Source: Gillisia limnaea DSM 15749 (GTDB lineage Bacteria > Bacteroidota > Bacteroidia > Flavobacteriales > Flavobacteriaceae). From it: 64,000 nt of DNA. The notes beneath the pieces were generated by a model. The model did no database searches, was not told where the DNA came from, and saw only the letters and a program-made list of their open reading frames with translations. Shown here piece after piece: positions 1-64,000 of this stretch. The stretch is taken from contig NZ_JH594606.1 of assembly GCF_000243235.1 (NCBI RefSeq), positions 2,724,572 to 2,788,571 on the forward strand, in the 5' to 3' direction. Each line of letters starts with the position of its first letter. Within the stretch, counting starts at the first letter, position 1. A program made the position numbers and the translations under genes.

Positions 1-1
1 A

Positions 2-586
2 ACAGAGTTTGCTGAATTTGAGGAGACTTTTAAAGAGGCTATGGGTAGAAAACTGGATATCACCGATTTTCTTTCCTATAAATTATATCCAAAAATATTT
101 ACAGATGCCTACAACCATCATAAGGAATACGGGAATGTTGTAAAAATTCCTACCAAGAATTTCTTTTATGGAATGGATCCCGGAGAAGAGATTATCGTTG
201 AAATGGATAAGGGGAAAACTTTATTGATTCAGTTAATGTCGGTAGGGAAAGCTAACAGCGAAGGGTTGGTAGATGCCTATTTCAAGGTGAACGGGCAAAC
301 CCGGGCAGTGAAAATTCAGGATAAATCAATCAAGGTCGAAAAGGTTGTTCATCAAAAAACAGATAAATCAAATCCGAAGGAAGTTGGTGCACCACTTCAG
401 GGATCTTTATCTTCAATTTTGGTCAAACCCGGGCAAAAAGTCGGTAAAAATGAACCTTTGTTTATTATTGAAGCAATGAAGATGGAAACCACCATTACCT
501 CCAATGCTGAAGGGGAAATTGATAAGATTATTTTGGCTCAGGGAGAAATGGTTTTTTCAGATGACCTTATTGTTGTTATGAAGTAA
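2..586 (+). CDS. pyc: Pyruvate carboxylase, C-terminal part (cut by window edge)
   Basis: Open frame running in from the left edge and ending at a TAA. The product ends in a biotinyl/lipoyl carrier domain with the motif EAMKMET; the biotinylated Lys is the codon at 479-481. The preceding residues (TDFLSYKLYPKIF..., then YGMDPGEE and a 'KTLLIQL' strand) match the carboxyltransferase C-terminal/PYC_OADA region of single-chain pyruvate carboxylase. In that family biotin carries CO2 from the biotin carboxylase domain to pyruvate, giving oxaloacetate for anaplerosis. The N-terminal domains lie outside the window, so the single-chain arrangement is inferred. Confidence 0.9.
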   Translation, partial: TEFAEFEETFKEAMGRKLDITDFLSYKLYPKIFTDAYNHHKEYGNVVKIPTKNFFYGMDPGEEIIVEMDKGKTLLIQLMSVGKANSEGLVDAYFKVNGQTRAVKIQDKSIKVEKVVHQKTDKSNPKEVGAPLQGSLSSILVKPGQKVGKNEPLFIIEAMKMETTITSNAEGEIDKIILAQGEMVFSDDLIVVMK

Positions 587-602
587 AACTGAATTTTTAA
601 AG

Positions 603-1292
603 ATGGAGACAAATAACGGGGATACTAAAAAGCTTTTTCATCACACCCATCCTTATGAGCCTTTTATTCCTCAAAATGCAACAAAATTAATTGTAGGAAC
701 CCTTCCACCGCCAAGATTTACTACCGGCTTTTTGAAAGAAGGGGATGTAGATTTTTGTTATGGGAGCAGGGATGGATTTCTTTGGCTGGTTCTGGATAAG
801 CTATTTGATCTCAATTTGAAATATGAAAATACAACAGAAGCCATTGAGCAACGCGAACAATTTTTGAGAAAAAGAGGAATAGGGATATGTGATATGCTTG
901 ATAGCAGCAAACGAGCGAAGATAGATGCTTCCGATATTGGAATGCAGCTTCCGGAACTCCGAAATATGGTACAAATCCTCAGGGACCATCCGGGAATCGA
1001 AACCTTGCTTTTTACAGGAGGCAATAGTAAAAACGGACCAGAATATTTCTTTAGAAAACATTTGAATCAAATAGAGGAAGACATAAAATTAAAAGTGATC
1101 TCCAACGAGGTTCCGCGGGTGCATCAGTTTGTGCTGGATGGTAGACTTATAACGACCGTTTCATTAACCGCGCCTTCAGGATCTGCTAACCGGGCAATTG
1201 GAAGTATGGAATCCTATAAAAGCTTTAAAAAGAAAAACCCTGAATTCAATACTATTGATTTCAGGGTGCTTCAATATAAAGGCTATTTCTAA
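603..1292 (+). CDS. Uracil-DNA glycosylase family-like protein
   Basis: 229 residues, starting 17 bases after the pyc stop and on the same strand. The glycosylase-superfamily layout is visible: VGTLPPPRF near residue 31 in the place of the family's GxxPG water-activating motif, GSRDGFLW near 54, and a strand with LLFTGGNS near 136. These match the short 'uracil-DNA glycosylase family' proteins common in Bacteroidota, which resemble MUG-type enzymes rather than Ung. Actual excision activity and substrate are unknown. The call rests on motif likeness. Confidence 0.65.
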   Translation: METNNGDTKKLFHHTHPYEPFIPQNATKLIVGTLPPPRFTTGFLKEGDVDFCYGSRDGFLWLVLDKLFDLNLKYENTTEAIEQREQFLRKRGIGICDMLDSSKRAKIDASDIGMQLPELRNMVQILRDHPGIETLLFTGGNSKNGPEYFFRKHLNQIEEDIKLKVISNEVPRVHQFVLDGRLITTVSLTAPSGSANRAIGSMESYKSFKKKNPEFNTIDFRVLQYKGYF

Positions 1293-1293
1293 C

Positions 1294-1428
1294 TTATTTT
1301 AATTCGTTTTGATCCTGTTGGGCCATCGTGGTAGGCTTAATCTTAAATTTTTTACGTTTCGGCCGAAGTCTTCCGTGAGTTCCAATCGCTATTTTTCCCC
1401 GCTTAGTTTTCTTATCCCCTCTTCCCAT
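1294..1428 (-). CDS. Small-subunit ribosomal protein bTHX
   Basis: A 44-residue, very basic ORF starting MGRGDKKTKRGKIA and continuing with GTHGRLRPKR. This is the conserved signature of the 30S THX protein, which sits in the head of the small subunit and stabilises rRNA. The ATG is at 1428 and the TAA at 1294-1296, one base past the stop of the convergent uracil-glycosylase-like gene. The C-terminus (KPTTMAQQDQNELK) is more acidic and variable. It is easily missed by gene finders because of its length. Confidence 0.88.
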   Translation of the reverse strand: MGRGDKKTKRGKIAIGTHGRLRPKRKKFKIKPTTMAQQDQNELK

Positions 1429-1430
1429 TC

Positions 1431-1559
1431 TTATTTTTTATTTTGCTGTTTTTTAATGGTTTTTTCATCGGTATCAAACTTATTGGTCTTTTGATTTCTA
1501 TCTCCAGTTGGATTAGTAGGATTTTTTTGTTCTTTTGTTCTTTCAAATTTCTTTTCCAT
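1431..1559 (-). CDS. Small hydrophilic ORF (42 aa) upstream of bTHX
   Basis: An ATG-to-TAA frame on the same strand as bTHX and ending two bases before its start codon, so the two could be translated as a pair. The product is rich in Lys, Asn, Gln and Thr (MEKKFERTKEQKNP... ending KKQQNKK) with no hydrophobic segment, which suggests a disordered basic peptide. I do not recognise a family. Its position, an intact start and stop, and the tight junction are the only support; the AT-rich sequence means a chance ORF cannot be excluded. Confidence 0.4.
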   Translation of the reverse strand: MEKKFERTKEQKNPTNPTGDRNQKTNKFDTDEKTIKKQQNKK

Positions 1560-1637
1560 GGTTTCTATTTTTTAAAATTCTAGAAAAAGATACAGAATAT
1601 TAGGTGAAAACTCTATTAATAGGATGTTAGAATTTGG

Positions 1638-2405
1638 TTAAAGATCTCGTAGTGCTTTAATAAAGGAACTGGTTTTATTAGTTCCGGATGCGGTAAGATG
1701 TTTAACAAAAGCGCTGCCTATAATGGCTCCGGTTGCAAATTCAGTAGCCTGATTAAAGGTTTCCTTATCATTGATCCCAAATCCTATAATTTGTGGATTC
1801 TTTAAATTCATAGCGGAAATCCGCTTGAAATATGCTTTAGTGTCTTCGCCAAATCCCTTTGTAGAGCCTGTTACACTGGCACTGCTCACCATATAAATGA
1901 ATCCGTCGGAAACAGAATCTATAAACCGGATGCGTTCCTCTGAAGTTTGAGGAGTGATCAGGAAAATATTGATAATCCCATAGTGCTCAAAAATTGCTTT
2001 ATACTCCTCATTATAAACATTTACAGGAAGATCGGGGATTATTAATCCGTCTATCCCGGCTTCCTGACATTTCTGGCAGAATTTCTCCACCCCATATTGA
2101 AGCATAGGATTGAAATATCCCATAATAATCAATGGAATTTTAACCGTTTCGCGAATATCCTTTAATTGGTTAAACAGCATATTGGTAGTCATTCCGTTTT
2201 TCAAAGCCTGGGTAGAACTTTCCTGAATCGTTGGTCCATCTGCCAAAGGATCGCTGAAGGGTAGTCCAATTTCTATAAAGTCAACCCCGCTTGTTTCCAG
2301 ATCCTTTATAATTTTTACGGTGTCCTCCAATTTTGGATACCCGGCTGTAAAATATATGGACAGGAGTTTTTTGTCTCCATTTAATGTTTTATTGATTCTG
2401 TTCAT
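1638..2405 (-). CDS. trpA: Tryptophan synthase alpha subunit
   Basis: 255 residues, last gene of the leftward trp operon. It cleaves indole-3-glycerol phosphate to indole and glyceraldehyde 3-phosphate, and indole is channelled to TrpB. The catalytic pair is present: Glu45 in 'FIEIGLPFSDP' and Asp56 in 'LADGPTIQ', spaced as Glu49/Asp60 of the enteric enzyme. The phosphate-binding end (GFGINDKE, then GAIIGSAFV) is intact. It lies 64 bases after trpB. Confidence 0.96.
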   Translation of the reverse strand: MNRINKTLNGDKKLLSIYFTAGYPKLEDTVKIIKDLETSGVDFIEIGLPFSDPLADGPTIQESSTQALKNGMTTNMLFNQLKDIRETVKIPLIIMGYFNPMLQYGVEKFCQKCQEAGIDGLIIPDLPVNVYNEEYKAIFEHYGIINIFLITPQTSEERIRFIDSVSDGFIYMVSSASVTGSTKGFGEDTKAYFKRISAMNLKNPQIIGFGINDKETFNQATEFATGAIIGSAFVKHLTASGTNKTSSFIKALRDL

Positions 2406-2469
2406 TGTTGAAGTTTAGATTCCAAACCCTATGATTTCATTACTTGTGAACCAAAGGGTTTGATTTAAA

Positions 2470-3651
2470 TTACAAATTAAAATAATCGATATAGGTGCTT
2501 AAGTCCTTATCTCCCCGTCCTGAAAGGTTCACAACCACAATATCATCTTCTTTAAATTTTCGGTCTTTAAAAATCGCAAGGGCGTGTGAGGTTTCAATGG
2601 CAGGAATAATTCCTTCCAGTTTGGCAAGCTCAATTCCTGCCTGCATAGCGGCTTCATCGGTAATGGAAATAAATTCCCCGCGTCCGGTTCTAAATAAGTT
2701 GGCATGCATGGGCCCTACTCCGGGATAATCCAATCCTGCCGAAATTGAATAGGGCTCTGTGATTTGTCCATCATAGGTTTGCATCAATAAGGTCTTGCTA
2801 CCGTGAATAATTCCTTCTTTCCCCAATGCTGAGGTTGCAGCGCTTTCTCCGGTATAAATTCCTTTCCCGGCCGCTTCTACTGCAATAATACCCACTTCGG
2901 GATTATCCAGGTAATGAAAATAAGCTCCGGCAGCATTGCTTCCGCCACCAACACAGGCAACGACATAATCTGGATTTTCACGGTTTTCTTTTTCTTTTAA
3001 CTGGATTTTTATCTCTTCTGAGATCACCGCCTGAAACCTGGCAACCATATCTGGATAAGGATGAGGTCCAACTACAGATCCAATGATATAATGCGTATCT
3101 ACCGGATTGTTGATCCAGTCTCTAATTGCCTCATTCGTGGCATCTTTTAAGGTTCTGCTTCCAGATTTTGCCGGAACCACAGTTGCTCCAAGCATTTTCA
3201 TTCTGGCTACGTTGGGGGCTTGTCGTTTAATATCTACCTCGCCCATGTAAACAATGCATTCAATGCCCATCAATGCACAAACTGTTGCTGTTGCTACCCC
3301 ATGTTGGCCTGCGCCGGTTTCAGCAATGATACGGGTTTTGCCAAGGCGTTTTGCCATTAATATCTGCCCCACAGTATTATTGATCTTATGAGCCCCGGTG
3401 TGGCAGAGGTCTTCCCGTTTTAAATATACCTTGGTCTTGTATTTGTTGCTGAATCGTTCCGCAAAATATAGCGGAGTAGGTCTTCCTACATATTCTTTCA
3501 ATAAATAGTTGAATTCTTTCTGAAAGGATTCCTCCTTCATAATATCCAGATATTGGGAACGTAATTCCTCAACATTGGGATAGAGCATTTCGGGAATAAA
3601 AGCTCCTCCAAAATCCCCGTAGTATCCTTTTTCGTTTGCCTGATATGTCAT
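2470..3651 (-). CDS. trpB: Tryptophan synthase beta subunit
   Basis: 393 residues from the ATG at 3651. The frame stays open ten codons further upstream, but homologues begin at [19 protein letters not shown]-dependent synthesis of tryptophan from indole and serine. The PLP-binding Lys89 lies in HTGAHKINN, and the phosphate loop GGGSNAAG and the substrate loop AETGAGQHG are complete, so this is the standard TrpB1 type. It partners with the trpA product encoded just downstream. Confidence 0.96.
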
Positions 3652-3694
3652 TTTTATCGAGATTAATTTTTTATCCCTCATTGAGGGTTTAATT

Positions 3695-3733
3695 CCCCGA
3701 GGCCCGCCCGAACGGTACGGGCGGACCCCGAGG
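3695..3733. repeat. GC-rich palindromic intergenic repeat between trpF and trpB
   Basis: An inverted repeat CCGCCCG / CGGGCGG (3704-3710 and 3718-3724, 7-base loop), flanked by direct copies of CCCCGAGG at 3695-3702 and 3726-3733. It is far more GC-rich than its surroundings and lies between trpF and trpB. A related ATCCCG...CGGGAT hairpin lies at about 49,115. It looks like a dispersed REP-like element; in the transcript it could also act as a processing or stability hairpin. Confidence 0.55.
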
Positions 3734-3741
3734 TTCTTAAT

Positions 3742-4428
3742 TTATTGCAATAATCTTTTGAAAATCTCCAGTTTCTGAAGATCCTTCAGTCCCGGCTTAA
3801 TTTCAAACTTGCTGTTTACATCTATGGCATATACCAAATCCTCTTTTCCTTTTTTTTGAAATTCGGCAATCAGAGATTTAATGCTTTCCAACTCCTCAAT
3901 CCCTATTCCGCCACTTAGGAAAAAGGGTTTTTTTGAAGGGTATTCCTTTAAAATATCCCAGTTAAAAGCGATGCCGTTTCCACCCTTGTTTTTTCCTTTT
4001 GTATCGAACAAAAAGTAATCAACCTCATCTTCATATGGGAATACTATATCAAAGTCAAATTTTTCATTTACAGAAAAAACCTTGATGATCTCCACTTCTG
4101 AAGGTTCGTTTAGTTTCTTTAATTCCTTCTTTAAATCATTACAAAACTGAGGAGTTTCCTCCCCGTGCAACTGAATTGCCTGCAAATTATACCGACTTGC
4201 CTTTTCCAAAATAAAATGGGAAGAAGCATTCACAAAAACTCCGGTATTCTTTATTTCTGAAGAAATTTCAGGGATTTCATGTTCAAAATTCCTTGGAGAT
4301 TTTTCATAGAAGATAAATCCCAGGTAATCCGGTTTTAGGGAAGCAATTTCCAGAATATTCTCTTGAAATTTCATCCCACATACCTTTAGTTTAGGTCCTT
4401 TTATTACGTTAGATTTTGTATCGCTCAT
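3742..4428 (-). CDS. trpF: Phosphoribosylanthranilate isomerase
   Basis: 228 residues. Amadori rearrangement of phosphoribosylanthranilate to CdRP, third step of the pathway. The N-terminal strand motif KVCGMK carries the catalytic Cys, and the phosphate-binding end has FLSGGIGIEEL. The frame begins at MSDTKSN, giving about 15 residues ahead of the barrel. It sits 9 bases after trpC. Confidence 0.94.
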   Translation of the reverse strand: MSDTKSNVIKGPKLKVCGMKFQENILEIASLKPDYLGFIFYEKSPRNFEHEIPEISSEIKNTGVFVNASSHFILEKASRYNLQAIQLHGEETPQFCNDLKKELKKLNEPSEVEIIKVFSVNEKFDFDIVFPYEDEVDYFLFDTKGKNKGGNGIAFNWDILKEYPSKKPFFLSGGIGIEELESIKSLIAEFQKKGKEDLVYAIDVNSKFEIKPGLKDLQKLEIFKRLLQ

Positions 4429-4437
4429 CTTGTTTTA

Positions 4438-5223
4438 TTAAGAATTCAAATCACTTATAAAAGCCGAAGCCATTTTTCCGGGATCATTTGACTTCATAAA
4501 ATTTTCACCGATCAAGAATCCTTGAAATCCGTAATTTTTTAAATCTTTTATTGCCTCCACACTGCTTATTCCGCTTTCTGAAACTTTTACAAATTCATTT
4601 GGGATCTTTTCTGAAAGTTCCTTGCTTATAGCTGTACTTACTTCAAAGGTCTTCAAATTCCTGTTGTTTACACCCAGCATATCAAGACTAGGCATCAACG
4701 ATTTCTCAAGTTCCTCCAAATCATGAACTTCCAACAATACATCCAGGTTCAATCCCTTTGCAAATCCCGACAAATCTTTGATTTGTTTTCTGCTCAAAAT
4801 TGCGGCAATCAATAAGATCGCATCTGCTCCGTGAGCTTTTGCTTCCAGAATTTGATATTCGTCGATAATAAATTCCTTTCTTAACAAAGGCATTTTTACA
4901 GCAGCCCTGGCTAGAATGAGGTCGTCCAGCGATCCACCAAAATACTTGCCATCTGTAAGAACGGACATTCCGCAAACTCCTGCATCTTCATAGCCGCAAG
5001 CGACATCCTGAACATTCAAATCCTGATTGATGACAGCCTTAGAAGGAGATCTTCGTTTATGTTCTGCAATAATACCTATGTTGCTTTTCTTTAAAGCAGA
5101 AGCCAACGAAATTGTTTCCCGCTCAAAAAGTGGATAGTGGGATAGATGCACCGGGGAGATCAATTGCTTTTTTAGGGCAACCTCCTTGTATTTATCGGCT
5201 ATAATTTTATCTAAAATATTCAT
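4438..5223 (-). CDS. trpC: Indole-3-glycerol phosphate synthase
   Basis: 261 residues, TIM-barrel. Closes the indole ring from CdRP with loss of CO2 and water. Visible signatures are IAEHKRRSPSKA (catalytic Lys strand), LLRKEFIIDEYQI, GVNNRNLKTF and VSESGISS, which follow the family order. It is a stand-alone enzyme here, not fused to TrpF as in enteric bacteria. Spacing to trpD is 43 bases and to trpF 9 bases. Confidence 0.95.
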   Translation of the reverse strand: MNILDKIIADKYKEVALKKQLISPVHLSHYPLFERETISLASALKKSNIGIIAEHKRRSPSKAVINQDLNVQDVACGYEDAGVCGMSVLTDGKYFGGSLDDLILARAAVKMPLLRKEFIIDEYQILEAKAHGADAILLIAAILSRKQIKDLSGFAKGLNLDVLLEVHDLEELEKSLMPSLDMLGVNNRNLKTFEVSTAISKELSEKIPNEFVKVSESGISSVEAIKDLKNYGFQGFLIGENFMKSNDPGKMASAFISDLNS

Positions 5224-5266
5224 ATAAGCTAGTTGTTTTTCCGACCTTCAAATTTGTTCAAACTCT

Positions 5267-6259
5267 TTATTTACTTAACTCCTGTAGTTTTTTTAGAGCC
5301 TTCAGGGCTTTTCCAGAATGCAGCGATTCTTTTGCCTTTTCAAATCCTTCTTTTGGAGACAGGTTTTGTGTAGTTGCTATAGCCATTCCCGCATTTGCAC
5401 AAGCTACATTTTGCTGGGCTTGTGTTCCTTCTCCTTTTAAAATATTCAGAAAAATTTCAGCGGAAGCTTCTATGGAACCTCCACCTGCGATCTCAGATTC
5501 TTTAAGAGGTTCTAATCCAAAATCTGATGCTTCTAAAATACCTTCAGTAGTATTCGAAATGGTTTTTGTCGCTCCTGTTAAAGAAATTTCATCATAGCCG
5601 TCTAATGCGTGCAAAATGGTAAAATTCTTATCGGTATTCTGATAAAGATACCCGTACATCCTGGCGAGTTCCAAACTGAAAACACCCACGAGTTGATTTT
5701 TAGGAAAAGCTGGATTTACCATAGGCCCAAGCATATTAAAAAAGGTCTTGACTGCGAGGGATTTTCTAATAGGAGCCACATTTTTCATCGCGGGATGGAA
5801 TAGGGGCGCGTGCAAAACGCAAATACCCGCTTGGTCGATGCTTTTTTCTAGAAAATCAGGATCGGTGCTAAATTTAATTCCAAGATATTCCATCACATTT
5901 GAACTTCCACTTATCGAGGAAACTCCATAATTTCCATGCTTGGCAACATGGACTCCTGCCCCGGCGGTAATAAAGGATGAAACCGTAGAAATATTAAACG
6001 TGTCCTTTCCATCTCCTCCGGTACCGCATAGGTCTACCGGATCATATGCGCTAAGATCTATCGCTAGACAAAGGTCTAAAAGTGCATCCCTAAAGCCCTC
6101 CAGCTCTTCTGTAGTGATGCTACGCATCATATAAACCGTTAAAAATGCAGCGATTTGACTTTCGTTATATTCTCCGTTTGAAATATTGACCAAAGCCAGT
6201 TGAGCTTCTTCCCTGGAGATGGTTTCGTGGTTGATGAGCCTGTTAAGTAATTGTTTCAT
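5267..6259 (-). CDS. trpD: Anthranilate phosphoribosyltransferase
   Basis: 330 residues. Transfers phosphoribose from PRPP to anthranilate. The PRPP/Mg motif GTGGDGKDTFNIST is at residues 79-92, and VAKHGNYGVSS at about 105. It is preceded by a 136-base gap before trpG in which I find no ORF, only short stem-forming sequences. Confidence 0.95.
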   Translation of the reverse strand: MKQLLNRLINHETISREEAQLALVNISNGEYNESQIAAFLTVYMMRSITTEELEGFRDALLDLCLAIDLSAYDPVDLCGTGGDGKDTFNISTVSSFITAGAGVHVAKHGNYGVSSISGSSNVMEYLGIKFSTDPDFLEKSIDQAGICVLHAPLFHPAMKNVAPIRKSLAVKTFFNMLGPMVNPAFPKNQLVGVFSLELARMYGYLYQNTDKNFTILHALDGYDEISLTGATKTISNTTEGILEASDFGLEPLKESEIAGGGSIEASAEIFLNILKGEGTQAQQNVACANAGMAIATTQNLSPKEGFEKAKESLHSGKALKALKKLQELSK

Positions 6260-6395
6260 CTATTTTTTTTATTTTTTTAGCGGACGTTTGTAACATCCAT
6301 ATAATCATTCCTCTGTGTGCGAAAATCTTTCTATGTTACTAGAAAGTTTTCTTCGGTTTCCTTCAGGGGAACCCAATAATGAGGAAGTTTTTTTA

Positions 6396-7067
6396 TTAAA
6401 CATTGGTTTTTGCTTCAGGGTTTTGCATTTTTTTTTCTGGTGAAAGAATTGGAGATGGTATATCGATCCAATTGCGTATCATCTTTTTTCCATCAGGTGT
6501 CAAAACCGATTCCGGGTGAAACTGAACACCTCTTACATCATATTCCCTATGACGTAACGACATTACCTGCCCCTTTTCATCATAAGAAGTAGCTTCAAGG
6601 CAATTGGGTAAATTTTGATCGACTACCCAGGAATGATATCGTCCTACTTCAAATTCACTTTCAAGTCCGTGAAATAATTGTTCGTCGGTTACAGAGGTTT
6701 TTATAGAAGTAGCGACTCCATGGTACACCGATTCCAGGTTGATCAGTTTTCCGCCAAAAACTTCACCTATAGCCTGTTGACCAAGGCAAACCCCTAAAAT
6801 GCTTTTTGTGGGAGCATATTTTTCTACAATGGCTTTTAAAAGTCCGGCTTCATCCGGGACACCAGGACCGGGAGAAAGCAGGATCTTGTCAAATTGATCG
6901 ACAAATTCCAGGTCTAATTCATTATTTCTCCGGACGGTTACCAGGCAATCGAATTCCTCAAGATAGTGGACCAGATTGTACACAAAGGAATCATAATTAT
7001 CGATTACCAGCACTTTAACCGGTTTTAGCAGCGGTTGAGATTCTATTTTTTCAGATTTAATATTCAT
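6396..7067 (-). CDS. trpG: Anthranilate synthase component II (glutamine amidotransferase)
   Basis: 223 residues from the ATG at 7067; an upstream in-frame TTG at 7097 is less likely. Class I glutamine amidotransferase supplying ammonia to TrpE. The catalytic Cys is in GVCLGQQAIGE (about residue 94) and the His/Glu of the triad are in GVQFHPESVLT. It lies about 50 bases downstream of trpE, the usual partner order. A shared role with para-aminobenzoate synthase is possible, as in many bacteria with a single amidotransferase, but cannot be judged here. Confidence 0.93.
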   Translation of the reverse strand: MNIKSEKIESQPLLKPVKVLVIDNYDSFVYNLVHYLEEFDCLVTVRRNNELDLEFVDQFDKILLSPGPGVPDEAGLLKAIVEKYAPTKSILGVCLGQQAIGEVFGGKLINLESVYHGVATSIKTSVTDEQLFHGLESEFEVGRYHSWVVDQNLPNCLEATSYDEKGQVMSLRHREYDVRGVQFHPESVLTPDGKKMIRNWIDIPSPILSPEKKMQNPEAKTNV

Positions 7068-7117
7068 TTTTCTTTCTTCCTTAATTTCATTTAGCAACGT
7101 GGGCTGTAGGATGCTTT

Positions 7118-8512
7118 TTATATTTCTTCTGCAAGTTCCAGAGCCCTTGTTAAAGCTCCTAATTTGTTATAGACTTCCTGTAATTCGTTATCTTCATTGG
7201 ATTCGGAAACGATTCCGGCTCCTGCCTGATAATGCAGGTAATGGTTTTTACTCACAAAAGACCGTATGATGATGGCATGATTGAAATTTCCTTCAAAATC
7301 CATAAATCCAATGGCCCCTCCATACGCACTACGGTTCACATTTTCATATTTTTCAATAAGGCTCATCGCGCTGTGTTTTGGCGCTCCGCTTAATGTTCCG
7401 GCCGGAAAGGTGTCAGCTACAACTTGCATAGCGGGTGTGTTTTTATCCTTGGTCCCGGTTACTTTGCTCACCAGATGGATTACATGTGAGAAAAACTGGA
7501 TCTCTTTGTATTTTTCAACTTGTACATTGTTGCTATGGCGGCTAAGATCATTCCTGGCCAGGTCCACAAGCATCACGTGTTCTGCGTTTTCCTTTGTGTC
7601 CGATGAAAGTTCCTTTGCGAGCTCAGCATCCTGTTCATCATTTCCGGTACGTTTAAAGGTACCTGCAATAGGATGTATTTCAGCCTGATCGCCTTTTACC
7701 ACCAATTGAGCTTCCGGAGAACTTCCGAAGATCTTAAAGTTCCCATAATCAAAATAGAATAAGTAGGGGGATGGGTTCACGTTTCTCAATGCCCGGTACA
7801 CATTGAATTCATCTCCTTTAAAAGCCTGGGAAAACCTTCGGGATAATACAAGTTGAAATACATCTCCGCGGTGACAATGTTTTTTGCCAAGTTTTACATT
7901 TTCCCGGAATTCTTCATCCGTAAGGTTTGAAACCGGTTCTTGTTGTCTTTTAAAATTGTAGGTGGCAAAATTTTTCACCTTTAGCAATTGTTCTATTTCC
8001 GCCAGTCTACTTTTAGAATTGTATGTGTGGTCAAAAATATAGGCTTCATTATTAAAATGATTTACTGCAATAATGTTTTGATATACCGCGTAATAAATAT
8101 CCGGGATTTGAAGATCTCCGGTCTTTCTGGCTATTTTGATGTTTTCAAAATATTTTACTCCATCATATGCGATGTACCCGAAAAGCCCATTGTTTATAAA
8201 TTTGAAGTCAGAATTTTCGGTTTTGAATCGCTTTGAGAATTCCTGGATTTTGTTGGGGATATTTATTTCAGAAGAAATTTCGGTCTTTTCGATACTTCCG
8301 TCAGGAAAGGACTCTGTGATAATTTCATTTTCAATTTTAATTGAAGCGATTGGATTGCAACAGATATAAGAAAAACTATTGTCACTTGCATGGTAATCAC
8401 TGCTCTCCAAAAGCAGACTATTAGGGTATTTGTCCCTGATTTTTAGGTAGACGCTTACCGGTGTGATGGTATCTGCAAGAAGTTTTTTAAACGTGGTGGT
8501 TAATTGATACAT
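7118..8512 (-). CDS. trpE: Anthranilate synthase component I
   Basis: 464 residues, first structural gene of the operon. Converts chorismate and ammonia to anthranilate. The N-terminal LLES motif (SLLLESSDYHA, about residue 33), part of the tryptophan feedback site, is present, and the chorismate-binding half has HPIAGTFKRTG, DLARNDLSR, FPAGTLSGAPK and YGGAIGF. It begins right after the leader-ORF/terminator region, so both transcription attenuation and feedback inhibition are expected. Confidence 0.95.
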   Translation of the reverse strand: MYQLTTTFKKLLADTITPVSVYLKIRDKYPNSLLLESSDYHASDNSFSYICCNPIASIKIENEIITESFPDGSIEKTEISSEINIPNKIQEFSKRFKTENSDFKFINNGLFGYIAYDGVKYFENIKIARKTGDLQIPDIYYAVYQNIIAVNHFNNEAYIFDHTYNSKSRLAEIEQLLKVKNFATYNFKRQQEPVSNLTDEEFRENVKLGKKHCHRGDVFQLVLSRRFSQAFKGDEFNVYRALRNVNPSPYLFYFDYGNFKIFGSSPEAQLVVKGDQAEIHPIAGTFKRTGNDEQDAELAKELSSDTKENAEHVMLVDLARNDLSRHSNNVQVEKYKEIQFFSHVIHLVSKVTGTKDKNTPAMQVVADTFPAGTLSGAPKHSAMSLIEKYENVNRSAYGGAIGFMDFEGNFNHAIIIRSFVSKNHYLHYQAGAGIVSESNEDNELQEVYNKLGALTRALELAEEI

Positions 8513-8530
8513 TTCTATAATTTATTGAAT

Positions 8531-8560
8531 GAAAAAAGGCTTGTCGTGAGACAAGCCTTT
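8531..8560 (-). terminator. trp attenuator terminator hairpin
   Basis: Perfect 11-bp stem (AAAGGCTTGTC with GACAAGCCTTT, loop of 4 bases at 8546-8549), followed on the transcribed minus strand by a run of six T at 8532-8537. It stands between the Trp-rich leader ORF and the trpE start, the place of the terminator in ribosome-mediated attenuators. Confidence 0.88.
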
Positions 8561-8586
8561 GTATATTATTTTATACGAGTGCAGTG

Positions 8587-8649
8587 TTACTTCACGTTGT
8601 GTTGACGTAAGCTATTCCACCACCAGGTATTTGCTGTATTATTTTTCAT
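8587..8649 (-). CDS. trpL: trp operon leader peptide with WWW
   Basis: A 20-residue ORF starting MKNNTANT, followed by three consecutive Trp codons (8617-8625) and ending with TAA at 8587-8589. Trp is the rarest residue, and three in a row ahead of a terminator and trpE is diagnostic of attenuation: when charged tRNA-Trp is scarce a ribosome would stall here and prevent the terminator from forming. I did not find an unambiguous antiterminator pairing by eye. The start codon sits 5 bases after a -7 box, so the transcript may be leaderless. Confidence 0.87.
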   Translation of the reverse strand: MKNNTANTWWWNSLRQHNVK

Positions 8650-8654
8650 TGCAT

Positions 8655-8685
8655 CAAATATACTTATGATATTTTAAATAGCAAA
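8655..8685 (-). promoter_or_regulatory. Promoter of the trp operon
   Basis: Bacteroidota-type promoter on the minus strand: TTTG at 8682-8685, a 19-base spacer, and TATATTTG at 8655-8662 (consensus TAnnTTTG). Initiation would be expected around 8648-8650, at the ATG of the leader peptide. Confidence 0.75.
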
Positions 8686-8693
8686 AGTTTTTT

Positions 8694-9263
8694 TTAAAAT
8701 TTAAGATCTACAGCAAGATCAAAATTGTCGTAGATCGTTTTATCCCCCAAATTATCAAAGAAACTTCCCGATCCATAGCGCACATCATATTTTGACCTAT
8801 CAATGCTTAACATAGTAGAAGCCGAATTTTGTTTCCAGTTAAGATCGAAAGTTACTTTGTTTGTTTTATTCTTGATAGTTAAATCTCCAACAGCTCCATA
8901 AACACCATCTGCTTTTTTAGAAATGCTGGTGATTACAAGTTTAGAAGTTGGATATTTTTCTACCCCGAAGAAATCATCTGATTTTAAATGTCCTTCAAGT
9001 TTCCCTTTACTCTCTCCTGAAAGATCGGTATTGATTAATGAGGTCATATCAATTACGAATTCCCCACCAATTGGATTACCACCTTCAACTATAAAATGTC
9101 CTTGCTTAAGTTGGATAGTTCCTGTATGTGATCCCGTTACTTTTTCACCTTTCCAGGTCACCTTGCTTTCTTTAATGTTGATCTCTTTGTTAAGAGAGGT
9201 AAAGGCCAGGGTTGTTAAAATTACTAACGATGCAGCTGCACCTTTTAAAAATCTGTTTTTCAT
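8694..9263 (-). CDS. YceI family periplasmic protein
   Basis: 189 residues with a Sec signal peptide (MKNRFLKG, then a hydrophobic segment). The YceI lipocalin-like barrel is recognisable: SKVTWKGEKVTGSHTG, the repeated strand pattern with FFGVEKYPTSKL, and DLTIKNKTNKV. Family members bind isoprenoid-type lipids in the periplasm. It lies 21 bases downstream of the nitroreductase and is probably in the MarR operon. Its stop is 8 bases from the trp -33 box. Confidence 0.88.
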   Translation of the reverse strand: MKNRFLKGAAASLVILTTLAFTSLNKEINIKESKVTWKGEKVTGSHTGTIQLKQGHFIVEGGNPIGGEFVIDMTSLINTDLSGESKGKLEGHLKSDDFFGVEKYPTSKLVITSISKKADGVYGAVGDLTIKNKTNKVTFDLNWKQNSASTMLSIDRSKYDVRYGSGSFFDNLGDKTIYDNFDLAVDLKF

Positions 9264-9284
9264 GATAATTTACTTTTAAGTGGT

Positions 9285-9917
9285 TTATAATCTATTAAAT
9301 AATTCTTCTTTGCTTTTTCTTACTTTAACGGCGTGTTGAAGTTGATCTTCCTCGCTTCTGTATCCTATGGTTGCAACTACTGCGGTTGTGAGACCTTTTT
9401 CTTTAAGGCCAAGGATTTCGTCAAATTTATCTGCTTCAAAACCTTCCATTGGGCAGGCATCAATTTTAAAATTTGCTGCAGCAGACAGCAGGTTTCCCAG
9501 CGCTATATACGTTTGATTTGCTGCCCACTGGTTTTTCTCCTCCGGACTAAATTTTAAAACTGTGTTATCCAGCATTTCTTCTAACCCGGCAAGATCCTTT
9601 CTTTTGGTTGTTCTCGTTTTAGCTATATTATCCAGGTAGCCATCTACATAGGATTTATCAATTTCGGCTAAATTGGCAAAGACCAAAAGGTGGGAAGCAT
9701 CTGTAATTTGTGGTTGATCAAATGCTGCAGATTGCAATTTGTTGCGGAGTTCGGCATTTTTGATTACAAAGATTTCATAGGGTTGCAGGCCATATGAGGA
9801 TGCTGAAAGTTGGATGGCTTCCAATAATTCCTCGAGGTCTTCTTCCGAAACCTTTTTAGAAGTGTCGAATATTTTAGTGGCATAACGCCAGTTTAGTGTT
9901 TCAATATAATTTTTCAT
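9285..9917 (-). CDS. NAD(P)H-dependent nitroreductase (NfsB-like)
   Basis: 210 residues. FMN-dependent nitroreductase fold with the N-terminal pattern LNWRYATKIFD and SASSYGLQPYEIFVI, and the C-terminal NFKIDACPMEGFE and GLKEKGLTTAVVATIGYRSE typical of NfsB/FMN oxidoreductases. It likely reduces quinones or nitro compounds with NAD(P)H. It begins 10 bases after the MarR gene, so it is a probable target of that regulator. Confidence 0.88.
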   Translation of the reverse strand: MKNYIETLNWRYATKIFDTSKKVSEEDLEELLEAIQLSASSYGLQPYEIFVIKNAELRNKLQSAAFDQPQITDASHLLVFANLAEIDKSYVDGYLDNIAKTRTTKRKDLAGLEEMLDNTVLKFSPEEKNQWAANQTYIALGNLLSAAANFKIDACPMEGFEADKFDEILGLKEKGLTTAVVATIGYRSEEDQLQHAVKVRKSKEELFNRL

Positions 9918-9927
9918 AGGTGTCTTC

Positions 9928-10380
9928 TTAGTGTCTTAATTGTTGTAGTAAGTCAGTCATTTTTTCCATCTCATCAGGCTGGAGGTTATTAGTGATTGCA
10001 TTTTCAGCATTATCTACCACAGGATCTATTCTTGTTAAAAGATTCATCCCTTGTTGCGTAATACTGATTTCGACCTTACGCCTGTTTTCCTCACAAATTA
10101 TCCTTTCTACAAGTCCTTTAAGAATTAATTTGTCCACTAACCGTGTTGTATTACTCATCTTGCTCACCATGCGTTCCTGTATCGTGCTAAGATTTGCAGG
10201 TTTTCCTTTTTGACCTCTTAATATTCTCAAGACATTAAATTGCGGAATACTAATGTCGAAAGGTTTTAAGGCCTCCCCAATCTGGTCATTTATTTGGTTT
10301 GCTGTATAAAGCAAACTAATAAGCAACCTTCTAGAAGGAGGTAGTTGGCCGGAGGTTTTTATTTGATCTTCAATATTCAT
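9928..10380 (-). CDS. MarR family transcriptional regulator
   Basis: 150 residues with a winged helix: ISIPQFNVLRILRGQKG, a recognition helix around MVSKMSNTTRLVDKL, and the wing RRKVEISITQQG. MarR proteins bind palindromes and are released by small ligands, often phenolics or quinones, or by oxidation. The gene heads an operon with a nitroreductase and a YceI protein, and two palindromes with the same half-site overlap its own promoter, implying autoregulation. Confidence 0.9.
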   Translation of the reverse strand: MNIEDQIKTSGQLPPSRRLLISLLYTANQINDQIGEALKPFDISIPQFNVLRILRGQKGKPANLSTIQERMVSKMSNTTRLVDKLILKGLVERIICEENRRKVEISITQQGMNLLTRIDPVVDNAENAITNNLQPDEMEKMTDLLQQLRH

Positions 10381-10412
10381 TTGTATCTACAACATTTGTA
10401 TGTACAAATATA
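10381..10412 (-). promoter_or_regulatory. MarR operon promoter with two tandem palindromic operators
   Basis: Two copies of TTGTA-N2-TACAA: 10381-10392 (core TC) and 10396-10407 (core TG, arms extending to ATTTGTA/TACAAAT at 10394-10409), centres 15 bases apart. On the minus strand TATATTTG (10405-10412) is the -7 box and overlaps the second palindrome. No clear -33 TTG is seen at the usual spacing. The geometry is that of a repressor covering -10 to the start codon. Confidence 0.72.
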
Positions 10413-10581
10413 AGAGGTTTAATTGATCTAAAATTTAAAGGTTTGTTAAATTTTAGAGCTCCACAGCTTTGGGCAAATTACCCTCTCCAGTAGAATTATT
10501 TCAACGCTGATCTCTAGGAGATTCAGGGAATCGTTTTCCTTTTCTATAATGAGTTTATGCCAAGGTAGATTTTAACTACTT

Positions 10582-10598
10582 TTTGGATTTAATCCAAA
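10582..10598. promoter_or_regulatory. Palindrome upstream of the rhodanese gene
   Basis: TTTGGAT, 3 bases, ATCCAAA: a perfect 7-bp inverted repeat about 60 bases before the rhodanese start. It has no T-run, so it is more likely a protein-binding site than a terminator. No cognate regulator can be named. Confidence 0.35.
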
Positions 10599-10656
10599 GT
10601 TGCTTTGCCTTATATTTACAATTATTAAAAATCATTGAAAATTTTAAAGCCATATT

Positions 10657-10971
10657 ATGAAAAATCTAACTCAGGAACAATGGAAAGAATCTTTGGAAAA
10701 AGATGAAAATGCATATTTACTAGATGTAAGAACAGAAGAAGAATTTATTGAGGGCTATATTCCGGAAGCTACCAATTTGGATATTCACAAAGGGCAGGAA
10801 TTTTTAGATGAGCTTGGGAAGCTGGATAAATCTAAAAACTATTTTGTGTATTGCCGGTCCGGTGCCCGAAGTGCTCAAGCTTGCGCGCTTATGAATCAAC
10901 AAGGAATTGAGAACGCTTATAATTTGATGGGCGGGATAACCGAATGGGAGGGTGAAATAACTCATCAATAG
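10657..10971 (+). CDS. Rhodanese-like domain protein
   Basis: 104 residues, a single rhodanese domain without a signal peptide. The active-site loop is YCRSGARSAQA with the catalytic Cys at about residue 69, and the CH2A-like motif LLDVRTEEEFIEGYIPEATN is present. It could act in sulfur transfer or persulfide handling in the cytoplasm. It stands alone between divergent and parallel neighbours, so context gives no further hint. Confidence 0.9.
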   Translation: MKNLTQEQWKESLEKDENAYLLDVRTEEEFIEGYIPEATNLDIHKGQEFLDELGKLDKSKNYFVYCRSGARSAQACALMNQQGIENAYNLMGGITEWEGEITHQ

Positions 10972-11042
10972 CCGCAGCCCAACTTTAAGTTCTTGAAGTA
11001 TGAATGAAAAAAAAAGCAGGAGAACAATAACTTTCTTACTAT

Positions 11043-11088
11043 GAGAATGTTAAAGTTTGAGTTTATTCAAAACTTTAACATCTCTTTT
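11043..11088 (+). terminator. Probable terminator after the rhodanese gene
   Basis: Inverted repeat GTTAAAGTTT (11049-11058) with AAACTTTAAC (11070-11079), extended by TG/CA and GAGA/TCTC with a one-base bulge, and followed by TTTT. It lies about 75 bases past the rhodanese stop. The T-run is short, so activity is uncertain. Confidence 0.45.
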
Positions 11089-11233
11089 GTAAGGCACAGT
11101 GTCTTTTGGATTGAAAGATATTTCTTACGAAAATTGGACAAGAGCAAATGTTATTAACAACCTGTAAATTTTAATTTGTCGTAATTAAGTTTAGATTTGA
11201 GAAACCATTAACAATTTAACTAAAACTTATTTT

Positions 11234-12496
11234 ATGATGTTAAGATTAAACCTAAAAGTGGGTGCGGCTGCCTTAGTTGCTTCTGCATTTCTTTTCTCCT
11301 GTACTCAGGACGAAAAAACTTCTCAGGAAGAAGCTGCATTTACAGAGCTTGATTCCAATTTTGATTCCCAGGCTATAGATGGCCAGTATATTGTGGTTTA
11401 CCGCGATAGCGCCATTGAAGATGTAGGGGCCAAGTATCCTGACAATTATTCAAAAGCACAGGAGGCTATGGCACAACAAACAAAAAGAATCCTTGCTGAA
11501 GCCTCAATTTCGGATGCTGAAATTGTAAATGTTTACAGTAGAACAGTAAATGGAGCTACCTTAAAATTATCTAAAGCTCAGGTTGAGCAATTAAAAGGTA
11601 AAAAAGAGGTGAAATACATTGAACAAGACAGAATTGTAATGTTCGCTCCCCCATGTGGAACCCCAAAGGGAGGTCCTTGTGAAGATCCAGGAACTCCGGA
11701 TCCTACAGATCCAGGAACCTCGACGCAGGAAACTCCTTATGGTATTTTAAGAGTTAACGGAGCTACAAGTTATACAGGAACAAATGTTGCCTGGATAGTT
11801 GACTCTGGAGTGGATTTGGATCACCCAGATCTAAATGTAGATGCTTCCCGCGGATTTAATGCCTTTACCTCTGGCAAAGATGGTAATTCAACTGATGACG
11901 GGAATGGTCATGGTACTCACGTTGCAGGAACAATCGCTGCCATAAACAATACTATTGGAGTAATAGGAGTTGCTCCTGGAGCAACTGTAATTCCGATTAA
12001 AGTTTTAGATAGTCGTGGGAGTGGGTCATATTCTGGTGTAATTGCAGGTGTAGATCACGTAGGTGCAAATGGAAAAAGTGGCGATGTGGCCAATATGAGT
12101 TTAGGTGGACCTGTTTCCCAGGCTTTGGATGATGCGGTTCTTGCAGCTTCTAACAAAGGTATTAAATTTGCCCTTGCAGCAGGAAACGAAAGTGCTGATG
12201 CCAATAATAGTTCTCCAGCCCGTGTAAATGGTGCTAATATTGTTACTATTTCGGCCATGAATTCAAGCGATAGTTGGGCTAGTTTCTCTAATTACGGGAA
12301 TCCTCCTGTAGATTATGCAGCTCCGGGTGTATCTATAAAGTCTACCTGGAAAGGTGGTGGTTATAACACAATTAGCGGTACTTCAATGGCTTCTCCTCAT
12401 GCGGCCGGTGTTTTATTGCTAGGTGCAGCCAGTACAGACGGAACTGTGAAAAACGATCCCGATGGTAACCCGGATCCTATTATAGTTCATTTGTAA
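11234..12496 (+). CDS. Subtilisin-like serine protease lipoprotein (S8)
   Basis: 420 residues. A lipoprotein signal peptide ends at the lipobox FLFSC (Cys23). Residues about 50-135 form an I9 inhibitor-like propeptide (GQYIVVYRDSA ... YIEQDRIV), followed by a Pro/Asp/Gly-rich linker. The catalytic triad is Asp190 (WIVDSGVDLDHPDL), His226 (GNGHGTHVAGT) and Ser384 (SGTSMASPHAAG), with the oxyanion Asn318 in AAGNES. It is thus an autoprocessed, surface- or periplasm-anchored proteinase K-type protease. There is no type IX C-terminal sorting domain. A possible TAGATTTG -7 box lies at 11192-11199. Confidence 0.92.
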   Translation: MMLRLNLKVGAAALVASAFLFSCTQDEKTSQEEAAFTELDSNFDSQAIDGQYIVVYRDSAIEDVGAKYPDNYSKAQEAMAQQTKRILAEASISDAEIVNVYSRTVNGATLKLSKAQVEQLKGKKEVKYIEQDRIVMFAPPCGTPKGGPCEDPGTPDPTDPGTSTQETPYGILRVNGATSYTGTNVAWIVDSGVDLDHPDLNVDASRGFNAFTSGKDGNSTDDGNGHGTHVAGTIAAINNTIGVIGVAPGATVIPIKVLDSRGSGSYSGVIAGVDHVGANGKSGDVANMSLGGPVSQALDDAVLAASNKGIKFALAAGNESADANNSSPARVNGANIVTISAMNSSDSWASFSNYGNPPVDYAAPGVSIKSTWKGGGYNTISGTSMASPHAAGVLLLGAASTDGTVKNDPDGNPDPIIVHL

Positions 12497-12786
12497 TAAA
12501 ATATTTACAACTTAAAAGGTTGTTTTAAATGTGATTGTAAATTGTTAGTGCTATTTTTTTTGACTCATTTTTGAGATTAAATTTGAAGTAGTTTACTAAT
12601 TCGGAAACTCCGGATTGGTGGCAATTTATCAAGACATTTGAGGCAATCTTTTTTTAATTAAACCAAATCGGATCTATTCGATATAATTTTTTTAAATAAC
12701 AGGCGTTAAAAGCTTAGGAAACACCTTTGATTTATTTTTTAAAATAATATATTTACCCCAGTCATTGAATTGAAACAATTCCATTT

Positions 12787-13509
12787 ATGAATAAAAAACT
12801 GCTATCCCTCTTTGTATGCTTCCTTGCTGTTAATGCTTCTCTACTTCATGCTCAGGAATTTTCTATAGGTTTAAAAGGAGGAATCAATAAAACGTACGGA
12901 GGAGAAATTGTGGGTATAGATTCAGGTCTCCCAACGGAATATACAAGCGAAACATTTACCGCAGATGGAGAAATTGGATTTCATGGGGGAATCTGGACTC
13001 AGGTTAATTTCGGAAAATTCTTTATTAGGCCGGAGATCGTCTATTCTAAGCTTGAATCAAGATTTGATTTTCCTCAGGGGCCTACCTTATATGAGGTAGA
13101 GGAATTGAGTGTTCCCGTTTTGGTTGGGTATAACATTTTTGGACCTCTTGATATTTATGCTGGTCCTGCGTATAAAAATATAATGGATGCAACAATTGAA
13201 AGATTAGAACCTTTGAATGATCCACCACAGGTAGTAGTCCAGAACACCCCTTTTTCTGCACAAATAGGTGCGAAAGTGCAATTTGGAAGTTTCGGACTGG
13301 ATGTTCGTTATGACCGTGCTTTGTCTTCAAAAGAATTTCAGGGACCGGTTGATTTTGTATCCGATAGAGCTAATTTTGATATTCCGGTAATGAACAGAGC
13401 GGTAATAGAAGACGCAAGGCTTGATCAAATAATTGTAAGTTTAACAGTGAAATTATTTGACACCGCAAATAAAGACAGAAGACGAAGAGGCGGAAATTGT
13501 TATTTCTAA
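12787..13509 (+). CDS. Outer-membrane beta-barrel protein (PorT-like)
   Basis: 240 residues with a signal peptide ending near LLHAQE. The body shows the alternating strand pattern of OMP_b-brl_2/PorT-family barrels: FSIGLKGGINKTYG, FFIRPEIVYSK, PLDIYAGPAYKN, FGLDVRYDRALS. It ends with KDRRRRGGNCYF, which is unusual because barrels normally end in an aromatic strand without the RRRRGG stretch. The role is unknown. A similar barrel is at 49,137-49,733. Confidence 0.8.
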   Translation: MNKKLLSLFVCFLAVNASLLHAQEFSIGLKGGINKTYGGEIVGIDSGLPTEYTSETFTADGEIGFHGGIWTQVNFGKFFIRPEIVYSKLESRFDFPQGPTLYEVEELSVPVLVGYNIFGPLDIYAGPAYKNIMDATIERLEPLNDPPQVVVQNTPFSAQIGAKVQFGSFGLDVRYDRALSSKEFQGPVDFVSDRANFDIPVMNRAVIEDARLDQIIVSLTVKLFDTANKDRRRRGGNCYF

Positions 13510-13531
13510 ATTTTAATTATAGTTTAAAACA

Positions 13532-13565
13532 AAGGAGCGATTTTTAATCGCTCCTTGTTTTTTTA
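13532..13565 (+). terminator. Rho-independent terminator after the barrel gene
   Basis: Perfect 11-bp stem AAGGAGCGATT / AATCGCTCCTT with a TTT loop (13543-13545), then G and a run of eight T. It is placed 23 bases past the stop codon. Confidence 0.85.
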
Positions 13566-14041
13566 GCAGTTTTTTCCGGTATCATTTGAACATTTACCTT
13601 CCTTAATAAGCAGGGTAATTTTGCAGTCGTTTAAATTTTGTTTCAACGCTCTGGATCTGTCATATTTGCTGAATATTCCCTTTTTTTACCACCTGGACAA
13701 AAAAATGCTTCTCTTAAATGCTTGGATTTTTCAAATTGATCCAGCAGTAGTCCAGGAATGAGGCTCTCTTTTTTTTAAGTGATTTTATAACCTTCCCATT
13801 TTTGGCGAGTTAGATGCTATCCTTAATATATTTGGAAAATACTTCAGTTTGAATTACATCATCTTTTATGAAGTATAATTTTTCTAAGCGCCTTGGTTTC
13901 CCCCTACCAGCACGTACACCGGACCTCCCTAATTGATTGTATCGGTTTAACGGAGTATGGCAATTCTCGAATGAGCTTCAGCTGGCCCACAATGGATTTG
14001 CATCAATAGATTGATCTACTGTGGTTATGATTTTCGACATT
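13566..14041 (-). pseudogene. Eroded coding remnant between the barrel gene and pepT
   Basis: No intact ORF. On the minus strand an ATG at 14041 opens a 20-codon frame (MSKIITTVDQSIDANPLW...) that stops. Protein-like blocks then continue in other frames: one containing GRSGVRAGRGKPRRLEKL and DDVIQTEVFSKYIKDSI, and another with LIPGLLLDQFEKSKHLRE. Such alternation suggests a gene broken by frameshifts and stops. I cannot name the parent family, and a purely non-coding origin is possible. Confidence 0.35.
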
Positions 14042-15289
14042 TTATCGTTCCTTGTATTTTTCAGAAGTGATCTCTGCAATTTTAACAATTACTGCAACAG
14101 CTTTTTGAATGCTCTCCACAGGAACATATTCGTATCTTCCATGGAAATTATGCCCACCCGCAAAAATATTAGGGCAGGGTAGCCCCATATAACTCAGTTG
14201 AGCCCCATCGGTTCCACCGCGAATAGGTTTAATGATAGGAAGAATATTTAAAGCTTTCATAGCTTTTTCCGCAATATCCACAATGTGCATCACCGGTTCT
14301 ATTTTTTCCCGCATATTGGAATATTGATCTTTTATTTCGATCTTGATTACTTCTCTCTCATATTGAGAATTGATCTCCGAAACAAGATCCCGCATCATGT
14401 CCTTTCTGGCCTCAAAATGCTCTTTATCGTGGTCTCTAATGATGTATTCGAGTTGGGTTTCTTCTACATCGCCCTGTATGTCCGAAAGATGGAAGAAGCC
14501 TTGTCTATCTTCGGTGTGTTCAGGTGTTTCCAGTCTGGGCAATGAATTGATGAAATCCTGTGCAATATATATGCTATTTATCATTTTATCCTTAGCATAC
14601 CCCGGATGAACCATTTTACCTTTCACATAAATTTTTGCAGAAGCCGCATTGAAATTCTCAAACTCCAGTTCCCCAACCTGGCTTCCATCCATGGTATAGG
14701 CCCATTTCGCTCCAAATTTATCTACATCGAATTTATGAGCTCCTCTCCCTATTTCCTCATCAGGTGTAAATCCTACCCTTATTTTACCATGCGGGATATC
14801 CGGATTATTGATGAGATATTCCATCGCCGAGATAATTTCTGTAATTCCTGCTTTATCATCGGCTCCCAGAAGGGTGGTGCCATCTGTTGTGATTAGGGTT
14901 TGTCCTTTGTATTGTAAGAGATCTTCAAAATAATTAGGAGAAAGTACAATGTCCAGTTCTTTGTTAAGTAGAATATCCTTTCCATCATAATTTTCTATTA
15001 TTTGCGGATTTACATCAGTGCCGGAGAAATCTGGCGAAGTATCAAAATGTGAAATAAAACCAATGACAGGAACCTTATGAGCAATATTGGCGGGTAATGT
15101 AGCCATGATATAGGCATTTTCATCAATCTCAACATCCTGCATTCCTATTTGTTTAAGTTCCGAAACCAATTTATTGGCTAGATTCCATTGTTTTTTGGTA
15201 CTGGGAGTTTCAGAAGAATTTGGATCGCTTTGAGTATCGATTTTTATATAGCTAATAAACCGATTTATGAGTACATCCTTAGATATCAT
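14042..15289 (-). CDS. pepT: Peptidase T (tripeptide aminopeptidase)
   Basis: 415 residues, full length for M20B. It removes the N-terminal residue from tripeptides in the cytoplasm using two zinc ions. Zinc and catalytic motifs are present in order: [46 protein letters not shown] and [13 protein letters not shown]. The start at 15289 ([14 protein letters not shown]) fits the family. There is no operon partner. Confidence 0.95.
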
Positions 15290-15425
15290 ATTCTAAATTT
15301 TTTATAGTTAATATTCAAATATTGGTAAAAAAAGGTAAATACCAGCAAATTCTGGGACAATGGAGGTTTTTTTTACATAATTTTAAGTTAACTTTAGCGT
15401 AACTAATTAAAAAAAATGTGAAGTT

Positions 15426-18323
15426 ATGAAGAATTTTTACGTATTTATCTGCCTCCTTTTTTTAGGATGGCATGCTCAGGGACAAATTCAGCAAGTTTCT
15501 GGAACAGTGGTAGATGAACAATCTCAACCCCTTCCCGGGGTATCTGTTGCTATAAAAGGCACCAATCAGGGAACTATAACAGATTTTGATGGGAATTATT
15601 CCCTGGAGGCGAATTTAGGGCAAACCCTTGTTTTTACTTTCGTGGGTTTTGATCCCCGGGAAGTGGTGATTGATCGTGCTGAAATTAACGTAACGTTGGT
15701 TTCCGGAATGGCGCTTAGTGAAGTGGTGCTGGTAGGTTCCAGAAATCGAAACAGGACTGTTGTTGAATCTACAGTTCCCATTGATGTATTAGATATCAAA
15801 GAACTGGCTACAGCAGTACCTCAGGTAAACTTAAACCAGATGCTTAATTATGTAGCACCTTCTTTTACCTCGAACACCCAAACTATATCAGATGGTACAG
15901 ATCATATAGACCCTGCATCCCTAAGAGGTCTTGGCCCAGATCAGGTTCTTGTATTGATCAATGGGAAAAGACGTCACAATTCTTCACTGGTTAATGTGAA
16001 CGGAACTTTTGGAAGAGGAAGCGTGGGAACGGATTTAAATGCCATTCCAGCCGCAGCTATTTCCAGAATTGAGGTATTAAGAGATGGTGCAGCAGCACAG
16101 TATGGATCGGATGCTATTGCCGGGGTAATTAACATCGTGCTTAGACAGGATATCAATGAATTAAATCTAAATGTCACTACAGGTGCCAATTTTACTGAAA
16201 ATGCTAATGATCAAACCGGGGGAATTGATGGAGAAACTGTCAATGTCGCTGCCAGTTATGGAATAGGGTTAGGTGAAAAAGGTGGATTTATTAATTTTTC
16301 AGGAGATTTTGATTTCAGAGAGGATTATAGCAGAATGAATGAATTTGAAGCTCAAATATTCAATGGTTACAACGCTATTGAAAGAGTTGCTGCGGGTGCC
16401 GGTGCGGATATTGCAAGTTTAACAAATGATCAAATTCAGCAATTTGCTCAAAATGTATCTTATTTTTCTCCACAGCTCAAAGAAGATATTAGAAATGCTC
16501 CAGACAGGGCAACCTTACAAACTCTTTTACGATTTGATAACACCAATGATGAAATTGCTGTAAGAGGCCAGGAGAGAAGTGATTACAATATGAGGGTAGG
16601 GCAATCTGCCTTAAGAGGTGGCCGGTTCTTTGCCAATTTGTCCTTGCCTCTGGATGATGATGGAACTGAATTATATGCATTTTCAGGGATGAGCTCCCGT
16701 CGTGGAAATTCCGCAGGTTTCTATCGCCAACCTCACGAATCAAGAGCATACACTCCCATTTATATCAACGGATTTTTACCGGAGATCAATTCCAAGATCA
16801 ACGATAAATCGCTTGCGGCAGGGATTAAAGGAAAAATAGGAGACTGGGATGTTGATTTCAGTAATACCTGGGGTAAAAACGAATTCCTTTATTTAATTAC
16901 GAATACTTCAAATGCTTCGCTGCAACGAGCAAGTCCTACCAATTTTGATGCCGGTGGCTTCTCTTTTGCCCAAAACACAACCAATCTAGATGTATCTCAA
17001 TTTTATGATGAAGTTTTTGCAGGTTTGAATGTGGCCTTTGGTGCCGAATACAGATTTGAGAATTACCAGATTGAAGCGGGAGAAAGAGCTTCTTATGAAC
17101 AGTATACTCAGGGAGGTGACCCTATTATCCGGGCAGATCAAGTGGCCGCTCAGGATTTCTTTGGAAGAGGAAGACCTGGTGGGTCTCAAGTGTTTCCGGG
17201 TTTTAGTCCAGCCAATGAGCTATCAAGAGAAAGAAGCAGTATTGCCGGCTATTTTGACCTGGAAGCTGATGTTACTGAAAGATTTTTACTAACGTTTGCG
17301 ACCCGATTTGAAAATTATTCGGATTTTGGATCTACTATCAATTTTAAGGTATCATCACGGTTTAAACTTACAGATAACGTAAATCTTAGGGGAGCTGCTA
17401 ATACAGGGTTTAGAGCGCCATCTTTACATCAGTTAAACTTCAATTCTACGTCCACAATTTTCGGAAATAATGGTCAACCACAGGAAGTTGGAACTTTTTC
17501 CAATGATAGTCGTGCAGCACAGCTTCTGGGAATTCCCCAACTAAAAGAGGAGACATCAAAAAGTTTAAGTGTTGGATTTACTGCTCAAATTCCAGATGCA
17601 AACCTCTCCTTAACAGTAGATGGTTATTTTGTAGCCATTGATGACAGGATAGTATATACGGGACAATTTAGAGGACCGGGTACCGGAACAGAACTAGATA
17701 ACCTTTTGCGACAGGCTAATGCTACAGCTGCATCTTTCTTTTCTAATGCCATAGATACAGAATCTAAAGGTTTGGATATGGTACTTACTCACAGCGCGAT
17801 CTTTGGAAACAATGTGCGGTTAAAATCTGATCTTGCGGCCACCTTATCAAAAACCAAAAAGGTAGGTGATATTAAAGCATCTCCAGAATTGGAAAGGGCG
17901 GGATTGGTAGATACCTATTTTCCTGAAGACAGTCGGGTTTATTTAGAAGAAGCCGTACCACGAACAAAAGTCAATTTATCTAATAGTTTAACTTTAAATA
18001 AATTCAACGTCTTTTTGAGAAACGTGTATTTTGGAGAGGTAACAGAAGCCAGCAATATAATAGCCAATCAGCAGGTTTTTAGTTCTAAAGTGGTAACCGA
18101 TCTATCTTTAGGCTACAAAGCTACCGAGGCTTTAACTTTAACAATAGGAGCAAATAATATATTTGATATATATCCAGATAGAGCCGCTCAGGATTTACAG
18201 CCTAATGAGCCAGGGAATCAAAATAACCGAAGTGATGGAAGGTTTGATTGGTCTCGTAGAGCACAGCAGTTTGGAATTGGAGGAAGATTCTTATTTGCAA
18301 GGGTTAGTTTTACACTGAAATAA
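15426..18323 (+). CDS. TonB-dependent receptor with CarboxypepD-reg-like N-domain
   Basis: 965 residues. A signal peptide (ending near WHAQGQ) is followed by a carboxypeptidase-regulatory-like domain ([19 protein letters not shown] ... FVGFDPREV). A plug domain contains [27 protein letters not shown] and [20 protein letters not shown], then a 22-strand barrel with a C-terminal [11 protein letters not shown]. The plug resembles receptors for siderophore- or vitamin-type ligands rather than SusC, and there is no SusD neighbour. The substrate is unknown. A UUCG terminator follows. Confidence 0.9.
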
Positions 18324-18340
18324 TAAAAATAATGATCTCT

Positions 18341-18372
18341 AAAAAGGGCAGTCTTCGGACTGCTTTTTTTTT
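18341..18372 (+). terminator. Terminator with TTCG tetraloop
   Basis: GCAGTC - TTCG - GACTGC (18348-18363) followed by nine T. The extra-stable UUCG loop and the T-run make it a confident intrinsic terminator for the TonB receptor gene. Confidence 0.9.
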
Positions 18373-18425
18373 GCCTATTTAATTGAATCTATAGGTTTAA
18401 AAGAATCGCATTCCCCAAATTAATC

Positions 18426-18433
18426 TATTTTTG
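18426..18433 (+). promoter_or_regulatory. -7 box upstream of pyrD
   Basis: TATTTTTG, matching TAnnTTTG, 16 bases before the ATG of pyrD. No -33 TTG at the right distance. Confidence 0.45.
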
Positions 18434-18449
18434 TAGAAATTCAGGTTAT

Positions 18450-19472
18450 ATGTATAAATCTTTAATCAGGCCCTTATTCTTTAAATTTGATCCCGAACAA
18501 ATTCATTATTTCACCTTCGATCTTTTAAGAAATCTTTTTAAAATCCCAGGCCTTTCCTGGTTGATAAAAAAGCAATTTCATATTGAAGACCGGCGGCTTG
18601 AACGAGAAGTTTTCGGTTTAAAATTTAAAAATCCCGTAGGCCTGGCTGCTGGATTTGATAAGGATGCTAAACTTTATAAGGAACTGGATCAATTAGGATT
18701 TGGATTTGTGGAAATTGGGACCGTTACCCCAAAGCCACAACCCGGAAATGAAAAGAAAAGATTGTTCCGATTAAAGGAAGACGAAGCAATTATCAACCGG
18801 ATGGGTTTCAATAATGAAGGAGTAGAAGCAGCTGTTGCAAGGCTTCGATTCAATAAAAATGTATTGATAGGTGGGAACATCGGGAAAAATAAGATCACGC
18901 CCAATGAGGAAGCGGTAAACGACTATCTCATCTGTTTCAATGCCTTATTTGAATTTGTAGATTATTTTGTGGTAAATGTGAGCTCCCCAAATACCCCTAA
19001 TTTGAGAGAACTTCAGGATAAAAAACCCCTCACAGATCTTTTAAATACCCTTCAAAGTAGAAATATGCAGATGAAAGTTCAGAAGCCAATTCTGCTTAAA
19101 ATTGCACCCGATCTTAGCGATTCCCAACTGCTCGATATCATTGATATCATTAAGGAAACAGGTATTGCTGGGGTAATCGCCACAAATACTACTATTTCCA
19201 GAGAAGGGTTGAAGTCTGATAACCAAAATGAAATAGGCGGACTAAGCGGTAAACCTTTAAAAAACCGTTCTACGGAAGTGATCAAATTCCTTTCAGAAAA
19301 AAGCGATAAAGCCTTTCCTATTATTGGGGTAGGAGGGATACATTCGGCTGAAGATGCCTTGGAGAAACTAAATGCTGGCGCAAGTCTCGTCCAGCTATAT
19401 ACCGGTTTTATTTATGAAGGACCTGGTTTGATAAAGGAAATCAATAAAAAGATCCTGGAGCAAAAGAAATAA
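18450..19472 (+). CDS. pyrD: Dihydroorotate dehydrogenase (quinone), class 2
   Basis: 340 residues. Fourth step of pyrimidine synthesis, dihydroorotate to orotate with electrons passed to menaquinone. The N-terminal extension ([26 protein letters not shown]) is the membrane-associating helical domain of class 2 enzymes. The FMN barrel follows with [22 protein letters not shown] and the active-site Ser region [12 protein letters not shown]. The full length suggests peripheral attachment to the inner membrane. Confidence 0.95.
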
Positions 19473-19526
19473 ATCAGAACCAAATATCAAACATTTGATC
19501 ATGCTTCAATCCAAATCATCGCCTGA

Positions 19527-20144
19527 ATGCTGGAACAACTATTTCCCTTTTTAACCGCTTCAATTTTACTAACAATTTCTCCCGGACCCGATATTATCTA
19601 CGTGATGGTACAGGGAATTGCCAATGGGAAAAAGCACGGATTGATTACCGCACTGGGTTTGGCTACCGGTTTAATAATTCACACCAGTCTCGTGGCTTTT
19701 GGGGTGTCGGCAATAATTAAAAATTCTGAAACACTCTTTTTCATTATTAAACTTTTTGGTTCTATTTATCTATTTTATCTCGCCTGGAAGGTTTTTAGAA
19801 GTGATCCTAAAATCGCGTATTCTGCAGAAGGAATAAAATCGAAATCCCTGCTTTCCCTTTTTAAGCAAGGTTTTGTAATGAATGTGCTTAATCCTAAAGT
19901 AACTATATTTTTCCTCGCTTTTTTTCCCGGTTTTCTTTGGGAGCCAAACGGGAACACGGTAATTCAATTTTATATGCTGGGTGCTATTTTTATGCTTTTA
20001 ACCATTTTTATTTTTGGAAGTGTAGCCTTGCTCGCCGGAAAGATTTCCACTTATCTTAAAAAACATCAGCACTCAGGTCTTGTTTTAAAATGGCTACAAA
20101 TAGCGGTTTTTATAGGAATTGCAACATTTATATTGTTTCATTAA
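19527..20144 (+). CDS. LysE/RhtB family exporter
   Basis: 205 residues, six predicted membrane helices. The family signature SPGPDIIYVMVQGIANGKKHGLITALGLATG lies at the N-terminus; later come GSIYLFYLAWKVFR and FVMNVLNPKVTIFFLAFFPGF. It exports amino acids or similar small compounds across the inner membrane, substrate not predictable. It follows pyrD by 54 bases on the same strand and may be cotranscribed. Confidence 0.9.
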   Translation: MLEQLFPFLTASILLTISPGPDIIYVMVQGIANGKKHGLITALGLATGLIIHTSLVAFGVSAIIKNSETLFFIIKLFGSIYLFYLAWKVFRSDPKIAYSAEGIKSKSLLSLFKQGFVMNVLNPKVTIFFLAFFPGFLWEPNGNTVIQFYMLGAIFMLLTIFIFGSVALLAGKISTYLKKHQHSGLVLKWLQIAVFIGIATFILFH

Positions 20145-20196
20145 GTTAAATGAAATGGTATTTTCTTCAGAATTTTTATTGAAAAGAGAGCTTTCC

Positions 20197-20234
20197 TTCC
20201 ACCTTTGGGGGTTAGGGGGCTTTTACTATCTTTG
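20197..20234 (+). promoter_or_regulatory. Promoter of the HMG-CoA-lyase-like gene, inside an intergenic repeat
   Basis: TTTG (20204-20207), 19-base spacer, TATCTTTG (20227-20234), ideal for the Bacteroidota sigma factor. The upstream half lies in a pyrimidine/purine-skewed block (CCACCTTTGGGGGTTAGGGG) that resembles a dispersed flavobacterial repeat also seen at 50,873-50,906. The ATG is only 5 bases after the -7 box. Confidence 0.7.
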
Positions 20235-20239
20235 GGGCT

Positions 20240-21103
20240 ATGGATAAGATCAAGCTTATAGAATGCCCCAGAGATGCCATGCAAGGCATCAAAACTTTTA
20301 TTCCTACCCAAAAGAAAATACAATTTATCCAGGCTATTTTAAGATGTGGCTTTGATACCATAGATTTTGGCAGTTTTGTTTCCCCTAAGGCGATTCCACA
20401 AATGGCAGACACAGCAGAGGTGTTGGCAGGCCTGGATCTTTCAGCTACTCAAAGTAAACTTTTAGCCATTGTAGCAAATACACGAGGAGCTCAGGATGCT
20501 GCAAAGCACCCAGAAATTCAGTATTTGGGTTATCCATTTTCTATTTCTGAAAATTTTCAGATGCGGAACACTCATAAAACAATAGCAGAATCTGTTGAAA
20601 CGCTCCGGGAGATCCTTGAAATTGCAAATGCTACCGATAAAGAAGTAGTAGCCTATCTTTCCATGGGATTTGGAAATCCTTATGGAGATCCCTGGAGTGT
20701 TGAGATAGTTGGAGAATGGACAGAAAAATTATCCGGAATGGGAGTGAAGATCTTATCGCTTTCAGATACCATAGGAAGTTCATCTCCGGAGGTAATTCAG
20801 TATCTTTTTTCAAATTTGATCCCAAAATATCCTGAAATAGAATTTGGTGCTCATTTGCATACTACACCAACCACCTGGTATGAGAAAATAGATGCTGCTT
20901 ATAAAGCTGGCTGCCGGAGATATGATGGGGCAATACAGGGATTTGGCGGCTGTCCTATGGCAAAAGATGAATTGACAGGAAACATGCCAACCGAAAAAAT
21001 GATTTCTTATTTCACTTCAAGGAAAGCAGAAACCAATATTAAAATGACCAGTTTTGAATCCTCTTACAACGAGGCTACAAAAATATTTGGAGCCTACCAT
21101 TAA
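20240..21103 (+). CDS. Hydroxymethylglutaryl-CoA lyase-like enzyme
   Basis: 287 residues, DRE-TIM metallolyase fold. The N-terminal motif ECPRDAMQGIK is the family's catalytic Arg-Asp pair, EFGAHLHTTP carries the metal His pair, and the C-terminal Cys loop GFGGCPMAKDELTGNMPTE matches HMG-CoA lyase. The likely reaction is HMG-CoA to acetyl-CoA plus acetoacetate in leucine breakdown, though no leucine-catabolic genes are next to it. The transcript may be leaderless. Confidence 0.87.
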   Translation: MDKIKLIECPRDAMQGIKTFIPTQKKIQFIQAILRCGFDTIDFGSFVSPKAIPQMADTAEVLAGLDLSATQSKLLAIVANTRGAQDAAKHPEIQYLGYPFSISENFQMRNTHKTIAESVETLREILEIANATDKEVVAYLSMGFGNPYGDPWSVEIVGEWTEKLSGMGVKILSLSDTIGSSSPEVIQYLFSNLIPKYPEIEFGAHLHTTPTTWYEKIDAAYKAGCRRYDGAIQGFGGCPMAKDELTGNMPTEKMISYFTSRKAETNIKMTSFESSYNEATKIFGAYH

Positions 21104-21140
21104 TTCAAACCTCTAAAAACGAACTAATACTTCAATAGAA

Positions 21141-21196
21141 ATAAAGCCAAAAAAGCCACAGATTTAATAGTAAATCCGTGGCTTTTTTGGCTTTAT
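21141..21196. terminator. Bidirectional terminator between convergent genes
   Basis: Long inverted repeat: ATAAAGCCAAAAAAGCCAC pairs with GTGGCTTTTTTGGCTTTAT, with an inner GATTTA/TAAATC extension. It lies between the HMG-CoA-lyase-like gene (+) and the TonB receptor gene (-). A-rich and T-rich arms would serve both strands. Confidence 0.85.
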
Positions 21197-21217
21197 TAGT
21201 TCTCTTTTAGTGAATGT

Positions 21218-23449
21218 CTAAAATTGAAAATTCAATCCAAGATAGGCTCCAAAAGGATGACCGGGTCTTAATCCAGATGGTACTCTTGCTACTGCATATT
21301 CATTATCCAGGGCATTTATAACATTTCCGGTAAAGCTTAAGTAGGAGGTAAGATGATAATTTGCTGCAACATCTATGATGAAATTGGAATCCACACGCTC
21401 GTTATTAGAGATGTCACCGCTTCCGGCCATAGTTCTAAATTCTCCCATATATCTTCCGTTTAAATTCACACTAAATTTAGAATGCTCCAATCCAATTCCA
21501 ACATTGAACTGATGATTTGGGATATAGGGCATTTCATCCCCTGCATTAATTTCTCCCCAAATCCCCTCGCCACTTGCAAAGCTGTTTTGGAACTCTGTAT
21601 TCGTATAAGTGTAGGAGATATTCAGTGGTAATCTAAATTGACTGCTTCTTCTTTCCAAAAGATCGTAATTCAAAAGAAATTCAATTCCTTTAACCTCTAC
21701 TTCTCCTGCGTTGAACTGTTCCAAAGTCCCTGTTCCGCCGGTTGCTGCCAGGTCACTTCCCAAAAGGTTGCTGTAATCATTATAAAAACCTACCAGTTCT
21801 CCTTGTAAACCGGCCACATTAAATCTGGAACCAAGTTCATAATTTATACTCTCTTCAGGATCTTCGCCCGTGCTGTTTCCCGGTGGGGAAAAACCTTTAT
21901 GAACCCCTCCAAATAAAGATACTCTGTTGTCAAACTTGTAGTTGAATCCTACGCCAGGGATAAATATATCCACTTTATTCTCTTTGGTTTTTAAATCTGT
22001 TCCCGAACGGGTCACATCATTTTTCCCAAAATCTTCCTGGGCTAAAGTGATATTTTCATAGCGGATTCCCGGAGTGAACGTCCAGTTATTAAATTTGATT
22101 CTATACATAGCAAAAGTAGCAAGGGCTTTAGCATTGCTTATCCTGTTGGCATCTGTTCCTGGTGTTCCAGCAGTGGTTAAATTCATAATTCCATTGTTGA
22201 TATTGTAAGCATCTACCCACTGGAAACGGTCTTCCTCATCATAATGATATCTCAAACCAACTTCAATATCATGAAATACATTTCCGGTAGTCCAGTGGTA
22301 GTCTAATTTGGTTTGTACACCTTTAGAAACGTATTCCCTGTTGTTATTTTTTAAAATCAAAGCATTTGCTCCAGAATTGATTCTCCCGGTAACTATGGCA
22401 AAGGCATCCGGGAAGTTTGATGGATTATCAAGAAGGTTGGAAATGCCCACCTTTCCTTCTGCAGAAACAACATCGTTTAATTTATACCAGTTTCGGCTAA
22501 ATTCATTGAGATATCCGGTTGTGGTTATTCTGAAATAATCACTAAAACTCAGGGTATGAGTAGCCATAAGTTGAAGGTGATCTGCATTCATTTGATCTTT
22601 TTGTGAACCAGAATACCTTCTGAAGGGGTTTTCATTGAAATCATTTTCGGTTAAACCCAAATAAGTTTCATCAGAGGTTTCATCTGAATATTGAAATTTC
22701 AAATCAAGGGCTTGTCCAACCTTAGCATCAGGATTTGTATTTACCCTAAATTTTGCAACGATATCGTCTTTATTAAATCCAGTATCCCCGCCGGAATCCA
22801 GGTCCTTAAACCCATCAGATCGATAATTTTGATATTCTACAAGATACCCTATATTTTTATGCGAATTCCCGGCTTTTGCGTGCAGGTTAGAGGTATTAAA
22901 ACTTCCATAATTAGCAAACAAAGAGCCGGAGAAATCCGTAGGGATTTGGGAGGAAATAAAATTGATAGCTCCTCCTGTGGTATTAGGGCCATATTGAATC
23001 TGGCTGCTTCCCTTTAAAATCTCTACGGCCTCCATTCTGGCTACCGAAGGGAAATAATAGGCCGCTGGAGCGCTATATGGTGCCGGCGCGATTAAAACCC
23101 CGTCTTCCATCAAGGTGATTTTCGAACTGCGTTCAGGAGATGTCCCTCTTAAACTAATGTTGGGGCGTAGTCCAAACCCATCCTCTTCATAAAAATTCAC
23201 CCCGGGAACCTGGCCCAGGACGCGATTTATATTTGTATACCGGTGTTCTTTTAGTTCTTCCGAAGAAAGGTAATATGCAGAACCGGTTCGATTTTCTACT
23301 TCAAATTTACTTCCTAGAAGAACTTTTGCTGAAATAATTACCTCATTTAAGGTTTCTACAGAATCTTTAGATTTTTTAACTTTTTGTTCTTGTGCCTGAA
23401 AAGTAATTGATGCCATCCCTAAAATGGCAACGAATAAACATCGTCTCAT
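21218..23449 (-). CDS. TonB-dependent receptor, FecA-like (probable iron uptake)
   Basis: 743 residues: signal peptide (cleaved near FQAQEQ), TonB-box-like stretch ETLNEVIISAK, plug with INRVLGQVPGVNFYEEDGFGLRPNISLRGTSPERSSKI and GSSQIQYGPNTTGGAI, then the barrel ending HPFGAYLGLNFQF. The plug pattern is that of FecA/ferric-chelate receptors. It is divergent from a Fe(III) ABC transporter and the two promoters share an operator-like sequence, so import of an iron complex across the outer membrane is the likely role. The exact ligand is unknown. Confidence 0.88.
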   Translation of the reverse strand: MRRCLFVAILGMASITFQAQEQKVKKSKDSVETLNEVIISAKVLLGSKFEVENRTGSAYYLSSEELKEHRYTNINRVLGQVPGVNFYEEDGFGLRPNISLRGTSPERSSKITLMEDGVLIAPAPYSAPAAYYFPSVARMEAVEILKGSSQIQYGPNTTGGAINFISSQIPTDFSGSLFANYGSFNTSNLHAKAGNSHKNIGYLVEYQNYRSDGFKDLDSGGDTGFNKDDIVAKFRVNTNPDAKVGQALDLKFQYSDETSDETYLGLTENDFNENPFRRYSGSQKDQMNADHLQLMATHTLSFSDYFRITTTGYLNEFSRNWYKLNDVVSAEGKVGISNLLDNPSNFPDAFAIVTGRINSGANALILKNNNREYVSKGVQTKLDYHWTTGNVFHDIEVGLRYHYDEEDRFQWVDAYNINNGIMNLTTAGTPGTDANRISNAKALATFAMYRIKFNNWTFTPGIRYENITLAQEDFGKNDVTRSGTDLKTKENKVDIFIPGVGFNYKFDNRVSLFGGVHKGFSPPGNSTGEDPEESINYELGSRFNVAGLQGELVGFYNDYSNLLGSDLAATGGTGTLEQFNAGEVEVKGIEFLLNYDLLERRSSQFRLPLNISYTYTNTEFQNSFASGEGIWGEINAGDEMPYIPNHQFNVGIGLEHSKFSVNLNGRYMGEFRTMAGSGDISNNERVDSNFIIDVAANYHLTSYLSFTGNVINALDNEYAVARVPSGLRPGHPFGAYLGLNFQF

Positions 23450-23497
23450 CTTTATTTAATTAAGGTTTTTAATTTAGATTGATTTTAGATAACGACG

Positions 23498-23528
23498 CAA
23501 AAGTAAATCGCTTTTATGTTTCAGGCAA
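23498..23528 (-). promoter_or_regulatory. Promoter of the FecA-like receptor gene
   Basis: Minus strand TTG (23526-23528), 20-base spacer, TACTTTTG (23498-23505). The shared iron-box-like palindrome at 23533-23552 lies immediately upstream of the -33 element. Confidence 0.6.
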
Positions 23529-23532
23529 GCTT

Positions 23533-23552
23533 ATTTAGACTTAATTTAAATA
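23533..23552. promoter_or_regulatory. Iron-box-like operator, copy 1
   Basis: A 20-base near-palindrome, ATTTAGAC...TTTAAATA, that matches the copy at 23705-23724 at 16 of 20 positions. It is next to the promoter of the TonB receptor gene. A Fur- or DtxR-type metalloregulator is the natural candidate; none is encoded in the window. Confidence 0.55.
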
Positions 23553-23704
23553 AAAAAATGAAACTATTTCATTATTAATCCTTTACAGTTAGAATTTAAG
23601 TTTTGTTGAATGCTATTGGGTTTAAGCATCTTATTTCTTTTTTTATCACATTGAAATAATCAGGTAAATATTAAATTTTATCGCTCATTATTTGGCGTTT
23701 TTTA

Positions 23705-23734
23705 ATTTAAACCTATTCTAAATAGTTATATTTG
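23705..23734 (+). promoter_or_regulatory. Iron-box-like operator, copy 2, with -7 box of the Fe(III) ABC operon
   Basis: ATTTAAACCTATTCTAAATA (23705-23724) directly precedes the -7 box TATATTTG (23727-23734). A bound repressor would cover the -30 to -12 region, so simple steric repression is expected. The ATG of the binding-protein gene follows at 23757. The 307-base divergent region between the two genes has no ORF. Confidence 0.55.
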
Positions 23735-23756
23735 CTTTTCTAAAAAAAGTAAGAAA

Positions 23757-24800
23757 ATGAAGAAACTTATATTTTTAATTGCACTTGTAGCATTTAGTGC
23801 CTGTAAAAATGACACAAATAAAAACGGATCATCTTCAGAAAGTGAAGAAAATGTAGTGAATGTATACACTCACAGGCATTATGCTGCAGATCAATTGTTA
23901 TTCAAACAATTTGAAGAAACCACTCGTATAAAAGTTAATGTAATTAATGCCAGTGCAGATGAACTGATTCAAAAAATGACTATTGAAGGAGCGCAATCCC
24001 CTGCAGATGTATTGATAACTGTGGACGCTGGAAGGCTAACCCGGGCAAAGGATCAAAATTTATTGCAACCTATTGAGTCTGATGTTTTAAACCGAATAAT
24101 TGCACCTCACCTGAAAGATTCTGAGAACTATTGGTTTGGCTTAACAAAAAGAGCGCGGATAATAGCATATTCAAAGGAAAGAGTAGACAGCACCGATCTC
24201 TCAACCTACGAGGATCTTGCAAGCGATAAATGGAAAGGAAAGATACTTATACGTTCTTCAGAGAATATTTACAATCAATCTCTTCTGGCTTCTCTTATCG
24301 TACATAATGGTGAGAAGGAGGCCACGAAGTGGACAGAGGCCATGGTTAAAAATATGGCCCGAAGCCCAAAAGGAAATGATCGTGATCAGGTAAAAGCCGT
24401 AGTTGGAGGGGAGGGAGATATTGCCGTCGTAAATACGTACTATATTGGGAATATGCTAAATTCAACTAATCCGGAAGAAGTTAAGGCTGCAGAAGCTGTT
24501 GGAATATTTTTTCCAAATCAGGAGGGTCGTGGGGCTCATATCAATGTAAGTGGAGCGGGAGTTGCGCGCTATGCACCAAATAAAGAAAATGCGATTAAAT
24601 TTATAGAATTCCTTATTTCCAAGGAGGCACAGGAAGTTTTTGCCAATTCAAATTATGAATATCCGGTAAATCCTATTGTAAAACCCGCACCGCTTTTGCA
24701 GCAATGGGGTGAATTTAAAGAAGATTCTTTAACGCTCTCCAAGCTTGGCGAGTTCAACAAAAAAGCGGTATTGACTTTTGATGAAGCAGGCTGGAAGTAA
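23757..24800 (+). CDS. Fe(III) ABC transporter substrate-binding lipoprotein
   Basis: 347 residues. Lipobox FSAC at about residues 15-18 (VAFSACKND), so membrane-anchored in the periplasm. The FbpA/FutA fold is recognisable by NVYTHRHYAADQLLFKQFEE, the strand with INASADELIQK, and a YY pair in VVNTYYIGNML where the family's iron-binding tyrosines lie. GRGAHINVSGAGV near the C-terminus also fits. It heads an operon with the permease (20-base overlap) and the ATPase. Confidence 0.92.
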   Translation: MKKLIFLIALVAFSACKNDTNKNGSSSESEENVVNVYTHRHYAADQLLFKQFEETTRIKVNVINASADELIQKMTIEGAQSPADVLITVDAGRLTRAKDQNLLQPIESDVLNRIIAPHLKDSENYWFGLTKRARIIAYSKERVDSTDLSTYEDLASDKWKGKILIRSSENIYNQSLLASLIVHNGEKEATKWTEAMVKNMARSPKGNDRDQVKAVVGGEGDIAVVNTYYIGNMLNSTNPEEVKAAEAVGIFFPNQEGRGAHINVSGAGVARYAPNKENAIKFIEFLISKEAQEVFANSNYEYPVNPIVKPAPLLQQWGEFKEDSLTLSKLGEFNKKAVLTFDEAGWK

Positions 24801-26442
24801 AAATATTTTTTCCTTTAAATATAGATTAAAACGATTAAAGCGGGATAGTAATAAGTGGGCCATATTCACTTTGCTTATTCTGTTTTTAATTGTTTTGCCT
24901 ATAGTTTCCATAGGCGTTAAACTTTTCTCGGGTCCTGGAGAGACCTGGAGCCATATTGTGGACAACCTGCTTCTGGATTACCTTGGGAATTCTCTGTTTC
25001 TTATTTTTGCCTGTGGGGCAATTGTATTGCTTTTTGGGGTTTCAACAGCCTGGCTTGTGGCTAGATATGAGTTTCCTCTAAGAAAACAAATGGAATGGTT
25101 GCTTATTTTGCCCCTTGCTATTCCGGGGTATATTGTGGCCTATGCCTATGCCGGTATCTTTGATTATGGAGGGACACTTCAATTAATTCTGGAAGCTGTA
25201 GGACTGGAATTTGTTCGGTTTGACATTATGAACAAAAGTGGTTTAGCCTTTGTCCTAGGAATATCCCTTTTCCCTTATGTATATGTTAGTTCAAGAGCTT
25301 TCTTTTTAAACCAGGCCAACAGTCTTATGGAAGCATCAGAAATGCTTGGCGTGGGGCCGGTAAAAACATTCTTTAAATTAATGCTCCCAATGGCCAGGCC
25401 TGCAATTGTAGCCGGGCTCATCCTGGTATTGATGGAAGTTTTAAATGATTATGGTGCAGCAAAATATTTTGGGGTGAATACTTTTACCACAGGGATTTTT
25501 AGATCCTGGTTTTCACTGGAAGAACCGGAAACCGCCGTTTATCTCTCAGCCCTTTTAATAGTGATAGTTTTCACTTTAATCCTTCTGGAAAAATTTCAGC
25601 GTAGAAAATTGCGCTTCAACAGCAACCGGGATAACAATATGCGCATTTACAGGAAAAAGGTGAGTCCAAAAAATCAACTTATCATTTTTTTAGCAGTTTT
25701 ACTGCCCGTTGTACTGGGATTTTTACTTCCTGTAGCCCAATTGATCTATTGGGCCACACTTACCTATGAAAATGTTTTTAACCTTTCTTTTCTTACGATA
25801 TCGGTTCAAAGTTTTGGAATCGCGCTTTTAACCGCATTTGTATCTGTGATTATTGCTGTAATTTTAATATTTTTCTCCAAATGGAGCCGACTTGGATTCG
25901 TTAAAAATATAGCCAAACTAGGTGTTCTGGGATATGCAATTCCGGGAGCTGTGGTTGCAATAGGAATAATGATTCCAACGATTTTTATCGATAGATGGCT
26001 TATTGATGTAATGGATTATCTATTCAATGTTGATTTGGGACTCATCCTTACAGGTACGCTTGTGGCCCTTATCTATGCGTATGTTGTGCGGTTTCTTGCG
26101 GTGGCTTACAACCCAATAGAATCTACGGCGCTTAAGGTGAGCAATGCCATTCCCGATTCCTCCAATATGCTGGGAGTAGGAAATCTTCGTACCTTTTTTA
26201 AAATAGAATTTCCGCTTATAAGAACGGGAATTGCAAGTGCTTTTATACTTGTTTTTATCGATGTTTTAAAAGAATTACCTTTAACATTAATACTCAAACC
26301 TTTTCATGTGAATACGCTCGCGGTGAAAGCATATGAGTACGCCAGCGACGAAATGGTTATGGAAGCTGCTATCCCGTCCTTATTCATTATAGTTACCGTG
26401 ATGCTTCCTGTCATATTTTTGAATAGATTACTTATAAAATAA
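24781..26442 (+). CDS. Fe(III) ABC transporter permease (fused two-domain)
   Basis: 553 residues from the ATG at 24781, overlapping the binding-protein gene by 20 bases, which suggests translational coupling. Two homologous halves of six helices are each marked by an EAA-type loop: EASEMLGVGPVKTFFKLMLP (about residue 185) and DSSNMLGVGNLRTFFKIEFP (about 460). This is the FbpB/FutB arrangement, where one polypeptide forms the whole membrane channel. Confidence 0.92.
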   Translation: MKQAGSKNIFSFKYRLKRLKRDSNKWAIFTLLILFLIVLPIVSIGVKLFSGPGETWSHIVDNLLLDYLGNSLFLIFACGAIVLLFGVSTAWLVARYEFPLRKQMEWLLILPLAIPGYIVAYAYAGIFDYGGTLQLILEAVGLEFVRFDIMNKSGLAFVLGISLFPYVYVSSRAFFLNQANSLMEASEMLGVGPVKTFFKLMLPMARPAIVAGLILVLMEVLNDYGAAKYFGVNTFTTGIFRSWFSLEEPETAVYLSALLIVIVFTLILLEKFQRRKLRFNSNRDNNMRIYRKKVSPKNQLIIFLAVLLPVVLGFLLPVAQLIYWATLTYENVFNLSFLTISVQSFGIALLTAFVSVIIAVILIFFSKWSRLGFVKNIAKLGVLGYAIPGAVVAIGIMIPTIFIDRWLIDVMDYLFNVDLGLILTGTLVALIYAYVVRFLAVAYNPIESTALKVSNAIPDSSNMLGVGNLRTFFKIEFPLIRTGIASAFILVFIDVLKELPLTLILKPFHVNTLAVKAYEYASDEMVMEAAIPSLFIIVTVMLPVIFLNRLLIK

Positions 26443-26451
26443 TAGTTGGTT

Positions 26452-27441
26452 ATGCTCGATATCGAATCGCTTTCAAAAAGCTTTGACAAAGGAAAAAGTT
26501 TTGCCCTGAAGAATGTTTCTTTTCATCTTAAGGAAGGAGACGTTTGTGCTTTGGTTGGAGAAAGCGGAAGCGGTAAAACGACCTTAGTTCGGCTTATCGC
26601 AGGATTGGAGACACCCGATGCGGGGGTTATTCGGCTTAATGGGGAAGTGGTCTCTTCCCTGAATAATTTCGTCCCACCGGAAAAGCGTAAAGTAGGCCTG
26701 GTATTTCAGGATTATGCACTCTTTCCTCATATGACGTTGTTTAAAAATGTTCTTTACGGAATTTCAAAGGAAAAAAATAAAAACCAACGGGCCCAGGAAG
26801 TCCTAAATCTTGTTGGCTTGGGAGGGATGAAGGATCGCTATCCGCATCAGCTTTCCGGAGGGCAGCAGCAAAGAGTTGCATTGGCAAGAGCGCTGGCACC
26901 AAATCCCGCTTTACTTATATTAGATGAACCCTTTAGTAACCTGGATGCGATGTTGAGGATGCAGCTTCGGAATGAGATCTTCGAAATTGTTAAAGCAACC
27001 GGGGTTACTGCTATTTTCGTCACTCATGATACTCAGGATGCATTAGCTGTTGCAGATGAGATATTAATTCTCCAGCGTGGTGAATTAATTCAGAAGGATG
27101 AGGCGGCAAATTTATATACAAAACCAAATTCCATTTATGTGGCTTCGTTGTTTGGAAATACAATTCAGCTAAGTCATGAACTTCAGTCAGCTTTTAAATG
27201 TCCGCTTAATCCTGAATGTTCTCACGCCATACGAAATGAGAATTTCGCCATTAATAATGAAGAATGTGAACATGTTACCCATGCCCAGGTGATAAAACGA
27301 ACTTTTTTAGGCCATGATACCCAATTGTTGTTGAAGCTGGACAGCGGGCAAAAAATTTCGGTACTCACAAAAGACAGGAATGTAGCCGATTTGATTAAGA
27401 TAGGTTTCAATTCAAAAGATGTGTTGGAGTTCAATAGCTAA
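26452..27441 (+). CDS. Fe(III) ABC transporter ATP-binding protein
   Basis: 330 residues from the ATG at 26452 (a TTG two codons upstream is less likely). Walker A GESGSGKTT (about residue 36), Q-loop VFQDYALFP, signature LSGGQQQRVALARAL and Walker B LLILDEPFSNLD are all intact. The C-terminal extension (about residues 235-330) is TOBE-like and contains the Cys pair CPLNPEC, which is of interest as a possible metal-sensing site. It ends the iron-import operon. Confidence 0.92.
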   Translation: MLDIESLSKSFDKGKSFALKNVSFHLKEGDVCALVGESGSGKTTLVRLIAGLETPDAGVIRLNGEVVSSLNNFVPPEKRKVGLVFQDYALFPHMTLFKNVLYGISKEKNKNQRAQEVLNLVGLGGMKDRYPHQLSGGQQQRVALARALAPNPALLILDEPFSNLDAMLRMQLRNEIFEIVKATGVTAIFVTHDTQDALAVADEILILQRGELIQKDEAANLYTKPNSIYVASLFGNTIQLSHELQSAFKCPLNPECSHAIRNENFAINNEECEHVTHAQVIKRTFLGHDTQLLLKLDSGQKISVLTKDRNVADLIKIGFNSKDVLEFNS

Positions 27442-27490
27442 TCAGATTAATCTAATTGAAAAGTAAATTCCACAATTGCATTAAAAATTG

Positions 27491-27498
27491 TATATTTG
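27491..27498 (+). promoter_or_regulatory. -7 box upstream of guaB
   Basis: TATATTTG, a perfect TAnnTTTG, 25 bases before the guaB ATG. No -33 TTG at 19-20 bases. No G-quadruplex-like or PurR-type palindrome is evident. Confidence 0.55.
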
Positions 27499-27522
27499 CA
27501 CGCAATTAAATCTTTAATTGCT

Positions 27523-28995
27523 ATGATTGCACATGAATCCAAAATTTTAGGGGAAGCACTAACATACGATGACGTATTATTGGTTCCTGCTTATTCTGAA
27601 ATATTGCCCAGGGATGTAAGTATTCGCTCCAAATTCACAAGAAATATTCCTATTAATGTTCCAATTGTATCCGCAGCTATGGATACAGTGACCGAGAGTA
27701 AAATGGCGATCGCCATGGCGCGGGAAGGTGGAATTGGTGTTCTACATAAAAACATGTCTATTGAAGAGCAGGCTTTGAAAGTGCGAAAGGTAAAACGTGC
27801 AGAAAGCGGAATGATCATAGATCCGGTAACACTGCCAATTACTGCTACTGTACAAGATGCCAAAAGCAGTATGAAGGAGCACAGTATTGGAGGAATTCCC
27901 ATTATTGATAAAGAAGGGAAACTCCTTGGAATAGTTACCAACAGGGATTTGCGTTTTGAAAAAGAGAGCAATAGGCCCATATCTGAAGTCATGACTTCCA
28001 AAAATCTGGTAACGGTTTCTGAGGGTACTTCTCTTGAAGATGCAGAAGGGATTCTTCAGCAATATAAAATTGAAAAACTTCCGGTAGTAAATTCTGAAGA
28101 GATACTCGTAGGATTAATAACTTTTAGGGATATTACCAAACTTACCCAAAAGCCCGTAGCCAATAAAGATTCTTACGGAAGATTACGTGTAGCTGCAGCG
28201 CTGGGAGTTACTGCCGATATTGTTGAGCGTGCATCGGCGCTTGTAAATGCGGGTGTAGATGCCGTAATAATTGATACAGCACACGGCCATACCAAAGGAG
28301 TGGTAGAGGTGTTAAAAAAGATAAAATCAAAGTTCCCGGATCTTGATGTGATTGTGGGAAATATTGCTACCGGAGAAGCTGCCAAATATTTGGTAGATGC
28401 AGGAGCAGATGCTGTAAAAGTAGGGATAGGACCGGGTTCAATTTGTACCACCCGGGTTGTTGCAGGGGTAGGTTTTCCTCAGTTCTCTGCAGTATTAGAA
28501 GTTGCAGCAGCAATAAAAGGCAGCGGCGTTCCTGTAATTGCCGATGGGGGAATTCGTTACACAGGAGATATTCCAAAAGCCATCGCTGCGGGAGCAGATT
28601 GTGTGATGCTGGGATCCCTTCTTGCCGGGACTAAGGAATCTCCCGGTGAAACTATAATTTTTGAAGGAAGAAAATTCAAATCGTATAGGGGTATGGGATC
28701 TGTGGAGGCTATGAAACAAGGTTCTAAAGACAGGTATTTTCAGGATGTAGAAGATGATATCCGGAAATTGGTTCCCGAAGGAATTGTTGGGAGGGTGCCT
28801 TACAAAGGTGATCTGGAAGAAAGCATCTTTCAGTTTGTTGGCGGATTAAGAGCCGGTATGGGATATTGCGGGGCAAAGGACATCGCAACACTTCAGGAAA
28901 AGGGTAAATTTATAAAAATCACCTCTTCCGGAATTCATGAAAGCCATCCGCATGATGTGACGATAACCAACGAATCACCAAATTACAGCAGATAA
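27523..28995 (+). CDS. guaB: IMP dehydrogenase
   Basis: 490 residues from the ATG at 27523; the upstream in-frame extension overlaps the -7 box region and is rejected. NAD-dependent oxidation of IMP to XMP, the committed step to GMP. The barrel motif [13 protein letters not shown], two CBS domains at about residues 95-215 (including [10 protein letters not shown] and GLITFRDI), and the catalytic-Cys loop [11 protein letters not shown] followed by [13 protein letters not shown] are complete. The Arg/Tyr flap [10 protein letters not shown] is present. Confidence 0.95.
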
Positions 28996-29011
28996 AATTT
29001 TAGGAAACAGC

Positions 29012-29063
29012 ATAAAATGGAAAAGCCGGTAAAGAAATTTCTTTACCGGCTTTTCCATTTTAT
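29012..29063. terminator. Perfect 26-bp inverted repeat, bidirectional terminator
   Basis: Two 26-base arms with no spacer (ATAAAATGGAAAAGCCGGTA... on the left), centred at 29037/29038 between convergent guaB and the OmpH gene. GC core with A-rich and T-rich flanks, so it can terminate both transcripts. Confidence 0.88.
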
Positions 29064-29069
29064 AGGTAG

Positions 29070-29579
29070 TTATTCTTTTACGGTAATACCTAATTTTTTA
29101 ATCACCGCATCGGTAATATCATATTTTTCATCGGCATACGCAAGTCCGTTTGCACTGGTGTTTAAAATTTGAGTATAAGCTTGCTCCGTTATGATAGCTT
29201 TCATAGCCTCATCAATTTTCAAGTAGAGCGGCTGGGTAAGTTCATTATTTCTCATTTGCATAAGAACTGAAGCTTTCTGTCTGAAATTTTTAATTTCATT
29301 TTCCAGCGTTATAATTTCATCTTCTTTGCTTTGTTTTTCTTCCTCATTAAAAGTATCAGCGTTGGTTTGGTAAGCAGCAATCAATTCTTCATATTGCTTT
29401 ACTGTGGATTGCAAATTCTCCTGAAGCTCTGTATTGTAAGTCTTCATTCCTTCTTCAACCTTCACCATTTCAGGCATTTGTTGTAGGATGAAATCGGCAT
29501 CTATAGTGCCTACCTTTGTTTGTGCTTGTAGAGAAGTTCCTGTAATAAGGATTACAAGAACTAAAATTATATTTTTCAT
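29070..29579 (-). CDS. OmpH/Skp family periplasmic chaperone
   Basis: 169 residues. A signal peptide (ending near LQAQTK) is followed by the OmpH start VGTIDADFILQQMPEM and a long alpha-helical coiled-coil section (about residues 45-110) as in the Skp trimer arms, with the C-terminal domain after it. Skp binds unfolded outer-membrane proteins in the periplasm. A TATATTTG -7 box lies at 29597-29604 on the minus strand. Confidence 0.88.
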   Translation of the reverse strand: MKNIILVLVILITGTSLQAQTKVGTIDADFILQQMPEMVKVEEGMKTYNTELQENLQSTVKQYEELIAAYQTNADTFNEEEKQSKEDEIITLENEIKNFRQKASVLMQMRNNELTQPLYLKIDEAMKAIITEQAYTQILNTSANGLAYADEKYDITDAVIKKLGITVKE

Positions 29580-29652
29580 GTTTGTTTGATTTTCAGCAAA
29601 TATATAGGAGCAAATTAAATAAACAGGAAATTTTTCACCAAAAAAATAAATT

Positions 29653-29892
29653 TTAAGTATATACAGTGGCTCGATGAGGTTTTAAAATGTCTCTAAATTT
29701 TTTCATATCACTTTCCGGGACCACCCAAAAAGCTAAAGAATGTATGTCTGAAATTCGCTCTACACCTGTGATGTTGAGCATATCCAATGCTTCAGTTTTT
29801 ATAAAATCCTTTAAATGAATTTCGTGATGTTCAGCGGTTTTATTTGAATCTGGCCCTCTAAAGTCCCAAATCAGTTTTATTTGTCTTTCCAT
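29653..29892 (-). CDS. Small conserved-looking hypothetical protein (79 aa)
   Basis: 79 residues starting MERQIKLIWDFRGPDSNKTAEHHEIHLKDF, with no signal peptide or membrane segment. The gene follows the SRPBCC gene by 3 bases on the same strand. The His-rich AEHHEIHLKDF segment and WVVPESDMKKFRDILKPHR give a mixed alpha/beta pattern, but I do not recognise a family. Its tight coupling to an SRPBCC lipid-binding-type protein is the only functional hint. Confidence 0.7.
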   Translation of the reverse strand: MERQIKLIWDFRGPDSNKTAEHHEIHLKDFIKTEALDMLNITGVERISDIHSLAFWVVPESDMKKFRDILKPHRATVYT

Positions 29893-29895
29893 TTT

Positions 29896-30348
29896 TTAAT
29901 TGTTCTTTACGCTTTTCCCTTCTTCAGCAAAAGCTTTAAAATCTTTCATGAATTGAAGGGATTGCTTTTTAAAAGTTCCGGGCATTAATTTTCCTATCAA
30001 TTTCATAAAACCCGAAAACTGGAATTCACTATAGGAGACCCAACGGGTTGAAGTGCCGGACTCCTCTTCGAAATAATTTTTCTGAATATTATAAAGCCCT
30101 TTGGTTTCGTAGGTGGTATGAAGTTCTTTTGGAAGATTGCTTTTGATAATGGTTTCAATCATTTCAATTTCCCGCCCATTCATGATATAAATCAGTTTAC
30201 TGCGGGATCCCTCCTTCCCTGGGGTTCCTGTAACGTGTTTATAGGAAATAAAGCCTTTTTGCCAAAATTTGAAGTTTTCTGGTTTTTCCATTTTGCTTAT
30301 TACTTCTTCCCTGGGAAGCCGGATAATAATTTCCTGACTGTACTTCAT
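29896..30348 (-). CDS. SRPBCC (START/Bet v1-like) family protein
   Basis: 150 residues beginning MKYSQEIIIRLPREEVISKMEKPENFKFWQKG, the usual first strand and helix of polyketide-cyclase/SRPBCC domains, with the long C-terminal helix FKKQSLQFMKDFKAFAEEG. Such proteins hold a hydrophobic ligand in a cavity. The ligand is unknown. It is in a two-gene unit with the 79-residue protein. Confidence 0.82.
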   Translation of the reverse strand: MKYSQEIIIRLPREEVISKMEKPENFKFWQKGFISYKHVTGTPGKEGSRSKLIYIMNGREIEMIETIIKSNLPKELHTTYETKGLYNIQKNYFEEESGTSTRWVSYSEFQFSGFMKLIGKLMPGTFKKQSLQFMKDFKAFAEEGKSVKNN

Positions 30349-30439
30349 AATGGTTCTATTTTTGCTAGGAACTAATATAGTTAAGTAATTTAAGATTTTA
30401 TTATAATTTCTTTAATTTGAAATCGTTTAAGCTTATACC

Positions 30440-30469
30440 TTGTGGAAGGTTCCAGAATTCTTATTTTTG
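30440..30469 (+). promoter_or_regulatory. Promoter of the SurA operon
   Basis: TTG (30440-30442), 19-base spacer, TATTTTTG (30462-30469). Fits the Bacteroidota consensus exactly. The first ATG is at 30534. Confidence 0.72.
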
Positions 30470-30533
30470 CCGCACTATTAGCTGTTTTGGTTTTTACAAG
30501 CATTAGGCTAATAATTTTAATTTTATCGATTTA

Positions 30534-31391
30534 ATGGGGAACTATAAATTTATAATACTACTGTTTCTACCTTTATTTTTTTCAGGTTGCGATTACTTTA
30601 AAGAATCAGAGGAACGTGAGATATTGGCGAGGGTAAATGACAGTTATCTTTATAAAGAAGATATTCAGGCATTGATAAGTGAAGATATCTCTCCGGAAGA
30701 TAGCACCCTGATAGTTTCCAATTTTATTACGCGCTGGGCTACGCAGCAATTATTGATAGATAAGGCAAAGTTTAATTTAAGCCAGACTCAACAACAGGAG
30801 TTTGATGAACTTGTTAAGAATTATAAAAACGAGCTATACACAAAAGCCTATGCAGATGCTTTGGTAGCAAAGCAACTGGATACCGCATTTAATCTGGATG
30901 AAATCGAAAGTTATTATCAGGAACATCTGGAAAATTTTAGGTTGAATGAGGATTTGGTGAAATTGAGATTTATCAATCTCGATAAGAACAGCCTGGATTT
31001 TCAGGAAATGAAGAAGAAGTTTGTCCGGTTTAATGATAAGGATAAAGAAGATCTGGATAGAATAGCACTTCAGTTTAAAGGGTATTCCTTTAATGATTCT
31101 GTTTGGGTAAGTACCCGTTCGGTTTATGAAAGAATTGGACCTTTAAACGATGGGAACAAATCCCAATTATTAAAAAAATCCAATTTTCTTGAGCTCGAAG
31201 ATTCATTAGAAGTATATTTGGTGTATGTAAACGATGTTTTGTTAAGAAATGATCAGGCTCCTCTGGAATATGCAACTTCCACGATCAAGCAGATAATCCT
31301 TAACAGGCGAAAAGCCGATTTGGTTAAAGAATTAGAAAAAGATATAACAAGAGATGCAATTGAAAACAAACAATTTGAAATTTATAATTAA
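30534..31391 (+). CDS. PpiC/SurA-N-like periplasmic lipoprotein
   Basis: 285 residues with lipobox FFSGC (Cys19). The body is mostly helical and resembles the SurA N-terminal chaperone domain (ARVNDSYLYKEDIQALI ... WATQQLLIDKAKFNL), followed by a region without a clear parvulin core. It is probably a membrane-anchored chaperone with no isomerase activity. It overlaps the next gene (a SurA-type isomerase) by 38 bases. Confidence 0.8.
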   Translation: MGNYKFIILLFLPLFFSGCDYFKESEEREILARVNDSYLYKEDIQALISEDISPEDSTLIVSNFITRWATQQLLIDKAKFNLSQTQQQEFDELVKNYKNELYTKAYADALVAKQLDTAFNLDEIESYYQEHLENFRLNEDLVKLRFINLDKNSLDFQEMKKKFVRFNDKDKEDLDRIALQFKGYSFNDSVWVSTRSVYERIGPLNDGNKSQLLKKSNFLELEDSLEVYLVYVNDVLLRNDQAPLEYATSTIKQIILNRRKADLVKELEKDITRDAIENKQFEIYN

Positions 31392-32811
31392 CAGCATTGC
31401 TGTTTTATTTATAGTATTTGGTCTGGGAAATTCTGGATTTGCCCAGGAGGTTATTGTAACAGATAGTACGGCCATAAAACCTAAATCTGAAATAGCAGAA
31501 GTTAAAGTTATTCCCGGAAGTGGGGAGCGGGTAAAAGTGGATGGGATCGCAGCCGTTGTTGGAGGATATGTGGTTTTGGACAGCGATATAGAGCTTATGT
31601 ATAAAGATCTAAAAAGCCAGGGGGTTTCTACTGCCGATGTTAACGACTGCCAGTTAGCCGGAAGTTTATTGGAAAATAAACTTTATGCACACCATGCCAT
31701 TCAGGATAGTATTATTGTTGCCGATGCTGAGATAGGAAATATGGTAGACCAGCAGATATCCCAAATGGTAGGGCAAATTGGTTCTATGGAAAAGGTATTG
31801 AATTTTTATAAAAGAGATACTGAAGATGATTTTAGAAAGGAATTATTTGATATCAATAAGCAACGTGAATTGTCATCAAGAATGCAACAAAAAATCGTTG
31901 AAGATGTAGAAATTACTCCGGATGAAGTAAGAGCTTATTTTGAGGAAATCCCGGAAGAAGAACGCCCGTTTTTTGGCGACGAGGTAGAAATAGCTCAAAT
32001 AGTTATTAAACCTGAGATCCCTCAAAGTGAGAAGCAAAAAGTTATAGACCGCCTGAATGATTTTCGGGATGATGTTGTTGAAAATGGAGCTAGTTTTTCT
32101 ACAAAAGCCGTGCTGTATTCACAAGATCCCGGATCTGCTTCTGATGGTGGCAAAATGGTAATTACACGTAAAGATGGTCTGGATAAAGAATTTAAAGATA
32201 CCGCATTTAGTTTGCAGGAAGGCGAAGTAAGTGAGCCTTTTGCATCCATGTTTGGGTACCATATTATTAAAGTGGAACGTGTTGTTGGACAAAATCTGGA
32301 AATAAGACATATCCTGTTGATCCCGGATGTAACAAGTTCTACAGTAGAAAATGCTAAAAAGGAAATTGACAGTATAAGATTTCAAATTGTAAATAAAGAG
32401 ATCACCTTTGAAAAAGCAGCTGAAAATTTTTCAGATGAAGAACAAACCGCTACGAACAAAGGGAAACTTATTAATCCAACTACTGGGGACACGAGGTTTG
32501 AATTAACCAAAATAGATCCCGAAATTTATGATCAGGTTGTTAATTTAGAAGAAGGAGAAGTTTCACTAATACTTTCTGATCAGGATAGAACGGGGAGATC
32601 TTTTTTCAAATTGATAACTGTTAATAAACGCTACCCAGAGCATAAAGCCAATTTCGCACAGGATTACATGAAAATTAAAGATCTGGCATTAAGGCAAAAA
32701 CAATTGAATGTCATCGCAGATTGGATGGATGAAAAAATTGCAGATACCTATATAAAAATTAACGGAAAATTCCGTAATTGTGAATATAGTAGTAACTGGT
32801 TGAAAAATTAA
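31354..32811 (+). CDS. Periplasmic peptidyl-prolyl isomerase SurA-like
   Basis: 485 residues: signal peptide ending near GFAQEV, SurA N-domain (DGIAAVVGGYVVLDSDIELM), a parvulin domain at about 205-300 (ILYSQDPGS-type motif AVLYSQDPGSASDGGKMV, then EVSEPFASMFGYHIIKVE) and a second parvulin-like repeat (ENFSDEEQTATNKGKL). It assists outer-membrane protein folding. The 38-base overlap with the upstream lipoprotein gene supports coupled translation. Confidence 0.9.
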   Translation: MQLKTNNLKFIINSIAVLFIVFGLGNSGFAQEVIVTDSTAIKPKSEIAEVKVIPGSGERVKVDGIAAVVGGYVVLDSDIELMYKDLKSQGVSTADVNDCQLAGSLLENKLYAHHAIQDSIIVADAEIGNMVDQQISQMVGQIGSMEKVLNFYKRDTEDDFRKELFDINKQRELSSRMQQKIVEDVEITPDEVRAYFEEIPEEERPFFGDEVEIAQIVIKPEIPQSEKQKVIDRLNDFRDDVVENGASFSTKAVLYSQDPGSASDGGKMVITRKDGLDKEFKDTAFSLQEGEVSEPFASMFGYHIIKVERVVGQNLEIRHILLIPDVTSSTVENAKKEIDSIRFQIVNKEITFEKAAENFSDEEQTATNKGKLINPTTGDTRFELTKIDPEIYDQVVNLEEGEVSLILSDQDRTGRSFFKLITVNKRYPEHKANFAQDYMKIKDLALRQKQLNVIADWMDEKIADTYIKINGKFRNCEYSSNWLKN

Positions 32812-32816
32812 TTACA

Positions 32817-33770
32817 ATGTCTGATGTAGCCGCGGTAGGATCTCTGGTTGAAAAGCACAAACAGCTTAAGCAGGAAATTGCTAAAGTAATTGTTGGACAG
32901 GAGGAAGTGGTGAATCAAATTTTACTTTCTATCTATTCCGGCGGTCACGCATTGTTAATAGGTGTGCCAGGCTTGGCAAAAACCTTGATGGTAAATACTA
33001 TTGCACAGGCGTTAGGGCTTGATTTTAAAAGAATTCAATTCACTCCGGATTTAATGCCGAGCGATATATTAGGATCTGAAATTTTAGATGAAAACCGGCA
33101 CTTTAAGTTTATTAAAGGGCCGGTTTTTGCAAATATCATCCTTGCAGATGAGATCAATCGTACTCCTCCAAAAACCCAGGCAGCAATGCTGGAAGCTATG
33201 CAGGAACGGGCGGTAACTGTTGCAGGAAATCACTATAAATTAAGCCAGCCTTATTTTGTGCTGGCAACTCAAAATCCTATTGAACAGGAGGGAACCTATC
33301 CCTTGCCGGAAGCACAACTGGACAGATTCATGTTCGCCATTCATTTAGATTATCCCTCTTTTGAGGAAGAAGTGGATGTTGTGAAGAAAACAACTTCTGG
33401 TTTTGATGTAAAGGTGAATCCAATGTTCACTGCAAATGATATTATTGAGATCCAGCAATTGATACGCCGGGTTCCGGTTCCAGATAACGTGGTGGAATAC
33501 GCTGTCAATCTGGTGGGGAAAACCAGGCCTCAGGGCGCTACTGCTCCGGAGATCATCAAAAACTATGTAGATTGGGGGGCTGGTCCAAGAGCTTCACAAA
33601 ATCTTGTTTTGGCTGCAAAAGCACACGCTATAATAAATGGTAAATTCTCCCCCGATATTGAAAATATCCAGGCTGTAGCTATTGGAATTCTTCGGCACAG
33701 GATCATCAAAAATTATAAAGCAGAAGCAGAAGGCATTTCCGAAGAAGATATCATCAGGAAGTTGTTTTAA
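32817..33770 (+). CDS. MoxR family AAA+ ATPase
   Basis: 317 residues. Walker A GVPGLAKT (about residue 45), Walker B LADEINRTPPKTQAAMLEAM and sensor 1 LATQNPIEQEGTYPLPEAQLDRF are intact. MoxR ATPases act as chaperones, often with VWA and DUF58 proteins, but here those partners are absent and the gene sits 5 bases behind the SurA gene, suggesting a role with envelope proteins. Confidence 0.92.
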   Translation: MSDVAAVGSLVEKHKQLKQEIAKVIVGQEEVVNQILLSIYSGGHALLIGVPGLAKTLMVNTIAQALGLDFKRIQFTPDLMPSDILGSEILDENRHFKFIKGPVFANIILADEINRTPPKTQAAMLEAMQERAVTVAGNHYKLSQPYFVLATQNPIEQEGTYPLPEAQLDRFMFAIHLDYPSFEEEVDVVKKTTSGFDVKVNPMFTANDIIEIQQLIRRVPVPDNVVEYAVNLVGKTRPQGATAPEIIKNYVDWGAGPRASQNLVLAAKAHAIINGKFSPDIENIQAVAIGILRHRIIKNYKAEAEGISEEDIIRKLF

Positions 33771-33795
33771 AACTTAAAATCTTCTATCTTGAAGT

Positions 33796-34104
33796 ATGAT
33801 TAAAAAATTACTTCAATATAAGATAGTTGCTTCAGTTATATTTTTCCTTCTTTGGATTTCCGCCTTATTGCTTCAAGCAAAAGAAATAGAAACCGCTATA
33901 AACGAAATCTTTTACTGGTTTGTTGTTTTAGCAATAGTTCTATTTTGGCTTCTCATCCTTATTGATATTATCAAATCCAGGATTTATCGCAAAATATTTC
34001 TGGTAGCTTCCATGTTTCTGCTACCTTTTCTGGCCCCTGTTTTCTATTTATTTCAGAAGAAATCCTTAAAAAAATTACAGGAATCCGGTTCTAAAAATAA
34101 ATAG
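33796..34104 (+). CDS. Hypothetical small membrane protein
   Basis: 102 residues with three hydrophobic segments (about 10-27, 38-56 and 68-88) and a Lys-rich C-terminus (KKSLKKLQESGSKNK). No family recognised. It lies 25 bases after the MoxR gene and could be the last gene of that operon. Confidence 0.6.
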   Translation: MIKKLLQYKIVASVIFFLLWISALLLQAKEIETAINEIFYWFVVLAIVLFWLLILIDIIKSRIYRKIFLVASMFLLPFLAPVFYLFQKKSLKKLQESGSKNK

Positions 34105-34252
34105 AAAAACACCTTCCTTTTATCAAATTCTAAAAATAAAGAGGTTATTTTGATTTTCGCCAAATATTCTATAGCCAAAATTAAATAATCTTAAATTATT
34201 GTTACAAAATACTGAAATATGGTTCTGATTTTTAATTTCGGATCGAAATTCG

Positions 34253-34260
34253 TAATTTTG
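34253..34260 (+). promoter_or_regulatory. -7 box upstream of aconitase gene
   Basis: TAATTTTG, matching TAnnTTTG, 36 bases before the ATG. It is preceded by an imperfect inverted repeat (AATTTCGGATCGAAATT) at 34233-34249. Confidence 0.45.
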
Positions 34261-34295
34261 CAAGACTTTTTTAGAACAAAAAAACCCTTATAAAT

Positions 34296-36560
34296 ATGGC
34301 ATACGATATTGATATGATTAAAAAGGTCTATAGCCAAATGGCCGACCGAGTTAATAAAGCCCGCGAAATTGTTGGAAAACCTTTAACCCTTTCAGAAAAA
34401 ATACTTTACTCTCATTTATGGGATGGGGAAACCAAAGAAGCCTTTACAAGAGGTAAAGATTATGTAGATTTTGCACCAGATAGGATTGCCTGTCAGGATG
34501 CAACTGCTCAAATGGCCTTATTGCAATTTATGCAGGCCGGTAAGAAAACCGTAGCGGTTCCAACCACAGTACATTGTGATCACCTTATTCAGGCAAAAAT
34601 GGGCGCTGCAATAGATCTTCAGGCAGCCAATAAGAGCAGCTCTGAGGTATTTGATTTCCTTGAGTCTGTATCAAATAAATATGGAATAGGATTCTGGAAG
34701 CCAGGCGCGGGTATTATTCACCAGGTAGTTTTGGAGAATTATGCATTTCCGGGCGGAATGATGATAGGAACGGATTCTCATACGGTAAACGCCGGTGGCT
34801 TGGGAATGGTAGCCATTGGAGTAGGTGGTGCAGATGCTGTGGATGTTATGGCCGGTATGGCCTGGGAGCTTAAATTCCCGAAACTTATTGGGGTGAAATT
34901 AACAGGGAAACTTTCCGGATGGACATCTGCAAAGGATGTGATCTTAAAAGTTGCAGGAATTCTTACCGTAAAAGGTGGTACCGGAGCAATTATAGAATAT
35001 TTTGGTGAAGGTGCACGTTCTATGTCCTGTACTGGAAAGGGAACAATTTGTAATATGGGGGCTGAAGTAGGAGCAACGACTTCAACCTTTGGATATGACG
35101 ATTCTATGGAACGTTACCTGAATGCTACAAACAGAGCCGATGTTGCACAGGCCGCCAATAAAGTAAGAGAGCATCTTACAGGTGACGATGAAGTATATGC
35201 AAATCCGGAGCAATATTTTGATGAATTGATAGAAGTTAATCTTTCCGAATTAAAACCTCACTTAAACGGACCTTTCACTCCCGATCTTGCAACCCCAATT
35301 TCTGAAATGGCTGTAAAAGCAAAAGAAAATGACTGGCCAATAAATGTAGACTGGGGACTGATAGGTTCTTGTACCAACTCATCTTATGAAGATCTTACGC
35401 GTGCAGCTTCTATCGCAAAACAGGCGGTAGATAAAAAAGTAAAAGCAAAATCTGATTTCGGTATCAATCCCGGTTCAGAAACGATTCGTTTCACAGCAGA
35501 GCGTGATGGTTTGTTGAAAATATTTGAAGAACTTGATGCTACAATTTTCACAAATGCCTGTGGACCTTGTATTGGACAATGGGATAGAAGTGACCGAAAA
35601 GGAGATGAAAAGAATACGATCGTCCACTCCTTCAATAGAAACTTTTCCAAACGTGCCGATGGAAATCCAAACACACACGCTTTTGTAGGTTCCCCGGAAA
35701 TGGTTGCTGCTATTGCAATTTCAGGAAGATTGGATTTTGATCCTACCAGAGATACATTGCTTAACGAAGATGGAGAAGAAGTAATGTTGGATGAACCAAC
35801 AGGAATTGAATTGCCTCCAAAAGGATTTGACGTTGAGGACCCTGGGTATGTAGCTCCTTCTGAAAATGGAAATGTGGAAGTTAAGGTAGCTGCAGACAGT
35901 GAAAGGTTACAGTTATTGGAACCTTTTGATGCCTGGAAAGGTGATAACCTAATGGGCGCAAGATTGCTTATTAAGGCCTTTGGAAAATGTACTACAGATC
36001 ATATTTCTATGGCTGGACCTTGGTTGAGATACCGTGGGCACCTTGATAATATTTCCAATAACATGCTTATTGGTGCTATAAACGCTTTCAATAAGAAAAC
36101 CAATTTCGTTAAAAATCAAATTAATGGCGAATATGATGGTGTGCCGGCAGTAGCGAGAGCTTATAAAGCAGCAGGAATCCCCACGGTAGTTGTAGGAGAT
36201 CATAACTACGGGGAAGGTTCTTCCCGTGAGCATGCAGCCATGGAGCCTCGACATTTGGGTGTGAGAGTAGTATTGGTGAAATCTTTTGCTCGTATCCACG
36301 AAACAAACTTGAAAAAACAGGGAATGTTGGGGATAACCTTCCAAAATGAAAACGATTACGATTTAATTCAGGAGGATGATACTTTTAATTTTATTGACCT
36401 TGAAAATTTTGCACCAGATACTCCTTTAACCATAGAAGTGTTGCATGCAGATGGTAGTAAAGATGTGATTAAAACAAACCATACCTATAACCAACCTCAA
36501 ATTGAATGGTATAAACATGGATCTGCCTTGAACCTTATCAAAAAGCAAAACGTCGCTTAG
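34296..36560 (+). CDS. Aconitate hydratase
   Basis: 754 residues, similar in length to mitochondrial-type aconitase. TCA-cycle conversion of citrate to isocitrate with a [4Fe-4S] cluster. Cluster ligands are seen in [10 protein letters not shown] (about residue 351) and [10 protein letters not shown] (about 425), and the swivel-domain motif [18 protein letters not shown] is complete. Also visible are [13 protein letters not shown] and [14 protein letters not shown]. Confidence 0.95.
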
Positions 36561-36583
36561 AGGCTAAATTTTATTTTAATTTA

Positions 36584-36616
36584 AAAACCCCCGGAAATCA
36601 AATTTCGGGGGTTTTC
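36584..36616 (+). terminator. Terminator after aconitase gene
   Basis: AAACCCCCG ... CGGGGGTTT with a short AT-rich loop, then TTTT. It starts about 23 bases past the stop codon. Confidence 0.85.
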
Positions 36617-36822
36617 ATTTTAATCCTACCATACAGCTTCATTTCTAGACGTTTTCCCGTTCAAAACGGATTTCATCTAAATTCCAGCTTTTTCTTCCCC
36701 TAGCATATCACCTAAGCGGCTCCTGCGGAGTTGAATTAATTCCCACCTAGAAAAATGAATTATTAAAATATTGCTTTTGCCACTTGTTATTATTCTCTTA
36801 TTTTGACAATAATACCGTGCTA

Positions 36823-36837
36823 TTAACATTTTGTTAA
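36823..36837. promoter_or_regulatory. Palindrome upstream of the S24/XRE regulator
   Basis: TTAACA-TTT-TGTTAA, a perfect inverted repeat just ahead of the regulator's reading frame. It may be the operator for autoregulation. I do not see a convincing TAnnTTTG box here. Confidence 0.4.
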
Positions 36838-36948
36838 CTTATGTTTATACTGATGCCGGGGCTTTTACTATTTGCAATTATAAAAGAAACAATCGTTGAA
36901 TATATGTCCGACCTTTATAATACTATTCATCCATCTATAAACTCTATT

Positions 36949-37704
36949 ATGCTCAACAGGATAGATTTAGGAAACCGACTTAAACAGTTAAGAAAAACTA
37001 GACAATTTTCACAACAGTTCGTGGCAGAAAATCTTTTCATCTCTCAGGCCGCTTATTCTTTAATAGAAAACTCTCAAAATGGTATTGTTGCAGAACATGT
37101 GGTTGGTTTGAGTGAACTTTACGACGTCACCACAGATTATATTCTAAAGGGAGATAACCATCTAATAAGAATATCTCCTTTAAATGGGTTTGTGCCCTAC
37201 GTTAAAATAAAGGCCCATGCAGGATATGTTAAAAATTTGTCGAAGGAAATTACTACAGAAGATTATGAATGGTATAGGATTCCCGGTTTTAATGCTACAC
37301 TGGAACATCGTCTTTTTGAAGCCGAAGGTGAAAGTATGATTCCTACAATATTTCCCGGAGATGTTGTAATAACCCAGAAGCAAAATAAATGGGATCAAAT
37401 CCTGGATGGTTCTCTTGTGATAATTGGGACAAAGGAATCCTTGCTAATTAAAAGATTCAAAGAGACTAATGAGCCGGATGTCTTTATCTTTGAAAATGAT
37501 AATCCAGATTCGACCGAAGAACTTAGCTTTTCAATACATGAGATAAAGGAAATAATGATGGTTCGGGGGAAAATAAGCAATGTGTTAGCGCCTCATCATC
37601 AAAATGGTACCAATGGGAAAATTAAAACAATGGAGGAGTCCATAGAATTTCTTAGAAAGGAACTTCTTTCAATAACCAAAAAACTTAATTTGAAAGAAGG
37701 ATAA
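36949..37704 (+). CDS. XRE-HTH / S24 (LexA- or CI-like) regulator
   Basis: 251 residues from the ATG at 36949, though ATGs at 36904 and 36841 are possible. The N-terminal HTH is GNRLKQLRKTRQFSQQFVAENLFISQAAYSLIENSQNG; the C-terminal domain has the serine of the Ser-Lys dyad in AEGESMIPTIFPGDVVI (Ser129) and the Lys in LLIKRFK (Lys168). An Ala-Gly pair in KAHAGYVKNL (about 91-92) stands where LexA/CI-type proteins self-cleave. There is no prophage nearby; the gene stands alone, so it may be a chromosomal stress regulator. Confidence 0.82.
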   Translation: MLNRIDLGNRLKQLRKTRQFSQQFVAENLFISQAAYSLIENSQNGIVAEHVVGLSELYDVTTDYILKGDNHLIRISPLNGFVPYVKIKAHAGYVKNLSKEITTEDYEWYRIPGFNATLEHRLFEAEGESMIPTIFPGDVVITQKQNKWDQILDGSLVIIGTKESLLIKRFKETNEPDVFIFENDNPDSTEELSFSIHEIKEIMMVRGKISNVLAPHHQNGTNGKIKTMEESIEFLRKELLSITKKLNLKEG

Positions 37705-37766
37705 AGCAGGGGCTTTCTTGCACTCTGTTGGTAATTTACGTTTCTTTACTATTTAATAGTAAAAAA

Positions 37767-38342
37767 ATGAAGCTCTTTAAAAATCAATGGTTAAACATAG
37801 TTATTGTTGTAATAATCCTCGCGATGATAATCCCGGGAACGCGTAAACCAATACAAATATTCGTCAATGAACTGATTGCTTTTAGCCCTTCAGTCACATC
37901 GGAGGAGGATAGGACTGCTATTGCACATTATAACTGGACTTTAGAGAAGAATAATAAGGATCGAATGGATTTTTCGGATTTAGAAGGAAAAGTGGTCCTC
38001 GTTAATTTTTGGGCTACCTGGTGCCCTCCCTGTATTGCAGAAATGCCTAGCTTTCAGTTGCTGTATGAAGATTATGGGGACAAAATTGATTTTCTGTTTG
38101 TCTCTTCTGAAGACCATGAAACAGTTCGTGGGTTTTTGTATAGAAAAAATTACACCTTACCTGCTTTTCGGCCGCTTAGCGAAGCTCCGGCGCCACTAAA
38201 TGGAAATACGCTTCCCACCACCTTTTTAATCGATAAAACCGGTAATATAGTGATTAGGAAAGTGGGAGCTGCAGATTGGAACAGTGATAATGTAAGAAAA
38301 ACTATCGATGAGCTCCTGGATGAAAAAATCGGTATGAAATGA
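37767..38342 (+). CDS. Membrane-anchored thioredoxin-like (TlpA/ResA type) protein
   Basis: 191 residues from the ATG at 37767. One N-terminal membrane segment (NIVIVVIILAMIIPG) places the domain in the periplasm. The active site is FWATWCPPCIAEMPSF (CPPC), followed by the cis-Pro region TLPTTFLIDKTG. Family members reduce disulfides of cytochromes or envelope proteins. It follows the S24 regulator by 62 bases. Confidence 0.88.
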   Translation: MKLFKNQWLNIVIVVIILAMIIPGTRKPIQIFVNELIAFSPSVTSEEDRTAIAHYNWTLEKNNKDRMDFSDLEGKVVLVNFWATWCPPCIAEMPSFQLLYEDYGDKIDFLFVSSEDHETVRGFLYRKNYTLPAFRPLSEAPAPLNGNTLPTTFLIDKTGNIVIRKVGAADWNSDNVRKTIDELLDEKIGMK

Positions 38343-38438
38343 TCATAAAGGGAATACGATACCAACACCGATGAAATATACGAATTGCTTCCGGGTAGCT
38401 ATCGGGAGACCATTAAAACAATAAATAGCCGCATCTAA
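38334..38438 (+). repeat. Short repeated remnant, copy A
   Basis: From the thioredoxin stop codon onward, ATGAAATGA.CATAA.G.GAATACGA matches the intergenic copy at 45,910-45,978. A 29-codon frame (38352-38438) reads EYDTNTDEIYELLPGSYRET... and looks protein-like, but has no start. It is probably a leftover 3' end of a dispersed gene or element. The rest of the 144-base gap to crtY holds nothing I can name. Confidence 0.35.
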
Positions 38439-38486
38439 GAATCCAATGAAAAATCCCTAATTGGTTTTTCCCGATAGGATGAGAAT

Positions 38487-39626
38487 TTAAAATGTTTTCC
38501 TAAAAAACGATTTTATAAACACTGGATGAAAAAGAGAAATCATAATTTTTATTTCTTCTGAAAGAGATGTTTCTTCATCCAGGTATTTAAATATTTCCTG
38601 GGGGGTATTTTTGGTGTAAAATTTACTGAAGATATCCTCCCCTAAATCATTGTTTTCCTTAAGCACATCCAGAAAAATTCCGTCGTACCAGCCAAATCGA
38701 TTTTTTATTAAATCTTTTGAAGGTGCTTTCCCGGCGTGAATATTCTCGATGATTTGTGCCACCTTTTTTTCTGTATGCTTAAAAGAATATCCGGTAGAGC
38801 CTTTAACCCAGGAGCCTCCGGTTCCAATTTTGGTGATCTCGGGAATGCTTTCTGAGTGAAATGGATAATCTGTCATGGGGATAACTCCCATTTCAGATTC
38901 TGTGATCTTATAATTTTCGATCTTGAGAATATGTTCAATATAATTTTTCAGGTATTCATCATAAACCGCCTCTTCGGTTAAAAAGGGGGTGAAAAAGGTG
39001 AATTCTACCAGGGCTTTATTTTCCGAAAGAGGTAAAACATAGGTGAAACTTGTACTTTCCTTGAATTTAAGTCGATAGTCCATCATAGTGAATACAGACC
39101 TGTCAAATTGAGGTTTTTCGGTTTCAATTACCCATCCTTTAAAATGCTGAAATATTTTTGAAGATTTAGGATCTTCAAGGTATTCTGAAGAAATTCTGCT
39201 ATCAAAAAAATGCGTAGCCGTGTAGCCTCTTTTTCGCCCTTCGGCTATCATTCTCACGGGATCAATTGTTGTGATTTCATCTTCAATGAAATGAAAATCT
39301 CCAGTTGCCTCCAGTTCTTTCTTGACTTTGGTATAAAAATCAACAGAACGGATCATTTTATACGTATAAGGTGAAAGCTCCAGGGTCTTATTTGTGGTGG
39401 AAGAAATAAATTTTGCCTTTTCCCAGTTTTTAGTAACAATATCATCCCATTTTCCGGCTCCCTTCTCCCAAAAACACCAGGTCTTATCGCCCTGATTATT
39501 TAGGTTAGGATCTATTATTGCAATGGATTTACCTTTAAAAAATAAATCTCTGCTAAATTCCAATGCGAGCTGAAGGCCGGCCAAGCCGCCGCCTACAATA
39601 ACATAATAAAAATTACTGCTCCACAT
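38487..39626 (-). CDS. crtY: Lycopene beta-cyclase
   Basis: 379 residues. The FAD-binding N-terminus is YVIVGGGLAGLQLALEFSRD; the second conserved motif DKTWCFWEKGAG is typical of CrtY-type cyclases, and GGSWVKGSTGYSFKHTEK is the C-terminal family motif. It closes both ends of lycopene to beta-carotene. It is the last gene of the operon and lies 12 bases after crtZ. Confidence 0.93.
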   Translation of the reverse strand: MWSSNFYYVIVGGGLAGLQLALEFSRDLFFKGKSIAIIDPNLNNQGDKTWCFWEKGAGKWDDIVTKNWEKAKFISSTTNKTLELSPYTYKMIRSVDFYTKVKKELEATGDFHFIEDEITTIDPVRMIAEGRKRGYTATHFFDSRISSEYLEDPKSSKIFQHFKGWVIETEKPQFDRSVFTMMDYRLKFKESTSFTYVLPLSENKALVEFTFFTPFLTEEAVYDEYLKNYIEHILKIENYKITESEMGVIPMTDYPFHSESIPEITKIGTGGSWVKGSTGYSFKHTEKKVAQIIENIHAGKAPSKDLIKNRFGWYDGIFLDVLKENNDLGEDIFSKFYTKNTPQEIFKYLDEETSLSEEIKIMISLFHPVFIKSFFRKTF

Positions 39627-39638
39627 ATAGTGGTTTTT

Positions 39639-40088
39639 TTATTTTCTAAAATATTTCAAAGGAACCCAAAGCATTCCGAAGCATTCTCCTTCATCTTTCC
39701 CAAGATGCTTATGATGCATTTTATGTGCACGTCGAACTCCCTTGGCATACCTGTTATTCGCATTTCTGAATATCTTGAACCGTTGGTGGATAAAAATATC
39801 ATGAACCGTGAAATAGGCAATTCCATAAGCAAGAATTCCCAAACCAATTGGTAAAGCAATCCAAACTGCTTCGAGTCTCCAAAGAAGAAAAAATCCTATA
39901 CTTACCACCGCATAAAATACAAAAAACAGGTCGTTGCGTTCCCACCAATGTTTATGATCTTTTTTATGATGGTCACTATGGAGGTTCCATAAGAACCCAT
40001 GCATAACATATTTGTGAGTGAACCAAGCCATCCCTTCCATCATCAAAAATGTGGCTACAAAAACCACGATCCAAAGCAGTGTTTCCAT
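39639..40088 (-). CDS. crtZ: Beta-carotene hydroxylase
   Basis: 149 residues, fatty-acid-hydroxylase superfamily with clustered histidines: WFTHKYVMHG, NLHSDHHKKDH, FTVHDIFIHQRF and RRAHKMHHKHLG, which bind the di-iron centre. Four hydrophobic segments. It hydroxylates beta-carotene at positions 3 and 3', giving zeaxanthin. Start and stop overlap with crtB by one base (TAATG). Confidence 0.93.
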   Translation of the reverse strand: METLLWIVVFVATFLMMEGMAWFTHKYVMHGFLWNLHSDHHKKDHKHWWERNDLFFVFYAVVSIGFFLLWRLEAVWIALPIGLGILAYGIAYFTVHDIFIHQRFKIFRNANNRYAKGVRRAHKMHHKHLGKDEGECFGMLWVPLKYFRK

Positions 40089-40927
40089 TATAAAATATTT
40101 AATCTGTACGAAATATAAGATTTAGCAAGCAGTCCCGCTTTCTGATAATTTGGCACACTAATTCGTTTGTTTTTAATCTCCAGCGAAGGTACTTTTTTTA
40201 GTTTGTTTAGCAATTTACTATAGTAAATATAAGCGGTATAAACGCCAAATTTAGCTTCCGCAGGCAATTTGGATATCCCATATAATCCCGATTTAAAATC
40301 GGCTTCAATCTCTGCTATTATTTTCTGTTTGCTTACTTCATCCAGGGCATCCAAATTGGTGTCCGGAAAATAACTTCGGCTTAAATCCTCAAAATCTGCT
40401 TTAAGGTCCCTCAGGAAATTCACTTTTTGAAATGCAGAACCAAGACTCATGGCAGATTCCCGTAGTTCATCATACTTTTTTTGGTTTCCCTTTACAAAAA
40501 CCTTCAGGCACATTAGGCCAACCACATCTGCACTTCCGTAAATGTATTCTTTATATTCCTCCTGGGTGAGATAGGTGGATTTATGCAAATCTAATCTCAT
40601 GCTTTTTAAAAAAGCATTATAGAGGGAGGGGTCAATATCATATTTATGAACCGTTTCCTGAAAAGAATTGAGGATTGGGTTAAGACTTATCTTCATTTTG
40701 ATCGCTTTGAAAAGATCGGCTGAAAATTCGTCCAAAAGCAGCTCTTTATCATACTCATGAAAGGAATCTACAATTTCATCTGCAAAACGAACAAATCCGT
40801 AGATGTTGTAAATATCCTGACGTATGGAAGGTGCCAGCATTTTTGTTGCTAAAGAAAATGAGGTACTGTAGGCATTGGTTACTGCTTTGCTGCAGGTCCT
40901 TGAAACCGTGTCAAAAATGGATTTCAT
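40088..40927 (-). CDS. crtB: Phytoene synthase
   Basis: 279 residues. Two Asp-rich substrate motifs are present: FADEIVDSFHEYD (about residue 48) and NFLRDLKADFEDLSRSYFP (about 170). It condenses two GGPP to phytoene. The gene overlaps crtI by 4 bases (ATGA). A GGPP synthase gene is not in this window. Confidence 0.94.
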   Translation of the reverse strand: MKSIFDTVSRTCSKAVTNAYSTSFSLATKMLAPSIRQDIYNIYGFVRFADEIVDSFHEYDKELLLDEFSADLFKAIKMKISLNPILNSFQETVHKYDIDPSLYNAFLKSMRLDLHKSTYLTQEEYKEYIYGSADVVGLMCLKVFVKGNQKKYDELRESAMSLGSAFQKVNFLRDLKADFEDLSRSYFPDTNLDALDEVSKQKIIAEIEADFKSGLYGISKLPAEAKFGVYTAYIYYSKLLNKLKKVPSLEIKNKRISVPNYQKAGLLAKSYISYRLNIL

Positions 40928-42387
40928 AATAATTCTTTTTGAATGAGTCCTGATACTAACTTACCGGATATTAATGAAGGTGGCACACCTGGTCCCGGCA
41001 CGGTAAGTTGACCGGTAAAAAATAGTCCTTTTACTTTACTGCTCTTTAATTTAGGTCTTAAAAATGCAGTTTGTAAAAGTGTGTTTGCCATTCCATAAGC
41101 ATTTCCTTTATAGCTGTTGTAATCTTTTATAAAATCATTTACACAAAAAGATTCTTTAAATAGTATGTGTTCACGAACCTTCTGGTTTGTTAGTTTTTCA
41201 AACCTATCCATGATTTTCTCAAAATAGTTCTCTCTAAGTTTTTCATTGTCCTCCAGTCCCGGAGCAATTGGAACAAGGAAAAATCCATTTTCACAGTTTT
41301 CAGGAGCCGATCCCGGATCGGTTACTGAAGTGAAATTTGCATAAAATAAAGGCTCTTCAGGCCATTTTGGTTCATCATATATTTCTTTTGCATGTGCATC
41401 AAAATCAACATCAAAGAATAAATTGTGATGATGAATGTTTTTCAACTTTTTGTCAAATCCTATATAAAACAAAAGAGAAGAAGGGGCAAAGGTCTTTTTG
41501 TTCCAATAAGATTCTGAATATTGGCGATATTTAGGGTCCAGCAAAGTTTCACTGTGATGATAATCTGCACCGCTTACAACTAAATCTGTTGCAATTTCTT
41601 TTCCATCAATTGTAATGGAAGATACAATTTTATTAGATATGTTGATCTTTTCAACAGCCGAATTGGTTTCAATCTTAACCCCCAGCGATCTTGCGAGGGA
41701 TTCCATTCCTTCAATGACTTTATACATACCACCTTTGGGATGCCAGGTGCCAAGTCCAAAGTCGGCATAATTCATAAAACTGTAAAATGAAGGAGTATCA
41801 CTGGGTTTTGCTCCAAGGAAGAGAACAGGGAATTCTAACAACTGGATCAGCTTTTTATTTTTGAACTCTTTCCGTACATCTTTTGAAATTGTACTAAAAA
41901 ACTGTCCTATCTTTTTGATGGTTTCCGGTGTTACAAGCTCCAAGGGAGAAACTCCCGGACGATACACCAAATCCTTGATGGCGATTTCATAATTGCTTTG
42001 GGCCTGAGCTATAAATTTCTTTAGTTGTATAGAACTACCGGTCTCTTCCTTTTCAAATGCAGCATATATTTTTTCAAGCGTATCTTCAATAAGGATGTTT
42101 TCATCATTTCCGAAGAAAACTTTGTAAGCTGGATTTAGTTTATCCAGCTGATAATAATCGGAAGGGGATTTATCAAAATCGGCAAAAAAGCGTTCAAAAA
42201 CATCAGGCATCCAATACCATGAAGGTCCCATGTCAAAAGTAAAACCTTCCTTTTTCAATTGCCTGGCCCTACCTCCAACGCTGTTATTTTTTTCGTAGAT
42301 GGTCACATCAAAACCTTCTCTGGCCAGATAACAGGATGCTGAAAGGGATGCGAATCCAGAGCCAATGATACTTACTTCCTTACTCAT
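40924..42387 (-). CDS. crtI: Phytoene desaturase
   Basis: 487 residues. Rossmann FAD motif SIIGSGFASLSASCYLAREG, then GGRARQLKKEGFTFDMGPSWYWMPDVF, and the C-terminal LFFTGQLTVPGPGVPPSLISGKL signature of CrtI-type desaturases. It takes phytoene to lycopene. First enzyme gene of the operon; its ATG overlaps the stop of the MerR gene by one base. Confidence 0.95.
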   Translation of the reverse strand: MSKEVSIIGSGFASLSASCYLAREGFDVTIYEKNNSVGGRARQLKKEGFTFDMGPSWYWMPDVFERFFADFDKSPSDYYQLDKLNPAYKVFFGNDENILIEDTLEKIYAAFEKEETGSSIQLKKFIAQAQSNYEIAIKDLVYRPGVSPLELVTPETIKKIGQFFSTISKDVRKEFKNKKLIQLLEFPVLFLGAKPSDTPSFYSFMNYADFGLGTWHPKGGMYKVIEGMESLARSLGVKIETNSAVEKINISNKIVSSITIDGKEIATDLVVSGADYHHSETLLDPKYRQYSESYWNKKTFAPSSLLFYIGFDKKLKNIHHHNLFFDVDFDAHAKEIYDEPKWPEEPLFYANFTSVTDPGSAPENCENGFFLVPIAPGLEDNEKLRENYFEKIMDRFEKLTNQKVREHILFKESFCVNDFIKDYNSYKGNAYGMANTLLQTAFLRPKLKSSKVKGLFFTGQLTVPGPGVPPSLISGKLVSGLIQKELL

Positions 42388-43286
42388 TATAAGGCTAATT
42401 GGTTAGCGAATTCAGGAATAGATTTATAGATATGGATGTTTTCTTTCTGGTTTATTGGATCTGCAGCCTGAATCCTGGCACCAAATAAACTCAATTCACG
42501 TTTTTTATCAAAGCACAGTTCTCTTTCAAATTCCTCAACGAATTCTGAAAGATCTTTAGGAGCAATGGTAAGGTAACTGATAAATTTTGGGTTTGGATGA
42601 ATTTCTAATAGATATTTCATATCGGCCATTGGCATGCTTGGCCCTAAATATATAGTTTTCTTTTTATGTAAATTCAATTCATAATTGAGATATAAAATCC
42701 CGAGATCGTGAATTTCATTTTCCGGTAAAAAAAGCACAAACAATTCATCGTTATCATAGGAGCTGCCATTTTCCAAAAGGGCAATATTAAGATATAATTT
42801 CTGTTTTATCAAGCCTACCAGGAAATGTTCGTGTACCGGATTAATGGTATCTGTTTGCCAAAGCAACCCAATTTCTTCTAGTAATGGAAGGAAAATGTGA
42901 TGGAAAATATCCCTGAAGTTCTTGGATTCCAATAGTTTTTCATAGGTATTATTAAATAGAACCTGGTCAAAATTTATCATTGCAATTTTAAAAGAATTTA
43001 TTGCCCTGTTTTGCTCACTTGAACTGGCAGCAACCTCTTTTACCATTTTCCCTACCTCCTCATTGCTAAGCTTAGCGATCCTGGAAATTTTATAGCCATG
43101 TCCATTGAGGAATGTAACGTTTAAGATCTTCTGAAGACTGCTAAGATCATAGCTTCGAATATTCGTGTCGGTTCGGTCGGGAGTAAGGATGTTATACCGC
43201 TTTTCCCAGATCCTGATTGTGTGGGCTTTTATTCCACTAAGATGTTCAAGATCTTTAATGCTAAAATTTTGTTTTAAGTGTTCCAT
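42387..43286 (-). CDS. MerR-family regulator with B12-binding domain (CarH/LitR-like)
   Basis: 299 residues. MerR HTH at 1-70 (FSIKDLEHLSGIKAHTIRIWEKRY ... TNIRSYDLSSL). Then a four-helix bundle with Trp143 and Glu153-His154 spaced W-x9-EH, as in the adenosylcobalamin pocket of CarH, and a Rossmann-like domain with the cobalamin motif E-x-H-x-x-G (EIHDLG, residues 191-196). In CarH, light breaks the Co-C bond and releases DNA. Here the residue after the Trp is Gln rather than His. The gene starts the crt operon and overlaps crtI by one base, so it very likely controls carotenoid synthesis. Confidence 0.88.
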   Translation of the reverse strand: MEHLKQNFSIKDLEHLSGIKAHTIRIWEKRYNILTPDRTDTNIRSYDLSSLQKILNVTFLNGHGYKISRIAKLSNEEVGKMVKEVAASSSEQNRAINSFKIAMINFDQVLFNNTYEKLLESKNFRDIFHHIFLPLLEEIGLLWQTDTINPVHEHFLVGLIKQKLYLNIALLENGSSYDNDELFVLFLPENEIHDLGILYLNYELNLHKKKTIYLGPSMPMADMKYLLEIHPNPKFISYLTIAPKDLSEFVEEFERELCFDKKRELSLFGARIQAADPINQKENIHIYKSIPEFANQLAL

Positions 43287-43288
43287 AA

Positions 43289-43382
43289 TTGTTTAAACAA
43301 GATAGACAAAACTAAACAAAATTAATAGTTGTTAATTATATTAAAATGTTAAATGTTTAATTAATTAGACAAAAAGTTAAAC
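43289..43382 (-). promoter_or_regulatory. Candidate crt promoter and operator repeats
   Basis: Upstream of the MerR gene: a perfect 12-base palindrome TTGTTTAAACAA (43289-43300), a minus-strand -7-like box TAGTTTTG (43307-43314), and two direct repeats with the layout TAGACAAAA-n-TAAAC at 43303-43317 and 43366-43382. The first repeat covers the -7 box, as expected for repression by a CarH-like protein. The rest of the 320-base gap up to the IS end is AT-rich with no ORF. Confidence 0.5.
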
Positions 43383-43623
43383 AAAAAAAATATTTTGAAA
43401 GGAGAAATGATCCTTTGGAATTATTAAAGCACTGATATTTAATGCCTTATTTTCGAAAAGTGAGTGTAATAAAAGAAATGCCAAGCTTTATTTTTAATGC
43501 ACCAATGAATATTATTGCTCAAAACACACCCATCTCGTTAGGGCATTATCTCATCAAAACTGGATAATTCTTCTTTAGGACGTGCCTTGCAAGTTTCGGA
43601 TCAAGATAAAAACTTGGGGAGAA

Positions 43624-43995
43624 ATGTATCTTTGCAAGAAAAACACTAAAAACTTGGACATAGAATTAGCCCGCTATTTATTGCCAGAAGGCATATTAGA
43701 ATATTTTGAGATCATTAGTCATAAATCATCAGCAGACAAGGTTCATTTCTATTTAGAAGAGAAGAACATACTTCCCAAAGAACATCAGTCAGAAATTGCG
43801 CAATCCAAAGGCTTCTTACCGGAGATAACGGTTGAAGATTTTCCGCTTAGGGGCAAATCCGTATTGCTTCATATAAAACGAAGACGTTGGACCCTGGTCG
43901 CTACAGGAGAGATAGTAAAAAGAGATTGGAACCTTATAGCTAAAGGCACTCGGATAACTAATGAGTTTGCCTCTTTTTTAAAAGGTATCGCTTGA
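43624..43995 (+). CDS. ISAon1-type transposase, N-terminal ORF
   Basis: 123 residues from the ATG at 43624, but this ATG lies in the left inverted repeat and the homologous part begins near the TTG at 43654 (LDIELARYLLPEGILEYF). A TATCTTTG -7 box at 43627-43634 favours the later start. The domain resembles the N-terminal region found as a separate ORF in ISAon1-like elements. The stop is TGA at 43993-43995. Confidence 0.7.
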   Translation: MYLCKKNTKNLDIELARYLLPEGILEYFEIISHKSSADKVHFYLEEKNILPKEHQSEIAQSKGFLPEITVEDFPLRGKSVLLHIKRRRWTLVATGEIVKRDWNLIAKGTRITNEFASFLKGIA

Positions 43996-44974
43996 TACCC
44001 ACGCGGTAAGTGCCAAACGGTTTGGTGACTATTATAAGACCAATGGCAAAGCGCTTCAGTACCACTACAAAAATCATCTTAGCGACTTCAAGGATTGGAC
44101 GCAAAAGGAGCATTCACAAAATTGGCTGCTCTATGGAAAGAACTTGGGCAAATATTTAAGCCTAGATGAAACCTCTTTATCCAATGGTGAGCTTTTCACG
44201 ATTCTCACAAACAAAGCAGCCAAGGGAAAGAAAGGCAGCATAGTAGCCATCGTTAAAGGAACCAAAGCGGATGATGTTATTAAGGTACTTAAAAAAATCT
44301 CCGTAGAAAGGCGCAATATGGTAAAAGAAGTTACTGTGGATATGGCTGGAAGCATGAATTTGATCGCCAAAAAATGTTTCCCTAAAACCGAAATAGTTAC
44401 AGATAGGTTCCATGTTCAAAAACTAGCCTCAGAAGCAGTGCAAGAAGAACGTATCCGATTAAGGTGGGAAATTATAGAAGAAGAAAATAAAGCTATTGAA
44501 GAAGCCAGGAAAAATGAAAAAGCATATAAACCAGAGTTTCTTGGTAATGGGGATACACAGCGGCAGTTACTCGCTAGAGGCCGATACCTATTGTTTAAAC
44601 CCAAAGCCAAATGGACAGCAAGACAAATGGAAAGAGCTGAAATATTATTTGATCTATACCCAACTATTGAAAAAGCATACAACCTCTCTCAAGAGCTAAG
44701 CTACGTTTTTAGAAACAACACAAATAAAGATGTAGCAAGGCTAAAATTGGCACATTGGTACAACAAAGTTGAAAACTCTGAATTCAAGTCTTTCAATACC
44801 ATTGCCAGGTCTGTACAGATGCACTACGAGACCATACTAAACTATTTTAACAACAGAAGCACCAATGCTTCCGCCGAATCTTTTAATGCCAAAATAAAAG
44901 AATTCAGAGCTTCGTTTAGAGGTGTCAAAGATGTGAAATTCTTCCTCTATAGACTAACTAAATTATATGCATAA
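43982..44974 (+). CDS. ISL3-family DDE transposase frame, no usable start
   Basis: Open in the +1 frame relative to the first ORF from 43982 to the TAA at 44974. The DDE residues are seen: Asp in SLDETSLSNG (44165-44167), Asp in TVDMAGSMN and VTDRFHV, Glu in SAESFNAKIKEF. The first in-frame ATG is at 44318, already past the first catalytic Asp, so a functional protein needs a +1 frameshift between about 43982 and 43995 (TTA AAA GGT ATC GCT TGA) or a non-AUG start. Confidence 0.78.
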   Translation, partial: KVSLDTHAVSAKRFGDYYKTNGKALQYHYKNHLSDFKDWTQKEHSQNWLLYGKNLGKYLSLDETSLSNGELFTILTNKAAKGKKGSIVAIVKGTKADDVIKVLKKISVERRNMVKEVTVDMAGSMNLIAKKCFPKTEIVTDRFHVQKLASEAVQEERIRLRWEIIEEENKAIEEARKNEKAYKPEFLGNGDTQRQLLARGRYLLFKPKAKWTARQMERAEILFDLYPTIEKAYNLSQELSYVFRNNTNKDVARLKLAHWYNKVENSEFKSFNTIARSVQMHYETILNYFNNRSTNASAESFNAKIKEFRASFRGVKDVKFFLYRLTKLYA

Positions 44975-45214
44975 TTTTCTAGCTCCCCATAAATATCATT
45001 TGATCCCAAGTTTCCACCGTTACTTGTTAATATAGAAAGAGCGCTAATATGATTTTTTGTATCCCTTAGTACATTACGAATTTTAAAGATAAAATAGGCG
45101 CAGAAAATATAGCGAAAACTATAAGTAGAAAGTTTGTTTAAATTATCACCAAAAATATGTTTACACAGATGTTTTGTAAATACTTGTAAATAAAGGGATA
45201 ATAGAAGAATAAAG

Positions 45215-45298
45215 TACCCGGAGCGGGACTTGAACCCGCACGCCCTAATGAACACATGGCCCTCAACCATGCCTGTCTACCAATTCCAGCACCCGGGC
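45215..45298 (-). tRNA. tRNA-Leu (GAG)
   Basis: 84 bases, a class II tRNA with a long variable arm. Acceptor GCCCGGG pairs with TCCGGGT (two G-U), anticodon stem CATGG/CCATG with loop TTGAGGG (anticodon GAG), T arm GCGGG-TTCAAGT-CCCGC, discriminator A. CCA is not encoded. Confidence 0.93.
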
Positions 45299-45451
45299 AA
45301 ATGGGCTATTAGAAAATGAATTTCCAAAAGGCTGTTAAAAAAACTATTCCGACTTAATCAGAAATTAGAGAACTTAAAGATATTGATTTTACAGTGGATT
45401 CCTGTCCTTTACTTAGATCAGGATTTTTGACTGGTTTAATCAATATTTCAA

Positions 45452-45471
45452 TTTGTGATCTGGCTGGGGCT
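45452..45471 (-). repeat. Truncated tRNA-Lys 3' end
   Basis: About 19-20 bases that match the acceptor end and part of the T arm of the two intact tRNA-Lys genes, plus their 3' flank (TTTGTGATCTGGCTGGGGCT), and then diverge. The remainder of a tRNA is missing. It is either a third, decayed gene copy or an attachment-site duplication from an element that once integrated at tRNA-Lys. Confidence 0.6.
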
Positions 45472-45541
45472 TCCTTCGATTTCGCTAAAAAGCTACACTC
45501 AGGATAAACTTCTCGCCCAACAAGATTTGAACTTGTTTTTG

Positions 45542-45614
45542 TGATCTGGCTGGGGCTCGAACCCAGGACCCTCTCCTTAAAAGGGAGATGCTCTACCAAC
45601 TGAGCTACCAAATC
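45542..45614 (-). tRNA. tRNA-Lys (UUU), copy 1
   Basis: 73 bases. Acceptor GATTTGG/CCAGATC, D arm GCTC...GAGC, anticodon stem TCTCC/GGAGA with loop CTTTTAA (anticodon TTT), T arm with TTCGAG. CCA not encoded. Identical to copy 2. Confidence 0.95.
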
Positions 45615-45641
45615 GTTGTGTTTTTTATGAACTTATTTTTG

Positions 45642-45714
45642 TGATCTGGCTGGGGCTCGAACCCAGGACCCTCTCCTTAAAAGGGAGATGCTCTACCAAC
45701 TGAGCTACCAAATC
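45642..45714 (-). tRNA. tRNA-Lys (UUU), copy 2
   Basis: 73 bases, identical in sequence to copy 1, 27 bases away. It is likely the first gene of a tandem tRNA-Lys-tRNA-Lys-tRNA-Leu transcript on the minus strand. Confidence 0.95.
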
Positions 45715-45809
45715 CAGTGATGCATTATTTCTTAAATGCGGGTGCAAATATACTATCATTAATTTATTTTTCAAGAGGAATTTAATATAAATTTGCAAAT
45801 GTTTTAATT

Positions 45810-45857
45810 TAAATTCTAAACCCCTCTTTTTCAGTATAGAATGAGGTTTAGAGTTTA
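45810..45857. terminator. Inverted repeat upstream of the tRNA-Lys genes
   Basis: TAAATTCTAAACCCCTC (45810-45826) pairs with GAGGTTTAGAGTTTA (45843-45857) with a loop of about 16 bases. A stem-loop of this strength between tRNA genes and aroK may be a terminator or protein site. The T-run is inside the loop, so terminator activity is doubtful. Confidence 0.35.
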
Positions 45858-45866
45858 TACGAATTT

Positions 45867-45882
45867 TGTGATTGGCATCACA
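45867..45882. promoter_or_regulatory. CRP/FNR-like palindrome
   Basis: TGTGA-TTGGCA-TCACA, the exact half-sites and spacing of a CRP consensus. It lies 117 bases before aroK and 153 bases upstream of tRNA-Lys copy 2. Bacteroidota have Crp/Fnr-family regulators, but which one, if any, binds here is unknown. Confidence 0.45.
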
Positions 45883-45909
45883 TTTAGTTTAAATTATAAA
45901 TAAATTATT

Positions 45910-45978
45910 ATGAAATGAGCATAACGCGAATACGACAAAAACATTTATGAAGATATGCGAATTACATATGTCCAATAA
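45910..45978 (+). repeat. Short repeated remnant, copy B
   Basis: Matches copy A at 38,334 over ATGAAATGA, CATAA and GAATACGA with further scattered identity up to CGAATT. It contains the short frame EYDKNIYEDMRITYVQ ending in TAA just before aroK. No start codon. Likely a decayed gene end. Confidence 0.35.
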
Positions 45979-45998
45979 AAAACAATAAATATCTACCT

Positions 45999-46520
45999 AT
46001 GAAAATATTCCTTTGCGGCTATATGGGTTCCGGTAAATCTGTTGTAGCAAAACGACTGGCTGAAAAACTAAAGTTCCCGCTTATTGATATAGATGACCAA
46101 ATTGCTTTGATAGAACATAAATCTATTCCTGAGATTTTTAAAAGTAGAGGGGAGCTTTTTTTCAGAAAAAGGGAAAATCAGGTCTTGCAGGATGTGTTGG
46201 AAGATCCTGCTTCTTTATTGATTTCATTGGGTGGTGGGACTCCTTGTTATGCCAATAACCTCGAAATGATACTCAATGGAAAGGATTCCGTACTAATATA
46301 TTTAAAGGCTTCTGTTGGGTTTCTTACCAATCGTCTTGCTTCAGAAAAGGACACGAGACCACTCATAAGTCACCTGAAAAGCGATGAAGATCTTGAAGAT
46401 TTTATTAGAAAGCACCTGTTTGAACGCAGTTACTATTATAATCAGGCCCATTGGAAGATACCAGTAGAGGGCAAGGATATAGATAGTATCGTGGATGAAA
46501 TCATCGAAAATTTAAAGTAA
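45999..46520 (+). CDS. aroK: Shikimate kinase
   Basis: 173 residues. Walker A GYMGSGKSVVAKRL at the N-terminus, the shikimate-binding DIDDQI, the FFRKREN Arg motif and the GGGTPCY loop are all present. It phosphorylates shikimate in aromatic amino acid synthesis and thus feeds the trp operon's chorismate precursor. Its 3' end overlaps the convergent phosphoribosyltransferase gene by 9 bases. Confidence 0.94.
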   Translation: MKIFLCGYMGSGKSVVAKRLAEKLKFPLIDIDDQIALIEHKSIPEIFKSRGELFFRKRENQVLQDVLEDPASLLISLGGGTPCYANNLEMILNGKDSVLIYLKASVGFLTNRLASEKDTRPLISHLKSDEDLEDFIRKHLFERSYYYNQAHWKIPVEGKDIDSIVDEIIENLK

Positions 46521-47012
46521 TTCTACTGTGTCTTTGCCTTTTGAAAAGTGCACCTGAACCATTTCGTTGAACGAGGTCGATAACGAGATCCCTTTAAAAT
46601 CTGCTTTAACAGGGAATTTTTTATGACTTCGGTCTACCAGTACTGCAGTTTTAAACTGTTTTAAAGGTACTTCAAGGAAGTGTTTAACTCCATAGATTAA
46701 AGTAGCTCCAGAATTCAAAACATCATCTGTGAGCACGATGGATTTATTTATATATGCTGAAGATGGTAAGGAGGTTTCTATTTTTTTTAATGGATTTTTC
46801 TTATCTATTTTCACCTCACAAAGCTCAATCTTTAGATCTGAAATTTCTTCTAGTATCGTTTTCAATCTTTTGGCAAACAAAAAACCGCTTTTGGATATCC
46901 CTGCAAGAATAAGTTCGGTTTCATTCAAATTGCTCTCATAAATTTGGTAGGCAATACGTTTTATTTTGTGCTCTATTTGCTGATTGTTTAATATTATATT
47001 GGATGCTGGCAT
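46512..47012 (-). CDS. Phosphoribosyltransferase family protein (PyrR-like)
   Basis: 166 residues with the PRPP-binding loop SIVLTDDVLNSGATLIYGVK (about residues 89-108) and the N-terminal ILAGISKSGFLFAKRL strand-loop. Such type I PRTase domains include PyrR and hypoxanthine PRTases; the substrate cannot be fixed here. It is the last gene of a unit with the methyltransferase and S4 genes, 5 bases after the methyltransferase. Confidence 0.85.
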   Translation of the reverse strand: MPASNIILNNQQIEHKIKRIAYQIYESNLNETELILAGISKSGFLFAKRLKTILEEISDLKIELCEVKIDKKNPLKKIETSLPSSAYINKSIVLTDDVLNSGATLIYGVKHFLEVPLKQFKTAVLVDRSHKKFPVKADFKGISLSTSFNEMVQVHFSKGKDTVELL

Positions 47013-47017
47013 GGTTT

Positions 47018-47599
47018 TTAGTTTTTCTTAAAAATAAAAAATAATTCATTTCCCTGTCTTGGCGGAATAGAATTCGTACAGTTTTCTAAAATTTCAATGT
47101 TAAATTCCGTACCAAAATAGGTTAAATATTCTTCTTTATTTCCTCCAAAAGGCGGTCCTTTTTTTTTAAATTCCATATTAAAAAACAAACCAACCAGTTT
47201 CCCGTTATTTTTCAATAAGGAAGTCATTTTTTTTGCATACAAATTTCTTTTCTCAATGGGTAGTGCACAAAAAAAAGTTTGTTCCAGGATAAGGTCAAAA
47301 GTATCATGAAATTTAAAGAAGTCTACATTGTGTAAATTTTCCTCTGGAAAAGAAGGAACACGCAGCTTTAAATTTTCAAGAGGTTCTCTGGCAATATCAA
47401 GGACATGCACCTGCTCAAATCCTTTTGAAAATAAATATTCCGCTTCATAGGCATTTCCTGCTCCTGGAATCAGGATTTTTATAGTTTTGTCTTCTAGCTG
47501 GTCTATAAATTCTTTCAAAGGCGGGGAAATCCTGTTTAGGTCCCAACCGGTTTCATCTTCCCTGTAACGGGAAGCCCAATATGTTTCATTTAAATTCAT
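47018..47599 (-). CDS. TPMT-family thiol methyltransferase-like protein
   Basis: 193 residues. The start YWASRYREDETGWDLNRISPPLKEFI and the SAM-binding KILIPGAGNAYEAEYLFSKGF match the thiopurine S-methyltransferase/halide-thiol methyltransferase family; FDLILEQTFFCALP follows. It would use S-adenosylmethionine to methylate small thiols or halides. It overlaps the S4 gene by 4 bases. Confidence 0.88.
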   Translation of the reverse strand: MNLNETYWASRYREDETGWDLNRISPPLKEFIDQLEDKTIKILIPGAGNAYEAEYLFSKGFEQVHVLDIAREPLENLKLRVPSFPEENLHNVDFFKFHDTFDLILEQTFFCALPIEKRNLYAKKMTSLLKNNGKLVGLFFNMEFKKKGPPFGGNKEEYLTYFGTEFNIEILENCTNSIPPRQGNELFFIFKKN

Positions 47600-48012
47600 T
47601 CCTTTTTTTCATTTTCCGGAGCTGTGTCTTCCTTTTTCTCATTTTCTGGACTTTCAACCCAATCGTCAATATCCCTTCTGTCTTTTTTTGTTGGTCTTCC
47701 CGATCCTTTTTTTCTGTAATAATCCTTGGAATATTTTAGAAGTTCCATTTTGTCAAAAGCCTCTTTTGGGGTAATATCATTCACATATAAACCTGCTATT
47801 TTAGCACCCACTCTGCTTGTGGGCAAGTCCAAAACTTCAATTTCATAATCGATTTGATTTTTACGCACCCTTATTTTATCGGTTGCATAAACCTCGCGGG
47901 AAGCTTTTACATTGGCTCCCCCAATTTTTACTTTTCCCTTTCTGCATGCCTCGGTAGCCAAACTTCTGGTTTTAAAATAGCGCACACACCATAAAAACTT
48001 ATCCACTCTCAT
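47596..48012 (-). CDS. S4-domain RNA-binding protein (Hsp15/HslR-like)
   Basis: 138 residues. S4 domain at the N-terminus (MRVDKFLWCVRYFKTRSLATEACRKGKVKIGG), with a basic middle and an acidic/Lys tail containing the repeated PENEKKE. Hsp15 binds stalled 50S subunits carrying nascent chains. First gene of the three-gene unit with overlapping junctions. Confidence 0.9.
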   Translation of the reverse strand: MRVDKFLWCVRYFKTRSLATEACRKGKVKIGGANVKASREVYATDKIRVRKNQIDYEIEVLDLPTSRVGAKIAGLYVNDITPKEAFDKMELLKYSKDYYRKKGSGRPTKKDRRDIDDWVESPENEKKEDTAPENEKKE

Positions 48013-48092
48013 AAATCTGAATCTTAAAACTAACTAAATCTTAAGCAAAAATACAAGATTATTGTATCTTGCGGCCTTAAAATTAATTAAGT

Positions 48093-49022
48093 ATGAGATT
48101 GACCAGATTGTTGATTATTGGTGTGCTGTTAAGCACATTTTTTATAGCCTGCAAAAGTGATGATGATAACGGGCCGGAAGTGGTTCCTCCAAGAGATATG
48201 GGAGAACAGGCTATTGCGGATGATGAAGCCATTATTTCTTATTTACAAACACATTTTTATAACGTGGAGGATTTTGAAAATCCTTCAGAGGGATTTGATT
48301 ACAAAATTAGGTTTGATACTATTTCCGGTGAGAATTCTAATAAAAAGCCTTTAATTGAATCAAATCTCTTGTCTACAGAAATTATTACCAGAAATGAGGT
48401 GGATTTTACTATTTACATTTTGAAAATCAGGGAAGGAGTAGGGGAGCACCCTACTTTTGCAGATTCTACATTTCAGAATTATAAAGGAGAATTATTGAAT
48501 AGAACTGTCTTTGATAATACAGTGAACCCTGTGTGGTTCGATCACCCGGGAACTTTAACCCAGGCTAATCAAGGGATTGCTGTTACCGGCTTAACAGAAG
48601 CTCTTGTAGAATTTGGGGGAGCTTCGGGTTTTGAGGTAAATGATGATAATACAGTTACGTGGGAAAATGATTTTGGAATAGGAGCTGTTTTTGTTCCTTC
48701 CGGTCTTGCATACTTCGCGAGTGGAACATCAACAATCCCGGCTTACAGCCCGCTTATTTTTAGTTTTCAATTATACAGAGTAAACCAGGCAGATCACGAT
48801 CAAGATGGTATTCCTTCCTGGATGGAGGATCTTGATAATAACCGTATTTTAAGAAACGATGATTCAGACGGGGATACTGCTCCAAATTATTTGGACCAGG
48901 ATGATGATGGCGATGGAACTCCTACAAGGGACGAAATAATAATAAATGAAGACGGAAGTATTGAATTCCCGGATAGCAATGGAAATGGTACGCCAGACTA
49001 CCTTGATCCGGATACCTTCTAA
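48093..49022 (+). CDS. Lipoprotein with FKBP-like domain and calcium-type repeats
   Basis: 309 residues, lipobox FFIAC (Cys20). Residues about 40-230 resemble an FKBP-type prolyl isomerase domain of the flavobacterial gliding-lipoprotein kind (NYKGELLNRTVFDNT, then VTGLTEALVEFG and IPAYSPLIFSFQLYRV). The C-terminus has Asp-rich repeats (DHDQDGIPSWMED, DSDGDTAPNYLDQDDDGDG, DSNGNGTPDYLD) like thrombospondin type 3 calcium loops. It is probably surface- or periplasm-anchored. Confidence 0.85.
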   Translation: MRLTRLLIIGVLLSTFFIACKSDDDNGPEVVPPRDMGEQAIADDEAIISYLQTHFYNVEDFENPSEGFDYKIRFDTISGENSNKKPLIESNLLSTEIITRNEVDFTIYILKIREGVGEHPTFADSTFQNYKGELLNRTVFDNTVNPVWFDHPGTLTQANQGIAVTGLTEALVEFGGASGFEVNDDNTVTWENDFGIGAVFVPSGLAYFASGTSTIPAYSPLIFSFQLYRVNQADHDQDGIPSWMEDLDNNRILRNDDSDGDTAPNYLDQDDDGDGTPTRDEIIINEDGSIEFPDSNGNGTPDYLDPDTF

Positions 49023-49043
49023 GGTTCAAAAATTTGAGACATA

Positions 49044-49073
49044 AAAAAGCCGCGGATTTCGCGGCTTTTTTTT
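49044..49073 (+). terminator. Terminator after the FKBP-like gene
   Basis: AAAAAGCCGCG - GATTT - CGCGGCTTTTT, 11-bp perfect stem ending in a run of eight T. Confidence 0.9.
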
Positions 49074-49136
49074 AATTTAATTCCACCAGTAGATTTATTT
49101 TCCCTGATCCTTGCCCATCCCGTTCGGGCGGGATTT

Positions 49137-49733
49137 CTACTTCAGGTTATAAGAAACGCCTAAAATCCATTGAGACGGTCGGGAATCTATTCTAAAATTA
49201 GTATCTGCCGCAGCATCTCCAAAAGCGTTATTTTCTTTAAAAGCCCCTTCATATCTAAGGTCAAATCCAAGTCGACCTAAGTTTATTCCAGCTCCTAATT
49301 GATATCCCAACGTGATTTCATTTTCTACTTCAGAAATTTTAAAGGAAGAGTTTTCCAACTCGTTGTTCAATATATATTGAAAGGAAGGACCCGCTTTAAT
49401 ATGTAAAGGACCTAAAAGGTTCATCCCTACCAGGATGGGAGCATCTATTTTATCAATTTTATAATCGAAATTATTATACTCTGTGTTTAAGTTGGTGTAG
49501 ACCAATTCTGGCTGAAGGAAAATTCCTAAGAATTCTAATTTCCCGAAGATTCCCAGGTGATATCCGGTTTTGTTATTTCCATCTTCAATGGAAGAGGCAT
49601 CTCCTGCTACCTGAGAAAAATTTTCATATTCTCCTGTTGCACCATAATTTAATCCTCCTTTTATACCGTAAGTAGATTGGGCAATTGCCGTACCACCACA
49701 GAAAACCAGGGCCGCTAAAATCAATTTTTTCAT
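49137..49733 (-). CDS. Outer-membrane beta-barrel protein (PorT-like)
   Basis: 198 residues: signal peptide ending near GGTAIAQS, then short beta strands (YGIKGGLNYGATGEY, FLQPELVYTNLN, PLHIKAGPSFQYIL, GFDLRYEGAF) and a C-terminal strand WILGVSYNLK. Same family as the protein at 12,787-13,509 (shared GLKGG/GIKGG and RPELVY-like strands), so the two are paralogues. Function unknown. Confidence 0.82.
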   Translation of the reverse strand: MKKLILAALVFCGGTAIAQSTYGIKGGLNYGATGEYENFSQVAGDASSIEDGNNKTGYHLGIFGKLEFLGIFLQPELVYTNLNTEYNNFDYKIDKIDAPILVGMNLLGPLHIKAGPSFQYILNNELENSSFKISEVENEITLGYQLGAGINLGRLGFDLRYEGAFKENNAFGDAAADTNFRIDSRPSQWILGVSYNLK

Positions 49734-49854
49734 AAGTATTATATTTATGTTTGCTTTTTATAACGCAGTTAATGTGCCATTTATTCTGATTAAAAGTAGA
49801 AAAACCCTTCAAACACTGAGTTTGAAGGGCTTAAAAATCTAATTTATTCCAATT

Positions 49855-50808
49855 TTATTTTCGGCCTATCACTTTTTCTGAAGCCTTTACAATCGCTTCA
49901 GCATTCAGTCCGTATTTTTCCATCAATTGTTCCGGGGTACCACTTTCTCCAAAAGTATCCTTTGTGGCAACAAATTCCTGTGGCGTTGGATGGTTCATCG
50001 TTAATGTTCGGGCAACGCTTTCCCCAAGTCCTCCAAGGAAGTTATGTTCCTCAGCAGTTACCACACATCCGGTTTTTTTAACCGATCGTAAAATTGCTGC
50101 TTCATCCAATGGTTTAATTGTGTGAATGTTGATCACTTCAGCACTTATGCCTTTTTCTTCCAATTGTTCTGCAGCCTGTAAAGCTTCCCAAACCAAATGT
50201 CCGGTTGCAATAATGGTAACGTCTTTACCTTCGGTTAAATTTAGCGCTTTCCCAATCTCAAATTTCTGATCTTCAGCAGTGAAATTTGCCACTTTTGGCC
50301 TTCCGAATCTTAAATAAACAGGTCCGTGATGATCTGCAATTGCAATTGTTGCTGCCTTGGTTTGATTGAAATCACACGTATTGATAACGGTCATTCCCGG
50401 TAACATCTTCATCAATCCTATATCTTCCAGGATTTGGTGGGTTGCACCATCTTCTCCCAAAGTAAGTCCGGCGTGAGAAGCACATATCTTCACATTTTTA
50501 TCTGAATATGCTACACTTTGACGGATCTGGTCATAAACTCTTCCCGTAGAGAAATTAGCAAAAGTCCCGGTAAACGGGATTTTTCCGCCAATGGTCATCC
50601 CGGCTGCAATCCCAATCATATTCGCCTCTGCAATTCCAATCTGGAAAAAACGTTCAGGATGGTTATTTTTAAATTCATCCATTTTTAAAGATCCGGTAAG
50701 ATCTGCACAAAGGGCCACCACGTTTTGGTTGATTTTTCCCAGTGCTGCCAATCCCTCTCCAAAGCCTGAGCGCGTATCTTTATTTCCTGTATTTGTATAT
50801 TTTTTCAT
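49855..50808 (-). CDS. Transketolase, C-terminal subunit
   Basis: 317 residues. Contains the pyrimidine-binding and C-terminal domains of transketolase: GFGEGLAALGKINQNVVALCADLTGS, GIAEANMIGIAAGM (catalytic Glu) and HAGLTLGEDGATHQ. Together with the next gene it forms one split thiamine-diphosphate enzyme of the pentose phosphate pathway, the usual Bacteroidota arrangement. Confidence 0.92.
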   Translation of the reverse strand: MKKYTNTGNKDTRSGFGEGLAALGKINQNVVALCADLTGSLKMDEFKNNHPERFFQIGIAEANMIGIAAGMTIGGKIPFTGTFANFSTGRVYDQIRQSVAYSDKNVKICASHAGLTLGEDGATHQILEDIGLMKMLPGMTVINTCDFNQTKAATIAIADHHGPVYLRFGRPKVANFTAEDQKFEIGKALNLTEGKDVTIIATGHLVWEALQAAEQLEEKGISAEVINIHTIKPLDEAAILRSVKKTGCVVTAEEHNFLGGLGESVARTLTMNHPTPQEFVATKDTFGESGTPEQLMEKYGLNAEAIVKASEKVIGRK

Positions 50809-50872
50809 AAGTGCCTTCCCTAATCCTTATTGAGAATGAGGTTTTTATTAATTATGTTACTAATTTTATTTA

Positions 50873-50906
50873 CTCCTCCCTTTCGGGGAGGTTAGGTGGG
50901 GCTTTT
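50873..50906. repeat. Dispersed palindromic repeat between transketolase genes
   Basis: CTCCC-TTTC-GGGGAG hairpin followed by GTTAGGTGGGGC, a common flavobacterial intergenic repeat style; a related purine-rich form occurs at 20,197-20,220. It separates the two transketolase subunit genes by 96 bases in all. Confidence 0.5.
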
Positions 50907-51750
50907 AATAATCCCCTAAGGTTTCCGGATTTTGTGAAAGTGCTTCTTCCAATTGCTCATCATTTGGAGCTACACCGTGCCATTTATGAGTGTGCATCAT
51001 AAAATCTACTCCATGTCCCATAACCGTGGTCATTAAAACACACACCGGTTTTCCTTTTCCGGTACGGCTTTTTGCTTCTTTCAATCCGGCTAACACTTCA
51101 GTGAGGTTATTTCCTTCTTTTATCTCCACAACCTCCCAGCCAAACGCCTGGAATTTTGCTTTCAGATTTCCCATCGGCAATACTTGTTCTGTAGATCCGT
51201 CAATTTGTTGTCCGTTTAAATCTATAGTGGAGATCAAATTGTCTACTTTTTTTGCTGAGGCATACATAATAGCTTCCCAGTTTTGTCCTTCCTGTAATTC
51301 TCCATCTCCGTGAAGCGTATAAACAAGATGAGAATCCTTATTGAGTTTCTTGGCTTCTGCTGCACCAATTGCAACACTCATTCCCTGGCCTAAAGAACCG
51401 GAGGCAATACGAATTCCGGGCAATCCTTCGTGCGTTGTAGGATGCCCTTGTAAACGGGAATTTATAAGGCGAAATGTATTGAGTTCTTCAATAGGAAAAT
51501 AACCGCTTCGGGCCAGTACGCTGTAAAAAACAGGAGAAATATGACCATTAGATAAAAAGAAAAGATCTTCGCCTATTCCATCCATACTAAAATTGTTGTT
51601 GTGTTCCATAACCTCCTGATAAAGCGCTGAAAAGAACTCGGCACAGCCTAATGAACCTCCAGGATGACCGGAATTCACTTTGTGAACCTGTCTTACGATG
51701 TCTCGTCTTACCTGGGTAACGAAATTCTCTAATTGTTGTGTGTCTGGCAT
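50905..51750 (-). CDS. Transketolase, N-terminal subunit
   Basis: 281 residues with the thiamine-diphosphate-binding domain: KVNSGHPGGSLGCAEFF, LSNGHISPVFYS, LGQGMSVAIGAAEAKKL and the metal motif GDGELQEGQNWEAI. First gene of the split transketolase pair. A good promoter lies upstream at 51779-51808. Confidence 0.93.
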   Translation of the reverse strand: MPDTQQLENFVTQVRRDIVRQVHKVNSGHPGGSLGCAEFFSALYQEVMEHNNNFSMDGIGEDLFFLSNGHISPVFYSVLARSGYFPIEELNTFRLINSRLQGHPTTHEGLPGIRIASGSLGQGMSVAIGAAEAKKLNKDSHLVYTLHGDGELQEGQNWEAIMYASAKKVDNLISTIDLNGQQIDGSTEQVLPMGNLKAKFQAFGWEVVEIKEGNNLTEVLAGLKEAKSRTGKGKPVCVLMTTVMGHGVDFMMHTHKWHGVAPNDEQLEEALSQNPETLGDY

Positions 51751-51778
51751 TGTTGTGTTGTTAATTTTTTGAATGTTG

Positions 51779-51808
51779 CAAAAATATGTTTTTATATACT
51801 GATGTCAA
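51779..51808 (-). promoter_or_regulatory. Promoter of the transketolase operon
   Basis: Minus strand TTG (51806-51808), 19-base spacer, TATTTTTG (51779-51786). Confidence 0.7.
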
Positions 51809-51922
51809 AGCCGGAATTCACCGTTTATCAACGAATTGACTTTTTTAACTAACAATTTTTAATTTTAGCGGTCTTTTAATTGTGGTTTAGTTAAGTATCT
51901 TTGCCGCTACTTAAATCATACT

Positions 51923-53053
51923 ATGAATTTTGAACTTTTAACTACCGATCCCGGTAGTAAAGCAAGAGCAGGAAAAATTACCACTGATCACGGCGTTATT
52001 GAAACTCCCATTTTTATGCCGGTGGGTACCGTGGGATCTGTGAAAGGCGTTCATCAAAAAGAATTAAAAGAAGAGATTAACCCGGATGTAATTTTGGGAA
52101 ATACCTATCACCTATATTTAAGGCCTTCAACAGAAATTTTGAAGAAGGCGGGTGGGCTCCATAAATTTATTAACTGGGACCGGAATATACTTACAGATAG
52201 CGGGGGGTACCAGGTGTATTCCCTTTCCGATAACAGGAAGATTAAAGAAGAAGGAGTGAAATTTAAATCGCATATAGATGGCTCCTTTCATACCTTCACT
52301 CCTGAAAATGTAATGGAAATTCAACGGGTTATAGGCGCAGATATTATTATGGCCTTTGATGAATGTACTCCATACCCGTGTGATTACCGATATGCAAAAA
52401 GATCTATGCATATGACGCATCGCTGGCTGGACAGGTGCATTTCTCACCTGGATAAAACGCCATACCAATATGATTACACACAGTCCTTTTTTCCAATAGT
52501 CCAGGGAAGTACCTATAAAGATCTTCGGAAACAATCTGCAGAATATATCGCCTCGGTTGGTGCCGAAGGAAACGCGATTGGAGGGCTTTCTGTAGGGGAA
52601 CCTGCAGATGAAATGTATGCGATGACCGAAGTTGTTACGGAGATCCTTCCGGAGGATAAACCAAGGTATCTTATGGGAGTAGGAACCCCAATCAATATAT
52701 TGGAAAATATCGCATTGGGAATTGATATGTTTGATTGTGTTATGCCCACGAGAAATGCAAGGAACGGAATGCTTTTTACAGCTCACGGGTCCATCAATAT
52801 CAAAAATAAAAAGTGGTGCGACGATTTTTCTCAAATAGATGAAATGGCGATCACCTGGGTAGATACAGAATATAGCAAAGCTTATTTACGTCATCTTTTT
52901 ACGGTGAATGAAATGCTTGGCAAACAAATTGCAACGATTCACAACCTTGGATTTTACCTATGGTTGGTTCGTGAAGCCAGAAAACATATCTTGGCTGGTG
53001 ATTTTGTTACCTGGAAAAATATGATGGTAAAGCAAATGGATAAGCGCCTGTAA
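51923..53053 (+). CDS. tgt: tRNA-guanine(34) transglycosylase
   Basis: 376 residues. Swaps guanine 34 for preQ1 in tRNAs with GUN anticodons. DSGGYQV carries the general Asp (about 91), GGLSVGEP is present, and the nucleophile is in GIDMFDCVMPTRNARNG (about 271). The usual zinc ligands C-x-C-x2-C are not present; the segment reads IDEMAITWVDTEYSKAYLRHL. A -7 box TATCTTTG lies at 51896-51903. Confidence 0.94.
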   Translation: MNFELLTTDPGSKARAGKITTDHGVIETPIFMPVGTVGSVKGVHQKELKEEINPDVILGNTYHLYLRPSTEILKKAGGLHKFINWDRNILTDSGGYQVYSLSDNRKIKEEGVKFKSHIDGSFHTFTPENVMEIQRVIGADIIMAFDECTPYPCDYRYAKRSMHMTHRWLDRCISHLDKTPYQYDYTQSFFPIVQGSTYKDLRKQSAEYIASVGAEGNAIGGLSVGEPADEMYAMTEVVTEILPEDKPRYLMGVGTPINILENIALGIDMFDCVMPTRNARNGMLFTAHGSINIKNKKWCDDFSQIDEMAITWVDTEYSKAYLRHLFTVNEMLGKQIATIHNLGFYLWLVREARKHILAGDFVTWKNMMVKQMDKRL

Positions 53054-53055
53054 AT

Positions 53056-54132
53056 TTGAAAATACTTGATTGGTACATATTAAAACGATATTTAGGAACA
53101 TTTTTCCTTATGCTTGTCCTGTTTATACCAATAGGCATAACCGTAAATCTTGCTGAAAAAATTGGAAAGATTCTGGATAACGAAGTTCCTTTTATAGAAG
53201 TAGCTTTATATTACTGGGATTTCACCATATATTTTGCAAATCTTCTTTTTCCACTATTTCTATTTCTTTCTGTAATCTGGTTTACCTCTAAACTGGCTAA
53301 TAATACTGAAATAGTTGCATTTTTGAGCAGTGGAGTTTCCTATTGGCGATTTTTGAGGCCGTACCTTATTGGTGCTACCATAGTTTGTTTGGGAGCACTG
53401 GTTCTTAGTATGTATATGGCGCCTAAAGCCAGTAAAGGTTTTAATGAATTTAAATATGAATATTTAAAAAAAGGAACGGAAGTTCAGGAAACGATCGATG
53501 TCTACCGGCAGATCAATGATTCGGAATATATTTATGCCAGCAATTTTCAGCCAAAAACAAAGGTTGCAAGGAATTTTACCTTGGAACATTTTGAAGGAAA
53601 TAAAATGATTTTTAAGCTGAGTGCTTCCCGGCTTGAGTATAACGAGGAGGACAGCATCTATAATTTATCTAACGTAGATAAAAGGATCATAGGAGAAAAT
53701 GGGGATGAAATTTTACACTACCGCCAGCTTGATACGGTTTTGCCTTTCGAATTTGATGCGCTTACGCCGGTAAATTATATCGCAGAAACCTTAAATTATA
53801 ATGAATTAAATACATTTATTGAGCAGGAAAGACGCAGGGGATCTGCTAATTTAAACCGGTATCTGGTGGTGGCCTATAAACGTTGGAGTCTACCTGTTTC
53901 CGCCTTTATACTCACTATTATTGCTGTAGCGGTTTCTTCGGTTAAACGCCGCGGAGGAATGGGGGTTAGCCTTGCCGTGGGAATTTCTCTCGCTTTTGTT
54001 TTTATTTTCTTTGATAAAGTGTTTGGTACTATTGCCGAACAATCCACTTTTTCTCCACTTCTCGCAGTTTGGCTTCCTAATATTACTTTTGGCATTTTAG
54101 CTGTTTATCTTCTGTTTAATGCTAAACGATAA
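53056..54132 (+). CDS. LptF/LptG-family permease
   Basis: 358 residues, starting at a TTG three bases after the tgt stop (MKILDWYILKRYLGTFFLMLVLF); no ATG is usable upstream. Three N-terminal and three C-terminal membrane helices flank a large periplasmic beta-jellyroll (about 110-260). This is the LPS-transport permease fold of LptB2FG. Probably cotranscribed with tgt and the EamA gene. Confidence 0.9.
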   Translation: MKILDWYILKRYLGTFFLMLVLFIPIGITVNLAEKIGKILDNEVPFIEVALYYWDFTIYFANLLFPLFLFLSVIWFTSKLANNTEIVAFLSSGVSYWRFLRPYLIGATIVCLGALVLSMYMAPKASKGFNEFKYEYLKKGTEVQETIDVYRQINDSEYIYASNFQPKTKVARNFTLEHFEGNKMIFKLSASRLEYNEEDSIYNLSNVDKRIIGENGDEILHYRQLDTVLPFEFDALTPVNYIAETLNYNELNTFIEQERRRGSANLNRYLVVAYKRWSLPVSAFILTIIAVAVSSVKRRGGMGVSLAVGISLAFVFIFFDKVFGTIAEQSTFSPLLAVWLPNITFGILAVYLLFNAKR

Positions 54133-55030
54133 ACTCAAAAGTTACCTGCATTTTCATTTTATCGTATTTATATGGGGGTTTACCGCCGTTCTTGGTGCAC
54201 TCATATCATTAGATGCAGTACCACTGGTTTGGTATAGAATGCTTCTTGCCAGTGGATTTATACTTATATGGATTAAATGGAAAAAGAAGGATCTTAAAGT
54301 TGCTCCACGGCAATTAATATTACTAGTAATAGCCGGATTGGTAATCGCATTACATTGGTTAACTTTCTTTGGTGCCATTAAAGTCTCTAATGTGTCTATT
54401 ACATTGGCAATGCTCTCCACAGGTGCATTTTTCACTTCTATTCTAGAGCCTATATTCTACAAAAGGAAATTTGTAGGCTATGAGATAATTTTTGGATTAA
54501 TAGTTATGCTGGGGCTTTACATTATTTTCAAAGTAGAAACCAATTACTTTCTGGGGATCGTACTGGCTTTGATTTCGGCATTTCTGGGAGCTGTTTTCAC
54601 CCTGATAAATGGAAAACTGGTAAAGTACAATGCGCCATCGGTAATTTCATTTTACGAATTAACCACCGGGGTAGCAGCTATAACCGTCTATCTTTTAATA
54701 ATGACCTGGATAAGCGAAGGTACTTCTGGATTTGGGCCGGGATTTTTTAAGCTCTCTTCCCAAGACTGGATGTATCTATTAATATTGGCTTCCATTTGTA
54801 CTGCCTATGCTTTTATCGCTTCGGTTGCTGTAATGAAACATCTTAGCCCATATACCATCATGCTTACCATAAATCTGGAGCCGGTTTACGGTATTTTCCT
54901 GGCATTTTTGATTTTCGGAAATAAAGAACAAATGAATCCGCAATTCTACTATGGTGCCGCTATAATCCTTGGTACAGTTATCCTTAACGGGTATCTTAAA
55001 ACAAAACGGAAAATTAATAAGTTATCTTAG
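54119..55030 (+). CDS. EamA/DMT-family transporter
   Basis: 303 residues with ten hydrophobic helices in two EamA repeats ([16 protein letters not shown] ... and [14 protein letters not shown] ...). Substrate unknown, probably a metabolite exporter. Its start overlaps the permease gene by 14 bases. Confidence 0.88.
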
Positions 55031-55053
55031 GAACTCTTCCTTTTAAAGTTTGT

Positions 55054-55061
55054 TATATTTG
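55054..55061 (+). promoter_or_regulatory. -7 box upstream of accA
   Basis: TATATTTG, 28 bases before the ATG; no -33 TTG seen. Confidence 0.45.
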
Positions 55062-55089
55062 TAAGCTAATAAAAATACGGCACCTTAAC

Positions 55090-56043
55090 ATGGAATATTT
55101 AGATTTTGAATTACCCATTAAAGAGTTGGAAGAACAGTACCAGAAAGCCTGTAATATAGGTTCCGAAAGCAATGTTGATGTTACGGCTACCTGCAAGCAA
55201 ATAGAAAAAAAATTGGCAGAGACCAAAAAGAAAATCTATAAAGATCTTACAGCCTGGCAGCGAGTTCAGCTTTCCCGTCATCCAAACAGACCCTATACGC
55301 TTGACTATATAAATGCCATTTGCGGAAATACTTTTTTAGAACTGCACGGGGATAGAACCGTGAAGGATGATAAAGCCATGATAGGTGGTTTGGGAAAAAT
55401 AGGAGATCAAAGCTTTATGCTAATTGGACAGCAAAAAGGGTTTAATACCAAGACAAGGCAATACCGGAATTTTGGAATGGCAAATCCTGAAGGCTACCGC
55501 AAAGCATTAAGACTAATGAAGTCTGCTGAAAAATTCGGGGTTCCTGTTGTTACTCTTGTAGATACCCCGGGTGCATATCCCGGCCTGGAAGCAGAGGAAA
55601 GAGGGCAGGGGGAAGCCATAGCAAGGAATATTATGGAAATGACCCGACTTAAAGTGCCAATAATTGTAGTGATTATAGGTGAAGGTGCCAGCGGTGGAGC
55701 CCTTGGAATAGGGGTAGGAGATAAGGTCCTTATGTTGGAAAACACCTGGTATTCTGTAATTTCTCCGGAATCGTGCTCTTCTATTTTATGGAGAAGCTGG
55801 GAATATAAAGAGATTGCCGCTGAAGCTTTGAAGCTTACTGCAAAGGATATGAAGAAACAGAAGTTAATAGACGAAATAGTTAAAGAACCTTTAGGTGGAG
55901 CACATAGCAATAGGGAGGAAACTTTTGAAGCTGTGAAAAATGCAATTATTTCTTCTTATGATGAATTTAAAAACTTATCACCAACAGAATTAGTGAATAA
56001 GAGAATAGATAAATACCTTGATATGGGAGTTTATAAATCCTAG
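55090..56043 (+). CDS. accA: Acetyl-CoA carboxylase carboxyltransferase alpha subunit
   Basis: 317 residues. The N-terminal [10 protein letters not shown] and the family core are recognisable: [80 protein letters not shown]. It transfers carboxyl from biotin to acetyl-CoA in fatty acid synthesis. The accD partner is not in the window. Confidence 0.95.
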
Positions 56044-56065
56044 ATCAAAGTATAGCATCATTTAA

Positions 56066-56098
56066 AAAATATCCGGGGTACCAGCTTCGGATTTTTTT
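56066..56098 (+). terminator. Weak terminator after accA
   Basis: AAAAAATCCG-type short stem: ATCCG (56071-56075) with CGGAT (56088-56092), flanked by A-run and T-run. Short, so moderate confidence. Confidence 0.5.
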
Positions 56099-56102
56099 GG
56101 CC

Positions 56103-56131
56103 TTATCAACAAAAAAATCAAGTTATCAACA
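56103..56131 (+). promoter_or_regulatory. Two DnaA-box-like sites upstream of dnaB
   Basis: TTATCAACA at 56103-56111 and again at 56123-56131, centres 20 bases apart. Each differs from the TTATCCACA consensus at one base. They lie about 70-95 bases before the dnaB start. Confidence 0.45.
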
Positions 56132-56187
56132 GGTGAAATGTTCATGACTTGTTCATTAAGAGGAACCCCTTTCCTTCGAAAATTCTT

Positions 56188-56195
56188 TACTTTTG
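56188..56195 (+). promoter_or_regulatory. -7 box of dnaB
   Basis: TACTTTTG, only 4 bases before the ATG at 56200, so the transcript would be leaderless. No -33 TTG at the usual spacing. Confidence 0.5.
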
Positions 56196-56199
56196 TACT

Positions 56200-57756
56200 A
56201 TGGAAAAAGTTACAGTCCCACAAAATCTGAAATACAGTTCTAATAACGTCATCAATCTTGAGAAAGGAAAAATACCTCCGCAAGCGGTTGATTTAGAAGA
56301 AGTTGTGTTAGGTGCAATGATGATTGATAAAAAGGGGGTCGATGAAATCATCGATATCCTTCAGCCGGATGCTTTTTATAAAACAGCGCATAAACACATC
56401 TATGAAGCGATACGCACCCTTTTTGATAATACCGAGGCAATTGACTTATTAACTGTTTCAAATCAATTGCGGAAAGAGGGAAAACTCGATAAGGTGGGAG
56501 GAGAATATTATCTCATCCAGCTTACCCAAAAAGTAGCATCTTCGGCACATATTGAATTCCATGCCCGTATCATTCTGCAGAAATTTATTCAGCGAAGCCT
56601 GATAAAAATTTCAAATGAAATCATCGAAGAATCCTACGACGAAGCAACCGATGTTTTTGATCTTTTAGATAAGGCAGAATCAAAATTATACGAGGTAACG
56701 CAGGGGAATATAAAACGATCTACAGAGACTGCACATAGTTTGGTGATCCAGGCCAAGATCCGTATCCAGGAAATTTCCAATAAGGAAGGATTAAGCGGGG
56801 TTCCCTCCGGTTTTGATAAGCTGGATAAACTAACTTCCGGATGGCAACCAAGTGATTTGGTGATTATCGCAGCCCGTCCGGGGATGGGGAAAACAGCGCT
56901 AACCTTGTCTATGGCCAGAAACATGGCTGTTGGCCACAATATACCAGTTGCTTTTTTCTCCCTGGAGATGTCTGCTGTACAATTGATAACCAGGTTAATC
57001 TCTTCTGAAACCGGATTGTCTTCAGAAAAATTAAGAACAGGTGATCTTAAAACCCATGAGTGGGAGCAATTGAATGTGAAGGTAAAGGATCTTGAAAAAG
57101 CGCCCTTGTTCATAGATGATACACCTTCCTTATCCATTTTTGATCTTAGAGCAAAAGCAAGACGTTTATCTTCTCAACACGGTATAAAATTAATAGTGGT
57201 AGATTATTTGCAATTGATGACAGCCGGAAGCTCCGTAAAAGGAGGGAACAGGGAACAGGAAATTTCCACAATTTCCCGTAACTTAAAAGCGCTGGCAAAA
57301 GAATTAGCCATACCCGTAATCGCACTTTCTCAATTGTCACGGGCAGTAGAAACCAGAGGAGGAAGCAAGCGGCCATTATTGAGTGATTTACGGGAATCTG
57401 GAGCGATAGAGCAGGATGCCGATATAGTTTCATTTATTTACCGGCCTGAATATTATAAAATAGACGAATGGGATGATGAAGAGCGTTCTCCTACCGAAGG
57501 GCAGGGGGAATTTATTGTGGCAAAACATCGTAATGGTGGCCTGGAAAATATTCGTCTTAAATTTGTTGGTCATTTAGGTAAATTTGATAATTTAGACGAC
57601 TTTGATTCCCCTTTTGAATTTCACTCAAAGATGAATGAAGCAGCAAATGATGATACTTTCAAAACTCCGAATTTGCCTAATCCAAGTGCAGACGAAGCTT
57701 TTGGGAGCTCAATGAACAACGACTTTGATAATGATGATAACGACGTACCTTTTTAA
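56200..57756 (+). CDS. dnaB: Replicative DNA helicase
   Basis: 518 residues from the ATG at 56200 (MEKVTVPQNLKYSSN); the 17-codon upstream extension would overlap the promoter. N-terminal domain QAVDLEEVVLGAMMIDKKGVDEI, then Walker A AARPGMGKTAL, Walker B LIVVDYLQLM and the Arg-finger region QLSRAVETRGG...LSDLRESGAIEQDADI. No intein. It unwinds DNA at the fork with DnaG; DnaA-like boxes precede it. Confidence 0.95.
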   Translation: MEKVTVPQNLKYSSNNVINLEKGKIPPQAVDLEEVVLGAMMIDKKGVDEIIDILQPDAFYKTAHKHIYEAIRTLFDNTEAIDLLTVSNQLRKEGKLDKVGGEYYLIQLTQKVASSAHIEFHARIILQKFIQRSLIKISNEIIEESYDEATDVFDLLDKAESKLYEVTQGNIKRSTETAHSLVIQAKIRIQEISNKEGLSGVPSGFDKLDKLTSGWQPSDLVIIAARPGMGKTALTLSMARNMAVGHNIPVAFFSLEMSAVQLITRLISSETGLSSEKLRTGDLKTHEWEQLNVKVKDLEKAPLFIDDTPSLSIFDLRAKARRLSSQHGIKLIVVDYLQLMTAGSSVKGGNREQEISTISRNLKALAKELAIPVIALSQLSRAVETRGGSKRPLLSDLRESGAIEQDADIVSFIYRPEYYKIDEWDDEERSPTEGQGEFIVAKHRNGGLENIRLKFVGHLGKFDNLDDFDSPFEFHSKMNEAANDDTFKTPNLPNPSADEAFGSSMNNDFDNDDNDVPF

Positions 57757-57871
57757 TAATGTAAAAACAAACAATACATATTTCTTTATTGAGGAAGCAG
57801 CTAATAGGTTTGAAATCTATAGAAAATTTATCGGAACAAGATATAAAAAGAGTGTAAGGACGATTGTCTTT

Positions 57872-59113
57872 ATGCTCTTTTTGTTTGTGGGAGTTTTTCA
57901 GCTTCAGGCTTCTGTAATTCTTATACCTATGGATGCCAAAGGGCAGGCCAATCATTTAAAGGCTTATGGAATTACGTATTACGCCTTGGAAAACAATCTT
58001 AATGTCCAGTGGCTTTTGAATTATCGCGGAGGTTCTTTTTTGATTTCAGATACAGAAGCTTTAAGAAGGGAATGCCAAATTAGAGGGGTTTCTTTTGAAG
58101 TGTTAAGCAACGGAAAAGCAGAAGGTATTCTGGAAGAAATTCAAAGTCCATCCATGAATATGGACGCAATAGTACTTGAAAAAGCTCCAAAAATTGCGGT
58201 ATATGCCCCGCAGGGAAATAAGCCCTGGGACGATGCGGTTACTATGGTTTTAGCCTATGCCGAAATTCCATACGAAACTATTTATGATACGGAGGTGCTG
58301 GGAGATGCATTGCTTTTATATGACTGGCTGCATTTGCATCACGAGGATTTTACCGGTCAGTATGGTAAATTTTACAGGAATTACAGGACTACTCCCTGGT
58401 ACATTCAGGAAAAGGCAGATGCAGAAGCTCTTGCTGCAAAACTCGGGTTTAATAAGGTTTCAGAAGAAAAACTGGCAGTAGCGCTCAAGATCAGGAATTA
58501 TGTGGTTGGAGGTGGATTTATGTTCGCTATGTGCAGCGCTACAGATAGTTTTGATATAGCACTCGCGGCAGAGGGTATCGATATTGCAGAACCAATGTTT
58601 GATGGAGATCCCAGTGAGCCAGGTTATCAGTCTAAGATCGATTTTGATAAAACATTTGCATTTACAGAGTTTACTTTGGAACGAAGTCCCATGGTTTATG
58701 AATTTTCTTCTATTGATATGACCGAAAAGCGCAGAATACCTTTTGAAAGTGATTATTTTACCCTTATGGACTTTTCAGCAAAATGGGATCCAATCCCAAC
58801 AATGCTCAATCAAAATCATACGGTCCTGGTGAAAGGGTTTATGGGGCAAACCACAGCCTTTGATCCTGCTACCCTCAAACCAACAGTTTTAGTACTTGGT
58901 GAAAATAAGTTTAACAATGAAGCACGCTATATCCATGGAATAAAAGGGCAAGGGTTTTTCACCTTTTACGGAGGGCATGATCCCGAAGATTATCAGCATA
59001 GGGTAGGAGACCCTAAAACCGAACTGGAACTCCATCCAAATTCTCCAGGCTATCGTTTAATACTAAACAATGTTCTGTTCCCGGCTGCGAAAAAGAAAAA
59101 GCAAAAAACTTAA
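57872..59113 (+). CDS. Secreted protein of unknown function (often labelled 'asparagine synthetase B' in Flavobacteriia)
   Basis: 413 residues from the ATG at 57872; the frame opens at 57731-57734 inside dnaB, which would add 46 residues. A hydrophobic segment MLFLFVGVFQLQA suggests a signal peptide, but the charged part (RYKKSVRTIVF) lies upstream, so the true start may be earlier. The body, with LNYRGGSFLISD, YDWLHLHHEDFTGQYGKFY and FMFAMCSATDSFDIALAAEG, has no glutaminase or AsnB synthetase motif, so the common label is probably wrong. Function unknown. Confidence 0.75.
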   Translation: MLFLFVGVFQLQASVILIPMDAKGQANHLKAYGITYYALENNLNVQWLLNYRGGSFLISDTEALRRECQIRGVSFEVLSNGKAEGILEEIQSPSMNMDAIVLEKAPKIAVYAPQGNKPWDDAVTMVLAYAEIPYETIYDTEVLGDALLLYDWLHLHHEDFTGQYGKFYRNYRTTPWYIQEKADAEALAAKLGFNKVSEEKLAVALKIRNYVVGGGFMFAMCSATDSFDIALAAEGIDIAEPMFDGDPSEPGYQSKIDFDKTFAFTEFTLERSPMVYEFSSIDMTEKRRIPFESDYFTLMDFSAKWDPIPTMLNQNHTVLVKGFMGQTTAFDPATLKPTVLVLGENKFNNEARYIHGIKGQGFFTFYGGHDPEDYQHRVGDPKTELELHPNSPGYRLILNNVLFPAAKKKKQKT

Positions 59114-59163
59114 ACTACCATACCTCAAGAAAGTTGTTCTAGGTAATTGATTTATAAAGCAAA

Positions 59164-59193
59164 AAAAATCCCGCTTCTTCAAGCGGGATTTTT
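59164..59193. terminator. Bidirectional terminator
   Basis: AAAAATCCCGCTT - CTTC - AAGCGGGATTTTT, 13-bp perfect stem between the secreted-protein gene (+) and rplT (-). Confidence 0.9.
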
Positions 59194-59220
59194 AATAAGA
59201 ACGTTAATCTTGTATTTAAA

Positions 59221-59565
59221 TTATTTTACTTTGTTAACTACAGCTTTAAACGCATCTGGGTGGTTCATAGCTAAATCGGCTAAAACTTTTCTGTTCAGGT
59301 CGATATTTGCAACTTTTACTTTACCCATAAATTGAGAATAAGACATTCCGTGTAATCTGGCTCCTGCATTAATACGGGTGATCCAAAGAGAACGGAAATT
59401 TCTTTTCTTGGTTTTTCGGTCTCTGTAAGCGTATAACATCGCTTTGTCCACCGCGTTTTTTGCTACTGTCCAAACGTTTTTACGACGTCCAAAGTAACCT
59501 TTTGCTTGCTTTAGAACCTTTTTTCTTCTGGCTCTTTTGGCAACTGAATTTACTGATCTTGGCAT
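59221..59565 (-). CDS. rplT: Large-subunit ribosomal protein bL20
   Basis: 114 residues from the ATG at 59565 ([23 protein letters not shown]); the open frame continues upstream without being coding. Conserved [18 protein letters not shown] and [21 protein letters not shown]. Early assembly protein of the 50S subunit; last gene of the thrS-infC-rpmI-rplT unit. Confidence 0.96.
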
Positions 59566-59692
59566 ATTTTTTACATTTTTTTGTAGTAGGCGGTCCAATT
59601 GACTCTTGTTAAAACAGATTATAAATATTAAATCTACTTTTGCCTAACTCCAGGGTTTTTAAATTGTTTAAACCATCAAAGGTTCAATTGGT

Positions 59693-59890
59693 TTATTTTA
59701 AACGCAATTGAAGTTTGATATTGCTTGTATCTGCATCATGTACCAAAGTACTGTGCGTTAAAGCTAACTTACGTTTTTTCGACTTCTTTGTTAAGATGTG
59801 ACTTTTGTAAGCGTGCTTCCTCTTAATTTTACCGGTACCCGTAAGCTTAAAACGCTTCTTGGCACTGGATTTCGTTTTCATTTTTGGCAT
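59693..59890 (-). CDS. rpmI: Large-subunit ribosomal protein bL35
   Basis: 65 residues, [37 protein letters not shown], the full family signature. Lies between infC and rplT in the conserved order, 27 bases downstream of infC. Confidence 0.96.
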
Positions 59891-59917
59891 GCTCTTGTTA
59901 TTTTATAATTAACGTTC

Positions 59918-60475
59918 TTATTTACTTTTTCTTGGAGATATGAACATGGTCATTCTTTTACCTTCCAGTTTTGGCATTTGTTCTACTTTGCCAATTTCTT
60001 CTAAATCCTGAGCCAGTCGCAGCAATAAAATTTGCCCTTGCTCTTTAAAAACAATGGAGCGTCCTTTGAAAAACACGAATGCCTTTAACTTGGCACCATC
60101 CTTTAAAAACTTCTCTGCGTTCTTCTTTTTGAAATCATAATCGTGGTCATCGGTTTGAGGACCAAATCGAATTTCCTTTACCACAACCTTGCTGGCTTTC
60201 GCCTTTAATTCTTTTTCCCTTTTTTTCTGCTCATAAAGGAACTTTTTGTAGTCCATTACTTTGGCTACAGGCGGTGAGGCATTCGGAGAGATTTCAACAA
60301 GATCCAATCCCTGTTCTTCTGCGATTTCTAATGCTTTTCTGGTAGGATACACCCCCATTTCAACATTATCACCTACAAGCCTAACTTCATCAGCCCTAAT
60401 TTTAGCGTTGATGCGGTGTTGGTCTTCTTTAATCTCTCTAAGCGGTCGCTTCGATCTTTTTCTTCGTATTGCTAT
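59918..60475 (-). CDS. infC: Translation initiation factor IF-3, non-AUG start
   Basis: 185 residues if begun at the ATA at 60473-60475 (reading [17 protein letters not shown]). The first in-frame ATG is at 60358, 39 codons further in, beyond the conserved [23 protein letters not shown] block, so it cannot be the start. An in-frame TAA lies a few codons upstream (about 60488), leaving only ATA codons (60479-60481, 60473-60475, 60467-60469). A rare start codon at infC is the classic basis for IF-3 self-repression. Core motifs [13 protein letters not shown] and KPAEKFL-like helices are intact. Confidence 0.88.
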
Positions 60476-60491
60476 GGCTATATATTTTTAA

Positions 60492-62438
60492 TTAAACTTT
60501 AAACGCTTTTAGCGTCATTTTTATCTCGTTGTTTATCAATTCTGAAAAGGCTTCAACAGTCATTACGCCTATATCACCTTCCCCATGTTTTCGTACAGAA
60601 ACTGTACCATCTTCTGCTTCCTGTTCCCCTACGATCAACATGTATGGGATTTTACTCATTTCAGCATCCCTGATCTTCTTACCAATGGTATCATTTCTGT
60701 GATTCGCCACGGCGCGAATTTCGTTATTTTCCAGCAAAGTTAAAACTTTTTGTGAGTATTTTTCATATTTCTCGCTGAGTGAGAGTATAATAGCCTGTTC
60801 AGGCATTAACCAGAGTGGGAAATTACCCCCGGTATTCTCTAAAAGTACTGCAATAAAGCGTTCCATGCTGCCAAAAGGAGCGCGGTGTATCATCACGGGC
60901 CGGTGCATTTCATTGTCACTTCCTTTATATGTAAGATCAAATCTTTCAGGTAAATTATAATCTACCTGAATGGTGCCAAGTTGCCAGCTTCTGCCAAGGG
61001 CATCTTTTACCATAAAATCCAATTTTGGTCCATAAAAGGCAGCTTCACCGGCTTCAACCACATAATCCAGTCCTTTTTCGTCGGCGGCTGAAATTATGGC
61101 ACGCTCTGCTTTATCCCATACTTCGTTACTTCCTATATACTTCTCCTTATTATTAGGATCCCTTAGGGAAACCTGTGCTGTAAAATCATTAAATCCTAAG
61201 GATTCAAATACATATAATGTAAGGTCTATAACTTTTTTGAATTCAGAATCCAATTGGTCTGGAGTACAAAATATGTGTGCATCATCCTGAGTAAATCCGC
61301 GAACGCGCGTAAGCCCGTGAAGTTCTCCGCTTTGCTCATAGCGGTAGACTGTTCCAAATTCTGCAAAACGCTTCGGTAAATCACGGTAACTCCAAGGAGA
61401 TGCATTATAAATCTCACAGTGATGTGGACAGTTCATTGGTTTCAGCAAAAACTCTTCTCCTTCATGAGGTGTTTTAATAGCCTGAAAGCTATCTGCCCCA
61501 TACTTTTCATAATGCCCGGAAGTTACATATAGTTCTTTTTGGCCTATGTGTGGAGTGATCACCATTTCGTATCCGGCTGTTTTTTGTGCTTTTTTCAGGA
61601 AATTTTCAAGTCGCTCCCGCAGGGCTGCTCCTTTTGGTAACCAAAGCGGTAGGCCCTGGCCAACTTTTGAGGAAAACGTGAAAAGCTCCAGCTCTTTTCC
61701 CAGTTTTCTGTGGTCCCGTTTCTTGGCTTCTTCCAGAAGTTCCAGGTATTCTTTGAGGTCCTTTTGTTTTGGAAAAGAAATCCCATATAGCCTGGTTAAC
61801 TGTGGATTTTTTTCATCCCCACGCCAATAGGCACCGGCAGCGCTTGTTAACTTAACAGCTTTTATAATTCCCGTATTGGGAATGTGGCCCCCACGGCATA
61901 AATCGGTAAAGGTATCATGATCGCAAAAAGTAATCGTCCCATCTTCCAGGTTTTCAATAAGTTCTACCTTAAATGGGTTATTCTGACTTTTATAAAATTC
62001 CAATGCATCTGCTTTTGATGCGGCACGCATGCTGAAATCATGTTTGCCCCGTGCGATCTCCAACATCTTATCTTCAATCTTTTTGAAATCATTTTCAGAG
62101 ATCTTCTGGTCCCCAAAGTCAATATCATAATAAAATCCATTTTCAATAGCAGGTCCTATAGTTAGTTTGGATCCTGGATATAAGTCTTCAATGGCCTGAG
62201 CCATCACATGGGAAGAAGAATGCCAGAAGGCTTTTTTACCCTCTTTATCATTCCAGGTGTATAATACTAAACTGCCATCTGTAGTAAGGGGTGTGGTTGT
62301 TTCAACAATAGTGTCATTGAATTTAGCCGAAATTACATTTCGTGCAAAACCTTCACTTATACTTTTAGCAACATCCATAGGATTGGAGTTGCTCTCAAAT
62401 TCTTTAACAGTACCATCCGGCAAGCTTATTTTTATCAT
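60492..62438 (-). CDS. thrS: Threonyl-tRNA synthetase
   Basis: 648 residues, full length: TGS domain (1-60), editing domain with [10 protein letters not shown] and the Cys/His motif CRGGHIPNT, class II core with [10 protein letters not shown] (zinc ligands), [25 protein letters not shown] and [11 protein letters not shown], then the anticodon-binding domain. First gene of the operon that continues with infC. Confidence 0.96.
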
Positions 62439-62457
62439 CTTTCATTTAATTATTGGG

Positions 62458-62488
62458 CAAAGATAAGATGTTATAGGCGGTTGCACAA
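62458..62488 (-). promoter_or_regulatory. Promoter of thrS-infC-rpmI-rplT
   Basis: Minus strand TTG (62486-62488), 20-base spacer, TATCTTTG (62458-62465), 19 bases ahead of the thrS ATG. Confidence 0.68.
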
Positions 62489-62788
62489 TATACTCTTATA
62501 TATTATCAGAAATCTAATTTTGAGTTTTCCGCACATTCCAAAAGTGAGGGACGGGCTTACATATATAGTGGAGTCTTAAAGAAAGTAACCTAAAAGTTAT
62601 CACTGCTATCCCTAACACTGTTTTATCAGATCCTATATAATGACAAAAGGGAGCAGGTAATTTCAAAAACAGGAGTTGTTTCAGGCTAAGTGGATATTTT
62701 ATTAAATTAAATTTATGGCATAAAACTTTAAAAATCAATGTGATGTATTCTATAGTTGAAATCAGGTGTAAAAACTTTTGTGATTTCC
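62489..62788. other. Gap between thrS promoter and rRNA promoters
   Basis: No supported gene. A 74-codon frame on the minus strand (62,514-62,738) lacks coding character. AT-rich, with no repeats or structured RNA that I can recognise. Confidence 0.6.
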
Positions 62789-62818
62789 TTGCCGGTGAAT
62801 AATTCCTGATTATATTTG
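62789..62818 (+). promoter_or_regulatory. rrn promoter P1
   Basis: TTG (62789-62791), 19-base spacer, TATATTTG (62811-62818), followed by CAGCCGCTT. Furthest upstream of three. Confidence 0.75.
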
Positions 62819-62940
62819 CAGCCGCTTAGACGGAAACGTACAAGCGTATGTTCTTTAAAATTTTGTGAAATCAGATTTGCCTGGAATAAAAAAAAGATTG
62901 TATTTTAGTAGCCCCTTTTTTATTTTTCGGAGTTATAAAA

Positions 62941-62997
62941 AAACTTAATTTATTTCAAAATAAGTTTGTTGTTTGTCTAAAAAGCGTTGTATATTTG
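62941..62997 (+). promoter_or_regulatory. rrn promoter P2 with flanking palindrome
   Basis: TATATTTG at 62990-62997 followed by CAGCCGCTT; TTTG at 62965-62968 (21-base spacer) or TTG at 62969-62971 (18). The inverted repeat AAACTTA (62941-62947) / TAAGTTT (62961-62967) overlaps the -33 element. Confidence 0.75.
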
Positions 62998-63088
62998 CAG
63001 CCGCTTTGGAATTAAGGCGACGTTCATAGGGAGGTTGATTTGATTGCTGTTTTTGGTTTGGATTTCGGGAGAAAAAAGGATCGAAAAA

Positions 63089-63136
63089 AAACTTAAAAAT
63101 AAGTTTGGTGGTTAAAGAAAAAGCGTTGTATATTTG
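63089..63136 (+). promoter_or_regulatory. rrn promoter P3 with flanking palindrome
   Basis: TATATTTG at 63129-63136 followed by CAGCCGCTT; TTTG at 63104-63107 with a 21-base spacer, as in P2. AAACTTA-AAAA-TAAGTTT (63089-63106) is a perfect palindrome over the -33 element. Closest promoter to 16S, about 320 bases upstream. Confidence 0.78.
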
Positions 63137-63457
63137 CAGCCGCTTACAGAGCAAGCACGTTCACACACACATACTGACAAGAAATCCCGGGTTGGGTACA
63201 AATTAGAAGAGGTTCGAATCCTTTTATTTCAACAAGTACACCGTTATATTTTCCTTTTGGAAAATGCCTGGAAAGGCAGATGGTAAAACGTTCATTGATA
63301 TATTGAATTGACAGCGCGTTTCAACTCATTCGAGAGGATGAGGAAGAAACCAAAAGAATACGAATTAAGACTAGAAAATAATTTTGAGTTGACGATGGGT
63401 TTTCGGATCTATCGTTATAAAATTGACCTTAGTAATTGTTACATTATTTAAAGATTA

Positions 63458-64000
<543 letters not shown>

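Follow-up and report, generated by a model that had tools for sequence, protein, structure and literature searches.

On the minus strand of Gillisia limnaea DSM 15749 (GCF_000243235.1, contig NZ_JH594606.1), a promoter of the form TTTG-N19-TATATTTG (8685–8655) is followed by a leader ORF, a terminator, and then trpE, G, D, C, F, B, and A, which constitute a complete trp operon (trpEGDCFBA, 8512–1638). Positions refer to the window, that is, the whole analyzed stretch of 64,000 nucleotides (contig positions 2,724,572–2,788,571). The best NCBIfam match of trpE is TIGR00564 with 435.5 bits, which lies below the cut-off of 517.7, and trpF also scores under the cut-offs of its best NCBIfam models. 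Upstream of the leader, a gene on the same strand that is weakly YceI-like (33.9 bits, cut-off 232) ends at 8694. The individual features are:

8682–8685, minus strand: −33 promoter element TTTG, 19 nt 5′ of the −7 box (direct reading)
8655–8662, minus strand: −7 promoter element TATATTTG, consensus TAnnTTTG (direct reading)
8587–8649, minus strand: trpL leader ORF MKNNTANTWWWNSLRQHNVK, 20 amino acids and a TAA stop codon
8617–8625, minus strand: three tandem Trp codons TGGTGGTGG (WWW), kept in relatives, proposed sensor and stall site (direct reading)
8605–8610, minus strand: segment 1, UUACGU, predicted to pair with segment 2 in a protecting hairpin (consensus fold)
8592–8596, minus strand: segment 2 core, CGUGA, putative antiterminator strand adjoining the leader stop codon (duplex and folding tests)
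8581–8591, minus strand: outer antiterminator strand AGUAACACUGC, predicted to pair with the terminator 5′ arm (folds and Rfam alignment)
8550–8560, minus strand: terminator 5′ arm (direct reading, fold against shuffles, covariation)
8545–8549, minus strand: segment 3 core, UCACG, comprising the loop and the first base of the 3′ arm, putative partner of segment 2
8535–8545, minus strand: terminator 3′ arm (direct reading, fold against shuffles, covariation)
8532–8537, minus strand: T-run of the terminator (direct reading)
7118–8512, minus strand: trpE, first structural gene (best NCBIfam match TIGR00564, sub-cut-off)

A preceding sequence-only reading had described a 20-codon ORF with three adjacent Trp codons (8649–8587, codons at 8625–8617), an 11-bp perfect hairpin with a T-run before trpE, and an exact promoter; these features and all of their coordinates proved correct.

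The Terminator

The hairpin (8560–8550/8545–8535, loop TCAC, T-run 8537–8532, minus strand) is a perfect helix of 11 bp. Its folding energy of −16.2 kcal/mol corresponds to a z of −8.5 and was matched by none of 200 shuffles, while the whole leader folds at z −3.7 relative to shuffles. Among the 14 terminator-like sites listed for 1500–9400, where 6.5 are expected, the trp terminator has the longest stem. For comparison across the family we used a non-redundant alignment of 48 leaders, from which leaders more than 90% alike and the one leader of another family (L041) were left out: All 517 of 517 cells of the 11-pair helix are paired (100%), a value that none of 500 shuffles equaled, and the terminator covaries, with five pairs carrying changes on both sides. 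On the plus strand, 8438–8567 bears a weak likeness to the sRNAs BTnc231, BTnc060, and STnc370, all far below the cut-offs, which probably reflects a shared terminator shape.

Relation to a Known RNA Family

The region 8669–8550 matches the Rfam family RF01692 “Bacteroid-trp” with 56.5 bits (gathering score 49), and since this lies above the cut-off, the locus belongs to a known kind. All 16 of 16 genomes of the host genus have a match, as do 35 of the 41 family genomes sampled; across the phylum, 42 of 395 genomes were matched, 38 of them above the cut-off. One of the six family genomes lacking a match was read (G118) and has both leader and terminator (L149). As a member of the family (PMC2864571), the locus aligns with the model in the leader ORF region, the upstream fold, and the start of the terminator. 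The model, in contrast, stops within the terminator 5′ arm, and both the terminator helix and the antiterminator are missing from it. In the table of the 2010 description, the motif is entered as “y” for RNA, “y” for cis-regulation, and “n” for switch, and it is described as a likely cis-regulatory RNA of Bacteroidetes (PMC2864571). The element has also been noted upstream of trp in Flavobacterium psychrophilum (PMC6414381). For the same organism, section 19 of PMC9723704 presents clues for leader-peptide attenuation in the 5′ regions of amino-acid operons, the type of control considered here, and describes no antiterminator for these regions. The passages found on Bacteroidetes trp leaders likewise contain no antiterminator; attenuators of Bacteroidetes may be treated in Vitreschak et al. 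2004 and in Lopatovskaya et al. 2010. The sequence-only reading had placed the well-studied trp attenuators in Proteobacteria and Bacillus. As a kind the locus is not new, given RF01692 and the leader-peptide attenuation already proposed for Flavobacterium; the attenuator reading itself is supported.

Two arrangements were noted among the RF01692 matches. L028 (duplicate L150) is an attenuator of this type ahead of an apparent trpB, as judged by eye, and in G238, G347, and G351 the RNA lies about 1.3 kb from trpE, leaving room for one gene.

Conservation of Leader and Terminator

We examined the 80 named relatives (L043–L122) that are the best of 544 candidates by trpE similarity and thus not a random sample. 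A Trp-rich leader followed by a terminator was found upstream of trpE in 80/80, and three Trp codons are adjacent in 79 of them, L070 having two. Consequently, loss of the Trp codons or the hairpin in related genomes, which had been named as evidence against an attenuator, was not observed. With regard to detection, one terminator scan missed L028 and L036 of 122 leaders, both of which were found by another scan.

In nine named relatives the Trp codons are located 368–564 nt from trpE. Eight of these (L043, L045, L047, L084, L095, L097, L101, and L105; 469–564 nt) carry a small GIY-YIG-like ORF, named by eye, between terminator and trpE, and the ninth (L099, 368 nt) has an apparent remnant of it.

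These conserved Trp codons bear on control by an RNA-binding protein such as TRAP or by a T-box, for which they would be incidental. Either type of control is known for trp operons outside this phylum. In the genome, the TRAP family PF02081 gave no match in a search whose control found Bacillus subtilis, and no T-box reached the gathering score in the window or E ≤ 1 within 8300–8900. Together with the conservation of the Trp codons across the class, this makes such control hardly credible. The TrpR family PF01371 was also without a match in the genome, with Escherichia coli and Bacillus subtilis found by the control search. The proposal of a ribosome-mediated trp attenuator is thus supported by conserved tandem Trp codons, a conserved terminator and operon, and TrpR and TRAP families that are unmatched in the genome.

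A Candidate Antiterminator and Protecting Hairpin

Of 116 leaders, namely L041 and 115 from the family, 111 carry the motif CGTGA downstream of the Trp codons; it is extended to TCGTGA in 107, such that the segment 2 core of most relatives reads UCGUGA. Its position is nearly invariant: In 109 of the 116 it lies at +28/29 nt, counted from the first Trp codon. The relation to the reading frame is not: Among the 111 leaders all three frames are used (96, 13, and 2), and the TGA of the motif is itself the leader stop codon in 92, with the stop located 5 nt later in 12 and elsewhere in 7. Because CGTGA is kept irrespective of frame and stop, the constraint appears to act on the RNA. The complementary TCACG(A) makes up the terminator loop and the top of the 3′ arm. 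Upstream, 90 of the 115 family leaders contain TTACG, 84 of them at +15, and the codons at this site are fixed, with Leu encoded by TTA in 89/92 and Arg by CGT in 79/92 family leaders; in trpE of the window the same codons account for 7/33 and 2/17, respectively.

This pattern also bears on an arrest peptide of the TnaC kind, which would sense free tryptophan in the ribosome rather than charged tRNA via its codons. The peptide ends do appear conserved in the family (NNLRQTS), yet the conserved letters survive shifts of frame and stop, so that conservation independent of either was found rather than a constraint on the peptide over the RNA. Moreover, the choice among synonymous codons is itself fixed, the leader C-termini vary between families, and induction by free tryptophan has the wrong sign for a biosynthetic operon. 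We therefore consider a TnaC-like leader very improbable and return to the pairing of the RNA.

Alternative pairings were computed by consensus folding of the 48 leaders: If the end of the 3′ arm is omitted, UCGUGA pairs with UCACGA and further pairs extend into the 5′ arm; if the full 3′ arm is included, the terminator forms. In the same analysis, UUACG:CGUGA appears as a candidate protecting hairpin. Comparison thus indicates, as the likely antiterminator strand, the segment next to the stop codon of the leader, with the terminator loop, its top, and, further out, its 5′ arm as partners. When a ribosome with an assumed footprint of −15 to +13 is placed on the stop codon, CGTGA would be covered in 110 of 111 leaders. 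Searched against the genome, CGTGA-N30–60-TCACGACA had a single match, which lies at trp; a reversed control also had one.

The sequence-only reading had proposed an examination of covariation upstream of trpE. It succeeded for the terminator, with its five two-sided pairs, and failed as proof of the antiterminator: 84.8% of 374 cells are paired within the family, and 317 of 500 column shuffles score as high. The core hardly varies. Slid registers of the same alignment pair less, in 16.1–56.2% of cells.

Duplex energies were compared in 150 of 153 leaders (all but L069, L136, and L141). In 106/150, pairing with the leader’s own terminator is better than with shuffles at p ≤ 0.05; as related genomes do not give independent p-values against shuffles, combined values serve as a guide only. 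Among 33 divergent leaders, 14 reach p ≤ 0.05 and 24 reach p ≤ 0.2, with none at p > 0.5, and the mean duplex energy is −18.0 kcal/mol with the own terminator as opposed to −13.7 kcal/mol with those of other genomes; in L129, L131, and L134, pairing with the own terminator is worse than the average with others’. Several divergent genomes form the pairing from other letters, namely GUCGUAAG with CUUGCGGC (L002), GAUGAACA with UGUUCAUC (L126), and UUGAAUCGG with CCGAUUCAA (L132), and by eye L186, L188, and L195 combine GUGAACAGC-type with GCUGUUCAC-type sequences. It is mainly this re-creation of the pairing by different sequences that points to an antiterminator.

We also folded growing transcripts with a ribosome placed on the third Trp codon and recorded how many nucleotides of the 3′ arm are present when the terminator wins. 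The comparison comprised 171 leaders, 115 of the family and 56 divergent ones; the tallies omit L150, the duplicate of L028, as well as L136 and L141, which are without a terminator by the rule used. In the family the terminator wins at 9.0 nt, compared with 4.8 nt for shuffled sequences, and in 100/115 leaders at most one of 30 shuffles reaches the real delay; more than three do so in 7/115, the window among them. The corresponding values for the divergent leaders are 8.6 versus 5.4 nt, with at most one of 30 shuffles in 27/56 and at least six in 10/56; in L138, L143, and L152 the delay is not above the shuffle mean. The terminator also wins later with the stalled ribosome than with one at the stop codon (115/115 family and 55/56 divergent leaders), a difference that arises in part by construction, upstream RNA being absent from the stop state, for which reason the comparison with shuffles alone was used. 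In the 15 leaders modelled, the terminator has a probability of at least 0.70 at full length in every state; as it is dominant in all states, the switch must rest on timing.

The Putative Antiterminator in Gillisia limnaea

The window departs from its relatives in the segment 2 core: CAACGTGA is found at 8592–8599, whereas the other 15 species of the genus set (16 in total) have the TCGTGA core, which leaves five core antiterminator pairs. An alternative pairing that excludes 8550–8560, which was to be sought by folding with a stalled ribosome, was indeed found and involves segment 2 together with AGUAACACUGC. With the ribosome on the third Trp codon, it stays dominant over roughly the first 5 nt of the 3′ arm and the terminator is half-formed at 6; on the first Trp codon, dominance lasts to about 3 nt, with a delay of 4 nt. 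The duplex, at −8.4 versus −7.6 kcal/mol for shuffles, is not significant (p 0.33), so that an antiterminator could not be derived from the window sequence alone, and the delay of 6 nt with the stalled ribosome, compared with 4.8 nt for shuffled sequences, is matched by 9 of 30 shuffles. In the ribosome-free transcript the terminator is half-formed at 5–6 nt of the 3′ arm, a delay similar to that with the third Trp codon occupied and longer than that with the first, so that folding alone cannot separate the ribosome-free from the stalled state in this species. Segments 1 and 2 pair in the full-length fold of the window, in which the CAC of AGUAACACUGC also pairs with the Trp codons; shorter ribosome-free transcripts favor another fold. 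The earlier remark that the antiterminator is not obvious is thus valid for the window by itself (p 0.33) and no longer holds once relatives are compared, where a candidate antiterminator is recognizable. Since the pairing in the window is short and non-significant, the mechanism there is deduced from relatives.

These results raise the possibility of decay, that is, an attenuator of the same kind whose antiterminator has degenerated in the window, leaving the operon mostly terminated or with partial read-through only. The replacement of TCGTGA by CAACGTGA and duplex and folding tests that do not exceed shuffles favor it; leader, Trp codons, terminator, and promoter are nevertheless intact, the trp operon is complete, and the predicted antiterminator continues to prevail over some 5 nt of the 3′ arm when a ribosome occupies the third Trp codon. 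We regard decay as unlikely and retain the functional switch as the preferred reading. Because the antiterminator is short, derepression may be weaker than in relatives, and weaker induction of trpE in Gillisia limnaea is a fair prediction.

Promoter and Predicted mRNA Start

In F. psychrophilum the TAnnTTTG box is located at −12 to −5 (PMC9723704, section 15). Applied to 8662–8655, this spacing places the predicted start at 8650, 1 nt ahead of the leader ATG, and the leader mRNA would accordingly be leaderless. We counted the box in 80 leaders, that of the window and those of 79 out of the 80 named relatives: Its distance from the leader ATG is at most 40 nt in 76/80 and at most 8 nt in 49/80, and 1.1% of simple shuffles carry it in the last 16 nt. 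The spacing varies in the 14 leaders from genomes named Flavobacterium, amounting to 16–18 nt in 10 and 4 nt in 4. The low share of leaderless mRNAs reported for F. psychrophilum, only 5.5% (PMC9723704), counts against a general rule.

An RNA that starts with the leader ATG, as predicted here, is also found in Sinorhizobium meliloti, where the leaderless trp leader RNA rnTrpL and its peptide peTrpL are reported to act in trans (PMC7298713). This trp attenuator belongs to another phylum than Gillisia limnaea and resembles it further in that attenuation operates without transcriptional repression (PMC7298713). A terminated leader RNA or peptide might thus act in trans in addition to its control in cis, which the predicted leaderless, terminated transcript favors by its likeness to rnTrpL (PMC7298713). 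As the cis pairings already account for the conservation of loop and arm, we consider such an additional role improbable.

Proposed Mechanism

The sequence shows which elements are present, folding and comparison show that they are conserved and can pair in alternative ways, and from this we infer stalling, the switch itself, the ribosome-free state, and the leaderless start. Conservation and modelling together make it highly likely that transcription of the trp operon is attenuated here by a ribosome-mediated mechanism that switches via an antiterminator freed by a stalled ribosome, and the leader very probably lets the trp genes switch on when tryptophan is scarce. If little Trp-tRNA is available, the ribosome would stall on the Trp codons and mask these and, at least partly, segment 1. 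Segment 2 (CGUGA and AGUAACACUGC) would then be free to pair with the emerging terminator loop, its top, and its 5′ arm, and RNA polymerase would continue into trpE. If tryptophan is plentiful, the ribosome would reach the stop codon and cover segment 2, upon which the terminator would form. Without a ribosome, segment 1 would pair with segment 2 and the Trp codons with CAC, much as in the structure that Rfam holds for the family, and the terminator would likewise form.

The attenuator of E. coli trpL comprises tandem Trp codons and protecting, antiterminator, and terminator structures, with Trp-tRNA as the signal. The locus shares the tandem Trp codons and the terminator; its putative antiterminator and protecting hairpin would correspond to those of E. 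coli, with Trp-tRNA as the predicted signal. Unlike in E. coli, the putative antiterminator strand extends across the leader stop codon and would pair with the terminator loop and the top of the 3′ arm besides the 5′ arm; in addition, there is no TrpR family match in the genome, and the leader mRNA is predicted to be leaderless. The suggestion that the pairing logic may differ from the enteric model does not seem to be borne out: A candidate antiterminator and a candidate protecting hairpin are recognizable by comparison, and the pairing seems to follow the enteric logic in other letters. With a classical design the surprise is limited; what the comparison adds is a likely antiterminator and a likely protecting hairpin, which divergent genomes re-create with other sequences, and a distribution wider than that of RF01692.

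Distribution Outside the Family and Implications

Two samples of the class were read outside the family. The first comprised all 26 genomes of the same order or class with a trpE match, and a leader with two or more Trp codons is present in 26/26; 24 terminators were found by scan and those of L136 and L141 by eye, the former with a poor T-run. The second comprised 30 further genomes, of which L162, L174, and L175 were short of upstream DNA; a leader with two or more Trp codons and a terminator occurs in 21 of the remaining 27, a leader with a single Trp codon in four (L161, L165, L173, and L190), and none in two (L160 and L182). Taken together, 47 of the 53 trpE genes examined in the class beyond the family are preceded by a Trp-rich leader. 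These 53 loci and three from other classes contained no leader family at the Rfam cut-off (one tRNA was found). Outside the class, 23 of 125 trpE-matched genomes were read: Leader and terminator are present in 14 (3 by scan, 11 by eye), and of the other nine, eight lack a leader and L229 is ambiguous.

By eye, L161, L165, and L173 belong to one genus with a conserved single-Trp leader (MKLWQKYYSPKPLLIKGMG-like) before a terminator, and L190 is another single-Trp leader. Trp codons alternate with another residue in L169, L170, and L171 (W-R-W), L158 (W-C-W), and L127 and L133 (W-L-W); such leaders perhaps sense two amino acids or have simply diverged.

It is tempting to propose, at a confidence somewhat short of even, that one old attenuator sets trp transcription across Bacteroidia and partly beyond, its letters often rewritten and its plan kept, with many of the mRNAs starting on the leader ATG. 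If this is true, the plan would consist of Trp codons, a short gap, and an antiterminator strand placed on the leader stop codon or close by, which in Flavobacteriaceae-like genomes would grip the terminator loop and both of its shoulders. RF01692 stores only part of this switch and misses many lineages. Knowledge of the antiterminator would turn an unlabelled leader into a testable switch and would allow searches by plan instead of by sequence. F. psychrophilum is stated to be without Shine–Dalgarno sites (PMC9723704). For mRNAs that start on the ATG, ribosome loading at the 5′ end could time the switch without such a site, and the trp leader may offer a simple system for transcription–translation coupling in bacteria that lack them.
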